64,000 nucleotides of DNA, from assembly GCA_021650895.1 (NCBI GenBank), contig CP091278.1, positions 1,765,659-1,829,658 of the forward strand. The letters are read 5' to 3'. Below are positions 1-64,000 of this stretch, piece by piece (the stretch's first letter is position 1; the number at the start of each line of letters is the position of its first letter). The position numbers and the translations under genes are program-made. This DNA comes from Candidatus Jettenia sp. Lineage in GTDB: Bacteria; Planctomycetota; Brocadiia; Brocadiales; Brocadiaceae. The notes under the pieces were generated by a model. That model saw only the letters and a list, made by a program, of their open reading frames with translations, did not search any database and was not told the DNA's origin.

Positions 1-651
1 GGGTATATTTTTATTCAGGTATGAGCGGTTGAATACATACATCGTACCGAAGGCAAGCGCAGAAACAATAAGAACTGCATAGCAAAATCGCGGGAAACCT
101 TTACTAATCACACGGTTAATATCCAAAGACCTTAACTGATTTGCCGTGTTATCCACAAGCAGAGAGATCATCTGCCCGGAGTATTTCACCGCATTTTTCT
201 GTGATGTATCCCTGGTCAATTGAATCGAACTTATGAGGGCATTATTTAAAGAAGGATACTTTTCTTCAATCAGAAGTGCAATTTTCTCTTTGCTGAATAA
301 GGATAGTAAAGGAAGCAGCAGCACCCTTAAAAAAACAAAGGATAGTATAAAAAGACTCCCCATATAAAAAATAAAAATCCCGTAGGGGAACCATAAAAGG
401 GCATAAATACTAATTGCGCCTACCATGATGATAAATAGGCATGCAGAAAGCAGAAGAGCTGCTCCGCCGGATACTCTACTTATCATAGCCTTTTTACAAA
501 CCGCCCGTAAAGATAATCTTATGGTGTTATAGCTATCCTGTGACTTAGCATCTCTAGAGCTGAGAAGGATAATAAAATCAACAAAATCCGTAAGGGTTTG
601 TTTGTATTTTAAAAATAATTTTTTTATAAATTTGATTATACCCGAAGACAT
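1..651 (-). CDS. DUF4175-like membrane protein, N-terminal 217 residues (runs off the left edge)
   Basis: The frame opens at an ATG ending at 651 and stays open to base 1, so only the N-terminus is present. After a lysine-rich start there are two hydrophobic helices near residues 64-87 and 91-115, then a soluble stretch containing KIALLIEEKYPSLNNALISS and a third hydrophobic helix near 185-203. The pattern of two helices followed by an 'E..yP.L.n.L.s...L' segment recalls the N-terminus of the large DUF4175-type membrane proteins, often found near MoxR/Bat-type genes. That family match is from memory and unverified. Function unknown. Confidence in a real gene is high; in the family it is moderate. 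Confidence 0.6.
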   Translation of the reverse strand, partial: MSSGIIKFIKKLFLKYKQTLTDFVDFIILLSSRDAKSQDSYNTIRLSLRAVCKKAMISRVSGGAALLLSACLFIIMVGAISIYALLWFPYGIFIFYMGSLFILSFVFLRVLLLPLLSLFSKEKIALLIEEKYPSLNNALISSIQLTRDTSQKNAVKYSGQMISLLVDNTANQLRSLDINRVISKGFPRFCYAVLIVSALAFGTMYVFNRSYLNKNIP

Positions 652-682
652 AATAGTACCCCCTTTTCATACAAATTTAAGG

Positions 683-865
683 TTATGCCTTGAGTGTGCA
701 TTTGTCAAACAAAATTTTCTTATTTTCATAGCACAGATTTAAAACCTGGGGGTGGCCTTCACCATAGGTAACGTAATCTTCAAGATTGAACCATTCTTGA
801 GCAGTTATTAGATACTCTAGCCAGGACACGCCAGAAAAGGTGTAGGTGAAGTGAGAACAGACCAC
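683..865 (-). CDS. Small hypothetical ORF or gene remnant (60 aa)
   Basis: A GTG-started 60-residue frame rich in aromatic residues (it contains EWFNLEDYVTYGEG) lies between the DUF4175-like gene and a palindromic repeat; its start sits at the edge of that repeat. No ribosome binding site, signal peptide or recognisable domain is seen. The composition is protein-like rather than random, so it may be the decayed end of a longer gene truncated by the repeat. Treat as doubtful. Confidence 0.2.
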   Translation of the reverse strand: MVCSHFTYTFSGVSWLEYLITAQEWFNLEDYVTYGEGHPQVLNLCYENKKILFDKCTLKA

Positions 866-867
866 CT

Positions 868-920
868 GTAGGACAAGGCCTTTAGCCTTGCAAAGGCGTA
901 AACCTAAAGGTTTGCCCTAC
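868..920. repeat. Double-hairpin palindromic repeat, copy 1
   Basis: GTAGGACAAGG at one end and CCCTAC at the other enclose two hairpins, AAGGC-ttt-GCCTT and AAACC-taaa-GGTTT. It is the compact form of a family with five further copies in this window (1424, 8119, 13142, 16016, 20544). All copies are intergenic. The paired stems look like a REP/BIME-type element. Confidence 0.8.
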
Positions 921-1034
921 ATAGATATAACTTAAAATATCAATTTTTGTTAATGATAGCTTCCATCTGAAGTTTTAGATTTGCAACCTGAATTGCACTG
1001 AAGCGCAGAGGAGAAGGAATGTATGCAGGGTTTA

Positions 1035-1358
1035 CTAGCTGATCCCAGTTTCTTGTACTACCCAATCAAGATAATTCTTTGAGCCATGACTAAGAGGTAT
1101 AGCAATAATTTCTGGAACTTCGTAGCTATGTATTTGTCTGATACGCTTCTCTACGATATCAAATTTGTCATCTTTTGTTTTCAATATCATTAACACTTCA
1201 TGCTCAGCACACAACTTACCTTGCCACTTAAAAATAGATTCAACCGACTGAACAATGTTACAACAAGCAACGTGGCCTTCTTCTACAAGGACGTGGCCAA
1301 TCCTTCTCGCCTCTTCCAGTGATTTTGCTGTCGAAAAAATTATAATGACTTTTGACAT
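1035..1358 (-). CDS. cutA: CutA family divalent-cation tolerance protein
   Basis: About 107 residues from an ATG at 1358 (MSKVIIIFSTA); the frame extends 13 codons further, but CutA proteins normally begin at this beta strand. Recognisable CutA features in order are the N-terminal strand with a TA.S.EEA helix, the GHVACCNIV segment, the W.GK motif before the E.E..ILKT strand, and YEVPEIIAIP near the end. CutA1 forms a trimer with a ferredoxin-like fold and has been linked to copper tolerance, although its cellular role is unsettled. The cysteine pair in 'VACCN' is usual in the family. The gene stands alone, with palindromic repeats on both sides. Confidence 0.93.
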   Translation of the reverse strand: MSKVIIIFSTAKSLEEARRIGHVLVEEGHVACCNIVQSVESIFKWQGKLCAEHEVLMILKTKDDKFDIVEKRIRQIHSYEVPEIIAIPLSHGSKNYLDWVVQETGIS

Positions 1359-1423
1359 ACCGTTCCAAGTTACCTCAACATTACCATAATTACTCAAAAT
1401 AATGCAGGGTCGATATGTATCGA

Positions 1424-1498
1424 TGAGGGCAAGGCTTTAGCCTTGCTTCCCCGTCTGAATATGTATACGGGGATAGCAAACCTAAAGGTTTGCCCTAC
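1424..1498. repeat. Double-hairpin palindromic repeat, copy 2
   Basis: Two perfect hairpins, GCAAGGC-ttta-GCCTTGC and GCAAACC-taaa-GGTTTGC, lie about 30 bp apart, with GAGG and CCTAC outside. It lies between cutA and the next minus-strand gene. Confidence 0.85.
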
Positions 1499-1556
1499 AG
1501 AATTGAATTTCCTATGCACTTAATTAGAGCAAACACAAGATCCGTCCCTGCCATAA

Positions 1557-1985
1557 TTACGCATTCCCTCTGCTCAGTTCTCTCTCGACCGTCTGTTTAT
1601 CGCACATACCGCCATGTCTTTTTAAACAGGATTCTATCTCTCTTCCCCCCTCTTCATCACGTGTCACATACACTAACGTACATCGGCATCCATGAGCGCT
1701 TTTGCAACCTGCATGCGGGGGTTTTATCGTATGCAACATCTTATGATTGGGCAGCAGGTATCTCCCGTCTAATGTCATACACACATCACAGGTACCTCCG
1801 TCTTTAACTGCTGAATAGAAGACATAGGCAATTTCTTTCAGCTGTATATCAGCTACTTCTGCCTCTTTATATGTTCTTCTTCTGCGGTCATGATGGATAG
1901 TTCTCGTTGTCCTGCCTTTTAAGCTATTTTTTATGAGATAATATATGACACAGACAATGATAAAAAAAATAATAAAACGCGTCAT
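1557..1985 (-). CDS. Membrane-anchored cysteine-rich small protein, unknown function
   Basis: 142 residues from an ATG three bases after the stop of the upstream gene, so probably translated from the same mRNA. An N-terminal membrane anchor (residues 3-19) is followed by a basic stretch and a compact cysteine/histidine module: CDVC near residue 66, a histidine-containing segment (NHKMLHTIKPPHAGC), then CRC. The spacing 'CxxC...LDG...PPH..C....CRC' resembles the metal-binding end of phage Mu F / SPP1 gp7-type head-morphogenesis domains, but no phage genes are nearby. A zinc site is inferred. Last gene of the TPR-lipoprotein unit. Confidence 0.6.
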   Translation of the reverse strand: MTRFIIFFIIVCVIYYLIKNSLKGRTTRTIHHDRRRRTYKEAEVADIQLKEIAYVFYSAVKDGGTCDVCMTLDGRYLLPNHKMLHTIKPPHAGCKSAHGCRCTLVYVTRDEEGGREIESCLKRHGGMCDKQTVERELSRGNA

Positions 1986-1988
1986 GTA

Positions 1989-2219
1989 TTATACAGTACC
2001 TTTAGGATTTCTTAACATAAACAAAAACAACCCACCCATTACCAGTACCGTTTGCGTCAAGATAATACTTCTAATCCATATCGCAAAACATTTCCATACC
2101 AGCTCAATCCCTTGTATCTGTTCAAACGCATGCGAAACGCGCCGAAAGGTATAAATAGCGATGATAAAGACAAGGGCTGCCATACTCATGATGATAACCG
2201 TCTTCAATTTTTGTCTCAT
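1989..2219 (-). CDS. Small two-helix membrane protein, unknown function
   Basis: 76 residues from the ATG at 2219, preceded by a GAGAG sequence; the frame can be extended to a TTG inside the upstream gene, which is less likely. Two hydrophobic helices (about residues 6-24 and 45-68) are separated by a short loop containing FEQIQGIELVWKC. No catalytic motif is seen. It lies 13 bp after the TPR lipoprotein gene and 3 bp before the cysteine-rich membrane protein gene, so the three probably form an operon and may act at the same membrane. Confidence 0.55.
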   Translation of the reverse strand: MRQKLKTVIIMSMAALVFIIAIYTFRRVSHAFEQIQGIELVWKCFAIWIRSIILTQTVLVMGGLFLFMLRNPKGTV

Positions 2220-2232
2220 GGTTATTGATCTC

Positions 2233-3522
2233 TCAACTATCGTGTTTATCAAAGGTAACAATTACCTTTTCAGATTCCTTCTTTTTCCTTACTATTTCTA
2301 AATCACTTTCCCTTTGCTTATTCGAATTTACATCCATGGCCCTTTTATACTCAAAAACCGCTTCATCCAGCATACCTTTCTGTTCATAAACATATGCCAA
2401 ATTATAATGGGCATCTTTATTTTCAGAATCGGTAACCGTTTTCCTGAATTCATCGATAGCGTCATCTACCAAATTTTTACTCGCATATGCCAATCCCAGA
2501 TTAAAATGAGTTTTCGCCGATGCAGGGTTTAATTCCGACAGTTTCTTCCATGTAGAAATCGCATCATCATAGAGACCTTGTTGGAAATAGAGTGCGCCCA
2601 ATTTATTGTATGCCTCCGGAAAATCTGGATTGGATACAATTGCTTTATTGTACAGAACCGTGGCCTTGTCGAACAGGCCTTTATCGGCATAAACCTCACC
2701 GAGCTTATAAAGAGCGTGGGTGTTATTTGGATTGGTCTTTACGATATTTTCATATTCCGAAATTGCCTCATCACAGAACCCCTTCCCATAATATGCCTCA
2801 GCAAGGCCAAGCCGAACTGAAATATTGGAAGGATCCTTTGCAAGAACCTCCTTATATACCCGTATAGCCTCATCCAGCATTCCTTTCATCGCATACGTAT
2901 GACCAAGATAGCTCGGAGCCATCATATCATTGGGATTTTCATGAATGACTTTTTTAAAAGATGTTATGGCCTCATCCAAAAATCCTCTGGTATACTGACC
3001 ATATGCAAAAACATTTCCCGCAGAAATTTCTTTGCTCGCTATTTGGTATGCCTGGGTCTTTTCATATATTCTTTTCTCTTCGCTGGCTAACTCCAAATTT
3101 CTCTTCGCTTCCATATCTGTAGGATTTATTTTTATCGCCACAGCATGTTCCGCTATTGCCTCATCGAACATATTCTTATTCCTGTATGCGAATCCCAGAT
3201 TATCATGCGCCTTTGAATACTCAGGATTGCATCTGATTGCTAGCTTAAATTCCGCAATCGCCTCATCAAACATCTTCTTCCTGCAATACGCCACACCTAA
3301 ATTGTTATGCGCTTCTGCAAAATCTGGTTTAACCACAAGAGATCTTTGGAATTGAACAATTGCCTCATCGATCATATCCTTATTCACATAACTTGCGCCG
3401 AAATTATTAAACTCCATCGCTAATTGATATTTGTCACCTTCGCTGACATGATTTTTTTTATCCGCTGAGGCACAACCAAGGAAACTCAGGAAAATACAGA
3501 TACTTACGAACGTTCTTTTCAT
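2233..3522 (-). CDS. TPR-repeat lipoprotein
   Basis: 429 residues from the ATG at 3522, chosen because AAAGGAT lies just upstream and a typical lipoprotein signal follows (MKRTFVSICIFLSFLGC, lipobox FLGC). The mature protein consists of about ten tetratricopeptide repeats, each about 34 residues and most containing DEAI, with a short irregular stretch between the third and fourth. TPR arrays are protein-interaction scaffolds; this one would face the periplasm on a lipid anchor. It is the first gene of a unit with two small membrane proteins. The C-terminus is charged and contains RKKKES. The partner is unknown. Confidence 0.88.
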   Translation of the reverse strand: MKRTFVSICIFLSFLGCASADKKNHVSEGDKYQLAMEFNNFGASYVNKDMIDEAIVQFQRSLVVKPDFAEAHNNLGVAYCRKKMFDEAIAEFKLAIRCNPEYSKAHDNLGFAYRNKNMFDEAIAEHAVAIKINPTDMEAKRNLELASEEKRIYEKTQAYQIASKEISAGNVFAYGQYTRGFLDEAITSFKKVIHENPNDMMAPSYLGHTYAMKGMLDEAIRVYKEVLAKDPSNISVRLGLAEAYYGKGFCDEAISEYENIVKTNPNNTHALYKLGEVYADKGLFDKATVLYNKAIVSNPDFPEAYNKLGALYFQQGLYDDAISTWKKLSELNPASAKTHFNLGLAYASKNLVDDAIDEFRKTVTDSENKDAHYNLAYVYEQKGMLDEAVFEYKRAMDVNSNKQRESDLEIVRKKKESEKVIVTFDKHDS

Positions 3523-4317
3523 GTATAGGTATCCTTTCACATTAACCATTTTGAAAATCCCCTGGTTATAATTACAAAAACTTCTTTTTACGGTATTCAA
3601 TTGTATCATGATATTTTATTAAGAAAAATGAAAAACTGTATATCTTAAAGATATGTATCTCTACAAACATGCATTATTACTTTATAGGGAATCCGCAGCA
3701 AAGTCAATGATAAAACCCCTGTTATTGAAATACATAGAAGGCTAAGGTTTTGTATATCGTATTTTTCTATAAACATTTCACTCTTATGGGGTTATTTTTC
3801 AAAAAACTAAAGTGTTACATAATTTTTTATAAAGACACAAAATTTTGTGTCTCTACTACTACAAAATTTAAAAAATTTTCTCATAGCACAATACTACAAG
3901 TATATTGTATAATTACCAAATATTGTACCCGCGTAGCACAAGCAAGATTGGCTTCCTGCGTTTTCTGGACATCCTATAGTTTTTGAACAAACACTTGATC
4001 TTGAATACCTACAGGCAAGAGAATAGAAAGAGGCTCTATCGGAAACAATTAAATGTATAGAATTGCTCAAATAAGGTTATGAAATAGTGTAATAATAAAA
4101 ATTGAATTCCTTCGACCACTCTGGTTTTGAAAAAGCAAATCTCTTTGAAATCCAGATACATAAATAATAAAGTACGGGAATCCCTCATCCTTGTTTTTAC
4201 AAGGACGCGTGCCGGGCTTATCCATGAGGTATAAAAAATAACACCGATTGATCCACCCTTACTTTAGAGTGGGTTACAAGTTAGCAAAGAAAAGATTTAT
4301 AATTGAAAGGAAAACAC
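3523..4317. other. 795-bp gap, AT-rich, no intact gene
   Basis: Between the divergent TPR lipoprotein and KaiB genes. It holds a decayed coding fragment (about 3924-4092, listed separately). The segment at about 3795-3825 shares TTTTCAAAAAACTAAA and TGTTAC with the sequence upstream of the tRNA near 35815. The last part carries the ribosome binding site GAAAGG ahead of the KaiB leader at 4318. Confidence 0.5.
3924..4092 (+). pseudogene. Decayed gene fragment, family unknown
   Basis: Two frames join into one protein-like string: RVAQARLASCVF in one frame and, one frameshift later, SGHPIVFEQTLDLEYLQARE, a TAG, KEALSETIKCIELLK, a TAA and GYEIV. The residue pattern after the frameshift is that of a real helical protein, interrupted by two stop codons that are single-base changes from sense codons. 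No start or ribosome binding site survives. I do not recognise the family. Confidence 0.3.
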
Positions 4318-4371
4318 ATGGCAGATCGGAATTCAGAAAAGGCCATAAAAGACCTTGAAAAAATACTTTAG
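4318..4371 (+). other. Leader peptide or frameshifted N-terminus of the KaiB gene
   Basis: An ATG preceded at good spacing by GAAAGG opens a 17-codon frame (MADRNSEKAIKDLEKIL) that stops at 4369. One extra A in the run of six A at 4358-4363 would fuse it in frame to the KaiB domain as ...DLEKNTLGIFDLSNYFF. Non-cyanobacterial KaiB proteins often have a charged N-terminal extension of this kind. It is therefore either a sequencing error, a true inactivating frameshift, a slippage site or a coupled leader. Confidence 0.5.
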
Positions 4372-4382
4372 GAATCTTTGAT

Positions 4383-4796
4383 TTGAGCAACTACTTCTTC
4401 CTCAGGCTTTACGTGACAGGCTTATCAAAGAAATCATCAAAGGCCATAATGAACATAAAAAATTTCTGTGAAAAATATCTGGAAGGGCGTTACAAGTTGG
4501 AGGTTATAGACATTTACCAGCAACTGGAATTTTTAATGGATGAACACGTGATAGTAGCTCCCACACTTATAAAAAAACTACCACTTCCTTTGAAAAAATT
4601 AACTGGAGATATGTCGGATACGGACCTGATCCTCACCGCGCTTGATATAAAACCGCAGAAAGAAAAAGAGTACGATAGAAAGGGAGAGGAAGGAAGGAAG
4701 GAAGGAAGGAAGGAAGGAAGGAAGGAAGGAAGGAAGGAAGGAAGGAAGGAAGGAAGGAAGGAAGGAAGGAAAAAAAGAATAAAAGTAAAAGGTTGA
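4383..4796 (+). CDS. KaiB-domain protein with tetranucleotide-encoded KEGR tail
   Basis: As read, the frame has no ATG before the domain; TTG at 4383 (with AGGA nine bases upstream) gives MSNYFFLRLYVTG, close to the start of cyanobacterial KaiB. Family features are LRLYVTG at the first strand, a helix with S.KAI.NI, then LEVIDIYQQ, APTLIKKLP.P and GD.SD...L..LDI.P. KaiB is the thioredoxin-like, fold-switching clock or stress protein that works with KaiC and competes with SasA-type kinases. After LDIKP comes a tail of seven KEGR units encoded by 21 copies of GGAA. The gene ends seven bases before a PAS kinase, a usual partner for non-cyanobacterial KaiB; no kaiC is in the window. The upstream 17-codon frame may be the true N-terminus, separated by a frameshift. 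Confidence 0.82.
   Translation: MSNYFFLRLYVTGLSKKSSKAIMNIKNFCEKYLEGRYKLEVIDIYQQLEFLMDEHVIVAPTLIKKLPLPLKKLTGDMSDTDLILTALDIKPQKEKEYDRKGEEGRKEGRKEGRKEGRKEGRKEGRKEGRKKRIKVKG
4688..4771. repeat. Tetranucleotide microsatellite, 21 x GGAA, inside a gene
   Basis: 84 bp of uninterrupted GGAA. Because 84 is divisible by 12, the KaiB frame reads through as seven KEGR units and stops at 4794. Gain or loss of one four-base unit would change the frame, tail and stop position, only about 30 bp ahead of the kinase start. Tetranucleotide tracts of this length in genes are classic slippage (phase-variation) sites. Confidence 0.95.
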
Positions 4797-4803
4797 AGGA
4801 GTG

Positions 4804-7167
4804 ATGAGGAAGGAAAATAAGACAAAACACGAACTCATACAAGAGATAGAGGAGCTTCAAACCCAGCTCGATGAGGCAGAGGAAGCTCTTCGTGCCATAA
4901 GAAACGGAGATGTAGATGCCATCGTCGTTCGTGGTCGTAAGGGAGAGCAAGTTTACTCTTTAACGGGTGAAGAATACCCTTATCGCGTTATTGTAGAAAG
5001 TATAAACGAAGGAGCAGTAACCCTCACCCCTGAAGGCACTATTCTCTATGCAAATAAACGTCTCGCAGAAATGTTAAAATTCCCCTTGGAAGAGATAATA
5101 AGCCGCTCATTTTATGATTTCATATCGGAAAAAGACAGAGGTTTCTTTTCCGTACTCTTAGAAAAAAGTTTCAGGAAAGGCTCAAAAGGAAGAATTACCC
5201 TGGTGAACAGTGAAGATGCTTATTTGCCGGTTTACCTTTCGTTAAATTCATTCTTAATTGATGATAAATCCAGCGTAAGTATGATTATAACCGATTTAAC
5301 GGAAGCACTAGAGGCAGAAGCATTTTCTGATACAATCCTGGACCAGGCAGCAGAATCTATTATTGTTTGTAATGAACATGGCCTTATCACGCGGGTAAAT
5401 CCAGCAGCTCAGGCCTTATGTGGTAAAAATCTCTACCTGCAACCATTCGATACTGTCTTTCCTCTTACATACCGGAATGGAAAAGATGACAAACAGGTAA
5501 AAACCTTTTCCATTTCTGCCACCCTGCAAGGACAAACACTCAAAAACAAGGAGGTAGAATTTTGTGAAGACGGACAAACTCTTCATTTTGTTTTAAACGC
5601 CGGACCACTTACCAGCATTCAGAATAAAAACCTGGGTTGTGTAATCACCCTTACCGATATAACAACAAGTAAAAAGGCCGAAAAGGCCCTAGAGATAGAC
5701 CAGCAACGGTTCTTTTCCCTCCTGAACGAACTTCCTGGTTATGTTTTTCTTCAGGGACCCGACTATTCTATTCGTTATGCAAACCGCTATTTTTGTGAGA
5801 TCTTTGGGAAACCCGATGGAAATCCATGCTACAAAATAACCCAACGAGGCAGAAAACCATGTGAAAACTGCCCTACCTCCCATATCCTTAAAGCGAAAAA
5901 CAGAGCAATCTGGGAATGGACTTCACCGGACGGAAGAATCTATCAAATATATAACTATCCATTTATCGATATTGACGGCTCCCCCCTTACCCTCGAGTTA
6001 GGAATTGACATAAGTGACCACAAGCGTGCCGAGGAAGCATCACGTATAAGCGAAAACAAGTATCAATTACTCTTTGAGAGCCTTCCCCAAAGGATATTTT
6101 ATAAAGATAAAAATCTGATCTATGTATCCTGCAATGAAAATTTAGCCAGGGACTTACATATCAGCCCAAATGAGATCATGGGAAAGACAGATTATGACCT
6201 CTACCCAAAAGGACTTGCTGATGCATACCGGGAAGCGGATACGAGCGTTATAGAATCAGGACAGACAGAGGATATAGAAGAGGAGTATATCAAGGATGGG
6301 AAAAAGTTAATTATTCGCACGGTAAGGACTCCCATAAAGGACGAGAACGGTAATGTCCTTGGTATCCTGGGTGCATTCCTGGACATTACCGAAAAGATAA
6401 CCTTGCAGAGAGAAGCTGAACGATCACGGCATCTTGCAGCATTGGGAGAATTGGCAGCTGGTGTGGGCCATGAGATCAATAACCCTATAACCGGCATTAT
6501 CAACTGTGCCCAAATACTGTTTAACAAAAGCAAAGAGGAAAGCAGAGAAAAAGATCTCGCCAGACGAATTATCAAAGAAGGCAATCGTATAGCCAATATA
6601 GTCCATAGCCTCCTTTCCTTTGCCAGAAGGGACACACATGAGAAAAAGAGCGTGGTTAGCATTCGTGAAATCCTATACGAAACACTTATTCTGACGGAGG
6701 CATATTTACGCAAAGATGGTATCAAGATAAAGCTGGATATTCCACACAATCTGCCTGCAATAACTGTACATCCACATTTGATTCAGCAAGTCTTTTTAAA
6801 TGTCATCAATAATGCACGGTATGCCCTGAACCAAAAATATCCGGAAGCAAATGATAATAAAACCCTTGAGATTTCGGGTGAAGAAGTAACGATCGATGAT
6901 CGCCCCTACGTGAAGATGATGTTTTACGATCAAGGCATCGGTATACCTGCCAGAATAAAAGACAAAATAATGGAACCTTTTTTTACCACAAAACCTACTG
7001 GTAAAGGAACGGGATTAGGCTTAAATGTGAGCCACAACATTATCAGTAACTATCGTGGTAAAATTACCGTTGATAGTAAAGAGGGAGAATTTACCAAAGT
7101 TACAATCATACTACCAGCAAGATCCCAGTCTCACGAAAATTGCCAAAAGACAGAAACGGAGAAGTAG
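4804..7167 (+). CDS. Cytoplasmic multi-PAS histidine kinase, KaiB-linked
   Basis: 787 residues from the ATG at 4804; GTG at 4801 is possible, and the AAGGAG at 4796-4801 is unusually close to either. An N-terminal coiled coil (about 5-50, with AEEALRAIRNGDVDAIVV) is typical of kinases beside kaiB/kaiC genes. Four PAS domains follow (roughly 58-160, 170-290, 305-415 and 425-540). The transmitter has the phosphoacceptor at H556 (GHEINNP, NtrB-like), then an N-box (QQVFLNVINNARYAL), DQGIGIP and GKGTGLGL. There is no membrane segment and no receiver domain. The third PAS carries CYKITQRGRKPCENCP, a cysteine cluster that could bind metal. The partner regulator is not adjacent. Output unknown. Confidence 0.93.
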   Translation: MRKENKTKHELIQEIEELQTQLDEAEEALRAIRNGDVDAIVVRGRKGEQVYSLTGEEYPYRVIVESINEGAVTLTPEGTILYANKRLAEMLKFPLEEIISRSFYDFISEKDRGFFSVLLEKSFRKGSKGRITLVNSEDAYLPVYLSLNSFLIDDKSSVSMIITDLTEALEAEAFSDTILDQAAESIIVCNEHGLITRVNPAAQALCGKNLYLQPFDTVFPLTYRNGKDDKQVKTFSISATLQGQTLKNKEVEFCEDGQTLHFVLNAGPLTSIQNKNLGCVITLTDITTSKKAEKALEIDQQRFFSLLNELPGYVFLQGPDYSIRYANRYFCEIFGKPDGNPCYKITQRGRKPCENCPTSHILKAKNRAIWEWTSPDGRIYQIYNYPFIDIDGSPLTLELGIDISDHKRAEEASRISENKYQLLFESLPQRIFYKDKNLIYVSCNENLARDLHISPNEIMGKTDYDLYPKGLADAYREADTSVIESGQTEDIEEEYIKDGKKLIIRTVRTPIKDENGNVLGILGAFLDITEKITLQREAERSRHLAALGELAAGVGHEINNPITGIINCAQILFNKSKEESREKDLARRIIKEGNRIANIVHSLLSFARRDTHEKKSVVSIREILYETLILTEAYLRKDGIKIKLDIPHNLPAITVHPHLIQQVFLNVINNARYALNQKYPEANDNKTLEISGEEVTIDDRPYVKMMFYDQGIGIPARIKDKIMEPFFTTKPTGKGTGLGLNVSHNIISNYRGKITVDSKEGEFTKVTIILPARSQSHENCQKTETEK

Positions 7168-7309
7168 ATAAAACATAGTTACTCAAAATGATGTTGGATC
7201 ATACTTTTGTAGGGGAGAATCTTGCATTCGCCCGCATCTTTGAGTAATCCCATGCCTATACATTCTTCCACAAATCAAACCTACTCATGAAAAAATAGAA
7301 TCGACGATA

Positions 7310-8118
7310 GGGAAGACTTCCGCCTCTTTCCGAACCGTACAGGTGGATCTCTGGCCGATTCGAGTTCGTTTTCCTATGGACACTAGCAGTTCACCTTCCC
7401 TTGCTCCCCATATGCATCAAGCTAAGAATAGTGTTCCATAAAAAAAGGAGGTATCCCTCTGGAAAAAGAGCAAGGTGTGTCCATGTTCCCCTCTAATCCC
7501 CTCTAACCCCCCTTTAAAAAAGGGGGGAAAGAAGGATAGGTTTAGAAAAGGAGGAAACGAGGGATTTTCCCCTTTTCTAAACTTATCTTTACCCACAAGT
7601 CAGAGGGATAAATTTGAGTATTGCGATAGGATTAAACAGGGTGGCACGGACAAACCATGTCCCCGTACGTCTTGAACGGGGATATGGTTTGTCCGTGTTG
7701 TTCGAATACACCCGTGGATAGGAAATATACCACACTGACAAACAGAGTTTGTCAGTGCCACCCAGGAAGAGGCTTACAGAGAATAACAATTTCTAGAGAG
7801 ATGCCCCCGACGAGACATCTCTTCATGGTATTCTAAAGATGTGGGTAATGATAAGTTTAAAAAGGGGGGAAAGAAGGAAGGATTTCCTCTTGAGAAAAGT
7901 TTGCCTGATCGAAAATATCAAACATTTCCCCCTTTTCTAAAGGGGGATTAAGGGGGATTATGTTATTCTTCGCCGTTTCCACATTTTAGCTTAATGCATA
8001 TACCCTTGCTCCCCACCTCACCTCACGGTAACGCAGTTAGGGGTCGGTTACAGGGCGGAAAGCGTTTTCCCTGAAGAGGGTCTCTCACCTCTCTGGCAGC
8101 GCGCACTCTCAGGCGCAC
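7310..8118 (-). other. Possible group II intron remnant interrupted by a mobile element
   Basis: Read on the minus strand, the sequence starting at 8118 begins GTGCGCCTGAGAG and soon gives GAGGTGAGAGACCCTC, which resembles the 5' end of bacterial group II introns. Beyond the inserted element it continues to CACCTGTACGGTTCGG near 7350-7335. No reverse transcriptase or clear domain V is present. The assignment rests on motif memory only. Confidence 0.25.
7410..8002. mobile_element. Non-autonomous element with terminal inverted repeats and 12-bp direct repeats, copy 1
   Basis: Left end ATATGCATCAAGCTAAG and right end TTAGCTTAATGCATAT are inverted copies with one mismatch. The same 12 bases, CCCTTGCTCCCC, flank the element at 7398-7409 and 8003-8014 and look like a target duplication. 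The interior encodes nothing convincing. It is packed with hairpins: CCCCCCTTTAAAAAAGGGGGG near 7508, a 22-bp-arm hairpin at 7645-7697 (CACGGACAAACC/GGTTTGTCCGTG with a small mismatch), CACTGACAAA/TTTGTCAGTG at 7733-7757, and more CCCCC/GGGGG palindromes at 7860-7965. It occupies most of the 1.2-kb gap after the KaiB-linked kinase. Confidence 0.7.
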
Positions 8119-8193
8119 TAGGGCAAGGCTTTAGCCTTGCTTCCCCCGTTTAGATAGGTGATCGGGAATGGCAACCCTAAAGGGTCGCCCTAC
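8119..8193. repeat. Double-hairpin palindromic repeat, copy 3
   Basis: TAGG, hairpin GCAAGGC-ttta-GCCTTGC, spacer, a degenerate second hairpin (CAACCC-taaa-GGGTCG), then CCTAC. It abuts the possible group II intron end at 8118. Confidence 0.8.
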
Positions 8194-8385
8194 AGAATTG
8201 AATTTCCTAAAAAGTGAATCAGGGCAAACACAAGGTTCTTTCGTTAATTCTATACCTTATTTTCAGCAATTACGATAAAATAACTGTACATAAAAATAAT
8301 ACTTTCTTTCTCAACAGGCAATTATTGACTTTTTTTGTGTTTATGTTATAGATAATACACCTGTTAACCCTTTATCTATAAAAAC

Positions 8386-9018
8386 ATGAGAAAAACCGCT
8401 TCTATTTGTTTTATTCTCCTTCTCAGTCTCTCAACCCTGAGCCAACATAGTGCTCACGGATATGGATACGCCAGAGAAGAAGACCCCCTCATTAAGGCAT
8501 TTCGGGCTATTATTTTTTACGGAAGACAAGCCAACTGGTCAAAGGTTACGACGGAAGTCAACAGCATCAGTGATCGTATTGCAGATATCCATAAGGTATT
8601 TAAAATAGACCTTAAGCCCCGGATTGAACATGCCATACGGCAGAGAGATTTTCAGATTATGGTAAATCATATGGCTAATCTTATCTTTTTAGCTATCCGT
8701 GAAAAATTTTATTATAATCGCCAGGAAAGATTAGAAATTTTTGTCCGTTCCAAGGTACGACTAAGATTGGCGGAAGAGTATTATAGTATCTTGCTTGCAG
8801 GAAATGTAAGAGACTATGATATTCGGCATAAGACTAAGTTGCATGAGAGCATCTACTACCGGTTTGCAGATGCACGCAATACGCTCGGTAGTATGGGATT
8901 TCTTGGCGCAGGCACAGTAAAACCCAACGTAAAGAATTTTGAAATACTAGCGAAAGAAATAGAAGATTTACTGCTGCAGGCATTCCCTTATTTTGAGAAA
9001 GGTATAGACCCTTACTAA
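8386..9018 (+). CDS. Exported helical protein, unknown function
   Basis: 210 residues starting MRKTASICFILLLSLSTLS, a clear Sec signal peptide ending near residue 24 (SAHG). The mature protein is predominantly helical and charged (e.g. QRDFQIMVNHMANLIFLAIREKF, shown here as two helices around residues 87-109). It has no cysteine after the signal and no haem or metal motif, so a soluble periplasmic protein is likely. I do not recognise a family. The porin gene follows 100 bp downstream, and both genes have the same 18-base sequence CTTATTTTCAGCAATTAC upstream, so a shared role or regulation is plausible. Confidence 0.65.
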   Translation: MRKTASICFILLLSLSTLSQHSAHGYGYAREEDPLIKAFRAIIFYGRQANWSKVTTEVNSISDRIADIHKVFKIDLKPRIEHAIRQRDFQIMVNHMANLIFLAIREKFYYNRQERLEIFVRSKVRLRLAEEYYSILLAGNVRDYDIRHKTKLHESIYYRFADARNTLGSMGFLGAGTVKPNVKNFEILAKEIEDLLLQAFPYFEKGIDPY

Positions 9019-9118
9019 TCATGGAACTTCATGCTTTAGTCTTTCTCTATGAATAATTACATTCCTATAAAAGTGCAAATAATGATACCAGGAATCTGAT
9101 CTTATTTTCAGCAATTAC

Positions 9119-10276
9119 ATGAAATGTAAGCTTCTTGCATTATGTATAGCAGTCTTTTTCTTATCCTGTATGTGTCTTGCAGAAGATCAAGTTACCATAT
9201 CTACAACCGATAGATCTGAATCAGGTGACACGCCGGAAGAACAACCGGTTATTTCACCAGAAGATTATTATTTTCATGTTGAATCCATTTCTCCGGAGGC
9301 CGAAGAGGACTGGAAAAAATTCCATTTCCATGGATTTTTTGCGGTTACCACTCCTGTTCAGGGCCGTGATGATGATTCCCAGCAACCCTCTTCCCGGTTT
9401 TTGGAAGAAAATGAACTCACCCTTTGGCTGGGCAAACAGATTTCCAAGAAGTTATCATTTGATTCCGAGATTGAAATAAAACAGGGTTTTGAGAAATATG
9501 AGTTGGAAAAATTTGAATTTGATTATGAGATTATGAGTAAATTCCTGATAGTCCGGGTAGGAAAGTTCAAATATCCCTTCGGTATAGAGAGATTTGTAGA
9601 ATCCGCCCCTTTAAATAAATTGGTGGATCGCCCCTTTCCCTCTCTCAGAATTATACCCGGAACATATTCTGATATCGGGGGAATGTTATACGGTACTGTT
9701 CCTTTGTTTCACAACACAAAGCTGAAATACGAAATAGCCGTAACAAACGGCCTCGAAGGGCCAAACCCAAAGGACACACAGCAACTCTGGGATAATAATA
9801 GCAGTAAAGCCATTGGCGGCAGACTAGGTTACGAATTTCTGACGGGGCTGGAAATAGGTGTATCCTATTCACGGGGAAAGTACGATGAGGATAATCAGTT
9901 AGCTATTGATTTTTTAGGGGCAGATATTCAATTCAGAAGAGGTAATTGGGAAATGCGGGGTGAATATATTACCAGTCATGTAGAACAAGAATCAGTCGAT
10001 GGCGGTAATTTCCATCGAAACGGTTACTATCTCCAAACGTCCTATAAATACCCGTTCCATGTAAACTATTTCAGATATTTGGAGGGTGTCTTCCGGTTCG
10101 ACTCTGTAGACCCTAACAGGAATATTACCGATGGGAATGAAGCAGACCGTATTGCCATCGGTATGAATTACTCTCCCATAGAACATGTAGAATTTAAATT
10201 TGAGTATGAGGTTGAGAATGAACCTGGAGAAGGAATTCACGGAAAATCATTTATTCAAGCCATAGTCAGATGGTAG
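9119..10276 (+). CDS. OprO/OprP-like phosphate-selective porin family protein
   Basis: 385 residues. The signal peptide MKCKLLALCIAVFFLS ends near CLAED. The rest alternates short amphipathic strands as in a beta-barrel, with EIEIKQGFEKYELEKFEF, a 'VGKFKYPFGIERF' strand, a 'DIGGMLYG' turn and GGRLGYEF, all typical of the Porin_O_P family. It ends in ...AIVRW, the aromatic last residue expected for BAM-dependent insertion. Family members are usually trimeric outer membrane channels for anions; selectivity cannot be read here. The start is directly after an 18-base repeat, with no clear ribosome binding site. Confidence 0.82.
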   Translation: MKCKLLALCIAVFFLSCMCLAEDQVTISTTDRSESGDTPEEQPVISPEDYYFHVESISPEAEEDWKKFHFHGFFAVTTPVQGRDDDSQQPSSRFLEENELTLWLGKQISKKLSFDSEIEIKQGFEKYELEKFEFDYEIMSKFLIVRVGKFKYPFGIERFVESAPLNKLVDRPFPSLRIIPGTYSDIGGMLYGTVPLFHNTKLKYEIAVTNGLEGPNPKDTQQLWDNNSSKAIGGRLGYEFLTGLEIGVSYSRGKYDEDNQLAIDFLGADIQFRRGNWEMRGEYITSHVEQESVDGGNFHRNGYYLQTSYKYPFHVNYFRYLEGVFRFDSVDPNRNITDGNEADRIAIGMNYSPIEHVEFKFEYEVENEPGEGIHGKSFIQAIVRW

Positions 10277-10417
10277 CATTTTACCTCAACCTGAAACCAA
10301 ACAAGTGCTATACCAATTTAATCTTTACATAAACAAACAAATATTGTAAATTCATAACGATTTTTCTGGTCTTTTATATCTCGATAGAAAAGTAATGATA
10401 CTATTTGGAGATAGATT

Positions 10418-13096
10418 ATGAGATTTCTGATCTTACCGGGTAGTTCTACAGATCGGGAACTATTCACACAAATATTGCAAAAGAATTTCTATGATTCCTG
10501 CTTTATAAATGCAATCCATCAAAAGGATCTCAACGAGGCAACTACCCAAAGCAATTTCGATGTAGCAATTATGGGTTATCATTCTGGCTGGACAGACGGG
10601 CCGAGCATCCTCACAACACTAAAAAAACAATTTCCTTTTCTCCCTGTGATAATAGTTGCCAATACAACGGATGAGAAAATTGCCATAGCGGAAATGAAAT
10701 TAGGTTTAACCGATTTCATCCTCAGGGAACATATAAACAGCCTGCCTGAAGCAATACACGAAAGCATGAAAAAGGCTCAATTATCCAGGGTATATGGTGA
10801 AGCACAACGGGAAAACGAAGCGTATTATCAGCTTTTGTTCGAAAATAATCCATATCCTATGTGGATTTCTGATCAGGAAACACTCTCTTTTCTAGCCGTA
10901 AATAATGCCGCAATTCATCATTACGGCTATTCCCGTGAAGAATTTCTCTGCATGACCATGCAAGATATTTGTACCACCGAACATATTTTCACCTTACTCG
11001 ATCATCTGGCGAGAGAGCGTATTTCTTCGGAACTTTGTTCAAACGGTACAGGTACAGAGAGACACCGGCGAAAAGATGGAGCGTCTATTGATGTAGAAAT
11101 CACAAGAAATCAGATATTCTTTAGAGGAAAAAAAGCTGTGCTTATTTTGGTTCATGATATCACCAAATGTAAAAGGGTGGAAGAAGAATTGAGAAAATAT
11201 GAAATACTATTTTCTAAGATAAGAGATCTTGCGTATATTTGTGACCCCAAAGGTACCATTATATTCCTGAATAAGATATTTGAAAAATTCACAAATCGGA
11301 AGCCTGAAGAATTCATAGGAAAATCATTCGAACCCCTTTTCGATGAAGAAAACCTGAACAAAGCAAAGGCTATCCGCGCAAGAACATTGAATGGAGAAAA
11401 CCTGCAATTTGAGCTTACTTTTAAAGATACAGGAATAGTATGTGAATATAAAAATTTTCCTTTAATGGATGAGAAAGGGATTGTTATCGGGACTATTGGT
11501 ATAGCGAGAGATATTACTGAACGCAAGGAAATTGAACAACGCATGAGTATTCAGTATGCTGTAACGCGTATACTGGTAGAATCCGTTACTCTTCATGAAG
11601 CAACTCTAAAAATTATTCAAACGGTATGTGAAAGCCAGAAATGGGATTTGGGTATACGGTGGACCGTAGAAAAGAAAACCAACATGCTCCGATGTACTGA
11701 TATCTGGCATAAGCCTTCAATAACAGCTGAAGAATTTGTAGCAACCAATCGACGCACAGTCTTTTCCTCCGGTATTGGGTTACCTGGCCGTGTCTATATC
11801 AGTGGTAAACCTTGCTGGATTGCAGATATTGTTTTTGATGCAGATTTTCCCCGATCACACATTGCAGCCAAAGAGAACTTGCATGCTGCTTTTGGTTTTC
11901 CCATTCTTTGTGGAAAAGAAGTGCTTGGCGTTATGGAATTTTTTAGCCAAAAGATATGGCAACCTGATAAAAACCTGATTATCATGATGGCCTCCATCGG
12001 AGAACAGATCGGTCAGTTTACCGAAAAAAAGCAAGCCGAAGAATCTCTCAGGCGCAGAATAGACTTTGAAAAGACTGTAGCAAGTATTTCTACAAGATTT
12101 GTTATTCTTTCAGACTTAAACAATGCTATTGATATTGCGTTAGCCGATGCTGGACAGCTCAGTGGAGCTAACAGGGCATATCTTTTCCAGTTACGAGACA
12201 ATGGTAACATTGTTGACAACACCCATGAATGGTGTGATAATGGGGTTCAGCCTGAAATTCAGAATCTTCAAAATATCCCTGTCTCGATGTTTCCCTGGTG
12301 GAAAGAAAATATGTATGCCGGTAATACCATTCATATTACCGATGTCTCACAGATGCCTCCTGAGGCTGCTGCAGAAAAGGAAATCCTGGAAAAACAAGGT
12401 GTCAAATCACTGCTAGCCCTGCCGGTATATACTGAAAAGAAACTGGCAGGGTTTATCGGTTTCGACAATACGGTAGCTACCGGCACATGGAATGAGGATG
12501 ATTTGAACCTGCTTCGCATTACAGCAGAAATTATAGGAAACGCAATAGCACGGAAACAATCAGAAGCTATTATCAACCATATGGCTTACCACGATGCCCT
12601 TACGAGTTTACCGAACCGCATATTATTTCAAAACCGTTTAGAAGTAGCTATACTTCATGCAAAGCAAAACGCACGGGCCGTAGCTATTATGATCCTTGAC
12701 CTGGATAATTTTAAGATCATTAATGATTCCCTTGGCCATCATACAGGAGATTTACTCCTAAAGGCTGTTGCAGAACGATTAATGCAGTGTGTACGGAAAA
12801 GCGATACGATCGCTCGCATGGGTGGCGATGAATTTATGATCATCCTCCACGAGCTTATGCAGATACAGGATGCTGCCCTGATCGCACAAAAAATTCTGCG
12901 TACCTTGTATCAACCTTTTCAATTCAACGGCCATGAGATATACACGAGCGCCAGTATTGGCATTAGCCTCTACCCACAGGATGCCAATGATACAGAAGGT
13001 CTGATCAAACATGCCGATATTGCCATGTACCTCTCGAAGGAATATGGCAAAAACAAATATCGCTTCTATAAGTCTGACTTGAATACCGATATGTAA
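10418..13096 (+). CDS. Diguanylate cyclase with degenerate receiver, PAS and GAF domains
   Basis: 892 residues, start supported by TTTGGAG upstream. Domains in order: a receiver-like fold (1-120) lacking the acidic pair and with Gly in place of the phosphoacceptor Asp (VAIMGYHSGW); two PAS domains (about 140-250 and 260-375); two GAF domains (about 390-540 and 555-710, the first with SGIGLPGRV); and GGDEF (about 725-885). The cyclase has LDLDNFKIIND, an intact GGDEF and an upstream RxxD inhibitory-site motif (RKSD). It should make cyclic di-GMP in response to ligands of the sensory domains. It stops right after KYRFY...LNTDM, where many relatives continue into an EAL domain, so the form is cyclase-only. 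Confidence 0.9.
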   Translation: MRFLILPGSSTDRELFTQILQKNFYDSCFINAIHQKDLNEATTQSNFDVAIMGYHSGWTDGPSILTTLKKQFPFLPVIIVANTTDEKIAIAEMKLGLTDFILREHINSLPEAIHESMKKAQLSRVYGEAQRENEAYYQLLFENNPYPMWISDQETLSFLAVNNAAIHHYGYSREEFLCMTMQDICTTEHIFTLLDHLARERISSELCSNGTGTERHRRKDGASIDVEITRNQIFFRGKKAVLILVHDITKCKRVEEELRKYEILFSKIRDLAYICDPKGTIIFLNKIFEKFTNRKPEEFIGKSFEPLFDEENLNKAKAIRARTLNGENLQFELTFKDTGIVCEYKNFPLMDEKGIVIGTIGIARDITERKEIEQRMSIQYAVTRILVESVTLHEATLKIIQTVCESQKWDLGIRWTVEKKTNMLRCTDIWHKPSITAEEFVATNRRTVFSSGIGLPGRVYISGKPCWIADIVFDADFPRSHIAAKENLHAAFGFPILCGKEVLGVMEFFSQKIWQPDKNLIIMMASIGEQIGQFTEKKQAEESLRRRIDFEKTVASISTRFVILSDLNNAIDIALADAGQLSGANRAYLFQLRDNGNIVDNTHEWCDNGVQPEIQNLQNIPVSMFPWWKENMYAGNTIHITDVSQMPPEAAAEKEILEKQGVKSLLALPVYTEKKLAGFIGFDNTVATGTWNEDDLNLLRITAEIIGNAIARKQSEAIINHMAYHDALTSLPNRILFQNRLEVAILHAKQNARAVAIMILDLDNFKIINDSLGHHTGDLLLKAVAERLMQCVRKSDTIARMGGDEFMIILHELMQIQDAALIAQKILRTLYQPFQFNGHEIYTSASIGISLYPQDANDTEGLIKHADIAMYLSKEYGKNKYRFYKSDLNTDM

Positions 13097-13141
13097 CATA
13101 ATTATTTATCTGAGGTTGCCTTTGGCAACAACAGAGCCAAT

Positions 13142-13216
13142 GTAGGGCAAGGCTTTAGCCTTGCTTCCCTGCCTGAATATGTGTACAGGGATAGCAAACC
13201 GAAAGGTTTGCCCTAT
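13142..13216. repeat. Double-hairpin palindromic repeat, copy 4
   Basis: GTAGG, GCAAGGC-ttta-GCCTTGC, spacer with CAGGGA, GCAAACC-gaaa-GGTTTGC, CCTAT. The second loop has the compensated change TAAA to GAAA seen nowhere else here. It lies just downstream of the diguanylate cyclase gene. Confidence 0.85.
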
Positions 13217-13456
13217 AGAATTAAATTCCCTATACCTCAACCTGGTATTCAAAAGGTTTTCGCGAGGATCGAGAGATGGTAATTGATTTTTGAGAAGATT
13301 CCATAAAGCTCCCCAGTAAAAACCTCCGGAAAGAAAAAGGTATGCCGGAGAGTAATTTTTTGAAATGTTTGCTACCAGGAGACTGGATCATCTGAGGTAA
13401 GTGGTTTTTGAAGTGACAGGGCAATGTTATTGAGTATTTTTATTAAGGGAATGGTA

Positions 13457-13833
13457 AACTGGAAAAAGAGCAATGCGTATTCATGTTTTCCTCTAATCCC
13501 CCCTAACCCCCCTTTAGAAAAGCTTATCCTTACCCACATCTTTAAATACCACAAAGAGCACGAAGTACACGAAGAATAAGAGAGTTCCAAATCTCAATAA
13601 ATTCTTTTTATGATCGATCCCTTCTTGAGGCGAAGCAACACACCCCTACCTCAATTGTAAAGGCACAAAATCTTGCGTCTCTCCATCTTTCGCAAAATCT
13701 TGCTTCTCTCCGTTCTTCTTTCTTCGTGTACTTCGTGTTCTTTGTGGTATTTAAAGATGTGGGTAAGGATAAGCTTTTCTAAAGGGGGATTATGTTATTC
13801 TTCGCCGTTTCCCTATTTTAGCTTGATGCATAT
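13457..13833. mobile_element. 5'-truncated copy of the terminal-inverted-repeat element, with 69-bp inverted arms
   Basis: The right end (TTAGCTTGATGCATAT, ending 13833) matches the other copies; the left terminal repeat is missing, and similarity begins at CTGGAAAAAGAGCAA. Inside, 13508-13576 and 13720-13788 are inverted copies 69 bp long with one mismatch noticed, starting CCCCCTTTAGAAAAGC and ending at CACGAAGTACACGAAGAA. The core between them (with GATCGATCCCTTCTTGAGG) recurs in opposite orientation in the copy at 26066. No protein is encoded. Confidence 0.65.
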
Positions 13834-14058
13834 GGGGTAAATCCTATCTCGGTATGTCTTGAACAGGAATTAGTTGCCTATGTGGAGTATCATCCCCAGA
13901 TGTTTTTCCTGCCATCCCCACGTGTTTTCTGCCGTTTCTATTCTCCATTTGTCATTCCCACACAACTTACCCTCGTGGAATTTGTCCTCATGAAAATGGG
14001 GAATAGGGAACGAGAAGTGGGAATCCAGTACCCTTTCCTATTTTCTTCTGCATGCCGG

Positions 14059-14217
14059 ATTCCCGATAAAGATATTCGGGAATGACAGGAAATACCATCG
14101 TTGTGTAAGTAATGGTAAATGTATTCAGGGAATGGTCTTGTCAATCTTCACCAGTCAACATGCTCGTAGTTACATAAAATATTGCTGAATAAATAGGGGC
14201 GAACCTTGTGTTCGCCC
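14059..14217. repeat. Short hairpin repeats in the 13.8-14.4 kb gap
   Basis: Two small palindromes: ATTCCCGA...TTCGGGAAT (14059-14083) and GGGCGAAC-cttgt-GTTCGCCC (14197-14217). The second recurs exactly at 26759-26779. The rest of the gap before the kinase at 14418 shows no gene. Confidence 0.6.
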
Positions 14218-14417
14218 TGATTACAGAAAAACACATAGGTAAAAAAATATTTCTTCAGCTCAGCGTAAAAGAGAACCTCCCGAATGTCAGGTATATCGTG
14301 CTTAATCATAAAAATATAATAGAATAACTATAGATACATAAGACCTAAATTATCTTGAATCCTCTAAGGTTGCTGGTAGAATCAAAGAAAATCAAAAAAC
14401 AGAGAAACACGTAAACC

Positions 14418-15962
14418 ATGCCAAAATTTCAAAAAATTCTACACCCGGAAAAGTTTAACTTAATCCTGTACTATACAATCACCAGTTTTGTGGTTATTAC
14501 CCTGCTCAGCCTGGCGGTAGGCTGGATATTCCCGCGCATGGAGAGTCAGGAGCTGATAAAACGAAGTGAGGAATACGCGCGGTATTTTATCACTCATCTC
14601 AATTATAAGATTTATAAAGATTTTCTTCATCCAACCCTTAAGCTCGACAAGTACGTTGATCTGGAAAAGAATCACAAGCAATTCAGGAAACTCGACAAAA
14701 TCGTTCGGGAAAATTTATATGGGTTAAACATAAAAAAGCTGTATTTATACGATCTGGAAGGCCATATCATTTATAGTACGGTACCCGAACATGTCGGATT
14801 TACCCTTGACCGCGGCAATAATAAAAATCTCGATTCCGCCATTCACGGTATTCATGCATCCGCGCTACGCCTGGCAGGCGCAACAGATTCAAAAGGTTCC
14901 CATGTCGTTGAAACCTTGTTAGAAAGCTATTATCCTTTCTACGAGCTGGAAGAGAATGGATATAAAAAATGCCGTCAGGTGGGAGTATTAGAGATATATC
15001 AGGATATGTCGGGATTGAAAAAACAAATGATCAAAGCACGGAAAAAAGCAATTATTATGACAAGCTCAGCAATGGGTATTTTATTTCTCATTCTCTTTCT
15101 CATCGTTCTCAAGGCAGCAAGAATTATTCATGCGAGGGCGAAACAGTTGATCGATGCACGAAATACCCTGGAACAGAAAGTCGAGGAACGAACATTTGAA
15201 ATCCGTGAAGCATATAAAAAATTACAGGATACCCAGCGTAAGTTAATACAATCTGAAAAATTGGCAAGTATTGGCACCCTGGTTACCGGACTAGCCCACG
15301 AAATCAATAACCCGCTTGCCTCAGTAGCAAGTTGTGCTGAAGGCTTAATCGAACGGTTTATGGCCCTTCCGAATCGTAACGAGCAAAATTTGAGTGGGGA
15401 TTTTGAGGTATTCCCTGAATACCTGAAGATCATCTATGATGAAACCTACCGATGTAAATCTATCATCTCAAATCTCCTGAATTTCTCCAGACATTCGGAA
15501 CCAAAATTTGAAAAAATCAATATTCATCGTATTATTCACGAGGCTCTTTCCATTGTTCAGTATCAACCTCAGTCAAAATGCCGGAAGATACAACTCCATC
15601 TTTCTGAGGAACCCTGTGACATCATTGGAGATCCGCAGCAATTGAAACAGGTCTTTTTGAATTTGCTTATCAATTCACTTCATGCGACTGAAGAAGACGG
15701 CAGTATCTTTATATCTACCTGCCGAAAGCAGACATTTATACAAATAACTTTCAAAGATTCCGGTATGGGGATTAAACGGGAACATCTCGATAAGATATTC
15801 GATCCATTCTTTACTACAAAACCAACAGGAAAAGGCACCGGACTTGGACTTGCCATATGTTATGGTATTATAGATGTCCATAACGGCAGAATTGAGGTAT
15901 TCAGTGAAGGTCCCGGCAAAGGAGCTACGTTTACCATAGTGTTACCGTTAGCAACAGAATAA
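14418..15962 (+). CDS. Membrane sensor histidine kinase (NtrB-like transmitter)
   Basis: 514 residues. TM1 at about 15-36, a periplasmic sensor of about 175 residues (with LYLYDLEGHIIYSTVPEHVG, a dCache/sCache-like strand pattern), TM2 at about 214-235, then a coiled-coil linker (NTLEQKVEERTFEIREAYKK). The transmitter has H294 in GLAHEINNPLAS, an N-box (QVFLNLLINSLHAT), DSGMGI and TGKGTGLGL. It should autophosphorylate on His and pass the phosphate to the NtrC-type regulator 156 bp downstream. A double-hairpin repeat sits between the two genes, so they may be loosely cotranscribed. The ligand is unknown. Confidence 0.92.
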   Translation: MPKFQKILHPEKFNLILYYTITSFVVITLLSLAVGWIFPRMESQELIKRSEEYARYFITHLNYKIYKDFLHPTLKLDKYVDLEKNHKQFRKLDKIVRENLYGLNIKKLYLYDLEGHIIYSTVPEHVGFTLDRGNNKNLDSAIHGIHASALRLAGATDSKGSHVVETLLESYYPFYELEENGYKKCRQVGVLEIYQDMSGLKKQMIKARKKAIIMTSSAMGILFLILFLIVLKAARIIHARAKQLIDARNTLEQKVEERTFEIREAYKKLQDTQRKLIQSEKLASIGTLVTGLAHEINNPLASVASCAEGLIERFMALPNRNEQNLSGDFEVFPEYLKIIYDETYRCKSIISNLLNFSRHSEPKFEKINIHRIIHEALSIVQYQPQSKCRKIQLHLSEEPCDIIGDPQQLKQVFLNLLINSLHATEEDGSIFISTCRKQTFIQITFKDSGMGIKREHLDKIFDPFFTTKPTGKGTGLGLAICYGIIDVHNGRIEVFSEGPGKGATFTIVLPLATE

Positions 15963-16015
15963 TACAAAGTAGAGAGCTATACTACAAAGTAATTACTCAA
16001 AGTAAGACACATTCT

Positions 16016-16067
16016 GTAGGGCAAACCTTTAGGTTTGCGCCTTTGCAAGGCAAAGGCATCGCCCTAC
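16016..16067. repeat. Double-hairpin palindromic repeat, copy 5 (inverted, compact)
   Basis: GTAGG, GCAAACC-ttta-GGTTTGC, a short spacer with CAAGGC, then GCCCTAC. It lies in the gap between kinase and regulator genes and inside the upstream extension of the regulator's frame, an argument for the downstream ATG at 16119. Confidence 0.8.
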
Positions 16068-16118
16068 ATCGCCAAGTATTTTATAATAAAAAATCATTTT
16101 GAGAACTACGATAATTTT

Positions 16119-17468
16119 ATGGGAAAAAAACCTACTATTATATTCACTGATGACGAAGATACGTTTCGGAATATTATGGCAAAAGAACTAAGCCGCATGG
16201 GATATAAGGTAACCTGTTGTGCCAGCGGCGCAGAGACCTTAAAAAATATGCAGGAACGGGATTTTGATGTGGTAATACTGGATATTACGATGCCTGGCAT
16301 GAATGGTATTGAGACCTTGAGAAAGATAAAAGATCTGGAGTCAACGACAGAGGTAATTATCCTGACAGGCCAGGGCACTATTGAAAACGCCGTTCAGGCT
16401 ATCAAGTCAGGAGCCTATGATTATCTCACCAAGCCGTGCCGATTACATGAACTCGATGTGTTGTTACAAAAGGCACTTGAAAAAAGGCAACTACAGAGAG
16501 AAAACGCACATCTCAAAAGATTGGTAAAAGATGCCCAGGGAACCTCTATCATGGTCGGGAACAGCATTGCAATAAACGCAATATATAAAATGATTCATAA
16601 AGTAGCGCCCTCAGATGCAATCGTATTGATTCAGGGAGAGAGCGGCACGGGTAAGGAACTCATCGCTCAAATAATCCACCAGCTCAGCACAAGAGCACAT
16701 AAGCCATTTGTCGTGGTTAACTGTGCGACCTTACAGGAAACCCTCTTGGAAAGTGAACTTTTTGGGCATATAAAAGGGGCATTTACCGGCGCTACCGAAT
16801 CACGAATAGGCCTGTTTGAAGTGGCAGACGGAGGCACCTTATTCCTGGATGAGATTGGAGAATTAACGGTTAATACACAAGCAAAGCTTCTTCGTGTTGT
16901 TCAATCAGGTGAAGTTCGGCGCGTTGGTGATAACAGGATCATTACCGTAGATACCCGCATACTTGCAGCTACAAATAAAAACCTGGTAATGGAGGTAAAA
17001 AACGGAAAATTCAGAGAAGATCTCTATTTCCGGTTAAACGTAATTACCTTATCCCTTCCTTCACTGCGGGAGCGACAGGAAGATATCCCTATTTTAATTG
17101 ATCATTTTCTCGATAATTTCTGTCAAAATAAACAAAAGAAAAAGCTCCTTCCGGAAGCAATGGCGGTAATGATGCAATATCCCTGGCCAGGAAATATCCG
17201 GGAGTTGAAGAATACCCTTGAGCGATTGATCGTGTTGACAGAAGGCGATACTATCTCTCTCGAGGATTTACCCGATAACATCTGGAACCCACTCCTGACC
17301 TCAGGAGAAACAAAAGGGGCGGAAATAACCCTTTCTGATATTGAAAAGAAACATATCCTTAAGGTACTTCATGAAAAACAAGGAAATAAAACACTCACTG
17401 CAGAGACTCTTGGTATATCCTTGAAAACTTTATATAATAAATTAAAAGCTTACCACATTGATCGATAG
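16119..17468 (+). CDS. NtrC-family sigma-54-dependent response regulator
   Basis: 449 residues from the ATG at 16119 ([14 protein letters not shown]); a longer frame to 16035 crosses a repeat and is rejected. The receiver domain (1-120) has DDED and phosphoacceptor D55 (ILDITMPG), with T and K in the usual places. The AAA+ domain (about 145-375) has Walker A GESGTGKE, the sigma-54 contact loop GAFTGA, and Walker [11 protein letters not shown] Fis-type helix-turn-helix closes it ([20 protein letters not shown]). When phosphorylated it should activate sigma-54 promoters. The probable cognate kinase is the gene just upstream. Confidence 0.95.
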
Positions 17469-17659
17469 CTACAGTCTTTTGCTCTATGATAATTTCTCTT
17501 GGTAATTTTATAAAACTTGATATATAATTATTCAAAATAAGGATGATTTCTCGTCTGATACTCGTGTGTATGGATTTCACTTTTCAAATAGGTTTATAAA
17601 GGCTGGTACCACAACCACACGTTTATGATTTGTGAATTTCTCTTAAGATTCTCCTGTTG

Positions 17660-18361
17660 ATGGAACCGGACATTTCTATCGTTATTCCAGTCTATAATGA
17701 GGTTGATAATATAGGACCTCTCGGCAACTCTATTATCAACGCCATGCAAAATCAGAATTATGAGGTAATTTTTGTTAATGATGGCAGCACTGACGGCAGT
17801 GGCGATGCATTAGAAAAATGGTGTGCTCAATATACGCACTTCCATACCATCCACTTTATGAAGAACGCAGGCCAAACCGCTGCCATGGATGCAGGCTTTC
17901 GGCATGCCAGAGGAAAATATGTAATCTCTATGGATGCTGATTTACAGAATGACCCTGCGGATATTCCCAAATTACTTGAAAAACTGAATACCTATGATAT
18001 GGTATGCGGATGGAGACAGAAGAGAAACGATCCGTGGATTAAGCGCATTTCTTCCCAGGTAGCCAATTCAATTAGAAATAAACTCTCATGGGAAGATATT
18101 AAGGATACGGGATGTTCCCTCAAGGCTTATCGGAAAGAATGTCTCAATCGGATTAAGCTATTTCATGGTATGCATCGGTTTTTACCGACTTTATTCAAAA
18201 TGGAAGGTTTTACGGTTACAGAAATCGTGGTAAACCATTATCCGAGAAAATTTGGGAAATCAAAGTACGGGGTATTTAATAGGGCATTCAGGGCATTTAT
18301 AGACCTGTTGGTTATACGCTGGATGAAGAAACGCAAACTTAATTATGAGGTTAAACCATGA
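17660..18361 (+). CDS. GT2 glycosyltransferase, polyprenyl-phosphate sugar synthase type
   Basis: 233 residues from the ATG at 17660. Hallmarks of the DPM1/ArnC branch of GT2: VIPVYNE at the N-terminus, FVNDGSTDGS, KNAGQTAAMDAGF, the DxD motif in SMDADLQNDP, and KDTGCSLKAYR with HRFLP.L. It ends near residue 233 without the two C-terminal membrane helices of ArnC, so it is soluble or peripheral. Expected reaction: transfer of a sugar from a nucleotide sugar to undecaprenyl phosphate. It overlaps the LABN gene by four bases (ATGA), and a GT-C gene follows, which makes a lipid-linked sugar pathway likely. Confidence 0.9.
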   Translation: MEPDISIVIPVYNEVDNIGPLGNSIINAMQNQNYEVIFVNDGSTDGSGDALEKWCAQYTHFHTIHFMKNAGQTAAMDAGFRHARGKYVISMDADLQNDPADIPKLLEKLNTYDMVCGWRQKRNDPWIKRISSQVANSIRNKLSWEDIKDTGCSLKAYRKECLNRIKLFHGMHRFLPTLFKMEGFTVTEIVVNHYPRKFGKSKYGVFNRAFRAFIDLLVIRWMKKRKLNYEVKP

Positions 18362-18687
18362 CGAATTTCACAGCACATCTTAATGTTTGGGTTATTCTGG
18401 GTTTTATTGGACAATTCTTGTTTGGTTCCCGATTTTTTGTACAGTGGGTTGCTTCGGAAAAGCGCGGTGAAAGTATCATTCCGGAAATATTCTGGTATTT
18501 AAGTATGGCAGGCAGTGCGATATTGTTGACCTATGCAATCTACCGTCGCGATCCCGTATTTATCATGGGGCAATGTTCAGGACTTTTTATTTATATACGT
18601 AATATCATGTTAATCTATAAGAAGAAAAAAGTACTGACCGCTATTCCAAGTGATAAATTCAGTTTACAAAAAACAGTTGCCGAATAA
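18358..18687 (+). CDS. LABN-domain (lipid A biosynthesis N-terminal domain) membrane protein
   Basis: 109 residues, ATG overlapping the GT2 stop. It matches the LABN domain: WVILGFIGQFLFGSRFFVQW, then SEKRGES.IP..FW, a second helix SMAGSAILLTYAIYRRDPVF and a third with GQ..GLFIYIRN. Three to four helices resemble a half EmrE/ArnE-F-type small transporter. In this setting it may flip the lipid-linked sugar made by the GT2 enzyme so the GT-C transferase can use it. The family name comes from fusion to lipid A genes; the biochemical role is inferred. Confidence 0.9.
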   Translation: MTNFTAHLNVWVILGFIGQFLFGSRFFVQWVASEKRGESIIPEIFWYLSMAGSAILLTYAIYRRDPVFIMGQCSGLFIYIRNIMLIYKKKKVLTAIPSDKFSLQKTVAE

Positions 18688-18756
18688 AAAATTATAACCA
18701 TTTACGAATTGACTGTATAGAGATATGGTGCACCGTACCCCTACAGCTTGAATTTC

Positions 18757-20331
18757 ATGAATTTCTGTTACAGGGTAACTATCCTGTTTTGTATCTGTCT
18801 TTTGACACGTCTGTGTTTCGTTGCACAATATCTTGACAGTTATGACAGCATAGACTTTGCCTTAGGACTCCACGATTACGACATATCTCGCCTTCAACCT
18901 CATTTCCCGGGGTATCCAGTATACCTGTTTACTTCATGGCTTTTTTTCAAATTATTTCATCATGATGTTTGGGCATTAGTAATGCCCGGCGTACTTTGTA
19001 GTAGTCTTACTATCTATCCGCTTTCTTCACTTGCCAGACATCTGTTTTCTGAAAGAGTCGCTCTCCTAACTGCAGTCCTTTACCTTATTAACCCACTCTG
19101 CTGGTTGCAGGCCGAGCGGCCAACCTCCGATGCTATGGGTCTGTTTTTTATAATCGTATCTGCTTATTTCCTGTATCGTATAACATTTTCTGATGGTAAT
19201 AATAATCAATCGTCTGGAAAGAAAATATATCTTTTTCTGGGCAGTCTATGCCTAGGTTTCGGATTAGGAGTACGGCTTTCCTACTTCCCCTTCATTATCT
19301 TGTGGATGGCTGTTGTAGTGTACTTAACTACACGAAGTATACACCTCAAAAAACATAGTACTTTCTATGGATGCACAGGATTTATTATCGGTATATCCTT
19401 GTGGCTTTTTCCCCAGATAGCTTATATCGGCTGGTACCATCTTTGGAAAAATGGCCTTTTTTTCTCACATGGCCATTTTACTGATTGGGGTGGTTCGATA
19501 GTTACCTTCGGTGGATTGAGGAGAATCGCTTGCCTCGTGAGATCAACATGGGAATATGGACTTGGCGGCTGGTGGCCAGGTTCCTCTTTTTTTCGATTGA
19601 TACCATCCTTCGTAATGGTGATTTCTCTTCTTTATTCATTCAAACAACATTTCTCTTGCCGACAACGCTGGTTCCTGGGAATGTATATGGTTCCTTACCT
19701 AATCTGGATTAATTTCGGACAAAATGTTGCAAACCCACGGCATATACTGCCTGTCATACCTATACTGTTACTATTCATTTCCCACGGTCTGTGCAAGGCC
19801 TATGATGAGGTGAGCAAGGACATCTCTATATGGAGAAGTATTTTTTTATTCATAAGGTTCTTTTCCGGTTTTCCACCCAAGCCTTATAGAGAAAGAAAGA
19901 AAAGATATGATAGTCTCACTGCAGCGTACTGCCCTGTACTTTTTATCCTGACACTTATTGTCAGTATGTCGATATTCTCATTGAAATTGGTTATCAGATA
20001 CCATCACCATATTCCTGCACCAATACGACTGATCCAATTTGTTGAAAGTCAGTTTGATAATCTTTCTACAAGGGTCTACTGCAGTGAAGGGAAAAGATTT
20101 TTTGAGTACTATACACCCTTATGGGATGTAAGAATGGTAAGAAACGCAGCGCAACTGAATTTTGACCTGCAATCTTCAATAGATAAACCCCAAAATATCC
20201 TCGTGGTCCATGTATCAGGAGAAGATAAACAATTTGGGACAGAGCGCTCATCTTTAATCATGTTTCAGGGAAATCCATATACGGATGGGCTATATAAAAA
20301 TTTGTTTCTCTCCGTATGGAATAATTTATAA
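18757..20331 (+). CDS. GT-C family membrane glycosyltransferase (ArnT/PMT-like)
   Basis: 524 residues from the ATG at 18757 (a TTG nine bases earlier is possible). There are roughly ten hydrophobic helices. The first loop has DSIDFALGLHDYD, giving the DxD-like acidic site of GT-C enzymes, followed by HFPGYPVY. A long stretch (AVLYLINPLCWLQAERPTSD) resembles the PMT_2/DUF2723 helix-loop. The C-terminal third is soluble and would face the periplasm. It would move a sugar from a polyprenyl carrier to lipid A or another acceptor. Together with the two upstream genes it mirrors the ArnC - ArnE/F - ArnT logic. Confidence 0.82.
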   Translation: MNFCYRVTILFCICLLTRLCFVAQYLDSYDSIDFALGLHDYDISRLQPHFPGYPVYLFTSWLFFKLFHHDVWALVMPGVLCSSLTIYPLSSLARHLFSERVALLTAVLYLINPLCWLQAERPTSDAMGLFFIIVSAYFLYRITFSDGNNNQSSGKKIYLFLGSLCLGFGLGVRLSYFPFIILWMAVVVYLTTRSIHLKKHSTFYGCTGFIIGISLWLFPQIAYIGWYHLWKNGLFFSHGHFTDWGGSIVTFGGLRRIACLVRSTWEYGLGGWWPGSSFFRLIPSFVMVISLLYSFKQHFSCRQRWFLGMYMVPYLIWINFGQNVANPRHILPVIPILLLFISHGLCKAYDEVSKDISIWRSIFLFIRFFSGFPPKPYRERKKRYDSLTAAYCPVLFILTLIVSMSIFSLKLVIRYHHHIPAPIRLIQFVESQFDNLSTRVYCSEGKRFFEYYTPLWDVRMVRNAAQLNFDLQSSIDKPQNILVVHVSGEDKQFGTERSSLIMFQGNPYTDGLYKNLFLSVWNNL

Positions 20332-20543
20332 AACAGGTAATAATTACCATTGTCACCGGTAAATATTACACAGTTCTCTATTCACATTAACAATTCGTGA
20401 CAGGCAAAATAAAAATTTATTTAGTGCTAACTCCGTCAAATTCAAAACATCTAGCGTAAATACCCCCTTACCTGACTTTCCAGAAAGACTTGGTACACTT
20501 GTTGCTCATTCAGTACAATGAAATGTTTAGGAATTTTAATTCT

Positions 20544-20606
20544 GCAGGGCAAACCTTTCGGTTTGCTGTATTCAGGCAGGGAAGCAAGGCTAAAGCCTCG
20601 CCCTAC
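20544..20606. repeat. Double-hairpin palindromic repeat, copy 6
   Basis: Inverted relative to copy 2: GCAAACC-tttc-GGTTTGC, spacer with CAGGCAGGGA, GCAAGGC-taaa-GCCTCGC, CCTAC. It fills most of the 354-bp gap before the reductase gene; nothing else is seen there. Confidence 0.8.
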
Positions 20607-20685
20607 ATCGACTCTGTTTTTTCATGAGTAAGGGTAGGTTTTAAACCCGCCCCTACCAAAGCCGGCTTCATTATCTGAAAATGAA

Positions 20686-21927
20686 ATGAAACATAAAACG
20701 ATACTCATAACAGGTGCAACAGGGTTTTTGGGAAGTTACATTGCAAGGGAACTTTCTGAAGCAGGATTTCATCTCAAACTCCTTGTTAGGAAGAAATCCA
20801 CCATCCGGGCAAAAGAAAGACTCTCAGAAACCTTTCCATCCTATGGAACAACAGAATCTGCATTTCATTTACTACGAAAACAGAACCATCTTGAAATAAT
20901 CGAAGGAGATGTTTCAAAGAATAATTTTGAACTTGATATGGTGAATTATTTAAGACTAGCGGAAACTGTTGATGAAGTATTTCACTGTGCTGCGGCTACA
21001 AAATTTGATGATGATATAAGTGATGTCCATACTCGTACAAACGTATTCGGGACGGAACTTATCGCTCTATTCTGTATAACAAGAAAACTGAAGCGACTCC
21101 ACTATATCAGTACAGCCTATGTCGCCGGAAGAAGACGCGAAACAATTCTTGAAAATGAATTAGAAAAAAAACAGCTATTCAATAATAACTACGAAAGATC
21201 TAAATATACAGCCGAAAGAATTATATCGATATTTGCCAGACATTACCAGATTCCCTATACCATCTATCGGCCAAGCATAATCACGGGAGATGCAACCACA
21301 GGATACACGAAAAATTACGATAATATTTATGTATTTGGTAAAGGATTGAGCCACCTTAAGAATTATGAGATGCGGGATAGGCGTAAAGGCAATGATCGAA
21401 CCAATTCAGGCAATGAAAACCATTTTCTATCCTTGAAAGTTCCTGGCGATAAATACGGTACGATAAACCTGATACCGGTAGATTATGCTGCACGTTCCAT
21501 TGTTACCATATCCAGGAATGAGGAAAGTTTAAACAAGACATTCCATATCGTGAATCCATCTCCCCCTACTTTGGGTGAACTTGCGGAGTGGATGAGGGTC
21601 GCAACAGGTGTCCATCATGTAAAATTGATACCTATGCATGAGTTTCAAGCTCAGCAACATACCCTGCAGGAAAAGCTGTTTTTTCATTGGACTAAAGCCT
21701 TTCAACCCTATATGTTTGGAGAACCGAATTTTGACTCCACAGGCACAAGAAATCTGCTCCGTGGCACAGGAATCGAGTGTCCCCTTATTACCCAAGAACT
21801 TATAAACCGTTTTCTCCAGTATGCAATTGATACAAATTGGGGCAATCAAGGACAAGCTGCAGCCAATATACATTTCGATGATATGAGTATGATAAATTCC
21901 GACAATACTTTGAATAGTATTAACTGA
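20686..21927 (+). CDS. NAD(P)-dependent thioester-reductase-like protein (male-sterility/NAD_binding_4 family)
   Basis: 413 residues. An N-terminal Rossmann motif, ILITGATGFLGSYIARELSE, is followed by an extended-SDR layout: DVSKNNF, HCAAATKFDDD, ISTAYVAGRR and the catalytic YxxxK in NNYERSKYTAE. It then has YRPSIITGD, typical of fatty acyl-CoA/carrier-protein reductases and the reductase domain of carboxylic acid reductases. Expected chemistry is NAD(P)H reduction of an acyl thioester to aldehyde or alcohol, or a related sterol/lipid oxidoreductase step. It overlaps the SCP2 gene by one base, and an RND transporter and acyl-adenylate ligase follow, pointing to a lipid pathway. Confidence 0.85.
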   Translation: MKHKTILITGATGFLGSYIARELSEAGFHLKLLVRKKSTIRAKERLSETFPSYGTTESAFHLLRKQNHLEIIEGDVSKNNFELDMVNYLRLAETVDEVFHCAAATKFDDDISDVHTRTNVFGTELIALFCITRKLKRLHYISTAYVAGRRRETILENELEKKQLFNNNYERSKYTAERIISIFARHYQIPYTIYRPSIITGDATTGYTKNYDNIYVFGKGLSHLKNYEMRDRRKGNDRTNSGNENHFLSLKVPGDKYGTINLIPVDYAARSIVTISRNEESLNKTFHIVNPSPPTLGELAEWMRVATGVHHVKLIPMHEFQAQQHTLQEKLFFHWTKAFQPYMFGEPNFDSTGTRNLLRGTGIECPLITQELINRFLQYAIDTNWGNQGQAAANIHFDDMSMINSDNTLNSIN

Positions 21928-22292
21928 TGAATCAAAGACCAGAAATTCCAGAAAATATTACTCATACTGAGTATTTTAACCGGTTATTAAAGGATAGGGT
22001 AAATATGTCTCCCCTTCCTAAAATATCAGATCTTCATGCTATTATCCAATTCGAGATAACAGATAATGGAAACGGGATATGGAACATCGTGGTAGAAAAC
22101 GGCCTGGTAAAGGAAGTAACAAAAGAGAGATGTGAACAGGCCACATGCACCTTCACCCTGAGCAGCGCAACATTTCTGTCCATTATCAGACGAGAAATAA
22201 CACCTCAGCAGGCTTTTTTTAAAGGGAAGGTAGAAATAAAAGGGCATATGCTTTTGGCATTAAAGATGAACATTCTTGTTCATTATATGTAA
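21927..22292 (+). CDS. SCP2 sterol/lipid-transfer domain protein
   Basis: 121 residues, ATG overlapping the preceding TGA. After about 30 residues there is the SCP2 pattern: IIQFEITDNGNGIWNIVVENG, ATCTFTLSSATFLSII, then the conserved FFKGKVEIKGHMLLALKM close. SCP2 domains bind lipids or fatty acyl chains in a hydrophobic tunnel. No signal peptide, so cytoplasmic. It may carry the acyl substrate for the neighbouring reductase and transporter. Confidence 0.88.
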   Translation: MNQRPEIPENITHTEYFNRLLKDRVNMSPLPKISDLHAIIQFEITDNGNGIWNIVVENGLVKEVTKERCEQATCTFTLSSATFLSIIRREITPQQAFFKGKVEIKGHMLLALKMNILVHYM

Positions 22293-22317
22293 TATGAGAA
22301 AAATTCTGGTATAAAAA

Positions 22318-24666
22318 TTGGAAAATTACATCCGAACCATTCTTAAATACAGAAAAGTAATTCTGGCTTGTATTGCTGTTATAACAATGCTCTTAGGTTA
22401 TTCTGCCAAAAATATGAGAACCGATAATTCTATAGAAATCTGGCTTTCAAAAAATGATGCAGATCTGGATTATTATAAGAAATTTTTAAATACATTTGGA
22501 GATGAAGAGTTTTTGGTTATTGCCTTTAGTTCGGTTAACCTGTTTACCAGAGATAGCATCAAGGAAATTAATACCATAGCTGAAAGGTTGAAAAAGTTAA
22601 ATGGTATTGTGCAGGTTATATCATTAGCCGATGTATTTAAAGACACGATTACCTCTTCCATTTTTAAGGCAAAAATTAAGGCTCAACACGACCGTTCATA
22701 TATGAATATCTTTAAGCAACACATACTCACAGACCCAATGTATCAAAATACTATTATTTCCAAAAACGGTAAGACTACAGCTATTGTAGCAACAGTTAAA
22801 AGCCCCGGACCGGAATCAAGAAGACAACTCATATCGGAAGTAAGAACACTCCTTCATGAAATGACTGACAGACTAAGAGACACAAAGGATAGAAAACCTC
22901 ATTATCATCTGGCAGGCCCCTCTGTTGTTAATGCTGAGCTTGACCGTATGTCAAAGCAGGATATGGCCAGGTTTACACCGTTTATGTTTCTTATGTCGAT
23001 CATTGTATTGGGATGTTTATTGAGAAAAATCTCTGGAGTATTCATTCCACTATTGACCGTTGGAGTCTGTATACTATGGGTTACGGGTTGCTTTGTATTA
23101 CTGGGACAAACGATGAATATGATCTCCAATATGCTACTTCCCCTGACCTTCATCATTTCCCTTTCAACCTCAATCCATCTTGTCAGCCATTATTACCACG
23201 AAAGAAACTTTTCCATAAGCAATGAAGACGCTATCTATAACACGATACAGCATATTGGTATACCTATTTTTATGACTAGTATTACAACAGTAATTGGATT
23301 TATATCATTGGCTACCAGTAGTATTCCACCCGTTTTTATTACCGGTCTGTTTATGGCCGGATGCGCAGCGCTTACCTTCGTGATCAGTTTAACATGTATA
23401 CCCATACTACTTTCCTTTATCCCGCATCAAATTTCCGTCAGTATTACAAACGCTCCCAATACCGGGACCGGGAAAGGACATACGGTATCTCGCACAGAAA
23501 ACTGGTTTGCAGAAGGACTAGATAAAGAATACTATTTTCATGCCATGCTATCCTGGCTAGGAGGCTTCATCGTAAAACATAAGACCCTTATACTGCTTTG
23601 TGGCCTTACTGCGGGAACGGTTTCTGTACTGGGCATCTCAAGAATCCGGATAGAATCAGACATCATGGCCTCCTTTCCAAAGAATAGCCAAATTGCCAGA
23701 GATAACAACTATATCGAGAGGTATCTTATGGGCCTGCTGCCAGTCGAGATCGTTGCTGAGACAACAGATGGCGTTACTCTTCTTCAGCCTGATATACTGA
23801 ACAATCTGGCATGTCTCCAAAGATATCTTTATAGCATACCCGAAGTAACCAGTTCACTTTCAATGGTAAACTATATCCAAAAGGCACACCAACGAGCAAT
23901 CAGCGATAAACCACAGCATTCATTTATTCCGAACACTGAAAAAGAGATAGCCAATTATATGAAGCTGGCTTCTTTCTATGGCGGTAAACAGGTACATTGC
24001 TTGCATACAGAGGGATATACCGATGCAAGGATATCAGTACGGATGAAACAGGTAGGTTCAAACCGGTATCAAACTATTATACAATCAATAAAAGAATATA
24101 TTTCTCAACATTTGAATACAACCGCTCTGTCATGGCACATTACGGGAATTATTCCCCTTCTCATTAACGTACAGGATAATATTCTCCGGAGCGAGATACA
24201 ATCGTTCTCCCTGGCCTTTTTGTTAACCTTCATTTCAACAGTAGTTGTCTTAAAATCGGTCAAGATTGGACTCATCAGTATCATCCCCAATGTGTTGCCG
24301 ATTACGATAACACTGGGCTTAATGGGTTTTACCGGTATGGAACTTGATGCAGCAACGATCATGATTGCCAGTATTGCATTGGGAATTTCCGTCGATAATA
24401 CAATCCATATTTTTTATCGCTTTAAAAAAGAATTTTCTCGTGATGCCGACTATTCAAAAGCGGTATGCCGTACATTGCAGAGAGCGGGAAAAACAGCTCT
24501 GTTCACCTCTCTGTCGGCTGCCTTTGGATTTATGGTCTTTTCCTTCTCAGGCTTCAAACCCATACAATATTTTGGCATGTTAACAAGCGTTACTATGGTA
24601 AACGCTATTGTATCTGATTTATTTATATCTCCAAGCTGCCTGATGTTGTTTAAACCGAGATTTTGA
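22318..24666 (+). CDS. RND-superfamily (MMPL/HpnN-like) lipid transporter
   Basis: 782 residues starting at TTG (an in-frame stop lies just upstream, and the residues before the first helix are needed). TM1 is at about 10-28, followed by a periplasmic domain with DEEFLVIAFSS, a cluster of five helices (about 215-370), TM7 at about 420-440, a second periplasmic domain, and five more helices (about 625-775). The cytoplasmic loop has ALGISVDNTIHIFYRFKKEF, the G-x-x-x-D motif of RND proteins that use proton flux. HpnN moves hopanoids to the outer membrane and MMPL proteins export lipids. With the reductase and SCP2 genes in the same run, export of a lipid is inferred. Confidence 0.88.
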   Translation: MENYIRTILKYRKVILACIAVITMLLGYSAKNMRTDNSIEIWLSKNDADLDYYKKFLNTFGDEEFLVIAFSSVNLFTRDSIKEINTIAERLKKLNGIVQVISLADVFKDTITSSIFKAKIKAQHDRSYMNIFKQHILTDPMYQNTIISKNGKTTAIVATVKSPGPESRRQLISEVRTLLHEMTDRLRDTKDRKPHYHLAGPSVVNAELDRMSKQDMARFTPFMFLMSIIVLGCLLRKISGVFIPLLTVGVCILWVTGCFVLLGQTMNMISNMLLPLTFIISLSTSIHLVSHYYHERNFSISNEDAIYNTIQHIGIPIFMTSITTVIGFISLATSSIPPVFITGLFMAGCAALTFVISLTCIPILLSFIPHQISVSITNAPNTGTGKGHTVSRTENWFAEGLDKEYYFHAMLSWLGGFIVKHKTLILLCGLTAGTVSVLGISRIRIESDIMASFPKNSQIARDNNYIERYLMGLLPVEIVAETTDGVTLLQPDILNNLACLQRYLYSIPEVTSSLSMVNYIQKAHQRAISDKPQHSFIPNTEKEIANYMKLASFYGGKQVHCLHTEGYTDARISVRMKQVGSNRYQTIIQSIKEYISQHLNTTALSWHITGIIPLLINVQDNILRSEIQSFSLAFLLTFISTVVVLKSVKIGLISIIPNVLPITITLGLMGFTGMELDAATIMIASIALGISVDNTIHIFYRFKKEFSRDADYSKAVCRTLQRAGKTALFTSLSAAFGFMVFSFSGFKPIQYFGMLTSVTMVNAIVSDLFISPSCLMLFKPRF

Positions 24667-24752
24667 ACGGATACACTAATTCGGATTTCTTTGGATATTA
24701 TTTCCTTTCTCTACAATCATTGACACATAGTCCTTACAGGGGATAGTGCTAC

Positions 24753-25951
24753 ATGAGCAGGATATCTACTCATACTATAGAATATTGTGATCTTCTCAAG
24801 AAAGAGGACCGGCTCGTCTCAGATCAAAGGGTAAGATTGCTAACAATTCATGATGCCAAATGGTTTTCAATGTCAAGAGATGCATGGATACAAAAGATAA
24901 TATCCATTCACTTTGATCCTGATAATGGCTCACCATATTGGCTTCAAAAGGAAAAGATTTTAAAGATCAATGCACGAAAGGACATCTCTTACCTCGAGGA
25001 TTTACACCTATTAGGTCCTATGGAGGAAGAAGACCTTCGGCGATATCCACTTGAGTATTTTATTCCCAAAATTTACCAGAAGCATAAGGAAGAATTGATA
25101 TTGGGAGAAACAGCAGGGACAACAGGTCTCCCAAAAGTAACGGCATATTTAAGAGACGAGTTCTACATCACTTTTGTAGAGTGGTTCAGGTACATTGCAG
25201 TACATCGTGGATTCCCAAAAGGTGTTCATTGGTTATGGGTTGGACCCAGCGGCCCCATATTATAGGCAAGGCAGTCGGCCATGTAGCAAAAAGCATGGGG
25301 AGTATGGATCCATTTTCCATTGATATGGACCCGCGATGGGTAAAAAAACTGAAACCCGATTCCCTCGGATACAACAGATATCTCCGCCACATTATTGAAC
25401 AGGCATTGGACATATTGAAACGCCAGCATATCGGGGTAATCTATTCAACTCCTCCCCTGCTCATGGTCCTCGCTGAAGAGATGAGAATCGAACAAAGAAT
25501 GGAAATATGCGGTATCCATTACGGCGGGGTTGCTCTCGGAGAAGAACAACTGAGAAAACTTAGGAATGAACTTTTTCCCAATGCTGTCCATATCGCTGGT
25601 TATGGAAATACCCTGTTTGGTCTGTGTATGGAAATTGCAGAATCTCCGCATGGCAATCTGGATTATTACCCACCAGGGCCTCGTATGATTCTCCAAGTTG
25701 TTTCAACGAAAAATGGCATGCAGCCTGATAAACAGCGTCTTGCTCAAGTTGTTGAATATGGAGAAAAGGGACAAGTGGTATGCCATCGGTTTGATGAGTC
25801 CTTTTTTATCCCTAATATGTTTGAAAGGGACGAAGCCGTTCGAATTGCGCCTACAAAAAATGCTCAATCTCTCGGTATTTATCAGGATGGTGTTAGAAAT
25901 CCATCGTTATTACATGGATTAGAGGCAAACGTGAAGATAGGAGTTTATTAA
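24753..25951 (+). pseudogene. Acyl-adenylate (PaaK/LuxE-like) ligase, split by a one-base frameshift
   Basis: Frame one (24753-25265) ends WVGPSGPIL, and frame two carries on with HIIGKAVGHVAKSMGS. Adding one C to the CCCC run at 25253-25256 gives WVGPSGPHIIGKA and one protein of about 399 residues. ANL-superfamily motifs are present: GETAGTTGLPK (adenine/phosphate loop), AGYGNTLFG, and FERDEAVRI. The short mini C-terminal domain with the catalytic lysine seems to be missing. It would activate a carboxylic acid as adenylate for the reductase upstream. Either a sequencing error or a recently broken gene; the residues on both sides are well preserved, favouring error or recent loss. Confidence 0.75.
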
Positions 25952-26065
25952 AAATACGATGTAAAACTGGCAGGAGGAGAGAACCTTGTACGTGCCTATA
26001 TGTTGAGTAAACCAAAATCGTAATTACTCAAAATAAGATGCAAAACCTGGGTAGAGGCGAACCTC

Positions 26066-26756
26066 ATATGCATCAAGCTAAGAATATTGTTTCATAAAAA
26101 ATGATGTATCCCTTTGGAAAAAGAGCAATGTATGTCCATGTTCCCCTCTAATCCCCCCTAACCCCCCTTTAAAAAAGGGGGGAAAGTAAGGATAAGTTTA
26201 GAAAAGAGGGAGCAAGGGATTTCCCCCTTTTTTAAAGGGGGATCAAGGGGGATTACGGGCATACGCATCAAGCTAAGAGTTGATAGAGGTAAAAACATCA
26301 AGGCTTCCCCTCTAACAAGAAGAGATTGAGGGGTGTGGAGATGGAAGAAATACCATACACATCCTTTAATCCCCCTTAGTCCCCCTTTAGAAAAGGGGGA
26401 AAATAGGGAAATCCCCCTTTTCTAAACTTATCCTTACCCACAAGTTAGGTAGGGAGCGAAGGGAGAAGCAAGGTAAACCACGAAGTACACGAAGAAAAAA
26501 GAACGTAGAGAAGCAAGATTTTACGTCTTTACAATTGAGGTAGGGGTGTGTTGCTTCGCCTCAAGAAGGGATCGATCATAAAAAGAATTTATTGAGATTT
26601 GGAACTCTCCTATTCTTCGTGTACTTCGTGTTCTTTGTGGTATTTAAAGATTGGGTAAGGACAAGTTTAGAAAAGGGGGAAACAGAGGGATTAGGGAGGA
26701 AAAATGGACACACATTCTCCTCTCTTAGGGAATAATACTCTTAGCTTGATGCATAT
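26066..26756. mobile_element. Non-autonomous element with terminal inverted repeats, copy 2, with nested palindromes
   Basis: Left end ATATGCATCAAGCTAAGA, right end TCTTAGCTTGATGCATAT. Near-identical 12-base flanks (GAGGCGAACCTC and GGGGCGAACCTT) look like a target duplication at a GGGCGAAC hairpin. An internal GCATCAAGCTAAGAG at about 26270 suggests a nested copy. The first 80 bases match copy 1. It contains several CCCCCTTTTTTAAAGGGGG-type hairpins and, at 26413-26689, the inverted-arm module also seen at 13508-13788 with the core reversed. It fills the gap between the ligase and U32 genes; no protein is encoded. Confidence 0.7.
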
Positions 26757-26758
26757 AG

Positions 26759-26779
26759 GGGCGAACCTTGTGTTCGCCC
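26759..26779. repeat. GGGCGAAC hairpin
   Basis: GGGCGAAC-cttgt-GTTCGCCC, identical to 14197-14217. It abuts the right end of the mobile element and was probably its target. Confidence 0.7.
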
Positions 26780-26899
26780 TGATCATGGGAAAACGCACAG
26801 GTCTTGAATTTACACAAAGGGTGGACAAACACAAGATTCACCCCCTACTATGATCCAACAGTATTTTGAGTAACTACCTTATTATTGAGAGAGGATATT

Positions 26900-29125
26900 A
26901 TGAAATTATCTGAAACAGCTATCGAACTACTTGCGCCGGCTGGTCGCTGGGAGACCTTAACAGCGGTGATAGAGGCTGGCGCTGATGCAGTATATATTGG
27001 TGGTAAACGCTTTAATATGCGACTTCACAGGTCAGATTTCAATTTTAGTAATGAACAAATCAAAGAGGCTGTACAATTTGCACATACAAGGAAAGTAAAG
27101 CTGTATATTACGGTAAACAATTTGCTTGGTAATGATGAACTGGATGAGATTACTTATTTTCTTACCTTTTTACGTGAAATTCAAGTTGACGCCATTATAG
27201 TTCAGGATCTGGGAATTTTACACCTTATGAAGCAAAGGGGAATTCACATACCTGTCCATATCAGTACGATGATGAACATCCACAATATTGAATCTGCATT
27301 TACCCTACAGGAATTGGGGGTAAAACGCATCGTTACCTCCCGGGATATCTCCCTGTCGCAGGTGAAAGAAATACAGGAAAAAACAGGCATTGAGGTTGAG
27401 TATTTTGTACATGGAGATCTTTGTGTTTGCCAAAGTGGACAGTGCTATGCAAGCGGCGTGCTATTTGGTAAAAGCGCCAATCGGGGTGAGTGTATGAAAC
27501 CATGCCGATGGAATTATACCCTTGTGGAAAGCGTCTCGGGACAACCAATAGGAGATCTCCCTTCAGGATATTTATTGGCAATGAAGGATATGTGCCTCCT
27601 GAGGCACATTCCAGACCTTATCCATGCAGGGATCTGCTCTTTTAAAATCGAGGGACGAATGAGGCATGCCGATTTTCTCAGAACAGTAGTGAGCATCTAT
27701 CGTAAGGCAATAGATGCTTATCTTGATAGCCCTGCTACGTATTATATGAACTCTGCAGAGTATGAGCAATTGTATAACCATCGGGTGCGTGAATTCACAA
27801 CCTCCATAGCATTCACCCCTGCATCAGCTTCCATTATTGATTTTTCGGGTAATCGTGAACCCCTCTTTTTAAGCCGTGCAGCAAAAGAAACATCGCTTAC
27901 AAGAGAAGACATCTACAACAATCCCTTTGAGGATCCCTTCACGGTTCCATGGCTACAAAGAATGCAGGAAATTCCTCCATCTATTCCCTTCCATAAGGAA
28001 AGGAATTGCGATCTCTCCTCCCTTGTTGACAGAGATAGTAGTTCCCCTACCCTTGATGGAAGGAATAGAGGAGAGGAAGAAAACCCTTCGATATCCTCTT
28101 TAGGGGAAAACCTCTGTGTTCATCCTTCTATAACGCCACCCGTTCTCCATACTTCTGTTACAAAATATACAGAGTCGTCATACCCTTTATTATCGGTAAA
28201 AGTGAGTTCATTAAGCGCACTCAGAACAGCGTTGGAGCAAGGCGCAGACCGCATATACATCAGCGGTGAGGTATCACCCTTGAGAAAACAGTTCTGGACA
28301 AAATCATCCTACCGGGAAGCGTGTAAAAGAGTCCACGATACCGGTAAAACTATCGGAATAGGCACACCGCGGATAACAACAGCCCTTGAAATGGATGATA
28401 TGGAATGGTTATTCGAACAGGCCGCTCTGTTAGGCATTGATTATATCCTGGTTCATAATCTGGGTACCATGCGCCTGGCTATGAAATTCAATGTAAAAGT
28501 CCTTGCGGATTATTCTCTGAATATCCTCAATATACAGGCAGTAAACCTTTTAGAGGATCTTGGCACCTTAGGAGTCACAGCGTCTCCGGAATGCTCTTAT
28601 AAATATTTAAGACAGTTGTCTCATGAAATATCTCTGCCTGTGGAATGTATCGTACATGGACCTGTTTCCAGCATGGTACTTGAACACTGCATCCCTGCCA
28701 TGGTAACTTCTAAATCGCATAAAAAAGACCATTGCAGACAGGTGTGTCAATACATGGGATATGCTCTGAAAGACGAACGGGGAGAAATACGACCAATCGA
28801 AATAGACCAATACTGCCGTAATCATCTCTTACTGGCAAGAGATATCTGCGTGTTACCTTATCTCCATACGTTTCTACAAACCGGGATAAAAGTATTGAGA
28901 ATTGAGGCGCAATATTACGAAGATGGGTTTATAAAAACCCTGGTTGGCTTATACCATAAGTACTTGAATATAGCACGAGAATATCCCTATCTCTCATTAC
29001 CTATACAGGAAAGCGATTGGGATATATTAGTGAAAGAAAGTCCCCGGGGTCTTAACCTGGGTGGTTATATACAAGATATAACACATTCAAAGAGCACAGC
29101 GGGAATAATGAAGAGTATTAAATAG
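26900..29125 (+). CDS. U32 peptidase-family protein with duplicated domain (RlhA/TrhP-like)
   Basis: 741 residues from the ATG at 26900, preceded by AGAGAGG. It starts ELLAPAGRWETL.AVIEAGADAVYIGG, the U32 signature, and has the four-cysteine set in CQSGQCYASG and NRGECMKPCRW. A second U32-like half follows from about residue 430, with CIVHGP and HCRQVCQY. U32 proteins such as RlhA and TrhP carry an Fe-S cluster and take part in prephenate-dependent hydroxylation of rRNA C2501 or tRNA U34. Between the halves, residues of about 370-420 (with SPTLDGRNRGEEENPS) look like translated intergenic repeat and may be an in-frame insertion. It stands alone after the mobile element. Confidence 0.87.
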   Translation: MKLSETAIELLAPAGRWETLTAVIEAGADAVYIGGKRFNMRLHRSDFNFSNEQIKEAVQFAHTRKVKLYITVNNLLGNDELDEITYFLTFLREIQVDAIIVQDLGILHLMKQRGIHIPVHISTMMNIHNIESAFTLQELGVKRIVTSRDISLSQVKEIQEKTGIEVEYFVHGDLCVCQSGQCYASGVLFGKSANRGECMKPCRWNYTLVESVSGQPIGDLPSGYLLAMKDMCLLRHIPDLIHAGICSFKIEGRMRHADFLRTVVSIYRKAIDAYLDSPATYYMNSAEYEQLYNHRVREFTTSIAFTPASASIIDFSGNREPLFLSRAAKETSLTREDIYNNPFEDPFTVPWLQRMQEIPPSIPFHKERNCDLSSLVDRDSSSPTLDGRNRGEEENPSISSLGENLCVHPSITPPVLHTSVTKYTESSYPLLSVKVSSLSALRTALEQGADRIYISGEVSPLRKQFWTKSSYREACKRVHDTGKTIGIGTPRITTALEMDDMEWLFEQAALLGIDYILVHNLGTMRLAMKFNVKVLADYSLNILNIQAVNLLEDLGTLGVTASPECSYKYLRQLSHEISLPVECIVHGPVSSMVLEHCIPAMVTSKSHKKDHCRQVCQYMGYALKDERGEIRPIEIDQYCRNHLLLARDICVLPYLHTFLQTGIKVLRIEAQYYEDGFIKTLVGLYHKYLNIAREYPYLSLPIQESDWDILVKESPRGLNLGGYIQDITHSKSTAGIMKSIK

Positions 29126-29320
29126 CCAATCAATGATAGGGAAATTCTTCAAAATTTATCGAGAAGTAAATGAGAGACACCGTGCCGAAGCGTCTTTACT
29201 AAAGGTATTCCCAAATAGAGTTTGAAAACAAGCCAGAAGTGAGTTAAGAAACCACAGGCTTTAACACGCTTTCGTTTGTGCTGATTAATGTAACTCAATA
29301 CTATTACTATTTTATAAATT

Positions 29321-30607
29321 ATGACAATGAACTATATAGGACCCAACGACATCATTCGGAAAAAACAGGAATATTTGATTCCCTGCGTCTATCACTTCTA
29401 TAAAAAGCCCATGCAAATTGTCCGGGGCAAGATGCAATATCTGTATGATCATACAGGTAAAGAATATCTGGATTTTTATGGTGGGGTATCCGTGATGAAC
29501 GCAGGTCACTGTAATCCAGAAATTATCGAAAAGATATGTAGTCAAATTGGAACACTTCAACATACCACTACCATATATCTAACCCAACCTATTGTGGATC
29601 TGGCAGAAAAACTTTTTCAGATTACTCCACAGACACTTAAACGCTCATTCTTTTGTGCCAGCGGGTCTGAGGCCAACGACGGAGCTGCCCTCCTGGCTCA
29701 ATTGTATACGAAAAGGCATAAGCTCATTGCCGTTCAGCAGGGACTCCATGGACGCACAAGACTTACCATGAACCTTACCGGTATTCCGATGTGGCGAACA
29801 GACCCTTATCCCCTGAGCGATATTGTTCATATACCCGCAGCATATTGCTACCGTTGTTCATTTGGACTTACCTATCCCCTTTGTGATCTAAAATGTGCAA
29901 CGTACATCGAGGATGTTATTAAAAACAACGACTTTGCTGCATTTATTGTTGAACCGATCCAAGGTAACGGAGGTATTATTACTCCGCCACCGGGATATTT
30001 TCAAGTAATTCGAAAAATCCTTGATAAACACAACGTACTCCTTATAACAGACGAAGTGCAAACAGGATTTGGCAGAACAGGAGAGATGTTTGCCATTGAG
30101 CACTGGGGTGTTATACCCGATATTATGACTATGGCCAAAGCACTAGCCAACGGTACTCCCATAGGTGCCTTTATCACAAATGATAGAATTGCTTCAGCAT
30201 ACACACGTCCCGGAGCATCTACAACCGGTGGCAACCCCGTATCAGCAACCGCAGCGTTAGCAACTATCGATGTTATTGAAAAATATCAGCTTATGCAGAG
30301 AGCAAAAGAGCTGGGTAATTACTTCAAAGACAAATTAAAAATAGTACAACAACGTCACAACCTTATAGGAGATGTGCGCGGGAAAGGGCTTATGTTAGGC
30401 ATTGAGCTTGTTAAAGAGGATAAAGTCCCTGCTGCAGAAGAAACAGATTATATCCTCGAAGAGTTAAAAGATCGTGGAATCCTTGCAGGAAAGACAGGTA
30501 TATCGCGTAATGTGCTCACTTTTCAACCACCTTTGATAATTACCCGCAATAATATAGATCAGGTAGTGGAAACATTGGACGAGGTATTGTCACATACACA
30601 AAAATAA
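29321..30607 (+). CDS. Class III PLP-dependent aminotransferase (AGXT2-like)
   Basis: 428 residues. Class III hallmarks: the N-terminal YLYDHTGKEYLDFYGGVSV, FFCASGSEANDGA for the phosphate group, HGRTRLTMNLTG, the PLP-binding aspartate in LLITDEVQTGFGRTG, and the Schiff-base lysine K273 in TMAKALANG. A glutamate in VEPIQGNGG is also conserved. Closest by pattern are alanine-glyoxylate/4-aminobutyrate-type enzymes. A cysteine-rich insert (YCYRCSFGLTYPLCDLKC) is typical of AGXT2-like bacterial members. It ends two bases before the cytochrome b6 gene, so it probably shares the transcript, though a functional link is not obvious. Confidence 0.9.
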   Translation: MTMNYIGPNDIIRKKQEYLIPCVYHFYKKPMQIVRGKMQYLYDHTGKEYLDFYGGVSVMNAGHCNPEIIEKICSQIGTLQHTTTIYLTQPIVDLAEKLFQITPQTLKRSFFCASGSEANDGAALLAQLYTKRHKLIAVQQGLHGRTRLTMNLTGIPMWRTDPYPLSDIVHIPAAYCYRCSFGLTYPLCDLKCATYIEDVIKNNDFAAFIVEPIQGNGGIITPPPGYFQVIRKILDKHNVLLITDEVQTGFGRTGEMFAIEHWGVIPDIMTMAKALANGTPIGAFITNDRIASAYTRPGASTTGGNPVSATAALATIDVIEKYQLMQRAKELGNYFKDKLKIVQQRHNLIGDVRGKGLMLGIELVKEDKVPAAEETDYILEELKDRGILAGKTGISRNVLTFQPPLIITRNNIDQVVETLDEVLSHTQK

Positions 30608-30609
30608 AA

Positions 30610-31212
30610 ATGAAAATAATGCTTCAAAAAGATGTAATACATAATAAAAACCATACAGAAACTATTCATGAGGCTGAAAACGAGAATTTTCTAAAGGAAT
30701 TCATAAAAAGTAGTATCACCAGGCGGTTAATTCCTAAAGGTTTGAGCTGGTTTGGATGTATGGGCGGATTATCACTACTGGCATTTATAATTCAACTGGG
30801 AACAGGTATATTTCTTATGTTTTACTTTGTTCCCAGTACAAGAGAAGCGTTAGCCAGCATTCAATATGTAAGCCATAAGGTCTCTTATGGATGGCTTATC
30901 CAACGTATCCACGCTATAGGACCACATATTATGATTGGAATGGTACTAAGCCATATGATCCGTATTCTCTTCAAGGGAATCTATCATCATCCGCGAGAGC
31001 TGCATTGGGTATCAGGGGCCTGTCTGCTTATCTTAACGTTACTTATGTATTACACAGGAAGTTTACTACCCGCCTACAATGACAAATATTCAACCATACA
31101 TTTGACATACCTGTATGCTATACACGTCGCAGGTATTCCATTGGCTATGGTATTATGTATGGGTATGCATTTCTTTATGATTCGCAAAACAGGTATTTAT
31201 GAACCCCTGTAA
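30610..31212 (+). CDS. Cytochrome b6-type diheme subunit lacking the Qo-site loop
   Basis: 200 residues, four helices. Haem b ligands are H101/H115 (spacing 14) and H172/H187 (spacing 15), the cytochrome b6 pattern. C50 in WFGCMGG aligns with Cys35 of chloroplast b6, which covalently holds haem c_i near the Qi site. From the TG after helix C to the first histidine of helix D, the protein has 24 residues where chloroplast b6 has 54: the cd1/cd2 helices forming the Qo pocket and Rieske docking surface are gone. The N-terminus has about 40 extra hydrophilic residues. It probably passes electrons across the membrane between quinone and the cytochromes encoded next. Alignment was done by eye. Confidence 0.88.
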   Translation: MKIMLQKDVIHNKNHTETIHEAENENFLKEFIKSSITRRLIPKGLSWFGCMGGLSLLAFIIQLGTGIFLMFYFVPSTREALASIQYVSHKVSYGWLIQRIHAIGPHIMIGMVLSHMIRILFKGIYHHPRELHWVSGACLLILTLLMYYTGSLLPAYNDKYSTIHLTYLYAIHVAGIPLAMVLCMGMHFFMIRKTGIYEPL

Positions 31213-31254
31213 TAGGTAAAATGGAAAGCAAAACCAGAGGTACTGAGATATAAA

Positions 31255-31704
31255 ATGAAAGACTATACAAAACACAAAAGGCCAGAAATGCTCGAACCAT
31301 TCTTCCCAAATGAGATATTCAGGCATATCATCGTCTCCTGCTTCTTCATTGTCATCGAATTAATCGCCGTTATCGTATTCCCATTGCCTACTAACTTAGT
31401 AATCAAAAAGCCAGATCACATTCCCTGGTTTTTGTTACCCGTGTATAAACTAAACAAACTTATTCACCATGAGACCCTGTTCATTTCTCTCTTAATTCTC
31501 TTTGCATTGTTATTTATCTCATGGCCATTTCTTGTAAGCAGAAAGAGGCATACGGCATTATCTATTAACAAGGAACAAGATACCCGTATTCATCATGTTT
31601 GCTATATTAAAAGACACGGCAATTTATGGCAAAATCCAATTCCATTTACCATTGTTATCGTTGTCATTATCTCGGTAGTTATGTTATGTTTTATAAACCT
31701 GTGA
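31255..31704 (+). CDS. Cytochrome b6f subunit IV-like protein without the PEWY glutamate
   Basis: 149 residues with three hydrophobic helices (about 22-44, 72-94 and 128-148), the layout of PetD. The segment KPDHIPWFLLPVYKLNKL (51-68) aligns with the PetD region around PEWYFFPVF, but the catalytic Glu is Pro (IPWF), so proton removal at a Qo site seems impossible. It comes 42 bp after b6, as in petBD. Its last codons overlap the start of the pentahaem cytochrome gene by 19 bases. Confidence 0.82.
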   Translation: MKDYTKHKRPEMLEPFFPNEIFRHIIVSCFFIVIELIAVIVFPLPTNLVIKKPDHIPWFLLPVYKLNKLIHHETLFISLLILFALLFISWPFLVSRKRHTALSINKEQDTRIHHVCYIKRHGNLWQNPIPFTIVIVVIISVVMLCFINL

Positions 31705-32669
31705 AATTACTCCAAAAACTTCTTCCCGTTTTCTTTTCAGCCGTAGGGCTTCTATCATCCGGCTGTGTTATCTATCCCGAATTAGTAGAAAAAGGGATGC
31801 ATGCTCCGAAATCAGAACGGTGTGGAGATTGTCATAAAGATATTTATAACGAATGGAAGAATTCTCCTCATGCCCGCAGTTTTACAAATGCCGAATTTAA
31901 GGAAGAGACGAACACCTATCAGTTTACTTTTTGTTTAGGATGCCATGTCCCGGAAACTATTTTTACGGATAAAAAAATTGAACCGCGCAGCACGAACCTG
32001 GCAGAGGGTGTAAATTGCAACAGTTGTCATTTGAATGATTGCAAATTAAGCGGCCCTACACCTGCACATGGACCGCATCCCATACATGAGAAGAATCAAT
32101 TCTTTAGAACAAGTGAGATGTGCGGGAAATGTCATATAGGCACATTTCTGGCATGGCAGAAATCGGATACAATTGAAGAGAAAAAGACATGCCAGGATTG
32201 TCATATGCCCTCCATAAAACGGAAACTCATTCAGGACGATCCCTGGCAAAAGATATATCCGAAGAGAGAAGGGAAGCAACATCTGTTTTCATCTCAAACC
32301 TTGTTCGATACACATAACACGTTATTAACCATGTCATTCATAAAGGTCATTCAATACAATGGCATGATTGAGGGTATCCTGGAATTAGAAAATACGGGCA
32401 TCCCCCATGGCGTACCTACAGGAGATTATGGATACAGAGAGGTTGTTCTAACAATAGAACTACAGGATAAAGCAGGCCGAGTTGAAGATTTTAAAAAGGA
32501 AAGTTTCTTTGTCGAAATGAAAACAGCTCTCCACTATAGGGAAAAAAGATGCATCCCATTTTGTTTTCATTACGGTGATGATTCATATGCAATTAAGGCC
32601 ACGATACATCGAATATCCTTTCATAAGGATACGGATATTATACTGGCAGAGATAAAATATAAATCGTAA
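31686..32669 (+). CDS. Pentahaem c-type cytochrome lipoprotein
   Basis: About 327 residues from the ATG at 31686, inside the end of the subunit IV gene. The signal LLPVFFSAVGLLSSGC gives a lipobox at LSSG-C. Five CxxCH sites follow: CGDCH, CLGCH, CNSCH, CGKCH and CQDCH. The opening RCGDCHKDIYNEWKNSPHA and distal histidines resemble cytochrome c554-like proteins. The C-terminal 120 residues carry no haem and form a beta-rich domain (GIPHGVPTGDYGYREVVL). A lipid anchor would hold it at the periplasmic face, beside the b6/IV pair. Confidence 0.88.
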   Translation: MFYKPVKLLQKLLPVFFSAVGLLSSGCVIYPELVEKGMHAPKSERCGDCHKDIYNEWKNSPHARSFTNAEFKEETNTYQFTFCLGCHVPETIFTDKKIEPRSTNLAEGVNCNSCHLNDCKLSGPTPAHGPHPIHEKNQFFRTSEMCGKCHIGTFLAWQKSDTIEEKKTCQDCHMPSIKRKLIQDDPWQKIYPKREGKQHLFSSQTLFDTHNTLLTMSFIKVIQYNGMIEGILELENTGIPHGVPTGDYGYREVVLTIELQDKAGRVEDFKKESFFVEMKTALHYREKRCIPFCFHYGDDSYAIKATIHRISFHKDTDIILAEIKYKS

Positions 32670-32677
32670 CATCATGT

Positions 32678-34129
32678 ATGTTTGAAGAGGTAAAAGAATT
32701 AAATAAAAGAACTGCTATCAGGCTTGCAATAGCTTCCCTTATAGCGATAGGGATACTTGGTATTACTTTGTTTATCACAGGAGCACAACCGAAGCGCTCA
32801 CAATATTGTGCTAAATGTCATAACCATGTCTCGTTCAACAATGCGTGTAAAAAATCGTTACCGAGAGATATTGCCTGTATTGAATGCCATACCCATGAGA
32901 ATAAAACTACGGCTGTACTAGCTCTGGAGATAAGAGATGAACATTGTACTACAGAGCAGTGTCATCCCTTAAGCAAATTATCAGCACAATCAACCCAATA
33001 CAAAAAACTGAAACCGTTTCAACATAAAACACATCTTATAAAAGAAAGCAATGGAAACACCGGAAGTCTCAAACTAAGATGCACCTCATGCCATGCCGCT
33101 ATGAGTGAAGAAAAACATTTTGAAATAGATATCAGTACGTGTAATATATGCCATTTTATTTCGCAATTTGCCACGGCACAATCCCGATTTCTCACTTCTC
33201 CTTCATCTCAGGGAGAAAATGCATCCAAATCGTATACGATGAGAAATATCCGGCAACTCATTCGTACAGAAGAGGAGAAAAAATCTGTTTTCGAGTGTAC
33301 CTTATGCCACGATCATATAGAAAAAACTAAAGAGATATATGGAAAGATTTTTGAACATGAGGTGTATGAGAAAAATGAAAAAGTATCCTGCTCTGATTGC
33401 CATTTTAAAATCATACAAGGAGATGGGATCGTAGATAAAAACAATTGTTATCAGTGCCATGCAAAGATTTCTGATACTTTGAATACTGTTTCAGAACTGC
33501 ACGATATCCATATTGACAAGCATAAGACCGCTTGCACTTCATGCCATACTCCTATTACACACGGATGGCCTAAAACAAGGAATAAGGTTTATGGGGATAA
33601 TAACCTGAAATCCATCGATTCAAACTATAAGATACAGAATTTGATCATGACTGGCCTGGGTGGCATGGGTATTAAAGGTGAACCTGATCCTATGTATCTT
33701 GCAACATTGAATTGTTCTGCGTGCCATAAGGATGAAGAATTCTATACAAATGTAGCATCAGAGATATGCAACAATTGCCATAACAAGGGATTTGATACAA
33801 TAGTATCTGAACAAATGCAGTTTGTAAAATTAAGGATGCACGCGTTGAGAGCTTTATTGATACAGGTAAAGAGACATCATACTATCGATACCGATACTAT
33901 TGTGCGGCAAATTATGCTCCGATTACACCCGTTACTTTCTTCTCTTATGTATCCTTACAAAGCAGAAAAGAATCCTTTCCCTTTTGATACCTTAGTTCAT
34001 GAGGCAGAAATAAATTATAATCTCATAAAAGAGGATGGCAGTTTCGGTGTCCATAATATTAAGCATGTAAAAGATCTTTTAGACTATAGCATTGCAAATT
34101 TAAAACAAATTGTAAAGCAAACCCTATGA
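32678..34129 (+). CDS. Undecahaem c-type cytochrome with membrane anchor and one CX4CH site
   Basis: 483 residues. One N-terminal helix (about 13-35) without a clear cleavage site, as in NapC/NirT-type anchored cytochromes. Ten CxxCH motifs (CAKCH, CIECH, CTSCH, CNICH, CTLCH, CSDCH, CYQCH, CTSCH, CSACH, CNNCH) and one CX4CH (CTTEQCH), eleven haems in total if all are loaded. The C-terminus has DGSFGVHNIKHVK, a motif common in related multihaem proteins. It is likely a wire between the quinone-reactive b subunit and a partner. It overlaps the next gene by four bases. Confidence 0.88.
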   Translation: MFEEVKELNKRTAIRLAIASLIAIGILGITLFITGAQPKRSQYCAKCHNHVSFNNACKKSLPRDIACIECHTHENKTTAVLALEIRDEHCTTEQCHPLSKLSAQSTQYKKLKPFQHKTHLIKESNGNTGSLKLRCTSCHAAMSEEKHFEIDISTCNICHFISQFATAQSRFLTSPSSQGENASKSYTMRNIRQLIRTEEEKKSVFECTLCHDHIEKTKEIYGKIFEHEVYEKNEKVSCSDCHFKIIQGDGIVDKNNCYQCHAKISDTLNTVSELHDIHIDKHKTACTSCHTPITHGWPKTRNKVYGDNNLKSIDSNYKIQNLIMTGLGGMGIKGEPDPMYLATLNCSACHKDEEFYTNVASEICNNCHNKGFDTIVSEQMQFVKLRMHALRALLIQVKRHHTIDTDTIVRQIMLRLHPLLSSLMYPYKAEKNPFPFDTLVHEAEINYNLIKEDGSFGVHNIKHVKDLLDYSIANLKQIVKQTL

Positions 34130-35082
34130 TTAAACTTCTTTTTTTACTTATTTTTTCCCTTGGCATTACTTCATTACAACAATCATTTCAAGGGAATAAT
34201 ACTCTTTTACGAAAGCCATACAGGGCAGTAAATTCCATACTATCTCATACGGGAATGGAAATGCACATTTCTCCTTCTTCAAGAGTGTCTGAAGAAGAAT
34301 TAGCAAAATCCCCAAATAAATCTCCATTCCCTACCGCCTCTTGTACTGACAGATGCCATGTAAATTATCTGGCATATCGTACTCTGTATCAGAAGAAGAC
34401 TTTCAAACATAAAACACATTCTCCTGATAAAGGTTTGGAATGCCATCAGTGCCACAATAACGATCCAGTTAATAAAAGCACACACGGCAATTTAGTTATA
34501 CAAAACGAGGACTGTTGGATATGCCATCATAAAAGATCAGGTAAAAAACCCATAGACCCTTTATCCTCGCAAGAGAACGGAAATCTCTTTACCTCTATAA
34601 TCCCCCTTAATCCCCCTTTAGAAAAGGGGGACAAGAATTCTCCTTTTATAAAGAAAGAATGGAGGGATAATGGATTTACAGGGAAGAAAAGATCAACAGA
34701 TAATGGGGATTGCTTGAAGTGCCACGCAGAGGTAGAGCAATATATCAACGGGAGTATTCAAAATATAGGCACAGAAGTACCTGATTGGATGTCTAACTGG
34801 GTCTCCTGTACTGATTGTCACAGATTGGAATCGAATGAAAATTCATTTAAATCTGTGCGAACATATTGCATAGAATGCCACAATCCAGATTACGGGCTGT
34901 TATACGATGCGTGGAAGGAGGTTATTGACGGTAAAACTAAACACTTTTACCAAAACAACACGCATACTTCAGGCATACAATACCGTCTGAGGTTGGTTCA
35001 ATCTTATGGCATGCACAACTTTCGCCTGTCTCAAATGATCTTAAAATCAATTGAGCCGTTGGCAAATAAGGAGAAACGATAG
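34126..35082 (+). CDS. Hexahaem c-type cytochrome with CX3CH site and an in-frame repeat insertion
   Basis: 318 residues, ATG overlapping the previous stop. The N-terminus (MIKLLFLLIFSLGITSL) is a signal peptide or anchor. Haem sites: an unusual CX3CH (CTDRCH), then CHQCH, CWICH, CLKCH, CTDCH and CIECH. Between the third and fourth lies a stretch reading SIIPLNPPLEKGDKNSP, which is the translation of the interspersed CCCCCTTTAGAAAAGGGGG repeat; the frame is kept. The C-terminus, with W and HN.R motifs, resembles that of the upstream cytochrome. Last cytochrome of the b6/IV cluster. Confidence 0.87.
   Translation: MIKLLFLLIFSLGITSLQQSFQGNNTLLRKPYRAVNSILSHTGMEMHISPSSRVSEEELAKSPNKSPFPTASCTDRCHVNYLAYRTLYQKKTFKHKTHSPDKGLECHQCHNNDPVNKSTHGNLVIQNEDCWICHHKRSGKKPIDPLSSQENGNLFTSIIPLNPPLEKGDKNSPFIKKEWRDNGFTGKKRSTDNGDCLKCHAEVEQYINGSIQNIGTEVPDWMSNWVSCTDCHRLESNENSFKSVRTYCIECHNPDYGLLYDAWKEVIDGKTKHFYQNNTHTSGIQYRLRLVQSYGMHNFRLSQMILKSIEPLANKEKR
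34597..34640. repeat. CCCCC/GGGGG palindrome inserted in a cytochrome gene
   Basis: Two copies of TAATCCCCCT then CCCCCTTTAGAAAAGGGGG. The same unit occurs in the intergenic elements at 7500, 13508, 26150 and 26380. Here it is translated within a haem protein, in a loop between two haem sites. Confidence 0.9.
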
Positions 35083-35085
35083 ATC

Positions 35086-35781
35086 ATGATTGAAGAGTCT
35101 GTGTACTTGTATGCTGATACATTAAAGCTGGAAGGAATATTAACCTATAATGAGGATGCTCTTCCATCATCGGCAATCTTATTATGTGCACCCCATCCTA
35201 ATTTGGGTGGCGATATGGATAATAACGTTATTACAAGTATTGCGCGAGTATCGGCTGATATGGGATTTTTATCTCTTCGATTCAACTACCGTGGTGTGGG
35301 AAATAGTGAAAGTCACGAGAAGGACATCGTTCAAAAATTTCATTACTGGGAAGAGTCCTTACATGGAAGAAATTTAATGGATGCTGTCACTGACACACAA
35401 GCCGCTCTCGACTTCTTGCTTTCACAAATTGCCGTACACGATAGAATATTTGTTGCCGGATATTCATTTGGTGCCCTCGTTGGTATGAGAATAGGCATAG
35501 AGAGCAGCAAAGTATTGGCTTTTGCTTCTATCTCCACTCCTTTTGGCCGGTACAATCTTGATTTTTTATCCCATTGTAACAAGGAAAAATTATTTATTTA
35601 TAGTCAAAACGATTTTGCAACCACGGCAGAGGAGACCGTAAGCGGTTTTACAAAAATATCACCGCCCAAAATTTTAGAATTAATAGAGAATAGCGATCAT
35701 TTCTACAGGAATCAGGAGGATAAGGTTTCACAAAAAGTTTGTTCCTTTTTTAGCCATATCAAGGTTCATGAAAGAAAATAG
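35086..35781 (+). CDS. Alpha/beta hydrolase (serine hydrolase)
   Basis: 231 residues, three bases after the hexahaem cytochrome. The alpha/beta hydrolase order is visible: ILLCAPHPNLGGDMDNN (oxyanion strand), LRFNYRGVGNS, the nucleophile elbow GYSFGA with Ser at about residue 127, a late Asp, and the final catalytic His in NSDHFYRN. It belongs to the short dienelactone-hydrolase-like group often annotated as CocE/YfhR-like; the substrate is unknown. No signal peptide. Possibly cotranscribed with the cytochromes. Confidence 0.87.
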   Translation: MIEESVYLYADTLKLEGILTYNEDALPSSAILLCAPHPNLGGDMDNNVITSIARVSADMGFLSLRFNYRGVGNSESHEKDIVQKFHYWEESLHGRNLMDAVTDTQAALDFLLSQIAVHDRIFVAGYSFGALVGMRIGIESSKVLAFASISTPFGRYNLDFLSHCNKEKLFIYSQNDFATTAEETVSGFTKISPPKILELIENSDHFYRNQEDKVSQKVCSFFSHIKVHERK

Positions 35782-35850
35782 AAAATAAGGCCACTTTATA
35801 AAATCGTAACACTTTTTTTTCAAAAAACTAAATTGTTACTAAAAATCAAA

Positions 35851-35878
35851 TTGAAAAGAAATAAAATCATGGTATAAT
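35851..35878 (+). promoter_or_regulatory. Sigma-70-type promoter of the tRNA gene
   Basis: TTGAAA (35851-35856), 16 bp, TATAAT (35873-35878), twelve bases before the tRNA. An imperfect hairpin, GTAACA...TGTTAC (35806-35839), lies just upstream and may end the preceding operon. Confidence 0.65.
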
Positions 35879-35890
35879 TTTATTTTCTCA

Positions 35891-35964
35891 GGGCCCATAG
35901 CTCAGCCGGTTAGAGCAGCGGACTCATAATCCGCGTGTCCAAGGTTCGAATCCTTGTGGGCCCA
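35891..35964 (+). tRNA. tRNA with anticodon CAT (tRNA-Met or tRNA-Ile2)
   Basis: Full cloverleaf: acceptor GGGCCCA/TGGGCCC with discriminator A, D arm GCTC...GAGC, anticodon stem GCGGA-CTCATAA-TCCGC, T arm CAAGG-TTCGAAT-CCTTG. The CCA end is not encoded. The acceptor lacks the unpaired first base of initiator tRNA, so this is either elongator tRNA-Met or the lysidine-modified tRNA-Ile2; the sequence alone does not settle it. Confidence 0.95.
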
Positions 35965-36089
35965 CTTACCTATAAAATCGCATATCCCAGATGGCAAACT
36001 CTCAATTAACCAGGGCAAATACAGGATTCTCCCCTACCCTCGGTTTTGTACCGTATTTTGAATAGAGTGAGTATAGATATTAAATAAAA

Positions 36090-36126
36090 ATCCCCCTATA
36101 TCTCTTTCTAGAAAATATAGGGGGAT
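36090..36126. terminator. Inverted repeat, possible bidirectional terminator
   Basis: ATCCCCCTATAT (36090-36101) pairs perfectly with ATATAGGGGGAT (36115-36126). The flanks are A- and T-rich, but there is no strong T tract. It sits between the tRNA and the convergent porin gene, where termination from both sides is needed. Confidence 0.5.
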
Positions 36127-36218
36127 TATATACTTTTCGAATTTCACTATCCAATAGTGAATAAAACTTTATTTTAATTCCTGTTACCGATCAGAAAACA
36201 GAGAACAAAATTAAGTTT

Positions 36219-37451
36219 TTAGAACAGGTATTCGATGCCAATACCATAAATATTCTCTGATGAATCATGAACGCCAATAGCATCGGGATCAGAGTAATGG
36301 TTAAAGCGGTATTCAGGCCTAAATAAGAGATTCTCTCTCATCTTAATATTACAGGTAAGGGTAACTTCCCATATTGTTTGATCAAAAAATCTTACCCCAT
36401 CGGTATCATCAAAATACTCGTACCGTACAACTCCCTGAATCCAATTGGTAAAATCATACAAAGCATAACCCGCAACACCCCACCAGTGGCCCGTATTCCC
36501 TAAAGCCAGGCCATTTCCGATATCCATTGCAGCATCCTGCGCTTGACCCCAATCGCCATTAAGGATAAATGATAACTTTTCAGTTAATTGATACGTGGCT
36601 ACAACATCAAACAAGTGGGTCAAACCCCCATTCGTGCTCCTTCGCTGAACATTAACTGGAATTGGGCCCTTTGGATTATCCCATCCCTCAGCTCCGTGGA
36701 TTCCACCCAGGGAAACAAAGGCTTTTTCTGTTGGTTTGTAGGTAAGATACCATCCAAATGACTTTGATGAGTTGTTATCAATAAAAGAATCCCATCCATT
36801 GACCCCATAGAGACTCAAACTTACCTTATCGGTAAAATCATAACTAGCGCTTATACCTGTGTGGGTAAAAGGAATAGCATTATTGTAAAGAATTCCATGC
36901 TGATAATTGGGGTTATTTATGTTTTCTACCAATTCCGCCCCAATCCAAGTATAGAACTTACCAAACCGAAAGGTAATACCACTACCAATTGGTGCCTTCC
37001 AGGAAACGTTTGCTGTTGCAACGGTAAAAATATCATCACGGTCTACATCATTTGTGCCAGGTTCACCCAAAAAAGTAATCCTCTTTGCCTTCTCGCCAAA
37101 ATATGTATGTAATTGCCAACCTATCGGACTCTCGTCAGTAACCGCCTTATCCACAAAGAGTGTAAAGCTCTCAAAGGTAAGTGAGTGATTTTCATTTTCA
37201 CCAATAAAATTTAGCGGGCTGAGGTTATTTTGTCCTGAAGGAGCCTCATCGTTATAAAAATAATTTGTATCAACAAAACCACTTACTTTCATATCTTTTA
37301 ATAAACTTACAAGTCCACTCTCTTCTGCTGGCGTGACCGGTGCTGCTTCTTCTGGTACCACATCTAAAACTTGTGCAAAAATCGGCGTAGTAAAACCCGC
37401 CATTGCACTACATAATATCCCTGCCAACCCCCACTTATATAAATTCTTCAT
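36219..37451 (-). CDS. Outer-membrane beta-barrel protein (OmpL-like/BBP2 type)
   Basis: 410 residues from the ATG at 37451, with AGGAGAG at good distance upstream; a start eight codons earlier is less likely. The signal peptide ends near TTPIFAQ. The mature part opens with MKVSGFVDTNYFYN, then barrel strands (ESFTLFVDKAV, ITFRFGKFYTWIGAE, NPNYQHGILY, HTGISASYDF) as in the 'outer membrane beta-barrel protein 2' group, and ends in YLF. These are porin-like proteins with unknown substrate. A 709-bp AT-rich gap upstream, shared with the divergent fhs gene, suggests regulated expression. Confidence 0.82.
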   Translation of the reverse strand: MKNLYKWGLAGILCSAMAGFTTPIFAQVLDVVPEEAAPVTPAEESGLVSLLKDMKVSGFVDTNYFYNDEAPSGQNNLSPLNFIGENENHSLTFESFTLFVDKAVTDESPIGWQLHTYFGEKAKRITFLGEPGTNDVDRDDIFTVATANVSWKAPIGSGITFRFGKFYTWIGAELVENINNPNYQHGILYNNAIPFTHTGISASYDFTDKVSLSLYGVNGWDSFIDNNSSKSFGWYLTYKPTEKAFVSLGGIHGAEGWDNPKGPIPVNVQRRSTNGGLTHLFDVVATYQLTEKLSFILNGDWGQAQDAAMDIGNGLALGNTGHWWGVAGYALYDFTNWIQGVVRYEYFDDTDGVRFFDQTIWEVTLTCNIKMRENLLFRPEYRFNHYSDPDAIGVHDSSENIYGIGIEYLF

Positions 37452-37976
37452 CAGAACTTCTCTCCTTTCCTTCAATAAAAGGACTTAACATGTAAATCCA
37501 TACGCCTCAAGGCAATGAACAAACATACCTATGGTATTTTATATTATATCTCTCCCTCCTTTCCTGACCGTAATTTATTTTATCAAAATAACAAGAGAGT
37601 TACTCCTTGCTAATAACGAAATTAAGCAAAACAAATACCTTTACAAATATTTCAGAATAAATAAATATTTCAGTATCTATAAATTATAAGCTCACATGAA
37701 CAGTCTTGTTTAAGTCTGTAAAAATCAACAACTTACTACATATAAGACTTAAAGCAAAGGGAAAAGATACAGATCTTGCGTTTTGATCAAGAAAAATATA
37801 GAACTTATGGCATTTCTTTTATCCATTTGAATTTAGCCATAAATGTGGATGATATGGTGCAATGGATAATAGCTTAACAAGCTTTTTAATTGCTGCATTT
37901 TATATTTACAAAGGCTTTTGTCAATAAAAATCTTACATAATTTAATAAAATATTAATAATCTTTAGATCATTTTTC

Positions 37977-38004
37977 TTGACCTCTATCATTTTATGGTTA
38001 TAAT
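37977..38004 (+). promoter_or_regulatory. Probable sigma-70 promoter upstream of fhs
   Basis: TTGACC (37977-37982), 16 bp, TATAAT (37999-38004), leaving a leader of about 150 bp before fhs. The rest of the 37452-38160 gap is AT-rich with no gene seen. Confidence 0.6.
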
Positions 38005-38123
38005 TTCTCACTTCACTATTATCTGTAATAGATATATATAGAGTTATGAATCGTATATTTTACATTTTACTACGTGTTAAGCAGCCATTTACGTAAAAGG
38101 CAATTCGAATTTAATTTTAAGGC

Positions 38124-38146
38124 AATAATATCTTAAGAATATTATT
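38124..38146. promoter_or_regulatory. Palindrome in the fhs leader
   Basis: AATAATAT-cttaaga-ATATTATT, immediately before the AAGGAG ribosome binding site. It could be an operator or a weak mRNA hairpin. Confidence 0.35.
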
Positions 38147-38160
38147 AAGGAGAAAAAACA

Positions 38161-39924
38161 ATGGCGTTGGACCCCACCAAGCACGCGGATTGGGAAATAG
38201 CAGAAGAAGCTGAAACCCGAATGAAAACGGTATATCAGTTGGCCGAAGAATTAGGTCTGGAAAAAGAAGAACTGCTTCCTCATGGGCATTACGTAGCAAA
38301 GGTTGATTTTAATAAGGTATTGAAACGGGTTGAGAAAAAGCCCGATGGAAAATTCATTGATGTAACAGCCATAACACCAACACCTCTGGGCGAAGGAAAA
38401 TCGACCACTACTATGGGATTAGTGCAGGGATTAGGGAAAAGAGGTAAAAGGGTTATCGGTGCCATTCGGCAGCCATCGGGAGGACCGACCATGAATATCA
38501 AAGGGTCAGCTGCTGGTGGCGGGCTCTCCCAATGCATTCCGTTAACACCTTTTTCACTTGGGTTGACAGGCGATATAAACGCCATTATGAACGCTCACAA
38601 TTTGGCTATGGTGGCCCTTACATCCAGAGTGCAACATGAATTCAATTACAACGACGAAGAGCTTGCAAAAAGGAATCTAAAACGTCTTAATATCGATACC
38701 GATAGAATAGAACTTAAATGGATTATAGACTTTTGTGCCCAGGCACTGAGAAAAATAATAATCGGTATCGGGAGCAGGATGGATGGTTTTATGATGGAGT
38801 CTGGATTTGCCATAGCAGTATCTTCTGAAATTATGGCAATTCTCTCGGTAGCTAAAGATTTAAAAGATATGAGGGAACGGATAGGCAAAATGGTTGTTGC
38901 CTATGATAAAAAAGGCAGTCCAATAACTACTACCGATCTTGAAGTAGCAGGCGCTATGACGGCATGGATGATAGAGGCTATTAATCCGAACCTGATGCAG
39001 ACTATTGAGGGACAACCGGTGTTTGTTCATGCGGGACCTTTTGCCAATATTGCTATTGGGCAGTCCTCAATTATCGCAGACAGACTTGGCTTAAAATTAG
39101 GTGACTATCACGTAACGGAATCGGGGTTCGGAGCAGATATCGGATTTGAAAAATTCTGGAATTTAAAATGCCGCTATTCAGGACAGCTCCCCAATGCAGC
39201 GGTAATTGTTACCACTGTTCGTGCAATGAAATGCCACGGTGGCGCTCCTATCCCAGTACCAGGCCGTCCTTTGGATCCAGCTTACAAAGAAGAAAACGTT
39301 GGATGGGTGGAAAAAGGAACAGAGAATCTCATCCATCATATCAACACAGTTAAGAAGGCCGGAATTAATCCTGTAGTTTGCATCAACAACTTCCATACAG
39401 ATACAGATGCCGAAATTAAAGCAATCCGCCGACTGGCAGAAAAGGCCGGAGCCCGTGTTGCCCTGTCTCAGCACTGGCTAAAAGGCGGTGAAGGAGCATT
39501 AGAACTAGCTGATGCAGTAATTGATGCCTGCAATCAGCCTAATAATTTTAAATTCCTTTATGACTTAAGCGCTCCTTTAAAAACACGTATTGAACTGATT
39601 GCAAAGGAAGTTTACGGTGCAGATGGAGTTGATTATACATCAGAGGCCTTAACAAAAATCAAGATATTGGATAACGACCCTGACATTTCAAAAATGGGAA
39701 CCTGCATGGTCAAAACCCATCTTTCGATCACCGATAATCCACAATTAAAAGGCGCACCGAAGGGCTGGAGATTACGTATTCGGGATATTTTAACCTTCAA
39801 AGGAGCAGGGTTTGTAGTACCAATGGCAGGAGATATAAAGCTTATGCCAGGAACCAGCTCTGATCCTGCATTCCGGCGCGTAGATGTTGATGTAAATACC
39901 GGAAAAGTAAAGGGAGTTTTTTAG
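38161..39924 (+). CDS. fhs: Formate-tetrahydrofolate ligase
   Basis: 587 residues with a strong AAGGAG site. It makes 10-formyl-THF from formate, THF and ATP, the entry step of the methyl branch of the Wood-Ljungdahl pathway used by anammox bacteria for carbon fixation. Signatures: [19 protein letters not shown] (ATP loop, about 72-90), [30 protein letters not shown](I)AIGQSS, and VCINNF.TDTDAEI near 420. About 30 residues longer than the common 557-residue form, mainly at the N-terminus. Monocistronic, with a terminator downstream. Confidence 0.97.
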
Positions 39925-39961
39925 TCCTCTAATTCCTGATTGAGAGACTACTGTTTATAAA

Positions 39962-39997
39962 AGGCTGTTGAACAAAATAGCTCAACAGCCTTTTTTT
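39962..39997 (+). terminator. Rho-independent terminator of fhs
   Basis: AGGCTGTTGA (39962-39971), a 10-nt loop, TCAACAGCCT (39982-39991) and a T tract. Perfect ten-base stem. Confidence 0.93.
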
Positions 39998-40141
39998 ATT
40001 CTGTTCCTAAACATTACCTTGACTATATACTTGTATTTGCTTACAATAATCAAGAATATGCCTTTTAATCCTGATAATGCTATGATTTTAAGTGAAGAAT
40101 CTAACTTATAAAATACCGGTAAAATTTTTTAATACTAAGCC

Positions 40142-42760
40142 ATGAGCATATTAACAAAAATATTTGGAACCTCTAATGACCGGTTCCTGAAAAAGATTAA
40201 ACCTATTGTAGACCAAATTAATACCCTCGAGTCCAGGATGATGTCTCTAACCGATGCTGAACTTCGTCAAAAGACGGACGAGTTTAAGGAACGATTATCC
40301 AACGGAGAAATCATGGACAATCTCTTGCCGGAAGCATTCGCAACGGTGAGAGAGGCAAGCCGAAGGATCCTGATAGCCCCCAATCCTGATAGTCCTAATC
40401 GTACCATGCGTCACTTTGATGTGCAGTTAATCGGTGGTATTGTCCTGCACCAGGGAAAGATAGCTGAAATGGCGACTGGTGAAGGAAAAACCTTGGTTGC
40501 AACGTTGCCAGCTTACCTGAATGCCTTAGCAGGGAAAGGTGTTCACATCGTTACGGTTAATGATTATCTGGCGAAACGTGATAGAGACTGGATGAGTCCC
40601 TTGTATGAATTCTTAGGATTAAAAGCTGGCGCTATTCAATCGCACCAGGAATATGGAGAGAAAAAAGCTGCTTATTTATGCGATATTACCTACGGGACAA
40701 ATAACGAATTCGGCTTTGATTATCTTCGTGATAATATGAGGGTTCGGTCAGAAGAGCAGGTACAGATTAGCCGGGGTCTGAATTATGCCATTGTCGATGA
40801 GGTTGATAGTATTCTTATTGATGAAGCACGTACTCCTTTAATTATCTCCGGCTCGGCAGAGGAATCAACAGAAAAATATTATATAGCAGACAAAGTTGCC
40901 AGACGTTTAAAATTTGGAAAGCATTTTGAAATAAAAGAAAAAGAGCGAATGTCGCACCTTACAGAGGAAGGTATTGAGGAAGTTGAGAAACTGCTGAATG
41001 TGGATAGTATTTACACCGATAGGAATATGGAGTGGCCACACTACATTGAACAAGCCCTTCGCGCACATCATCTCTTCAAAAACGATAAGGACTATATCGT
41101 TAAAGGGGGCGAAGTAGTTATCGTAGATGAATTTACCGGGCGTTTGATGGAAGGCCGTGTATGGAGTGATGGGCTGCACCAGGCTGTACAAGCAAAAGAA
41201 CATCAACGTATCAAAGAGGAAAATCAAACTCTTGCAACAATAACACTCCAAAATTTCTACAGATTGTATAAGAAACTTGCCGGAATGACAGGCACAGCAG
41301 TAACAGAAGCGGCAGAATTTGATAAGATATACAGACTTGAAGTAATTTCTATTCCCACAAATAAACCGATGCGTCGTACAAATTTTCCAGACCGTGTTTA
41401 TCGGACCGAAAAAGAAAAATTTGATGCTATCATCAAAGAGATTGTAGAAGTACACAAACAAGGAAGACCTATATTGGTTGGGACGGTATCTATTGAAAAA
41501 TCAGAACTCCTCAGTGAAAAACTCATGAGAGAAGGCATCGAACATGAAGTACTCAACGCCAAACAGCATGAGCGAGAGGCGCACATAGTCGCAAAAGCTG
41601 GACAATCTGGAAATGTCACCATTGCAACGAATATGGCGGGAAGAGGAACAGATATAGTCCTCGGAGAAGGAGTTGCAACTATGGGCGGACTCCACATTAT
41701 CGGCACCGAGAGGCATGAGGCAAGACGTATTGACAACCAGCTTCGTGGTCGAGCAGGCCGTCAGGGAGATCCAGGCTCATCCCGATTCTATGTCTCATTG
41801 CAAGATGATTTAATGCGCATTTTTGCTTCAGAGCGTGTAAGCTCACTTCTCAAGACATTCGGTATGGAAGAAGGTATGGCAATTGAGCATACCATGGTCT
41901 CCAAATCTATTGAACGGGCACAGAAAAAGGTTGAAGAGCACAATTTTGAAATTCGTAAACATCTGCTCGAATATGATGAGGTTATGGACGAACAGAGAAA
42001 GACGGTTTATACCTTAAGGCAGAATGTGCTTGAAGGTAAGTATCTTCGGGACTATGTAGTTCAAATGATAGAAGATTGTATCAAGGAAATAGTAAATTTC
42101 GCTTACGATACAAAGCACAGCAGCGACGAGGAAGAGGCATTTGATCTTGCCGCCTGGTTTAAACAAAAATTTGGTGTAGCAATTGATCTGGATGAGGTTG
42201 AAGAAAAAACCCGTCAGAACATAGAAGACTTTTTGATAAAGAAATCTACCGAGACATACGAAACAAAGGAAAATACCATTGGCAAAGATCAAATGGAGAA
42301 GATTGCTCAAATACTTTTACTGGAAAAAATTGACACGAAGTGGAAAGACCACCTGTATGCTATGGATCATCTAAGGTCGGGCATTGGTCTCCGGGGATAT
42401 GCCCAGGTAGACCCGAGAATTGAATACAAAAGGGAAGCGCTCGGTATGTTCGAGGGTATGAATCTCGCAATTAGGGATGAAGTAACTGATCTCATATTTA
42501 GACTACAACTAGGAGAAGAAGCGGAGAAAAAAGATATATGGCATCCTGACCACTATGTTCACCAGGAAGTTTCTGGATTAAGTACAGTACAACAATCTCC
42601 GGTTGCAGTTGCGGCTGGTCATATAGAGAATACAACTCCTGAAGCACCTGTTGAGCAAAAGTTAGAACCCATTAAAGTATCAGTCAAGATCGGTAGAAAC
42701 CAACCGTGTCCATGCGGTAGTGGTAGAAAATTCAAACAGTGTTGTGGCAGAACCATGTAA
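40142..42760 (+). CDS. secA: Preprotein translocase ATPase SecA
   Basis: 872 residues. SecA drives proteins through SecYEG. NBD1 has Walker A in MATGEGKTLVA (about 112) and DEVDSILIDEART; the second ATPase domain has TNMAGRGTDIVLGEGV and GLHIIGTERHEARRIDNQLRGRAGRQGDPGS, shortened here to key parts. HWD/scaffold regions follow (KWKDHLYAMDHLRSGIGLRGY split around residue 760). The C-terminus ends in the zinc-binding SecB/ribosome contact motif CPCGSGRKFKQCC. Length is normal for the family. It stands between fhs and kdtA with no operon overlap. Confidence 0.98.
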   Translation: MSILTKIFGTSNDRFLKKIKPIVDQINTLESRMMSLTDAELRQKTDEFKERLSNGEIMDNLLPEAFATVREASRRILIAPNPDSPNRTMRHFDVQLIGGIVLHQGKIAEMATGEGKTLVATLPAYLNALAGKGVHIVTVNDYLAKRDRDWMSPLYEFLGLKAGAIQSHQEYGEKKAAYLCDITYGTNNEFGFDYLRDNMRVRSEEQVQISRGLNYAIVDEVDSILIDEARTPLIISGSAEESTEKYYIADKVARRLKFGKHFEIKEKERMSHLTEEGIEEVEKLLNVDSIYTDRNMEWPHYIEQALRAHHLFKNDKDYIVKGGEVVIVDEFTGRLMEGRVWSDGLHQAVQAKEHQRIKEENQTLATITLQNFYRLYKKLAGMTGTAVTEAAEFDKIYRLEVISIPTNKPMRRTNFPDRVYRTEKEKFDAIIKEIVEVHKQGRPILVGTVSIEKSELLSEKLMREGIEHEVLNAKQHEREAHIVAKAGQSGNVTIATNMAGRGTDIVLGEGVATMGGLHIIGTERHEARRIDNQLRGRAGRQGDPGSSRFYVSLQDDLMRIFASERVSSLLKTFGMEEGMAIEHTMVSKSIERAQKKVEEHNFEIRKHLLEYDEVMDEQRKTVYTLRQNVLEGKYLRDYVVQMIEDCIKEIVNFAYDTKHSSDEEEAFDLAAWFKQKFGVAIDLDEVEEKTRQNIEDFLIKKSTETYETKENTIGKDQMEKIAQILLLEKIDTKWKDHLYAMDHLRSGIGLRGYAQVDPRIEYKREALGMFEGMNLAIRDEVTDLIFRLQLGEEAEKKDIWHPDHYVHQEVSGLSTVQQSPVAVAAGHIENTTPEAPVEQKLEPIKVSVKIGRNQPCPCGSGRKFKQCCGRTM

Positions 42761-42833
42761 TTATAGAGTAGTATTCATACTCATAATACTGGCAAAGAAC
42801 ATACAATAAACCTGAAAGCTCATTTCATCTTGC

Positions 42834-44138
42834 ATGCCTACAATTTTCGATGTTATTTATATAACAGCGCTTATCCTCGGCTCACCATATCTTCTTGTGA
42901 AATGTATTACCAGTAAACGGCATCGTTCCGGCTTACTGCAACGCCTCGGATGGATTACGATAAAACAGGAAAAGAAACCCTGTATATGGATCCATTGTGC
43001 TTCAGTCGGAGAAATTTTAACCGTAAAAACACTTGTAAAACACTTTGAAAAAGAGTTTAATAACTCAAGTATAGTAATATCTACCAACACTAACACAGGA
43101 TTAACTGTTGCAAAGATGCATTTTGCTGAAAAAAACATTTTTTATTTTCCTCTTGATTTAAGCTGGATAATTTATAAGGTACTGGATGTCATACAACCTA
43201 AATGCCTCCTATTGATTGAGTTGGAGATATGGCCCAATCTCCTGATAGCAGCAGCAAGAAGGCGTATTCCCGTAGTCTTGCTCAATGCCAGGATATCCGA
43301 AAAGTCGCTGAAATGGTATCGCTTCTTAGGTAAGATTTCAAAAAAATTTCTTACAAGCTTAACCATACAAGAAAATATGTATTGCGCAAGATCTAAAATC
43401 GATGCAGTCCACCTTATGAATCTTGGTATATCAGAACCACAAGTTACTGTCACAGGAAACATGAAATTTGATAACATAATAACCGCCATTTCTGAAAATA
43501 AAAAAAAACAGTTGCTGGATTTATTTGAAATTGATACACGGGATAAGGTTATTATTTGTGGAAGCACACATGAGGGTGAAGAGGCTATTATTCTCAAGAT
43601 CTTTAAAGAAATGAGTGCAAAATTTACTACGTTAAGACTTATTTTAGCGCCCCGGCATATCGAAAGAGTTGATAGTATAGTTACTTTAATTGAGTCTATA
43701 GGACTCGGGTTTATAAGAAAAACTTCTCTTGACAAGGGGAAAAAAATAGGTGAGCATAAGTACGGAACGGTTATCCTTATTGATACTGTAGGGGAGTTAC
43801 TTACTCTCTATAGCATTGCAGATTGTGTATTTATTGGAAAAAGCCTTGTACCACAAGGTGGCCAAAACATGATGGAACCAGCGGGGCTGGCCAAACCAAT
43901 TATTGCTGGACCGCACACATTCAATTTTCATGAGGAAGTTCAGTTATTAAAAGAAGCAGACGCTATAAAGATCGTTCAGAACGAGTCAGGATTATCCAAT
44001 GAAATGATGTATCTTTTAGAACATCCAAACGAGGCTAGGGAAATGGGCAGGAGAGCACAGTCTGTTATCATAAAACAAAAGGGTGCTACAGATCGTAATT
44101 TGAAATTGTTAAGGAAAATTTTATTGAAGGAGAGGTAG
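42834..44138 (+). CDS. kdtA: 3-deoxy-D-manno-octulosonic acid (Kdo) transferase
   Basis: 434 residues. An N-terminal helix anchors it to the inner membrane. Family motifs: [57 protein letters not shown] and, in the C-terminal half, [15 protein letters not shown] and the [11 protein letters not shown] nucleotide-sugar site. It transfers Kdo from CMP-Kdo to lipid A precursor, so this organism keeps the Gram-negative lipid A/Kdo route. It is followed after eight bases by metK with AGGAG overlapping its end, so cotranscription is likely although the functions differ. Confidence 0.95.
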
Positions 44139-44146
44139 TATCAGTT

Positions 44147-45313
44147 ATGAAAAAAGGAATTCATTTATTTACTTCGGAATCAGTATCAATGGGGCATCCG
44201 GATAAGGTCGCAGACCAGATATCTGATGCTGTACTGGACGCAATGCTTGAACAAGACCCTATGAGCAGGGTAGCATGTGAGACGATGGTTACAACAGGAG
44301 TGGCCTTTGTAGCTGGCGAATTTACTACAAAGGCTAATGTTAACATTCCCGACATTGTGAGAAATACGGTAAAAGAGATTGGTTATACAGATGCTTCGAT
44401 CGGATTCGATTATAATACCTGTGCAGTTATAACAAGTATCGGAAAACAATCACCTGACATTTCACAAGGGGTAAGCGGTGAAGGCCTCTATAAGGAAGAG
44501 GGTGCTGGCGACCAGGGAATGATGTTTGGTTATGCCTGCAACGATACCCCGGAACTTATGCCACTTCCGATTATGCTTGCACATAGAATTATTATAAAAC
44601 TTGCCGAATTAAGGCAGAATAATATCGTGAAATACTTACGCCCTGATGCAAAATCCCAGGTAACAGTAGAATATAAAGATCATAAACCTATCAGGGTCCA
44701 CACAGTAGTCGTTTCTACTCAACATGCCCCGGACGTAACGTATCAAACCATCAAAGAAGATATGATTGAAAAAGTTATAAAACAGGTAATCCCCTCAAAT
44801 CTCCTGGATAGCAAGACAATCTATCATATAAATCCAACAGGACGTTTTGTAATTGGCGGCCCTCAGGGTGATTGTGGTTTAACGGGGAGAAAGATCATCG
44901 TAGATACCTATGGTGGCTGGGGACGGCACGGCGGCGGCGCTTTTTCCGGAAAGGATCCAACGAAAGTCGACCGAAGCGCATGCTATGCAGCCAGACATAT
45001 TGCAAAGAATGTAGTAGCTTCAGGCCTGGCAGACCGATGTGAGGCACAGGTGGCCTATGCTATTGGTGTAGCAAAACCTCTTGCTATCCATATTTATACA
45101 GAGGGTACGGGCAAGGTTGCAGACGAAAAACTTACTCAGATTTGTGAAACGGTTTTCGATATGACCCCAAGAGGTATTATTGAACGGTTAAAACTCAGGA
45201 GACCTGTTTACAAGATTACGGCCAGACATGGTCATTTTGGCCGGTCAGAAGACACCTTTACCTGGGAAAAAACGGATATGGTCGAAGCCTTACGAAAGGC
45301 CGCAGGTATTTAA
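44147..45313 (+). CDS. metK: S-adenosylmethionine synthase
   Basis: 388 residues, standard length. It makes SAM from methionine and ATP. Signatures: [39 protein letters not shown], and [20 protein letters not shown], the glycine-rich phosphate-binding loop. First gene of a methyl-cycle block with ahcY downstream. No SAM riboswitch precedes it; the riboswitch in this region is ahead of the threonine-synthase-like gene. Confidence 0.98.
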
Positions 45314-45324
45314 AATCTGATAAT

Positions 45325-46766
<1,442 letters not shown>

Positions 46767-46773
46767 TTACTCT

Positions 46774-48084
46774 ATGGCCATTATAAAACCATTTCAAGGA
46801 TTACGATTCAACCAGGATATTATCCATGATATTTCCTCCGTTGTAACACCGCCTTACGATGTGATTTCGCCTCAAGACCAGGAGCGGTATTATCAGGCTC
46901 ATCCGAATAATATTATTCGCCTGGATCTGGGAAAGGATATTTCCGGCGATACCGAAAAAGTCAATAAGTATACCCGCGCGGCTGAATTCCTTAATAATTG
47001 GAAGAAAAATGGGATACTCAAACAAGAGGATGCGCCCGCAATTTATATTTATGATCAGGAATTTTTTTTTGACAACAGATGGATACCCCGTAGAGGTTTT
47101 ATTGCACTGGTAAAGCTAGAACCCTTTGATAAAGGACATATCTACCCCCATGAACAAACCCTTTCTGGGCCTAAGATTGATCGTTTAAAGCTTATTCAGG
47201 CATGCCAGGCAAATCTGAGTTCTATATTTGCCCTTTTTCCTGATGAAAATAATATAGTCGATAACTATTTATCAAAGATAACTATAACGAAACCAGAAAT
47301 GGATTTTCTAGATGACGCTGGTGTAAAAAATAAACTTTGGGTAATAAAGGAAAAACAGACTATTGATAGAATAGTTACCCTTATGGGGGAAAAACCTCTT
47401 TTTATAGCTGATGGACACCATCGGTATGAGACTTCATTGACCTACAAAGAGCAAATACATAAGGAACGTAACATCCCTAGAGATAATTTGCCGGTAGATT
47501 ATGTAATGATGATGTGTGTATCAATGGGTAACCCCGGGTTGAAGATCCTTCCAGCTCACCGGTTGGTACGCCACCTAAAGGACTATCGTTTCGAGCAGCT
47601 CCTCCAATCGATAAAACAAGCTTTTCAGGTCAAATTATTAGGTAAAGGCAGCCGATTAGAAGATTGTATAGCAAAACTCCATACGGAAACAGAAAACCAT
47701 ACTTTTGTGATGTATGTTGGTCAAGAGGATACCTACTATACCTTGCAATTAAATAATGAAAGGTTATGGGAAGATACATTCGCCAATGACCATCCAGAAT
47801 GGAAACATTTGGATACCGGCATCCTTCATGGTATGATTATCAACAAGATATTAGGTATAAACTCTCTTGATATTACCTCGAAAGATCATGTGAAATATGT
47901 AAAAGATGAAACAGAAGCTGTAACACTGGTAAAATCAGGCCAATATCAATTAGCATTCTTCCTGAAGCCTACTCTTATTGAGCAGGTAAAAGAAATTGCC
48001 ATGGCACGCAAGGTTATGCCGCCAAAATCGACGTATTTTTATCCTAAATTAATTACAGGCATCGTTATCAATAGTTTAAATTAA
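46774..48084 (+). CDS. DUF1015 family protein
   Basis: 436 residues, seven bases after ahcY. The family pattern is clear: the N-terminal IKPFQGLRFN, SSVVTPPYDVISPQDQE, YQAHPNNIIRLDL, then RRGFIALVKLE.F..G.IYPHE.TL, and FIADGHHRYETSL about residue 211. DUF1015 (SpoU-/'HTH-domain'-annotated) proteins are widespread in anaerobes and have no established reaction; the conserved DGHHRYE suggests an enzyme. Its place between ahcY and the riboswitch-controlled methionine genes hints at a role near one-carbon or amino-acid metabolism, but that is inference only. Confidence 0.9.
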   Translation: MAIIKPFQGLRFNQDIIHDISSVVTPPYDVISPQDQERYYQAHPNNIIRLDLGKDISGDTEKVNKYTRAAEFLNNWKKNGILKQEDAPAIYIYDQEFFFDNRWIPRRGFIALVKLEPFDKGHIYPHEQTLSGPKIDRLKLIQACQANLSSIFALFPDENNIVDNYLSKITITKPEMDFLDDAGVKNKLWVIKEKQTIDRIVTLMGEKPLFIADGHHRYETSLTYKEQIHKERNIPRDNLPVDYVMMMCVSMGNPGLKILPAHRLVRHLKDYRFEQLLQSIKQAFQVKLLGKGSRLEDCIAKLHTETENHTFVMYVGQEDTYYTLQLNNERLWEDTFANDHPEWKHLDTGILHGMIINKILGINSLDITSKDHVKYVKDETEAVTLVKSGQYQLAFFLKPTLIEQVKEIAMARKVMPPKSTYFYPKLITGIVINSLN

Positions 48085-48114
48085 TACCATATCCATAGTA
48101 TGCTTGATTAACAA

Positions 48115-48143
48115 TTGACAGACCATATATTTTTCGTTATAAT
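48115..48143 (+). promoter_or_regulatory. Consensus sigma-70 promoter for the SAM riboswitch transcript
   Basis: TTGACA (48115-48120), exactly 17 bp, TATAAT (48138-48143). Both boxes are perfect. Transcription should start near 48150, just before the aptamer. Confidence 0.9.
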
Positions 48144-48163
48144 AGTTCAACATTCGTTCGTCT

Positions 48164-48282
48164 TCTTATCGAGAGTGGCTGAGGGACTGGCCCTGCGAAG
48201 CCACAGCAACCGATCTTATCCGGTATGTTCAGGATAAGATGCTGGTGCTAATTCCTGTCTCATGATTTGGGAAAAGATAAGA
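48164..48282 (+). promoter_or_regulatory. SAM-I (S-box) riboswitch aptamer
   Basis: P1 is TCTTATC (48164-48170) with GATAAGA (48276-48282). The core has GAGAGTGGCTGAGGGACTGG, CCCTGCGAAGCC, CAGCAACC, a P3 stem with ATCTTATCC/GGATAAGAT, then GGTGCTAATTCCTG, all strongly conserved in S-box RNAs. SAM binding stabilises P1. The transcript continues into a terminator and the threonine-synthase-like gene, so expression should be high only when SAM (methionine) is scarce. Confidence 0.95.
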
Positions 48283-48292
48283 TAGGGAAATA

Positions 48293-48333
48293 AAAAGCCT
48301 CTTCCTATCTTATAGAGAGAAAGAGGCTTTTTT
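48293..48333 (+). terminator. SAM-dependent terminator with competing antiterminator
   Basis: AAAAGCCTCTT and AAGAGGCTTTT form a terminator stem followed by Ts. The overlapping TTCCTATCTTAT (48302-48313) can instead pair with ATAAGATAGGGAA, which includes the 3' strand of P1. So P1 formation (SAM bound) frees the terminator, an OFF switch. Confidence 0.9.
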
Positions 48334-48361
48334 ATTTGCTGGACTAATCGGAGGCAAAAAG

Positions 48362-49606
48362 ATGGGATTTGTAAAAGGTTTAAAATGCCGGGAGTGTGAA
48401 AAGTTATATCCAAAGGAGCCACTACATGTTTGCAGCTTTTGTTTTGGTCCTTTGGAGGTTGATTACGATTATGATGAAATTAAAAAAGTCCTTACGAGAA
48501 AAGTCATAGAATCTCGCGGTAAGACAATGTGGCGTTATCTTGAGCTACTTCCTATTGATGGAGAACCTACTGTTGGCGCGCAGGTTGGTTTTACCCCTCT
48601 TATTAAGGCAAACAATTTGGCTAAGGTCCTTGGGGTTGAAGAACTCTATGTAAAAAACGATTCAGTAAATTATCCCACGTTTTCTTTTAAAGATCGGGTT
48701 GTTTCGACAGCGCTAACAAAGGCGATAGAATTTGGATATAAGACGGTAGGTTGCGCGACAACAGGAAATCTTGGAAATGCGGTAGCTGCACAATCTGTGC
48801 AGGCAGGCCTGGAAAGCTACATCATTATGCCAGCCGACCTTGAACAAGGTAAGATAATAGGAACTTTAATCTACGGCACGAACGTAATAAAAATTAAAGG
48901 AAACTATGATAATGTAAATAAACTCTGCTCAGAGATTGCTGATAAATATGGATGGGCCATTGTAAATGTAAATTTGAGACCTTACTATGGCGAGGGGTCG
49001 AAAACGTATGGATATGAAATCATGGAACAACTCGGATGGAAAGTACCGAGACATATTATCGTTCCCATGGCAGGCGGGTCTTTAATTACAAAGATAGAAA
49101 AATCTATTAAAGAGTTTGCAAAATTAGGGCTTATTGATACAGCAGATACAAAATTACATGGCGCCCAGGCTACAGGAAGTTCTCCGATAACCACAGCAGT
49201 CAAGGCGGAAACCGATATAATAAAACCGGTAAAGCCAAAGACGATTGCGCAATCAATTGCAATTGGTAATCCAGCTGATGGATTTTATTCTGTGAAAACC
49301 ATTAATGTATCAGGCGGATGGGCAGAAGATGCAACGGACGATGAACTCGTGGAAGGTATTAAATTGCTCGCCAGAACTGAGGGTATTTTTACAGAAACAG
49401 CAGGCGGTGTGACTGTAGCTGTAACAAAGAAACTCATCGAGCAAGGTAAAATTCCCCGGAATGAATCTATTGTAATTAGTATTACAGGAAATGGACTAAA
49501 GACTCAAGAGGCAGTGCTCAATAAGTTAGAAATTCCAAAAATTATCAATCCTTCCCTCGCTGAGTTTGATGCTATTATGGAAGAAAAGATGTCTGCTGTA
49601 CATTAA
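48362..49606 (+). CDS. Threonine-synthase-family PLP enzyme under SAM riboswitch control
   Basis: 414 residues with AATCGGAGG upstream. The zinc-ribbon N-terminus (C9, C12, C24, C27) is followed by a fold-type II PLP domain: YPTFSFKDR with Schiff-base K110, the phosphate/PLP loop TTGNLGNA, GNYDNVNKLC and VPMAGGSL. This is the ThrC family, which normally turns O-phosphohomoserine into threonine. The riboswitch and a ThiS-like gene 34 bp downstream suggest instead use of O-phosphohomoserine plus carrier-bound sulfide to make homocysteine, much as CysM uses O-phosphoserine and CysO-thiocarboxylate. That activity is inference; plain threonine synthase or cysteate synthase remain possible. Confidence 0.9.
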   Translation: MGFVKGLKCRECEKLYPKEPLHVCSFCFGPLEVDYDYDEIKKVLTRKVIESRGKTMWRYLELLPIDGEPTVGAQVGFTPLIKANNLAKVLGVEELYVKNDSVNYPTFSFKDRVVSTALTKAIEFGYKTVGCATTGNLGNAVAAQSVQAGLESYIIMPADLEQGKIIGTLIYGTNVIKIKGNYDNVNKLCSEIADKYGWAIVNVNLRPYYGEGSKTYGYEIMEQLGWKVPRHIIVPMAGGSLITKIEKSIKEFAKLGLIDTADTKLHGAQATGSSPITTAVKAETDIIKPVKPKTIAQSIAIGNPADGFYSVKTINVSGGWAEDATDDELVEGIKLLARTEGIFTETAGGVTVAVTKKLIEQGKIPRNESIVISITGNGLKTQEAVLNKLEIPKIINPSLAEFDAIMEEKMSAVH

Positions 49607-49640
49607 AGTTTACCTGTTAAATTTGAAAGGAGTATTAAGA

Positions 49641-49928
49641 ATGTCAGTAACTGTGCGTATCCCAACACCACTGAGAGCCGTTACTAAGGGAGCTGATGAG
49701 GTAAAGGTGGATGGGAAAAATATTAAGGATATTATTGAAAATCTTGAAGCCAATTATAAAGGGATTAAAGAAAGAATCTGCGACGGCGATGGTCAGATTA
49801 GAAGATTTATCAATTTTTATCTTAACGATGAGGATATCCGATTTATGGGTAATTTAAACACACCGACAAAAGACGGTGATTACATATCCATAGTACCCGC
49901 TATTGCTGGCGGAAATTATAGAATTTAA
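49641..49928 (+). CDS. ThiS/MoaD-like ubiquitin-fold sulfur carrier
   Basis: 95 residues from the ATG at 49641, with AAAGGAG upstream. The beta-grasp pattern is MSVTVRIPTPLR, then VDGKNIKDIIENLEANY, FYLNDEDIRF and DGDYISIVPAIAGG. Gly-Gly is at 90-91 and is followed by four residues, NYRI. A terminal Gly-Gly is needed to form the thiocarboxylate, so a JAMM-type protease (as for QbsE or HcyS) would have to trim the tail first; none is in the window. It sits in the SAM-riboswitch transcript beside the ThrC-like enzyme, which makes it a candidate sulfur donor for homocysteine synthesis. Confidence 0.9.
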   Translation: MSVTVRIPTPLRAVTKGADEVKVDGKNIKDIIENLEANYKGIKERICDGDGQIRRFINFYLNDEDIRFMGNLNTPTKDGDYISIVPAIAGGNYRI

Positions 49929-50155
49929 AATTGTGAGGTTGGGCTTCATTCCTGAACCCAACCTACACAGCCTAAACGAAATTCCTATGAGCACAATTTT
50001 GCTGGTACATAAATTTACGGTAGGAGAACGTCATAAGCTAGCTGAAGCTAGAACTTTACAGGAAAATTAGCGTATAGAACTTTCGGTTAAGCATGGAAAA
50101 ATCTATCAAACTTAGCTTCTGTAACTATAGTATAAGTATAAATGGCAAAAGATTT

Positions 50156-50887
50156 CTATAAGAGATTTTTAAACTTTTCCCGAACATCATCCATTTGACC
50201 ACACGTCATCTTTCCCTCCGGGCATGTATCATGTACACAACCTGGACCTGCTTCTTTGAAAATATGAGGAGAAACTTGTTTAACGAGACGGAGCATCTCC
50301 GTCGCCATAGCCCTTATCTCCCATTGAGCACGATTACAGCAACGTACCTGAAAGAAGTGTAACAGTTCGCGGGCATTCATAGTAATGATAATCTTTGTCT
50401 CCGTAGCATTCGGCAATAAAAAACGGGCATCCTCAAGGGCGCTTTCTCTGTTAGCCTCAAATGCATCTACAAGCTCATCATACCACTCCTGAATGACCTT
50501 CATCTTTTCAAGAAACCACTCTCTTTTGCCTATTTTTTCTATACTAGGAGGAACAATGAAATGAAATCCCCCCTTTTCCTTACCTTGCTGTCCAACATAT
50601 CGCTGGCTTTGCTGGGAGTAAGATGCCAGGCGATGCCTTACGATCTGGTGAGAACAGGCACGTGAGATACCTTCTACACCGAAAGTAAAAATAACATGCT
50701 CTATAGGCGAGAGATGACGCATATCGATTAATTTTTCAATAAAACCTGCTTGGTCCTTGCTCTTAATCTGATTTTTCAATTCATCAAGAGAAGCGGGGCT
50801 ATAACATAGTTTAGCTGCTTGAGCTAGTATCTCTTCAGGGTTTGGTGTATACCGCAGCAATATTACTTGTAATTTAGATTCCGCCAC
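50156..50887 (-). CDS. thyX: FAD-dependent thymidylate synthase
   Basis: 243 residues if started at GTG 50887, ten bases after the cobO stop; an ATG at 50956 lies inside cobO and would add a basic stretch unlike the family. It contains the ThyX signature RHRLASYSQQS (RHRx7S), preceded by HLSPIEHVIFTF, and N-A-REL.HFFQ.R in the C-terminal half. It methylates dUMP using methylene-THF, FAD and NADPH, releasing THF rather than dihydrofolate. A cysteine-rich C-terminus (CVHDTCPEGKMTCG) is present. Likely cotranscribed with cobO. Confidence 0.94.
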   Translation of the reverse strand: MAESKLQVILLRYTPNPEEILAQAAKLCYSPASLDELKNQIKSKDQAGFIEKLIDMRHLSPIEHVIFTFGVEGISRACSHQIVRHRLASYSQQSQRYVGQQGKEKGGFHFIVPPSIEKIGKREWFLEKMKVIQEWYDELVDAFEANRESALEDARFLLPNATETKIIITMNARELLHFFQVRCCNRAQWEIRAMATEMLRLVKQVSPHIFKEAGPGCVHDTCPEGKMTCGQMDDVREKFKNLL

Positions 50888-50897
50888 GAACGTATTC

Positions 50898-51434
50898 TTA
50901 AAATTCAATGCCCTTTTGGGCCTTAATGCCCTTTTTGTAACAATGTTTAACATCACGCATCTCAGTCACTATATCAGCTAGTTCAATAATTTTACCATGT
51001 GCGTTGCGCCCTGTAAGAATCACATGCAATCTTTCAGGCTTTTCCTTTAATGTTATCATTATATCTTCAACATCCAAAAGACCGTAATCGATTGCGTTAT
51101 TGATTTCATCGAGAATAACCATATCATACAAATCAGAAAAGATTTCTTGTTTTGCATAATCCCACGATACTCTTGCATTTTCAATAGCTTCTTCAGATTG
51201 TTCTTCTTTGAATTTTTTAACAAATCCCAGCCCTAACTGAACAATCCTGAAATCTGGCTCTAATCGTCTCATTGTTTCAAGCTCTCCGGGATGCCATGCC
51301 CCTTTGATAAATTGAAGCATAAGCACTTTCATACCATGTCCAACAGCCCGAAGACCTAGCCCCAATGCAGCCGTAGTCTTGCCTTTTCCATCACCAGTAT
51401 TTATTAGTATTAAGCCGTTTCCCATATTGACCAT
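50898..51434 (-). CDS. cobO: Cob(I)yrinic acid a,c-diamide adenosyltransferase
   Basis: 178 residues (ATG at 51425 is an alternative start three codons in). It has the CobA/CobO/BtuR P-loop NTGDGKGKTTAALG at the N-terminus, MLQFIKGAWHPGE, YDMVILDEINNAIDYGLL (Walker-B-like) and VILTGRNAH near the end. It adds the adenosyl group to corrinoids on the way to adenosylcobalamin. Corrinoid use fits the Wood-Ljungdahl pathway suggested by fhs. thyX follows directly. Confidence 0.94.
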   Translation of the reverse strand: MVNMGNGLILINTGDGKGKTTAALGLGLRAVGHGMKVLMLQFIKGAWHPGELETMRRLEPDFRIVQLGLGFVKKFKEEQSEEAIENARVSWDYAKQEIFSDLYDMVILDEINNAIDYGLLDVEDIMITLKEKPERLHVILTGRNAHGKIIELADIVTEMRDVKHCYKKGIKAQKGIEF

Positions 51435-51643
51435 CTTCGTTAAGATAAAAGATATACATCATTATAATATGTAAAAACATTCTATTAATCAAGAGATTAA
51501 AGTTGAATTACTAATGTAAAAAGAGCATTTTTCTCACAACTTTAAAATACATTGACAATAAATTATATAATGCTTATTATGGGAACGTTCTGAGATGTTT
51601 TTCTGTTTATAAAATTGAACTATGTTGAAGGAAAGGGAATTAT

Positions 51644-52153
51644 ATGTCAGAGATCAAGGAATGTGATTTACCGGGTATTGGTAAAAAATTTACCTTGGAG
51701 TTAGATTCAGACGATAAATTAGTCGTAGTGATTCACTTTTCAGGAGAAAGAGAGGTCTTTAAATTTACGAAAGATAGCGATGAACCTACTTCGGTAACGA
51801 GACTAACCGACGAAGAGGCTCGCCAAGTTGGCGCAATACTCTCAGGGACATATTTCCAGCCAGTAATTGAAGAAGAGCAGAAACTCGTGATGGAAAGTGT
51901 AACTATGGAATGGATCAAGGTCACGCCCGATTCATCATTAGCCAATAAAAAGATTAAAGAGTTAGACATTCGAAAACTGACAGGGGTATCCATTACTACA
52001 ATCATTAGAGGCGAGACGGTAATTCCTAACCCTTTTTCTCATGAAGTTATTAAACCTCAGGATACCATTATTATTATAGGAAACAATGAACAGATTAAAA
52101 ATTTTATAGCAACCTTTGATATCAAACAATCTGTAGAAAATGATCGTCAATGA
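51644..52153 (+). CDS. KhtT-like K+/H+ antiporter regulatory subunit (RCK_C domain)
   Basis: 169 residues with GAAGGAAAGG upstream. The N-terminal half is a small beta domain (KECDLPGIGKKFTLELD, typical of KhtT); the C-terminal half is a TrkA-C/RCK_C domain with WIKVTPDSSLANKKIKELD, GVSITTIIRG and PQDTIIIIGNNEQI. In Bacillus, KhtT binds KhtU and regulates potassium efflux in response to c-di-AMP or pH. It overlaps the antiporter gene by 14 bases, so the two are coupled. Confidence 0.9.
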   Translation: MSEIKECDLPGIGKKFTLELDSDDKLVVVIHFSGEREVFKFTKDSDEPTSVTRLTDEEARQVGAILSGTYFQPVIEEEQKLVMESVTMEWIKVTPDSSLANKKIKELDIRKLTGVSITTIIRGETVIPNPFSHEVIKPQDTIIIIGNNEQIKNFIATFDIKQSVENDRQ

Positions 52154-53351
52154 AAGCGTATTATCACTCGGTATCTCCCTCCTTGCCTTATTTTTTGCTG
52201 GCTTGTTAGCTACCAAGATCAATCAATCCCTCATCGCAATTTTTATTGTTGTTGGTATGATCCTTCAAAATTTTCTTCATCTTACTATTATAACGGAGTT
52301 TATCGCCACACTGGGTATTATCTTTATGCTCTTTATGTTTGGTCTTGAATTCTCAGTTGGCAGTTTAATGAATAATCAAAAAAAAATATTTTATTCAGGA
52401 GTTTATGATCTTTTGTTTAACTTTCCGCTTGGTCTGCTCTTTGGATGGCTGCTGGGATACGATCTAATTCAATCGCTCTTACTTGGAGGAATTGTCTATG
52501 TAACCAGTTCTGTAATTGTAGCCAAATCTATTATTGACTTAAAACGTTCAGCAAATCCTGAAACAGAATATATCCTTAATATCTTGATTTTTGAAGATAT
52601 GTTCATTGCCACATTCCTTGCATTTGTCGTTGGCATTGTTAATTATGGTGAAGTAGATGCAAAAAGCATCTTTCTTGTTATGTTGAAGACCTCAGCCTTT
52701 TTTATGTTCTTTATCGTACTCGCAAGAACATCAAAAAAATATATCGATAAGGTCCTTGATATCGATCACACAGAACTCTTTGTAATCTTAATTCTCTCCA
52801 TTATTGTGTTTTCAGCAGGTGCTGCGGCCAAAATTGGACTCTCTGAAGCAATAGGTGCATTCCTTGCCGGACTTTTATTATCGGAGACAAAACAAAGGCA
52901 TAAGATCTCTGAGGCAATTAAACCGTTTCAACAATTTTCCACGGCAATCTTCTTTGTTGCCTTCGGAATGTCAATTGATTATAAACATTTTGGGAGCCTT
53001 ATTCCTATAGGAATATTCATATTTGTTCTCTCTTCCTTCAGCAAGATCTTTGGTGGCTACCTTGTTGGCAAAAAATATGCTTTAAGCAATAAGGCTGGTT
53101 TAAGGCTTGGTTTTAGCCTTATTCCCAGAGGAGAATTCTCAATCATCCTGGCCGGGACCATTGCAATGAATCACAGCACGCCTTATCCTTTACAATGCCT
53201 TACCGGGGTCTATGTATTAATTAGCGCCATCCTTGGTAGTATTATCATGAAGGAGTCGGATTGGTTTACAAAGTGGTTTATTGAAAAAAAGCAAGATCAA
53301 GCTAAAGAAATGGAGCATATTGATAGCAATTCAATTACGGGTTCTCCATAA
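52140..53351 (+). CDS. KhtU-like CPA2 cation:proton antiporter
   Basis: 403 residues with about 12 hydrophobic helices and no C-terminal RCK domain, as expected when KhtT supplies it. The Na+/H+ exchanger fold shows FMLFMFGLEFSVG, NILIFEDMF (with the conserved acidic pair near the transport site), SEAIGAFLAGLLLSE and RLGFSLIPRGEFSI. It would exchange K+ (or Na+) for H+ across the inner membrane. Overlaps the regulator gene. Confidence 0.93.
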   Translation: MIVNESVLSLGISLLALFFAGLLATKINQSLIAIFIVVGMILQNFLHLTIITEFIATLGIIFMLFMFGLEFSVGSLMNNQKKIFYSGVYDLLFNFPLGLLFGWLLGYDLIQSLLLGGIVYVTSSVIVAKSIIDLKRSANPETEYILNILIFEDMFIATFLAFVVGIVNYGEVDAKSIFLVMLKTSAFFMFFIVLARTSKKYIDKVLDIDHTELFVILILSIIVFSAGAAAKIGLSEAIGAFLAGLLLSETKQRHKISEAIKPFQQFSTAIFFVAFGMSIDYKHFGSLIPIGIFIFVLSSFSKIFGGYLVGKKYALSNKAGLRLGFSLIPRGEFSIILAGTIAMNHSTPYPLQCLTGVYVLISAILGSIIMKESDWFTKWFIEKKQDQAKEMEHIDSNSITGSP

Positions 53352-53387
53352 GTATCCGTGAAAAGAAAACAATAGGCACGATAAAAT

Positions 53388-54410
53388 TTACTGCAAAACT
53401 TTTTTACCTATCTTACGCCTCAATGACATGAGAAGTTCTCTTGCCATGAGCCATTTATCTTCAAGAGCCCACATATGGAAAGGAAGTACGCATCCGCACC
53501 GCAAGCAATCAGCTTGTGGTCCCATCATACATGGTTTTTTTATTTGACCTTGAGGATCCAGACAAAAGGATACCTTTTTAAAAACACAATTTCTCGTAAT
53601 TTCTTTACACTTATCAGACTTCATAAGTTTAAGAACGAGGTTAGGAACACCGATAAAATCGCCATATTTCTCATCTTTCAATCTCAGCAGTTTATCTAAT
53701 ATTTCATCGCGCAATCTCCAACCTGGCCAGAGATCATTATTTTTCAATCCTTTTATGGGGGTATATATCTGAAATAAACATCCTCTAACGCCGACATCTT
53801 TCCATTCCTCAAGAAAGTACTCAATGTCCTGGTAATTCATAGTATTAATTACCATAGATATAGAAATCTTTAGTTCAGGCCTATTGGCATGTTTTTTTAT
53901 CCTATCATAGCAACCTTTTCCACGAATGGCATCATGGGTATCCTTTTTGCCATCCACCGATATATAGAAGTTAACATCAGGCCAATGAGGAAGTTCGATC
54001 GTTCCATTTGTAGCTATCAGATTCGACTTAAAATATTTCATCCCACGTTCTATCAAATCTTTTCTCAGTAAGGGTTCACCACCAATCCAGGAGCATTGAT
54101 AAAATGGAAAATCTGTCTCTTTTAAACTTTCCAATTTTCCTATCCACTCATCATCGGTAAGCTCTGGCCGCTCCTCATAATCGTGTGCATAAAAGTAGCA
54201 ATGCTTACAACGGAGATTACAGCGATTGGTGATATCAATTGCACCAATGGCACCTTTGGGTTTACCAAAAAGATCAAACCTCCCTAAATCATATAATTTA
54301 AAGAGGAATTTTGTCTTTTCTTTTCCTATCTTTTGACAGGAAAAATCGAAAAGCTTGTCCCTCAATGTCCTTTTCGGACCGATCTGTTTATTTTCTAAAG
54401 TGTTAATCAT
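53388..54410 (-). CDS. Radical SAM protein with SPASM-like C-terminal cysteines
   Basis: 340 residues. The radical SAM cluster motif is in DITNRCNLRCKHCYFYAHD (CxxxCxxC, about residues 63-70), followed by WIGGEPLLR, ATNGTIELP and YISVDGKKDTHD. The C-terminus has cysteines for a second cluster: CKE, NC, FCLDPQGQIKKPC, DCLRCGC. The family is close to the HpnH/SPASM-type modifying enzymes; the substrate is unknown. Its ATG overlaps the stop of an exported-protein gene by four bases, so the two are translated together and may be enzyme and partner. Confidence 0.88.
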   Translation of the reverse strand: MINTLENKQIGPKRTLRDKLFDFSCQKIGKEKTKFLFKLYDLGRFDLFGKPKGAIGAIDITNRCNLRCKHCYFYAHDYEERPELTDDEWIGKLESLKETDFPFYQCSWIGGEPLLRKDLIERGMKYFKSNLIATNGTIELPHWPDVNFYISVDGKKDTHDAIRGKGCYDRIKKHANRPELKISISMVINTMNYQDIEYFLEEWKDVGVRGCLFQIYTPIKGLKNNDLWPGWRLRDEILDKLLRLKDEKYGDFIGVPNLVLKLMKSDKCKEITRNCVFKKVSFCLDPQGQIKKPCMMGPQADCLRCGCVLPFHMWALEDKWLMARELLMSLRRKIGKKVLQ

Positions 54411-54970
54411 TTTACATCAGAAAAATCAATCTTATATTCTTTCTGATCCTTTCTCGTTTTAATAAGAATAGTTGTATTTGCATTAGGATTTATTTTATCA
54501 TAGGGAAAAATACCAACGACACTTTGCCGCCTGTCCTTATACTTCATACCAAACTCCGTGTTTTGCGGCAGTATAATATTTGTTCCTTGTTTTAACATAA
54601 TCTGAACGTCTTCCAGAGCCTGAATATCCTCATCAATATTTACTACAACATTGAACGTCGTAGAATGCTGAATCTCTTTTATATCTTCGGCAGTAAGGGT
54701 TTTTTCTTTCATTGCATGCATAGCCGAAGTAACTGCAATTCTCATATATTTACTCATTATCAGGCCTCCAGGCCCTTTTGGATACTCTCCAAAACAGGCC
54801 TGTTTTACGGTATCACTGTAAAAAATATCCTTCCCTTTATATTTTTTACCATATTCATCCGCCTCATGTATCTGTTCAGGGGTTAACTGAATATCAAATG
54901 CATTTGATAGCGCTGGTATCCCTGATATAATTATACCGATTGCAATTGCACACCATTTTATGTATTTCAT
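54407..54970 (-). CDS. Exported protein coupled to a radical SAM gene
   Basis: 187 residues. The signal peptide MKYIKWCAIAIGIIISG ends near ALSNAFD. The mature protein has QLTPEQIHEADEYGKKYKGK, a single cysteine (QACFGEYPKGPGG), a helix with SAMHAMKEK, and a C-terminal beta-rich half. I know no family for it. The four-base overlap with the radical SAM gene suggests it is either modified by that enzyme or works in the same pathway. An AGGAGGT site precedes it. Confidence 0.75.
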   Translation of the reverse strand: MKYIKWCAIAIGIIISGIPALSNAFDIQLTPEQIHEADEYGKKYKGKDIFYSDTVKQACFGEYPKGPGGLIMSKYMRIAVTSAMHAMKEKTLTAEDIKEIQHSTTFNVVVNIDEDIQALEDVQIMLKQGTNIILPQNTEFGMKYKDRRQSVVGIFPYDKINPNANTTILIKTRKDQKEYKIDFSDVK

Positions 54971-55020
54971 AAAGATACCTCCTAATGATTGGCCATCCTT
55001 GATTTAAAGATACGTATTTT

Positions 55021-55380
55021 TTATTCTTCACAAACTTTAAGCTCTTTACCGGTAATCATACTAATCTTTTTCCCGAGATTTTTCATTTCTTTAAGACCAC
55101 CCCGGCTAGAGGATTCTCCCACTTCATCTATCAACATCTTCTTTCCGTCCATTAAACGGAGCAAGACTAAGTATCGTATATAGTTATTCGGCACGGAATC
55201 AAGTATCTCTTTTACAACCTCTACTCTTTTTATCTTAGAAAAGGGAAAACTATCCTCATTATCAAAAAAAATTGTCCTTCTAATCTTTGTTATTATTTGT
55301 TCTGCCTTCCCATCAATAGTGATTATCTTGAAAAAGGAATTCAATACCAGTTTATTCGTAATTTTCTTCTTTGCTACCAT
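55021..55380 (-). CDS. Hypothetical 119-residue protein
   Basis: From the ATG at 55380, with AAGGAGGTG ten bases upstream; a longer frame to 55434 is less likely. Basic, soluble, no signal peptide. It has ITNKLVLNSFFKIITIDGKA, a KIKRVEVVKEILDSV segment and VLLRLMDGKKMLIDEVGESS, a beta-alpha arrangement, and ends KELKVCEE. No family recognised. It is 50 bp upstream of the exported protein gene on the same strand and may share its transcript. Confidence 0.6.
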   Translation of the reverse strand: MVAKKKITNKLVLNSFFKIITIDGKAEQIITKIRRTIFFDNEDSFPFSKIKRVEVVKEILDSVPNNYIRYLVLLRLMDGKKMLIDEVGESSSRGGLKEMKNLGKKISMITGKELKVCEE

Positions 55381-55609
55381 AATAATCAACACCTCCTTTT
55401 TCAATATCAGTACAATTGAACAGGTTATTCGCAATTATCTGAATTAATTATGGAGGAATATATCACATACCCATGAGATAGTCAAAATTATTATTCCTGT
55501 AAATTTTGTTCTATCTACTTACACTAGGAGAGCTTAATTAATACATAGCTAAGATAATATACTGAGACTAAAAAATCAAATTAAATATCAGTCAGGATTT
55601 AAGATATAA

Positions 55610-55648
55610 AAAAAGCTTCCCATCCTGTTTGGAACGGGAAGCTTTTTT
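55610..55648. terminator. Bidirectional terminator
   Basis: AAAAAGCTTCCC (55610-55621), a loop, GGGAAGCTTTTTT (55636-55648). A-tract and T-tract on the two sides. It lies just beyond the stop of the parvulin gene on the minus strand. Confidence 0.85.
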
Positions 55649-55696
55649 CATGAAAATCCTGTATGAGAAAAGATATAAAGAGTATCTGTTTATCTG

Positions 55697-56755
55697 TTAG
55701 TTAGTCTTAATATCTATCTTAGCATTTTGTTTCAGTTGTGCTAACGTAACATTAAGGCTTTCCGACATCATATCCATTTTAACATCTTGCTTTATATCGT
55801 CGAAATTAATCTCTTCTCCCTTTTTTATTTCTGTCACCTTTATGATATGATACCCGAAATCTGTCTTTATGGGTTCACTTACCTGATCGACATTGAGCGC
55901 AAATGCCGCTGCAGCAAATGGCTCAACCATTTTTCCCTTTCTCTTAAAGAACCCTAAATCTCCACCTTCTTTTGCAGACGGGCAATCAGAATACTGCTCT
56001 GCAACTTTTGCAAAGTCTTTTCCTGCATCTACTTCTGCCTTTGCCTTGCTGATCTTTTCCTTTGCCTGTGCCAGTTCTTCCTCTGTTTTCATATTCCGTG
56101 TATCCACCAGGATGTGACTTGCCTTTACCTCGGTATCATCATAATTATGTTTGTTCTTCTCAAAATATGCCTTTATTTTCTGGTCATCAATATCCTTCCC
56201 AAAATACCTTTCCAAGGAAAGTGATATCTTTATATCCCTCTTTAAATCATCAATGCTACCTCCATGAGATGCAAGTATTTGCTCCAGCGTTTGACCCTGT
56301 AAACTTGGATTTGACTCAGCGTCCTTCCTTACTTTTTCCAATTCTGCATCTATATCTGCCTGACTTACTTCAATCTTTTTGTCCTTAATAAATTGCATAA
56401 TGAGTTTTTGGGTAACCAAACCATCGAGTATCTGTTTAGTCACTACGGGAATTTGCTCTTTATCTATTTTATCTGTGAACCTATTGAGTATTTTATTAAC
56501 CTCTCCCTGGGTAATTGCCTCGCCATTTACTGTTGCTGCAACCTTATTTGAGTCTTTATTTGCGTCTTTTTCTTTTTTGACAGGCGCAGCCTCTTTTTGT
56601 TTAGATGCAGAGGCTTCCTTTTTAGGTGATTCAGTAGTTTTTTTTGCTGATGCAGAAGGTTTTTTTGTATCTGTTTCGGCAGCGAAAACACTTAAATGAA
56701 TGCATAGTATTCCACTCATTACAATTCCCATCTGCCTAGTAAATCCCTTTATCAT
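55697..56755 (-). CDS. Exported parvulin-type peptidyl-prolyl isomerase (SurA/PrsA-like)
   Basis: 352 residues from the ATG at 56755 with TAGGAG upstream. The signal peptide ends near SVFAAE. Next is a lysine/alanine-rich low-complexity linker (about 30-75), then a SurA_N-like domain ([25 protein letters not shown]) and a PpiC domain: [38 protein letters not shown]-like strand and FGYHIIKV. The PpiC core is complete, so isomerase activity is likely. It should aid folding of exported or outer membrane proteins. Confidence 0.93.
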
Positions 56756-57085
56756 TAAGTTTCTCCTATAAAAAAATTTAAAATAACAATCTCCAAATTC
56801 TAATACATTTTGGCTCATAAAGTCAAATTACTTCTTTTTTTCTTTAATATCTGGTATTTTAACAAAATCTATTTATGAAAGGAAAGGCGCTAAAACAGGA
56901 AGAAAGGCATATCGGGGCTAACGAAGGATAAAACAGCGAATGTTTAGCAATTTTTTAATGGTTTGGAAGATTTTTGCATCTATTGTAAGACATCAAAAGG
57001 CACATGGCAAGAACTGTAAGCTCACAAAAAATTCATAATCTCCTTTTGACCGCTATCTGCATAAAGGCAATAAAATATAAAATTT
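56756..57085. other. 330-bp gap, no gene seen
   Basis: AT-rich. It contains the parvulin ribosome binding site (TAGGAG) and no recognisable repeat, RNA or terminator beyond a weak run of A and T at the marC end. Confidence 0.5.
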
Positions 57086-57712
57086 TTAAGAAGATTTTTT
57101 TATATAAAGTATTACATCCATAACCCCCCGCCTAATCATCATCACCGCTATGGCTGCCAGTAACAAAGAGGCAACCTTTGCAAAGGCCTTTGAACCCCCT
57201 TCACGCATAAGTCGATATATAAAATCAGATTTCAAGAGTACAATCCACACAATAAAAAGATTTGCCAGGAGTGAAACCATTGTGGGAATGTAACCATACG
57301 TATCTATCGTAATAATAATTGAGGTCAAAACAGCTGGTCCTACAACAAGGGGAATACCTAAAGGGACTACCCCTATGGTTGAAGTTATAACCCTTTTTTC
57401 TTTCTCTCCAAAAAGCAAATCATTAATGGCAAAAACAAGCAATAAGAGTCCTCCAGCCATTTTAAAATCATATATTTCAACTCCCAATACAGAAAAAACA
57501 AACTTACCAATAGCTATAAAACTAACACTTACTGAAAGAGCAGTGATAATAGATTGATTAATAATTTTTGCCTTGAGCGGATTTTTTATACCATCCATCA
57601 GTGACATAAAAATAGGCAATACCCCTATGACATCGATTGCAACAAAAATTGGTATAAAAGCAAGGAAATAGTTATATACATGCTCCATGTTAAAGTTTTG
57701 TAGAATTTCCAT
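57086..57712 (-). CDS. MarC family integral membrane protein
   Basis: 208 residues, six hydrophobic helices. Family motifs: FLAFIPIFVAIDVIGVLPIF near the start, the GGLLLLVFAINDLLFG segment, and VPLGIPLVVGPAVLTSIII. MarC/YhgN proteins have no settled function; an early link to multiple antibiotic resistance was not upheld. The start could be the ATG eight codons later. It sits 27 bp downstream of the sigma-54 regulator gene and probably ends its transcript. Confidence 0.92.
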   Translation of the reverse strand: MEILQNFNMEHVYNYFLAFIPIFVAIDVIGVLPIFMSLMDGIKNPLKAKIINQSIITALSVSVSFIAIGKFVFSVLGVEIYDFKMAGGLLLLVFAINDLLFGEKEKRVITSTIGVVPLGIPLVVGPAVLTSIIITIDTYGYIPTMVSLLANLFIVWIVLLKSDFIYRLMREGGSKAFAKVASLLLAAIAVMMIRRGVMDVILYIKKSS

Positions 57713-57739
57713 AAGTTTGGATTATTGGATTATATGAGA

Positions 57740-59098
57740 TCACAACAATTCAGTAATTTTATGCTTTTTTATTTTATTATAAAGACTGGCACGTGAGATT
57801 TGGAGTATTTTAGCAGCTTGTTCCTTATCTGCCTCCACCAATTCCATAGTGTTAACAATTATTTGGCGCTCAACCTGATCCATTAATATCTGAAGGGACT
57901 TTCCGAACAAGTCCTGTTGAAAACTTGTCTTTTCCTGATACAAAGGGATGTCTACAGGCTCAATCATCTTTCCTTTACAAAGAATTACCGCACGTTCGAT
58001 AACGTTTTCCAGCTCTCGTATATTTCCTGGCCAGGCATATGACATGAGTTTACCTAGTGCTTCACGCGAAATCCCTTCTACTGTTTTCCTATTCTTTGTA
58101 TTATGGATAGAAAGAAAATGTGAAACAAGCATGGGAATATCGTCCATACGCTCTCTTAAAGAAGGAAGAAAAATACGAATGACGTTCAACCTATAGAAGA
58201 GATCCCTGCGAAATAAACCTTTTTCAACACGATCCTCAAGATCTGCATTGGTTGCGGCAACAATGCGTACATCCACTTTTATCGGCTGGTCGCTTCCTAC
58301 CGCCTCAAATTCACTATCCTGCAAAACACGAAGTAATTTTGCTTGAACCGTCATAGGAATATTGCCGATTTCATCTAAAAATATGGTACCTCGATCTGCT
58401 GTTCTAAAACGACCAATTCTGTCTTTTGTTGCTCCGGTAAATGACCCTTTCTCGTGGCCAAAGAGTTCACTCTCCAATAACGTCTCTGACAAGGCAGCGC
58501 AATCTACCTTTACAAAAGGATGATTCTTACGAGTACTATTGTAATGAATAGCCCTTGCTACCAGTTCCTTACCTGTTCCTGTCTCTCCCTGAATCAGGAT
58601 ATTAGCTTCCGTATTAGATACGTTTGATATAATTTCATAGATCTTTCTCATCTTTACACTTTCACCAACAATGTTACCAAAGGTATATTTTTCACCAAGT
58701 TCTGAGCGTAACCGGTCCACTTCCCCTTCCAGTCGCTGCATTTGTAATATCTTTTCAATAATAATAATGAGCTCATCGCGCTTGAACGGTTTCGTAATAT
58801 AATCCGAAGCACCGAGTTTCATAGCTTCTACGGCATTGGTAACAGTGCCATAACTGGTCATGACAACTACATCAATATGTGGATTTTGCTGTTTAACCTT
58901 CTTTAAGACTTCTATACCGTCCATTTCTGGCATAACTAAATCAGTAAGGACAATGGTATATATTCCATCCATAGATATCTTTTCAATGGCTTCTTTACTG
59001 CTTGCAACAACGTCCGATACATATCCCCTACTCTTGAGGAGTTCCTTACACATCTCCCCCATTGCTATATCATCATCTACAATTAATATCTTCTTCAA
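57740..59098 (-). CDS. NtrC-family sigma-54-dependent response regulator
   Basis: 452 residues starting at TTG (no ATG near; GAGGTAAGGG lies upstream). Receiver with DDD and phosphoacceptor D53 (TDLVMPEMDG), then AAA+ with GETGTGKE, the sigma-54 loop GSFTGA (Ser for Ala, a common variant), and FLDEIGNIP. The Fis-type helix-turn-helix is EQAAKILQISRASLYNKIKKH. It follows its probable kinase by 28 bp in the same transcript. Confidence 0.94.
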   Translation of the reverse strand: MKKILIVDDDIAMGEMCKELLKSRGYVSDVVASSKEAIEKISMDGIYTIVLTDLVMPEMDGIEVLKKVKQQNPHIDVVVMTSYGTVTNAVEAMKLGASDYITKPFKRDELIIIIEKILQMQRLEGEVDRLRSELGEKYTFGNIVGESVKMRKIYEIISNVSNTEANILIQGETGTGKELVARAIHYNSTRKNHPFVKVDCAALSETLLESELFGHEKGSFTGATKDRIGRFRTADRGTIFLDEIGNIPMTVQAKLLRVLQDSEFEAVGSDQPIKVDVRIVAATNADLEDRVEKGLFRRDLFYRLNVIRIFLPSLRERMDDIPMLVSHFLSIHNTKNRKTVEGISREALGKLMSYAWPGNIRELENVIERAVILCKGKMIEPVDIPLYQEKTSFQQDLFGKSLQILMDQVERQIIVNTMELVEADKEQAAKILQISRASLYNKIKKHKITELL

Positions 59099-59126
59099 AA
59101 CTTTTATCCCTTACCTCAATTACTCC

Positions 59127-60263
59127 TCATATTGGCAGTGATATAATAAATCTCGTACCGGTGCCTGTCTTACTCTCTAACACTATTTTACCATTATGGG
59201 CTAAGATTATATTATTGCAAATCGATAATCCTAATCCCGTCCCTTTACCAGGTTCTTTCGTGGTAAAAAAAGGGGTGAAGATATGTTTTTGGTCTTCATC
59301 AGATATACCGAATCCGTTATCCTCAAAGATAATATCAACAGATTTTGGTTCTGTATTTATCCTGGTTTCGATACATATATCTCCGCCTTTCGGTAAGGCA
59401 TCTACTGCGTTATTGATAAGATTTAAAATTACCTGCTGAATTTGATTTCCATCCACGAATAACAGAGGCACCTTATAATTAAAAATTTTATGTAATTTTA
59501 TTTTACGGATTATCAAACGATGTTCAATAAGCGATAAGGTATTGTTAATCAAATGATGAATATTACACAATTTTCTTTCACAATTAGATTTTCTTGAAAA
59601 ATCCAGCAGATTTCTGATAGTCTTTTGACATTTTATTATCTGTTCGGAAATGGTCTTAATCCGCCCTAATAACTTTTCATCATGGGTATCCTCTGTCAAT
59701 AATTCGCAGTAACCGGAAATCGTTGCAAGAGGTGTATCTAGTTCATGAGCAAGACTTGATGCAATGAGACCAATAGAAGCCATTTTTTCCGTTTGCAGGA
59801 GTTGACTTTGCAAAGATTCAAGCTCTTCATAGGCATGCCGAAGTTCACGTATTCGTTTGCCCAGCTCCAGTCGTTGTTGTTCCCGCTCTTCTTCGAATAA
59901 TTTTCTTTCGGTAATATCCCTAAAAATTTCTACGGCATACTCCACATTTCCTTCTTTGTCTGCAATAGGGAATACAAAATGCTCCATACAATACTTCTTA
60001 CCATCAAATCCTGTTTCCCATTTAATTACCTGTTGAGACTTACCAGTTTCAAAGACCTTTCCAGTTGCGCAGCTTTCACAAGGGGCACTTTTTTCCCATA
60101 GTTGTGTATAACATTTGTTTCCCAACATTGACTGCCGTTTCTTCCCACCCATCTTACTTGCAGCTTCATTTACGAATATGATTTGAAAATCTTTATTTAT
60201 AATATTAATACAGTCATGAATGCCATCAAGGGCTGTTTGTAAAAATTTCTCAGATACCTCCAC
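59127..60263 (-). CDS. Cytoplasmic PAS histidine kinase
   Basis: 378 residues from GTG with GAGGAG upstream. One PAS domain (about 8-120) contains CYTQLWEKSAPCESC, a three-cysteine cluster like that in the KaiB-linked kinase. Then a coiled coil and transmitter with H173 in SLAHELDTPLATISG, an N-box (QVILNLINNAVDALP), EDNGFGI and PGKGTGLGLSI. No membrane helix. The cysteines may make it a redox or metal sensor. Partner: the NtrC-type regulator just downstream. Confidence 0.92.
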   Translation of the reverse strand: MEVSEKFLQTALDGIHDCINIINKDFQIIFVNEAASKMGGKKRQSMLGNKCYTQLWEKSAPCESCATGKVFETGKSQQVIKWETGFDGKKYCMEHFVFPIADKEGNVEYAVEIFRDITERKLFEEEREQQRLELGKRIRELRHAYEELESLQSQLLQTEKMASIGLIASSLAHELDTPLATISGYCELLTEDTHDEKLLGRIKTISEQIIKCQKTIRNLLDFSRKSNCERKLCNIHHLINNTLSLIEHRLIIRKIKLHKIFNYKVPLLFVDGNQIQQVILNLINNAVDALPKGGDICIETRINTEPKSVDIIFEDNGFGISDEDQKHIFTPFFTTKEPGKGTGLGLSICNNIILAHNGKIVLESKTGTGTRFIISLPI

Positions 60264-60621
60264 CGTTTCTCCTCACATGAAAAGAACTATTTTAGGATTA
60301 TCTCCCAATCCGCTGAGGAAATAAACAGAACAATAATACGATAAGAGTCCATGAAAAAAATACTATATCAGAAACCTTAGTAACAGCGCAATTATATATT
60401 TTCTCTCTTGTATTAATCCTTGATAAAAATTTCTCAATGAGATAAAATGCTGCATTATTTATTCTTGCATTTCGTTGTATAGGTCTTTTTTACATCTTTT
60501 GAATAACGGAATTATCATACAAAAAATATTTTTTATAGGTAACTATATTCCAAATCCAAGTCAAATTTTTGAATCAAAATATGTATAACTTTTTGATGTA
60601 AAGTATAGTAGGCAAAAAATT
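60264..60621. other. 358-bp divergent intergenic region
   Basis: AT-rich region between two divergent two-component loci. Promoter-like TTGAAT and TATAAC/TATAGT sequences occur near 60569-60608 before the plus-strand kinase, but no single pair is convincing. No repeat or RNA seen. Confidence 0.4.
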
Positions 60622-62142
60622 ATGATAAAAAATAGCCTGTGGAGACGAATTATCTTCGGTTACGTAATAATTACGCTGTTTATGTTATCAACAAGTTTTT
60701 ATTTAATCTTTCGCCTGAATTTTCTGAAGAAAGTTACTGACTCAGTTATGAAATCCGATATCCCTTCCATAGAAAATGGAGAAAAGCTGGTAGATAGCCT
60801 TCTCGAACAGGTCAGAAATGAGAAAAAATACCTGATTACAAATGACCAGGCTTTTTTAAACCTCTTTGATAAGAAAAAAATAGATTTCTTTGATCGGCTT
60901 CAATCTCTGGAAGAATATACAACCGGAGAAGAAAAAGTATTAATACATAAGATAAAAGAATTTTATAATAAATACATTGCAATTGTTTCTAAGGAATTTA
61001 TTCTCGTAGGTAAAGACAATATTATTCCACCTGATACTCGCTATGAAGAAGAAAAGAAAAATACCCTTGAACAGATTACTAAATCTATCAATACAATAAT
61101 CCTGTCTCAACAGACTGCATTAATTAAAAAAATTGAATTATTACAAATAATCGTGCACAAATCTACCAAAGTAGCCCTTTCTTTAATCTTATCTGCAATC
61201 TTATTCGGAACGATATTCTCCTATTTCTTTACCCGCAGTATATGTTTACCCATAAAAACATTGCAGGAAGCAACAGAACGCATTTCTCAGGGAGATTTAG
61301 ATTATCGGATCGCAGTTTCATCCACAGATGAGATTGGTACTTTGGGGACTGCATTCAACCAGATGTGTAACAGACTGAAAGAACTTGATCTCCTGAAATC
61401 GGAGTTTATTTCCAGTATCTCACATAACCTGAAAACTCCTTTAACTGCTATCCGAGAAGCTAATGAGCTTATGCTCGATAAAATTGCCGGCCAAGTTTCT
61501 GAACCACAAATTAAACTTCTTAATATTATAAAGGAGAGCACACACCGGCTTACATTGATGATTAATGACATCCTGGATATTTCCCGGGTAGAAGCAGGGT
61601 TGATGAGATATAATTTTCAATACTCAAATATCCATGATATCATTCGTAAAAGCATTGGCGAACTACGCTTTCTTGCAGAACGTAAAAACATTTCCTTTCA
61701 GCATATAAATGGAACTTCTATTCCTGAAATTTCATTAGATCATGATAAAATTGCTCAGGTAATAGATAATATCTTTAGCAACGCCATTAAATTTACTCCA
61801 TCAGGGGGTACTGTCACAATAAAAGTAAAAGAGGTAAATGCCCGTAGTTTTTCCTCTAGTCGTGGAGAAAAAAACCAGATGAATAATGTGCATTCTTTTA
61901 TTCAAGTCAGCATATCAGATACCGGGATTGGAATACCGGTAGAATATCACAAAAAAATCTTCGATAAATTTCAACAAGTGGATAATAAAGGAAAAGGTTG
62001 TATTAAGGGAACCGGGTTAGGACTCTTTATTGCAAAACAGATCGTATTTGATCACGGAGGTGAAATTTGGGTAGAAAACAATGGAGAACAAAATGGCACT
62101 ACGTTTCATTTCACACTGCCACTAAAATACAACTACGCTTAA
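60622..62142 (+). CDS. GlrK/QseE-like membrane sensor histidine kinase with HAMP
   Basis: 506 residues. TM1 at about 10-30, a four-helix-type periplasmic domain (IPSIENGEKLVDSLLEQVRN, as in GlrK relatives), TM2 at about 186-208, HAMP, then a transmitter with H268 in SSISHNLKTPLTAIREANEL. The residue after the phosphoacceptor is Asn, where the family usually has Glu or Asp. N-box, DTGIGIP and CIKGTGLGLFI are present. Downstream come a coiled-coil lipoprotein and a sigma-54 activator, matching the GlrK-QseG-GlrR gene order of enterobacteria. Confidence 0.92.
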   Translation: MIKNSLWRRIIFGYVIITLFMLSTSFYLIFRLNFLKKVTDSVMKSDIPSIENGEKLVDSLLEQVRNEKKYLITNDQAFLNLFDKKKIDFFDRLQSLEEYTTGEEKVLIHKIKEFYNKYIAIVSKEFILVGKDNIIPPDTRYEEEKKNTLEQITKSINTIILSQQTALIKKIELLQIIVHKSTKVALSLILSAILFGTIFSYFFTRSICLPIKTLQEATERISQGDLDYRIAVSSTDEIGTLGTAFNQMCNRLKELDLLKSEFISSISHNLKTPLTAIREANELMLDKIAGQVSEPQIKLLNIIKESTHRLTLMINDILDISRVEAGLMRYNFQYSNIHDIIRKSIGELRFLAERKNISFQHINGTSIPEISLDHDKIAQVIDNIFSNAIKFTPSGGTVTIKVKEVNARSFSSSRGEKNQMNNVHSFIQVSISDTGIGIPVEYHKKIFDKFQQVDNKGKGCIKGTGLGLFIAKQIVFDHGGEIWVENNGEQNGTTFHFTLPLKYNYA

Positions 62143-62187
62143 ACAGTTAAGATAATTTAATAGAAAACTCATTGGAGAATAAACCCT

Positions 62188-62841
62188 ATGAATATAGTAA
62201 GAACGAAAAAATATTATTTTTTCTTACTCTTGTTTTTTCCAGTTCTTATGAACACCGGATGCGCCAGCCTGTCAGCTAAAAGAGAATTAAGCAAAAAAAA
62301 TGAAGAAATTAAAGCAATCCAAACAGATCTTCAGGTTAAAGAAAAAACTATTAACGATCTTCTCAATCGTCTTTCCTGGAAAGATCAAGAGATTGGAAAA
62401 CTTACCGATGAACTCCGTACGGCCTCAATGACAATTAAAACACTCCAGGATGATATTGAAAAGCTCAAAAAGGTAGACCTCTTAGACCGTCTTTCTTCGA
62501 AAGATCAGGAAATTGGGAAACTTACCGATACACTGAAAACATCAGATCATTTGATTAAAACACTCAGAGATGAGATTGAAAAGTTCAAAAAAACAGATCT
62601 GTTAGAGCGTCTTTCCGTGAAAGATCAGGAGATTGGAAAACTTTCTGATGAACTCTACAGCGCTGATTCTAAAATTGAACTCCTCAAAAAAGATATTGAA
62701 AAACTCAGGGAAGTAGACGTGCAAATGGAAGAGAAAAAGAATCAAGTCGATACGAGTATTAAAGACACAATACCAGTAAATCCGTTAGAAGTAAAACAGG
62801 GAAACGGTACCATAACTGAAAAAAAACAGGAGGCAGAATAG
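62188..62841 (+). CDS. Coiled-coil lipoprotein with three 40-residue repeats (QseG position)
   Basis: 217 residues. The signal KKYYFFLLLFFPVLMNTGC gives a lipobox at C25. Residues 58-97, 98-137 and 138-177 are near-identical 40-residue units, each with RLS.KDQEIGKL and heptad spacing, so a long parallel coiled coil is likely, about 120 residues. The tail is hydrophilic. Its place between kinase and regulator is that of QseG, the outer membrane lipoprotein that interacts with the kinase QseE; the sequence itself is not clearly QseG. It may report envelope state to the kinase. Confidence 0.85.
   Translation: MNIVRTKKYYFFLLLFFPVLMNTGCASLSAKRELSKKNEEIKAIQTDLQVKEKTINDLLNRLSWKDQEIGKLTDELRTASMTIKTLQDDIEKLKKVDLLDRLSSKDQEIGKLTDTLKTSDHLIKTLRDEIEKFKKTDLLERLSVKDQEIGKLSDELYSADSKIELLKKDIEKLREVDVQMEEKKNQVDTSIKDTIPVNPLEVKQGNGTITEKKQEAE
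62359..62718 (+). repeat. Three 120-bp tandem repeats in the lipoprotein gene
   Basis: Each unit encodes 40 residues beginning LL.RLS.KDQEIGKL and ending with DIEKLK.VD or a close variant. Internal duplication of coiled-coil length; unit-number variation among strains is likely. Confidence 0.85.
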
Positions 62842-62859
62842 TTTCTACAAAATAACATT

Positions 62860-64000
62860 ATGCTAAATGAGAAAATATTAGTTATTGATGACGACACAAA
62901 TATTCTGGAAGTTATCCAGATGCGTTTAAGAGCGTTGGGTTATCATGTTACAACGGCAAAGGATAGCAAAGAAGCCAAAAAAGCATTATCTACTACTGCT
63001 TTTAACCTCGTTATCCTTGATTTGCGATTAGCTGAAGAAAACGGCATCCAACTGATGGAAGAGATCATGGGTTGCAATCCAATACTTCCCATTATTATCC
63101 TGACGGCACATGGAAGCATTGAAAGCGCAGTTGAAGCCATGAGCAAAGGAGCGTATAGCTATATAACAAAACCTTTTAATAATGAAGAACTCTCCATCCT
63201 TATCAAGAATGCCCTTGAAAAGCAAAGGCTTACCCGGGAAATCGAACAGCTCAGAAGTAAGCTCAATGAACAACACAACTTCAAGAACATTATCACCCAG
63301 AATAAAAAAATGCAGGAAATCTTTGAACGGGTCATAAAAATATCACAAACTGATTGTACTGTTTCCATTTATGGAGAGAGTGGCACAGGTAAGGAGATGA
63401 TTGCAAGGGCTATCCACCACAACAGTAATCGATCGAAGGGTCCTTTTGTCGCAACGAACTGCGGTGCCATACCAGAAGGCTTATTGGAAAATGAACTCTT
63501 TGGGCACATACGCGGCGCATATACAGACGCCCATGAATCAAAGGATGGTCTTTTCACACGGGCTGAAGGAGGAACTGTTTTTTTAGATGAAATTAGCAAT
63601 ACTTCGGCAACATTACAAATCAAGCTTTTAAGGGTATTGCAGGAAAGGGAAATTAAACCTGTTGGCGGCTCAAAAAATATCAAGGTCAATGTAAGGGTTG
63701 TTGCCGCCTCAAATACAGATCTGCAAAAAGCCGTACAGGAAGGAATATTTCGTGAAGATTTATTCTATCGTATACATGTTGTGCCTATTTATCTTCCCCC
63801 TTTAAGAGAAAGGAAGGATGATATCCCTTTATTGGCGAATTATTTTATGACAGAATTTTGCAAAGCACTGAAGAAAGATACTCTTGAATTTACACCGGCT
63901 ACACTCCAAAGGATGGCCCTCTATGATTGGCCTGGCAATATACGTGAATTAAAAAACAAAGTCGAACATGCCACTATCATGAGTAATAAAAATATCATAA
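62860..64000 (+). CDS. GlrR-like sigma-54-dependent response regulator (cut by the right edge)
   Basis: The ATG is at 62860; the frame is open to the window end (380 codons). Receiver with IDDD and D54 (VILDLRLAEENG), then AAA+ with GESGTGKE, Walker B TVFLDEISN and the arginine-finger region. The sigma-54 contact loop is GAYTDA instead of GAFTGA; the T is kept but a Gly is Asp. The helix-turn-helix lies beyond the window. It is 18 bp after the lipoprotein gene and completes the kinase-lipoprotein-regulator triad. Confidence 0.92.
   Translation, partial: MLNEKILVIDDDTNILEVIQMRLRALGYHVTTAKDSKEAKKALSTTAFNLVILDLRLAEENGIQLMEEIMGCNPILPIIILTAHGSIESAVEAMSKGAYSYITKPFNNEELSILIKNALEKQRLTREIEQLRSKLNEQHNFKNIITQNKKMQEIFERVIKISQTDCTVSIYGESGTGKEMIARAIHHNSNRSKGPFVATNCGAIPEGLLENELFGHIRGAYTDAHESKDGLFTRAEGGTVFLDEISNTSATLQIKLLRVLQEREIKPVGGSKNIKVNVRVVAASNTDLQKAVQEGIFREDLFYRIHVVPIYLPPLRERKDDIPLLANYFMTEFCKALKKDTLEFTPATLQRMALYDWPGNIRELKNKVEHATIMSNKNII

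What the first reader, a model, noticed from the sequence alone, without database searches (positions are those of the whole stretch)
4688..4796. Twenty-one GGAA units near the 3' end of a KaiB gene, just ahead of its kinase: possible phase variation
An uninterrupted 84-bp tetranucleotide tract is coding. Slippage by one unit would shift the frame, replace the KEGR tail and move the stop relative to the kinase start seven bases downstream, so both the KaiB tail and translational coupling could vary. The basic tail lies outside the KaiB fold, so the domain would survive.
Basis: partly seen in the sequence, partly recalled or inferred. Interest (0 to 1): 0.68.

Follow-up and report, generated by a model that had tools for sequence, protein, structure and literature searches.

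The report
Variable repeat between KaiB and kinase
In an anammox bacterium, a stuttering four-letter DNA repeat at the end of a clock-family (KaiB) gene differs in length between close relatives, and instead of switching the gene off it mainly shifts where KaiB ends relative to the start of the next gene, a sensor kinase, so it could tune how the two are made.

Summary
The tract is real: 21 perfect GGAA units (4688-4771), coding, at the 3' end of a KaiB-family gene (4383-4796), just ahead of a PAS histidine kinase (4801/4804-7167). In 344 kb of this genome the next longest tetranucleotide run is 3.25 units. The organism is a Candidatus Jettenia relative. The tract sits at the same place in three Jettenia genomes with 21, 7 and 12(+3 imperfect) units, and in a fourth 5.7-kb contig with 10. 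That contig matches one of the three with 3 substitutions, and its only indel (49 bp) is at the tract, so the site varies within a near-clonal lineage.

GGAA repeats read KEGR in all three frames, so slippage cannot replace the tail. It changes tail length and the last 3-11 residues, and moves the stop among three positions: 21 or 7 nt before the kinase ATG, or overlapping it (TGATG). Both proteins survive every state. The known parallel is 'C-terminal phase variation' (Helicobacter canadensis, gonococcus). An effect on kinase translation is plausible (weak kinase ribosome site) but untested. The window genome has lost kaiC and kaiB1, and kaiB's native start is broken, so a neutral microsatellite is a serious rival.

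The parts
4688..4771 (+). (GGAA)x21 microsatellite, coding KEGR repeats in all three frames
   Evidence: only site with 5 or more units in the genome
4383..4796 (+). kaiB2-like gene (137 aa): KaiB domain residues 8-88, then a charged KEGR tail; TTG start is the only start codon in frame after the upstream stop at 4356
   Evidence: PF07689 E 5e-19; start check; tail predicted disordered, pLDDT under 50 for residues 95-137
4318..4371 (+). relic of the native kaiB2 N-terminus (MADRNSEKAIKDLEKIL*), cut off by TAG 4369-4371 and a 5-nt insertion; intact in G002 and in G032:C94
   Evidence: the same lesion in G001
4370..4374 (+). AGGAA, Shine-Dalgarno-like, 8 nt before TTG 4383
   Evidence: sequence; duplex energy -4.2 kcal/mol
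4780..4782 (+). TAA: KaiB stop if the unit number is 20 (or 17, 23), 21 nt before the kinase ATG
4794..4796 (+). TGA: KaiB stop at the observed 21 units, 7 nt before the kinase ATG
4802..4804 (+). TGA: KaiB stop if the unit number is 22 (or 19, 25), overlapping the kinase ATG as TGATG
4787..4792 (+). AAAAGG, weak Shine-Dalgarno-like element of the kinase gene
   Evidence: -3.8 kcal/mol with anti-SD CACCUCCUU; the anti-SD sequence occurs in this genome, though its place in 16S rRNA was not checked
4801..7167 (+). PAS-PAS-PAS-HisKA-HATPase sensor histidine kinase (GTG 4801 or ATG 4804)
   Evidence: Pfam; dN/dS 0.16-0.19 against relatives

Best explanation
The tract is a hypermutable tetranucleotide microsatellite fixed in position at the 3' end of kaiB2 in Jettenia. 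It works like C-terminal phase variation. Gain or loss of units leaves the KaiB fold and the KEGR character of the tail intact, lengthens or shortens the tail (4 residues per 3 units), swaps the last 3-11 residues, and cycles the stop codon through three positions upstream of or overlapping the kinase start. Because the kinase ribosome site is weak and KaiB-kinase pairs are commonly close or overlapping, the main physiological effect would be graded change in KaiB-to-kinase translational coupling, not ON/OFF switching. Shown: the tract, its position, its length variation and the reading-frame outcomes. Inferred: slippage as the cause, reversibility, and any effect on kinase translation.
For: Same position in G000, G001 and G002 and in G032:C94, with 21, 7, 12 and 10 perfect units. 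G002 and the 5,674-bp G032:C94 contig differ by 3 substitutions and one 49-bp indel located at the tract, while G032 elsewhere is about 75% identical to G002, so this looks like a misbinned Jettenia strain or very recent transfer. G002 also shows a second-order (GGAAAGAA)x3 pattern of the kind slippage makes. Observed stop-to-ATG gaps 7, 21, 15 and -1 nt. Kinase ribosome site weak, -3.8 kcal/mol; in G032:C94 the deletion places the tract itself as the ribosome site, -7.3 kcal/mol, 8 nt before ATG. A kinase with the same N-terminal motif was found downstream of KaiB in 47 of 79 loci examined, often within 25 nt or overlapping. KaiB core under constraint: window versus G001 7 synonymous and 8 nonsynonymous changes, P = 0.023 for excess synonymous; kinase dN/dS 0.16.
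Against: No reads or isolates of one strain: variation is between assemblies, and short-read assemblies can miscount repeats. No expression data. The window genome has no kaiC and no kaiB1 and the native kaiB2 start is broken, so KaiB2 may be on its way out. ATG 4804 also has a stronger SD-like match at a poor 2-nt spacing (-6.9), so the kinase may not depend on coupling.
Confidence: 0.5

Rival explanations
1. Neutral microsatellite: the tract expands and contracts because the C-terminal tail of KaiB2 tolerates any number of KEGR units in any frame, with no selected effect on the kinase, which starts on its own ribosome site.
For: Frame-neutral repeat, tail disordered and absent from other KaiBs, which end near residue 93. 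Unit numbers show no preferred frame: gaps 7, 21, 15, -1. GGAA tracts of 7 or more units occur at other places in 8 of 392 planctomycete genomes, so such tracts arise without KaiB.
Against: The tract persists at one site through three Jettenia species and through two divergent alleles of the locus (80-90% versus 96% flanking identity), while no other site in these genomes has five or more units.
Confidence: 0.35
2. Decaying gene: kaiB2 lost its function with kaiC and kaiB1, its start was broken, and the long tract is a by-product of relaxed constraint in a pseudogene.
For: kaiC and kaiB1 present in G002 between the same flanking genes but absent from the window and G001; shared TAG plus 5-nt insertion after the native start; longest tract is in the kaiC-less window genome.
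Against: The tract is also present where kaiC, kaiB1 and the native start are intact (G002, G032:C94), and the other kaiC-less genome, G001, has the shortest tract. KaiB core open with dN/dS about 0.29, P = 0.023; a TTG start with AGGAA 8 nt upstream remains.
Confidence: 0.12
3. Assembly artefact of unit number.
For: Repeat tracts can be collapsed by short-read assemblers; G001 and G032 are fragmented MAGs.
Against: Tract found in four assemblies, one a single 3.8-Mb contig; 84 bp fits inside ordinary reads; the G032:C94 indel also removes unique flanking bases that repeat collapse cannot remove.
Confidence: 0.03

Closest known systems
C-terminal phase variation by simple sequence repeats (Helicobacter canadensis, PMC2823697; Neisseria gonorrhoeae, PMC5320596)
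   Same: Repeat at the 3' end of a coding sequence; expression is not stopped; the C-terminal residues switch between three frames; in some genes one frame fuses to the downstream gene (NGK_1211/NGK_1212, HCAN_0660/0661).
   Different: Here the unit is a tetranucleotide that encodes the same peptide in all frames, so little of the protein changes; the likely target is stop-start spacing ahead of a kinase; the host is an uncultured anammox planctomycete. In the published cases named here the tracts are homopolymers.
Translational (ON/OFF) phase variation by tetranucleotide tracts, as in Haemophilus influenzae (PMC2651432)
   Same: Long perfect tetranucleotide tract within a coding sequence.
   Different: Tract at the 3' end, not near the 5' end, so no frame abolishes the protein; not a surface-structure gene.
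NadA of Neisseria meningitidis: expression set by repeat-dependent spacing (PMC2791445, abstract only read)
   Same: Unit number would set a spacing and so a level.
   Different: NadA spacing acts on promoter elements; here it would act on stop and start codons in mRNA.
SasA, the cyanobacterial clock kinase with a KaiB-like sensor domain
   Same: KaiB-type domain paired with a histidine kinase; the G032:C94 allele with one more unit would read KaiB in frame into the kinase.
   Different: Two separate genes in all four observed alleles; the KaiB part matches KaiB models better than the SasA model (59.7 versus 20.5 bits). SasA homologues outside cyanobacteria are reported to lack the KaiB-like domain (PMC5520375).

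Membership tests
C-terminal phase variation | Simple sequence repeat at the 3' end of the coding sequence | tested here: met
   Tract ends at 4771, stop codon at 4794-4796
C-terminal phase variation | Changes of unit number alter the C-terminus in each of three frames without stopping expression | tested here: met
   Computed for all alleles; only the last 3-11 residues and tail length change; in G032:C94 one frame class fuses KaiB to the kinase
C-terminal phase variation | Unit number varies between close strains | tested here: met
   G002 versus G032:C94: 3 substitutions in 5.7 kb, one 49-bp indel at the tract; species-level 21/7/12. Two assemblies only, not resequenced
C-terminal phase variation | High-frequency reversible switching in a population | not testable with these tools
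   Needs reads or cultures
ON/OFF translational phase variation | Some unit numbers abolish the protein | tested here: not met
   KaiB domain intact for every unit number
KaiB family | KaiB domain over the curated Pfam cut-off | tested here: met
   68.2 bits, cut-off 27
Clock KaiB (NCBIfam equivalog) | Score over equivalog cut-off | tested here: not met
   59.7 of 110 and 57.1 of 145.3 bits
Kai timing system | kaiC present in the genome | tested here: not met
   No KaiC-like two-domain gene in G000 or G001 (best 45.7 bits); present in G002 (E 1e-69) and others
SasA | KaiB-like domain fused to the kinase in one protein | tested here: not met
   Separate ORFs in all four alleles
Translational coupling | Downstream expression depends on upstream translation | not testable with these tools
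   Geometry and weak ribosome site are compatible; RNA around the start folds only weakly, -7 kcal/mol, z -2

The most novel reading that the evidence does not exclude
A stochastic repeat that switches a KaiB protein and its kinase between uncoupled, coupled and, in the G032:C94 allele, physically fused (SasA-like) states: unit-number change would convert a split clock-type signalling pair into a one-protein sensor kinase and back, in an environmental bacterium.
Probability: 0.1. Interest if true: 0.75.

Novelty: new variant of a known kind. Interest (0 to 1): 0.42.

Why it matters
Phase variation by repeats is studied mostly on surface structures of pathogens. A contingency-like tract on a clock-family signalling pair in an anammox planctomycete would extend it to intracellular signalling in uncultured environmental bacteria. 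It would also give a clean case where the repeat is nearly silent for the protein it lies in and acts, if at all, through stop-start spacing. Even if neutral, the tract is a ready strain marker for Jettenia in reactors.

Tried and rejected
A viral-contig scan for tract plus flank found nothing. Reading that the tail is replaced by slippage: rejected, all frames encode KEGR. KaiB-kinase fusion by slippage in the window itself: rejected, the kinase frame carries stops between tract and kinase; fusion is possible only in the G032:C94 allele. RNA hairpin sequestering the kinase start: weak only. First 16S-end pattern was too strict; a shorter one matched twice. Structure model was low confidence (mean pLDDT 58.6) and was used only to note the disordered tail; no fold search was run on it. 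Literature searches for anammox with KaiB and for repeats with translational coupling gave no direct precedent. Promoter scan upstream was no better than shuffles.

Full report
Observation. Window 4688-4771 holds 21 perfect GGAA units. They are in frame in an ORF whose residues 8-88 match the Pfam KaiB domain (E 5e-19), directly ahead of a kinase with PAS, HisKA and HATPase domains. The genome has no other place with five or more GGAA units. In 344 kb sampled from it the next longest tetranucleotide run is 3.25 units. Among 392 planctomycete genomes, 11 hold seven or more GGAA units: three Jettenia genomes at this locus and eight elsewhere; at the seven places inspected from the others no KaiB lies nearby and the longest tract is 12 units.

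Identity of the host. The closest named relative of the KaiB is in Candidatus Jettenia ecosi (91% identical), whose locus is the same DNA as G001. The window is therefore from a Jettenia-like anammox bacterium; the species was not determined.

Reading frames. (GGAA)n has a 12-base reading cycle, and in every frame it spells K, E, G, R in a circle with no stop. Slippage therefore keeps the tail. Computation over unit numbers gives three endings in the window: TAA 4780-4782 (tail ...KEGKKE, 21 nt before ATG 4804), TGA 4794-4796 (observed...KKRIKVKG, 7 nt) and TGA 4802-4804 (...KKNKSKRLKE, overlapping the ATG).

Relatives. The tract lies at the same place in G001 (7 units), G002 (12 units followed by three GGAAAGAA-type imperfect units) and contig G032:C94 (10 units). 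A more distant relative, G005 (Candidatus Loosdrechtia), has only the seed GGGAAGGAAGGAG. Other KaiBs end near residue 93 without such a tail. The four alleles have stop-to-ATG gaps of 7, 21, 15 and -1 nt.

Variation in a near-clonal pair. G032 is a Brocadia-type genome about 75% identical to the Jettenia genomes, yet its 5,674-bp contig C94 matches G002 over its full length with 3 mismatches and one 49-bp gap. C94 is best read as a misbinned Jettenia contig, or a very recent transfer. The gap falls exactly at the tract and removes two units, the imperfect units, and the flank with the stops and the weak ribosome site. One of the three substitutions turns ATGATG into ATAATG at the kinase start. 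In this allele the KaiB stop overlaps the kinase ATG (TAATG), the tract itself becomes the best ribosome site (-7.3 kcal/mol, 8 nt before ATG), and one additional unit would read KaiB in frame into the kinase. This is the strongest evidence that the site is a mutation hot spot. It rests on two assemblies, not on reads.

Context. A double-domain kaiC lies beside the kaiB genes in G002, G005, G011 and G016; in G002 the order is kaiC, kaiB1, kaiB2, kinase. KaiC was found near KaiB in 73 of 80 fetched loci. The window genome and G001 have the same flanking genes but no kaiC and no kaiB1. In both, the native kaiB2 start (ATG 4318) is separated from the domain by TAG 4369 and a 5-nt insertion; the only start codon left in frame is TTG 4383, with AGGAA 8 nt upstream. 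The KaiB core is still open, with 7 synonymous and 8 nonsynonymous differences between the window and G001 (P = 0.023 for excess synonymous), and the kinase is clearly constrained (dN/dS 0.16). Identity between the window and G002 is 66-92% from 4057 to about 6050 and 95-98% beyond, with 96% in the flanks, which suggests an allele exchanged by recombination; the tract is present on both alleles and so is probably older than the exchange.

Mechanism. The kinase ribosome site is weak (AAAAGG, -3.8 kcal/mol; a stronger match lies only 2 nt before ATG 4804), and a kinase with the same N-terminal motif follows KaiB in 47 of 79 loci, often within 25 nt or overlapping. Moving the KaiB stop between 21 nt upstream, 7 nt upstream and overlap could therefore grade kinase translation. 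That step is inference. The alternative that tract length is neutral cannot be excluded and is rated 0.35.

Known parallels. The class 'C-terminal phase variation' was described in Helicobacter canadensis (PMC2823697) and Neisseria gonorrhoeae (PMC5320596), including cases where one frame fuses to the next gene. The present locus meets its sequence criteria; reversibility is untested. It differs in unit, in frame neutrality, in the gene pair and in the host. It does not meet the definition of ON/OFF translational phase variation, of SasA (separate genes), or of a Kai timing system in this genome (no kaiC).

Judgement. The proposed consequence is half right: coupling may vary, the tail is not replaced. 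Interest is moderate because the mechanism class is known and function is untested.

Noticed in passing
G002:C4:386037-388132 (in L153) versus window 3734-4057: kaiC and kaiB1 are missing from the window genome and G001 but present in G002 between the same flanking genes; about 2.9 kb in G002 against 0.3 kb in the window.
   Followed up: partly
window 4057-7199 against L153 8729-11833: Identity to G002 steps from 66-92% to 95-98% near window 6050, inside the kinase gene, suggesting a recombination boundary.
   Followed up: partly
L154 (G032:C94), same DNA as L038: A 5.7-kb Jettenia contig appears to be misbinned in the genome named Candidatus Brocadia sp. MAG_8.
   Followed up: yes
window 7582-7866 (G000:C1:1773240-1773524): Copies of a dispersed repeat of about 130 bp found dozens of times per Jettenia genome.
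   Followed up: no
L097:5270-5390: A Syntrophus kaiB also has a repeat-rich C-terminal extension (GAAGTCAG-type, with a longer duplication) before its kinase.
   Followed up: no
window 62368-62707: Tandem repeat of a 120-bp unit, 2.8 copies.
   Followed up: no

What the first reader, a model, noticed from the sequence alone, without database searches (positions are those of the whole stretch)
49905..49925. Sulfur carrier ends GG-NYRI and needs a protease
The Gly-Gly needed for thiocarboxylation is followed by four residues. Carriers such as QbsE and HcyS have similar short tails removed by JAMM/Mec+-type metalloproteases. A tail on this one predicts a processing enzyme elsewhere in the genome and could be a control point.
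Basis: partly seen in the sequence, partly recalled or inferred. Interest (0 to 1): 0.5.

Follow-up and report, generated by a model that had tools for sequence, protein, structure and literature searches.

The report
Sulfur carrier with a disposable tail

Summary
Window 49641-49928 (+) encodes a 95-aa CysO/ThiS-type carrier ending AIAGG-NYRI (NYRI, NYRI, NYRF in three species of the genus). The predicted protease exists: the single-contig genome has a JAMM gene with an intact HxHx7SxxD motif between CysM and TusA, about 1 Mb away, and a second JAB beside an E1 in a defence-like pair. The carrier follows a threonine-synthase-like gene under a SAM riboswitch. The genome has a second threonine synthase, and searches found no MetB/MetY/MetZ enzyme or DUF39, so the pair is best read as MetM/MetO-like homocysteine synthesis. 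Comparison supports trimming: GG is fixed in 123 distinct carriers, while what follows is nothing, 1-24 residues, or a whole NIL or E1 domain. Tailed or fused carriers lie in JAMM-positive genomes (62 of 65; 26 of 27 in a second sample), against 10 of 15 and 21 of 31 for bare ones. The residue after GG is never Asp, Glu or Pro (0 of 127), though these are common further along. Otherwise the tail drifts, even by frameshift, so a conserved control role is unlikely. JAMM-trimmed carriers are already known; this is a new member. Cleavage was not demonstrated.

The parts
48115..48143 (+). Promoter-like site TTGACA-17-TATAAT
   Evidence: 12 of 12 consensus letters; the only perfect match in the 64-kb window, 0.12 expected
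48163..48283 (+). SAM riboswitch (S box, RF00162)
   Evidence: 85.8 bits, gathering score 44.4
48292..48332 (+). Terminator-like hairpin with U run between riboswitch and gene
   Evidence: -17.5 kcal/mol, z -3.63; not listed by the simple terminator scan, whose loop limit it exceeds
48362..49606 (+). Threonine-synthase-like PLP enzyme, MetM-like by context
   Evidence: TIGR00260 281.9 bits, cut-off 167.1; 54% identical to the carrier-linked enzyme of Phormidium
49641..49928 (+). Sulfur carrier, 95 aa, MetO/CysO-like
   Evidence: PF02597 E 2.7e-13; nearest solved structure M. tuberculosis CysO by sequence and fold
49908..49913 (+). Gly90-Gly91, predicted thiocarboxylation end
   Evidence: Invariant in 123 of 123 distinct carriers
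49914..49925 (+). C-terminal tail NYRI, predicted to be removed
   Evidence: Sequence; variable or absent in relatives

Best explanation
The carrier is a MetO-like sulfur donor for homocysteine synthesis, made as a blocked precursor. A SAM-controlled operon makes the ThrC-like (MetM-like) enzyme and the carrier ending GG-NYRI. A JAMM protease, most likely the one encoded between CysM and TusA, cuts after Gly91. An E1 of MoeB/ThiF type, with a cysteine desulfurase or rhodanese as sulfur source, turns the freed Gly into a thiocarboxylate, and the ThrC-like enzyme uses that sulfur to convert O-phosphohomoserine to homocysteine. Shown here: gene content, riboswitch, fold, fixed GG, the tail-JAMM association and the bias at the residue after GG. 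Inferred: the cut itself, the thiocarboxylate, the substrate and product, and which of the two JAMMs acts.
For: JAMM present with intact motif, beside CysM and TusA, closest in fold to P. furiosus JAMM1 bound to SAMP2. Tailed or fused carriers are in JAMM-positive genomes: 45 of 45 full-length ones in the class, 62 of 65, 26 of 27. Fixed GG with drifting tail. No Asp, Glu or Pro directly after GG, 0 of 127. Two of the three E1-type genes have a cysteine desulfurase or a rhodanese next door. SAM riboswitch before the ThrC-like gene here and in relatives. Second ThrC in the genome; no MetB/MetY/MetZ enzyme among the eight PF01053 matches that could be named and no DUF39. Relatives of many phyla have ThrC, carrier, E1, JAMM and CysM side by side.
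Against: No cleavage, thiocarboxylate or activity data. In this genome the JAMM is about 1 Mb from the carrier. JAMM is also kept in most genomes whose carrier has no tail (10 of 15; 21 of 31; 8 of 9), so it must have another task as well and presence alone proves little. Four tailed carriers lie in genomes without a JAMM match, as does a fragment in G061. NCBIfam calls the PLP enzyme threonine synthase, above its cut-off. The ninth PF01053 match was not identified.
Confidence: 0.78

Rival explanations
1. The carrier is mainly a CysO-type donor for cysteine synthesis by the distant CysM, and the JAMM acts like Mec+ to free cysteine from the carrier; tail removal is a by-product of the same activity.
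For: Closest solved relative is CysO; CysM and JAMM are neighbours, as in 13 of 31 JAMM loci examined; JAMM is kept in many genomes with bare carriers.
Against: The carrier is coupled to the ThrC-like gene and a SAM riboswitch, not to CysM. The two tasks are compatible, so this may be an addition rather than an alternative.
Confidence: 0.3
2. The carrier is, or also is, the MoaD of molybdopterin synthesis.
For: TIGR01687 moaD_arch match just above cut-off, 50.3 against 49.5 bits; no other MoaD found with PF02597 at E up to 1, only ThiS and a false hit.
Against: No molybdopterin gene recognised beside it; SAM riboswitch; MoaE was not searched.
Confidence: 0.2
3. The tail is never removed and the carrier works without a free terminal Gly, for instance as a non-covalent partner of the PLP enzyme.
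For: Cleavage was not observed; JAMM and carrier are not linked in this genome.
Against: GG is fixed while the tail drifts; the residue after GG is biased; whole domains follow GG only in genomes with JAMM, 13 of 13 and 8 of 8.
Confidence: 0.05

Closest known systems
MetM/MetO of Streptomyces albulus (Hasebe et al. 2024; not held, known here from passages of PMC12172450, and recall)
   Same: ThrC-like enzyme encoded next to a sulfur carrier, with a SAM riboswitch upstream; O-phosphohomoserine route to homocysteine
   Different: Whether MetO has a tail or needs a JAMM is not known to me; activity here is untested
HcyS/HcyD and QbsE/QbsD (recalled; primary papers not held)
   Same: Carrier with residues after GG and a JAMM enzyme
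   Different: Here the JAMM is encoded about 1 Mb away, the PLP enzyme is ThrC-like and no O-acetylhomoserine-type enzyme was found
CysO/CysM/Mec+ of M. tuberculosis (partly recalled; operon type in PMC1779556)
   Same: Closest carrier structure; CysM and JAMM adjacent
   Different: Carrier has a tail and sits with the ThrC-like gene instead
DRJAMM and MoaD-MoaE of Deinococcus radiodurans (PMC8832034, passages)
   Same: JAMM cuts a linear fusion and leaves a C-terminal Gly
   Different: Molybdopterin pathway; a whole domain rather than four residues

Membership tests
JAMM-trimmed sulfur carrier (QbsE/HcyS kind) | Beta-grasp carrier with GG followed by extra residues | tested here: met
JAMM-trimmed sulfur carrier (QbsE/HcyS kind) | JAMM with intact metal-binding motif in the genome | tested here: met
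JAMM-trimmed sulfur carrier (QbsE/HcyS kind) | JAMM encoded beside the carrier | tested here: not met
   About 1 Mb apart in this genome; side by side in a number of relatives. I do not count linkage as essential to the kind
JAMM-trimmed sulfur carrier (QbsE/HcyS kind) | Cleavage after GG | not testable with these tools
   Needs protein work
MetM/MetO | ThrC-like enzyme encoded next to the carrier | tested here: met
   34 nt apart; relatives
MetM/MetO | SAM riboswitch upstream, as reported for S. albulus metM | tested here: met
   not universal, since the Microcystis gene lacks it (PMC12172450)
MetM/MetO | Separate threonine synthase and no other known homocysteine route | tested here: met
   one weak PF01053 match left unnamed
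MetM/MetO | Homocysteine from O-phosphohomoserine and thiocarboxylated carrier | not testable with these tools
   Needs an enzyme assay
MetM/MetO | Direct sequence comparison with S. albulus MetM and MetO | not tested
   Those sequences were not fetched
CysO/CysM/Mec+ | Carrier encoded with CysM and JAMM | tested here: not met
   CysM and JAMM are together, the carrier is elsewhere
SAMP1 (archaeal modifier) | NCBIfam NF041918 above its cut-off | tested here: not met
   53.2 bits, cut-off 60
MoaD (molybdopterin synthase small subunit) | Sole MoaD-like protein, with MoaE present | tested here: inconclusive
   moaD_arch 50.3 bits, cut-off 49.5; no other MoaD by PF02597; MoaE not searched

The most novel reading that the evidence does not exclude
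One tail-bearing carrier and one JAMM form a shared sulfur hub: the trimmed carrier feeds homocysteine (ThrC-like enzyme), cysteine (CysM) and, since no other MoaD was found, molybdopterin too. The tail is an evolutionarily free peptide that the protease limits only at its first residue, and in other lineages it has grown into whole NIL or E1 domains released by the same cut.
Probability: 0.2. Interest if true: 0.6.

Novelty: new member of a known kind. Interest (0 to 1): 0.42.

Why it matters
It gives a testable route to methionine in an anammox-type genome (order Brocadiales, inferred from near relatives labelled Candidatus Brocadia) in which no known homocysteine enzyme was found, and a simple annotation rule: a carrier with residues after GG implies a JAMM in the genome. 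The drifting tail against a fixed GG, and the bias against Asp, Glu and Pro right after it, are sequence-level evidence for cleavage that can guide assays, including for carriers fused to NIL or E1 domains.

Tried and rejected
Rejected: sequencing error (tail kept in three species). Rejected: tail sequence as a conserved signal. Rejected: the third PF02597 hit (L005) as a MoaD; it lies in a 512-aa frame, E 0.858, that by eye is an exported peptidyl-prolyl-isomerase/DsbA-like protein. Rejected: the PF01053 hits as MetB/MetY/MetZ. Nine matches were found, six above Pfam's cut-off but each over only part of the profile, best 38.5 bits; the eight with loci score best as BioF/Kbl-type enzymes (three), a cysteine desulfurase, two aminotransferases, SelA and a sugar aminotransferase; the ninth (25 bits, below the cut-off) was not examined. 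The ThrC tree resolved little (10 of 21 inner branches open) and shows the genome's second ThrC only as a very long branch. Riboswitch negatives say little because those loci hold about 1.5 kb upstream. Paper searches; on MetM/MetO they gave one relevant paper; Hasebe 2024 was not held.

Full report
Observation. The ORF at 49641-49928 (+) encodes 95 residues ending AIAGG-NYRI. Pfam ThiS covers residues 5-91 (E 2.7e-13). The nearest solved relative is M. tuberculosis CysO, by sequence (3dwg_C, E 4e-24) and by fold (TM 0.88). In the AlphaFold model only residues 91-95 fall under pLDDT 50.

Surroundings. The carrier starts 34 nt after a threonine-synthase-like gene (48362-49606; TIGR00260 281.9 bits). 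Upstream lie the only perfect consensus promoter match of the window (48115-48143; 0.12 expected), a SAM riboswitch (48163-48283, 85.8 bits) and a hairpin followed by a U run (48292-48332, -17.5 kcal/mol, z -3.63). In the order, the riboswitch was found in 16 of 20 loci fetched with up to 2 kb flanks; of the four without it, two are cut by contig ends before the place. In loci with only about 1.5 kb upstream it was found in 5 of 20, and in 4 of 16 chosen loci of other phyla. SAM synthetase and S-adenosylhomocysteine hydrolase lie further upstream on the same strand.

Pathway. The genome (3,822,769 bases, one contig, 99.89% complete) has a second threonine synthase. The search for the MetB/MetY/MetZ family (PF01053) gave nine partial matches, best 38.5 bits, while all 14 control genomes rang. 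Six exceed Pfam's cut-off, but the eight that could be examined are other PLP enzymes. DUF39 (PF01837) gave none; 3 of 14 controls rang. Three E1-type genes exist: one followed by a cysteine desulfurase, one followed by a rhodanese-like gene (the latter named by eye), and one paired with a JAB in an arrangement that resembles a defence system, below that model's cut-off. The ThrC-like enzyme is 54% identical to the carrier-linked enzyme of Phormidium and 31% to the genome's second ThrC. PMC12172450 (passages read) reports that MetM of Streptomyces albulus, a homocysteine synthase with a SAM riboswitch upstream, is 51.6% identical to the ThrC of Microcystis, whose neighbour is a carrier similar to MetO; that ThrC also makes threonine in vitro. 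The MetM/MetO-like reading is therefore inference from context and kinship, not a test of activity.

Protease. Two Prok-JAB genes were found above the cut-off: one at 798.8 kb between CysM and TusA, one in the E1/JAB pair at 2.82 Mb. The first has the HxHx7SxxD motif, as do 31 of 31 JAMM loci examined, which are this one and the 30 best of the class. Of these 31, 28 have TusA and 13 have CysM within the fetched flank. Its model is closest to P. furiosus JAMM1 in complex with SAMP2. PMC8832034 (passages) reports that a Deinococcus JAMM cuts a MoaD-MoaE fusion and leaves a C-terminal Gly. PMC1779556 (passages) proposed that JAB enzymes free fused ThiS/MoaD domains and lists operons of ThiS/MoaD, E1, JAB and cysteine synthase.

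Tail and JAMM, three samples. (a) Class: 57 of 75 genomes match the carrier. Of 54 full-length carriers 45 have a tail and 9 end at GG (counted by hand). All 45 tailed genomes and 8 of the 9 bare ones have a strong JAMM (E 1e-17 or better); the ninth, G064, has only weak JAB matches. A fragmentary tailed copy in G061 (77% complete) has no JAMM match. Four other matches were fragments and are not counted. (b) The best 80 of at least 568 loci, from many phyla: 52 with tails of 1-16 residues, 13 fused, 15 bare. Six fusions are to a NIL domain (Pfam) and seven to an E1 (three by Pfam; all seven by similarity). JAMM was found in 49 of 52, 13 of 13 and 10 of 15 (p 0.005, or 0.02 if one weak JAB counts). 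The three tailed exceptions may be gaps: L113's contig ends about 215 bases after the carrier, where sister genomes carry E1 and JAMM; L147 has relatives with similar tails and a JAMM; L170 is a 0.9-Mb assembly. (c) Planctomycetota at least 90% complete: 155 of 393 genomes match. I read the 56 outside the class with E 1e-20 or better, giving 58 carriers; further copies in three of these genomes were not read. JAMM was found with 26 of 27 tailed or fused and 21 of 31 bare carriers (p 0.007, or 0.014 with a laxer cut-off). The exception G236 has a congener with JAMM and nearly the same tail. By family, 18 of 18 with a tail have JAMM against 2 of 6 bare-only families. Some genomes occur in more than one sample, and genomes are related, so the p values are rough.

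Residue after GG. Among 123 distinct carriers of samples a and b, 0 of 87 short tails and 0 of 13 fusions have Asp, Glu or Pro directly after GG, against 12.6% in codons beyond the stop and 30 of 231 later tail residues (binomial p 1.3e-5, or 0.0004 over 63 distinct tails). In sample c it is 0 of 27 (p 0.04). Pooled, 0 of 127, with at least two carriers counted twice. I chose this grouping after seeing the tails, so the first p values are optimistic; sample c was drawn afterwards and is the fairer test.

Drift. In one genus near-identical cores end bare, with a 13-residue tail reached by a one-base shift right after GG, and with an unrelated 7-residue tail; other close pairs differ by stop loss or a frame change at the same spot. 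Selection thus seems to end at GG and the next residue, which fits a removed peptide and speaks against a conserved control role.

Conclusion. The prediction of a JAMM in the genome is borne out, and the comparative data make cleavage likely. JAMM is also kept where carriers are bare, so it has a further task, perhaps release of cysteine as in Mec+ (recalled). The system joins two known kinds, MetM/MetO-like synthesis and JAMM-trimmed carriers, so it is a new member rather than a new kind. Cleavage, thiocarboxylation and substrate remain untested.

Noticed in passing
G000 whole genome; L004; L005: PF02597 at E up to 1 finds only this carrier, a ThiS and one false hit, so no separate MoaD was seen. 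Anammox nitrite oxidoreductase needs molybdopterin (recalled), so the carrier may double as MoaD.
   Followed up: partly
L121, L127, L130, L133, L134, L145; by eye also L218, L226, L231: The same carrier is fused after GG to a NIL domain, a domain also tied to another homocysteine route (PMC5764234, passages). JAMM is present in all of these genomes.
   Followed up: partly
L002 1417-3297 (-): E1-like and JAB genes side by side, resembling the cap2/cap3 parts of an anti-phage system but below the model cut-offs.
   Followed up: no
L070-L081, L083: In part of the order the JAMM frame is about 220-240 aa; the three printed (L070, L073, L076) have hydrophobic stretches after the catalytic domain that look like a membrane anchor.
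   Followed up: no
window 46774-48084 (+): A DUF1015 protein is encoded between S-adenosylhomocysteine hydrolase and the riboswitch-controlled operon; its role is unknown.
   Followed up: no
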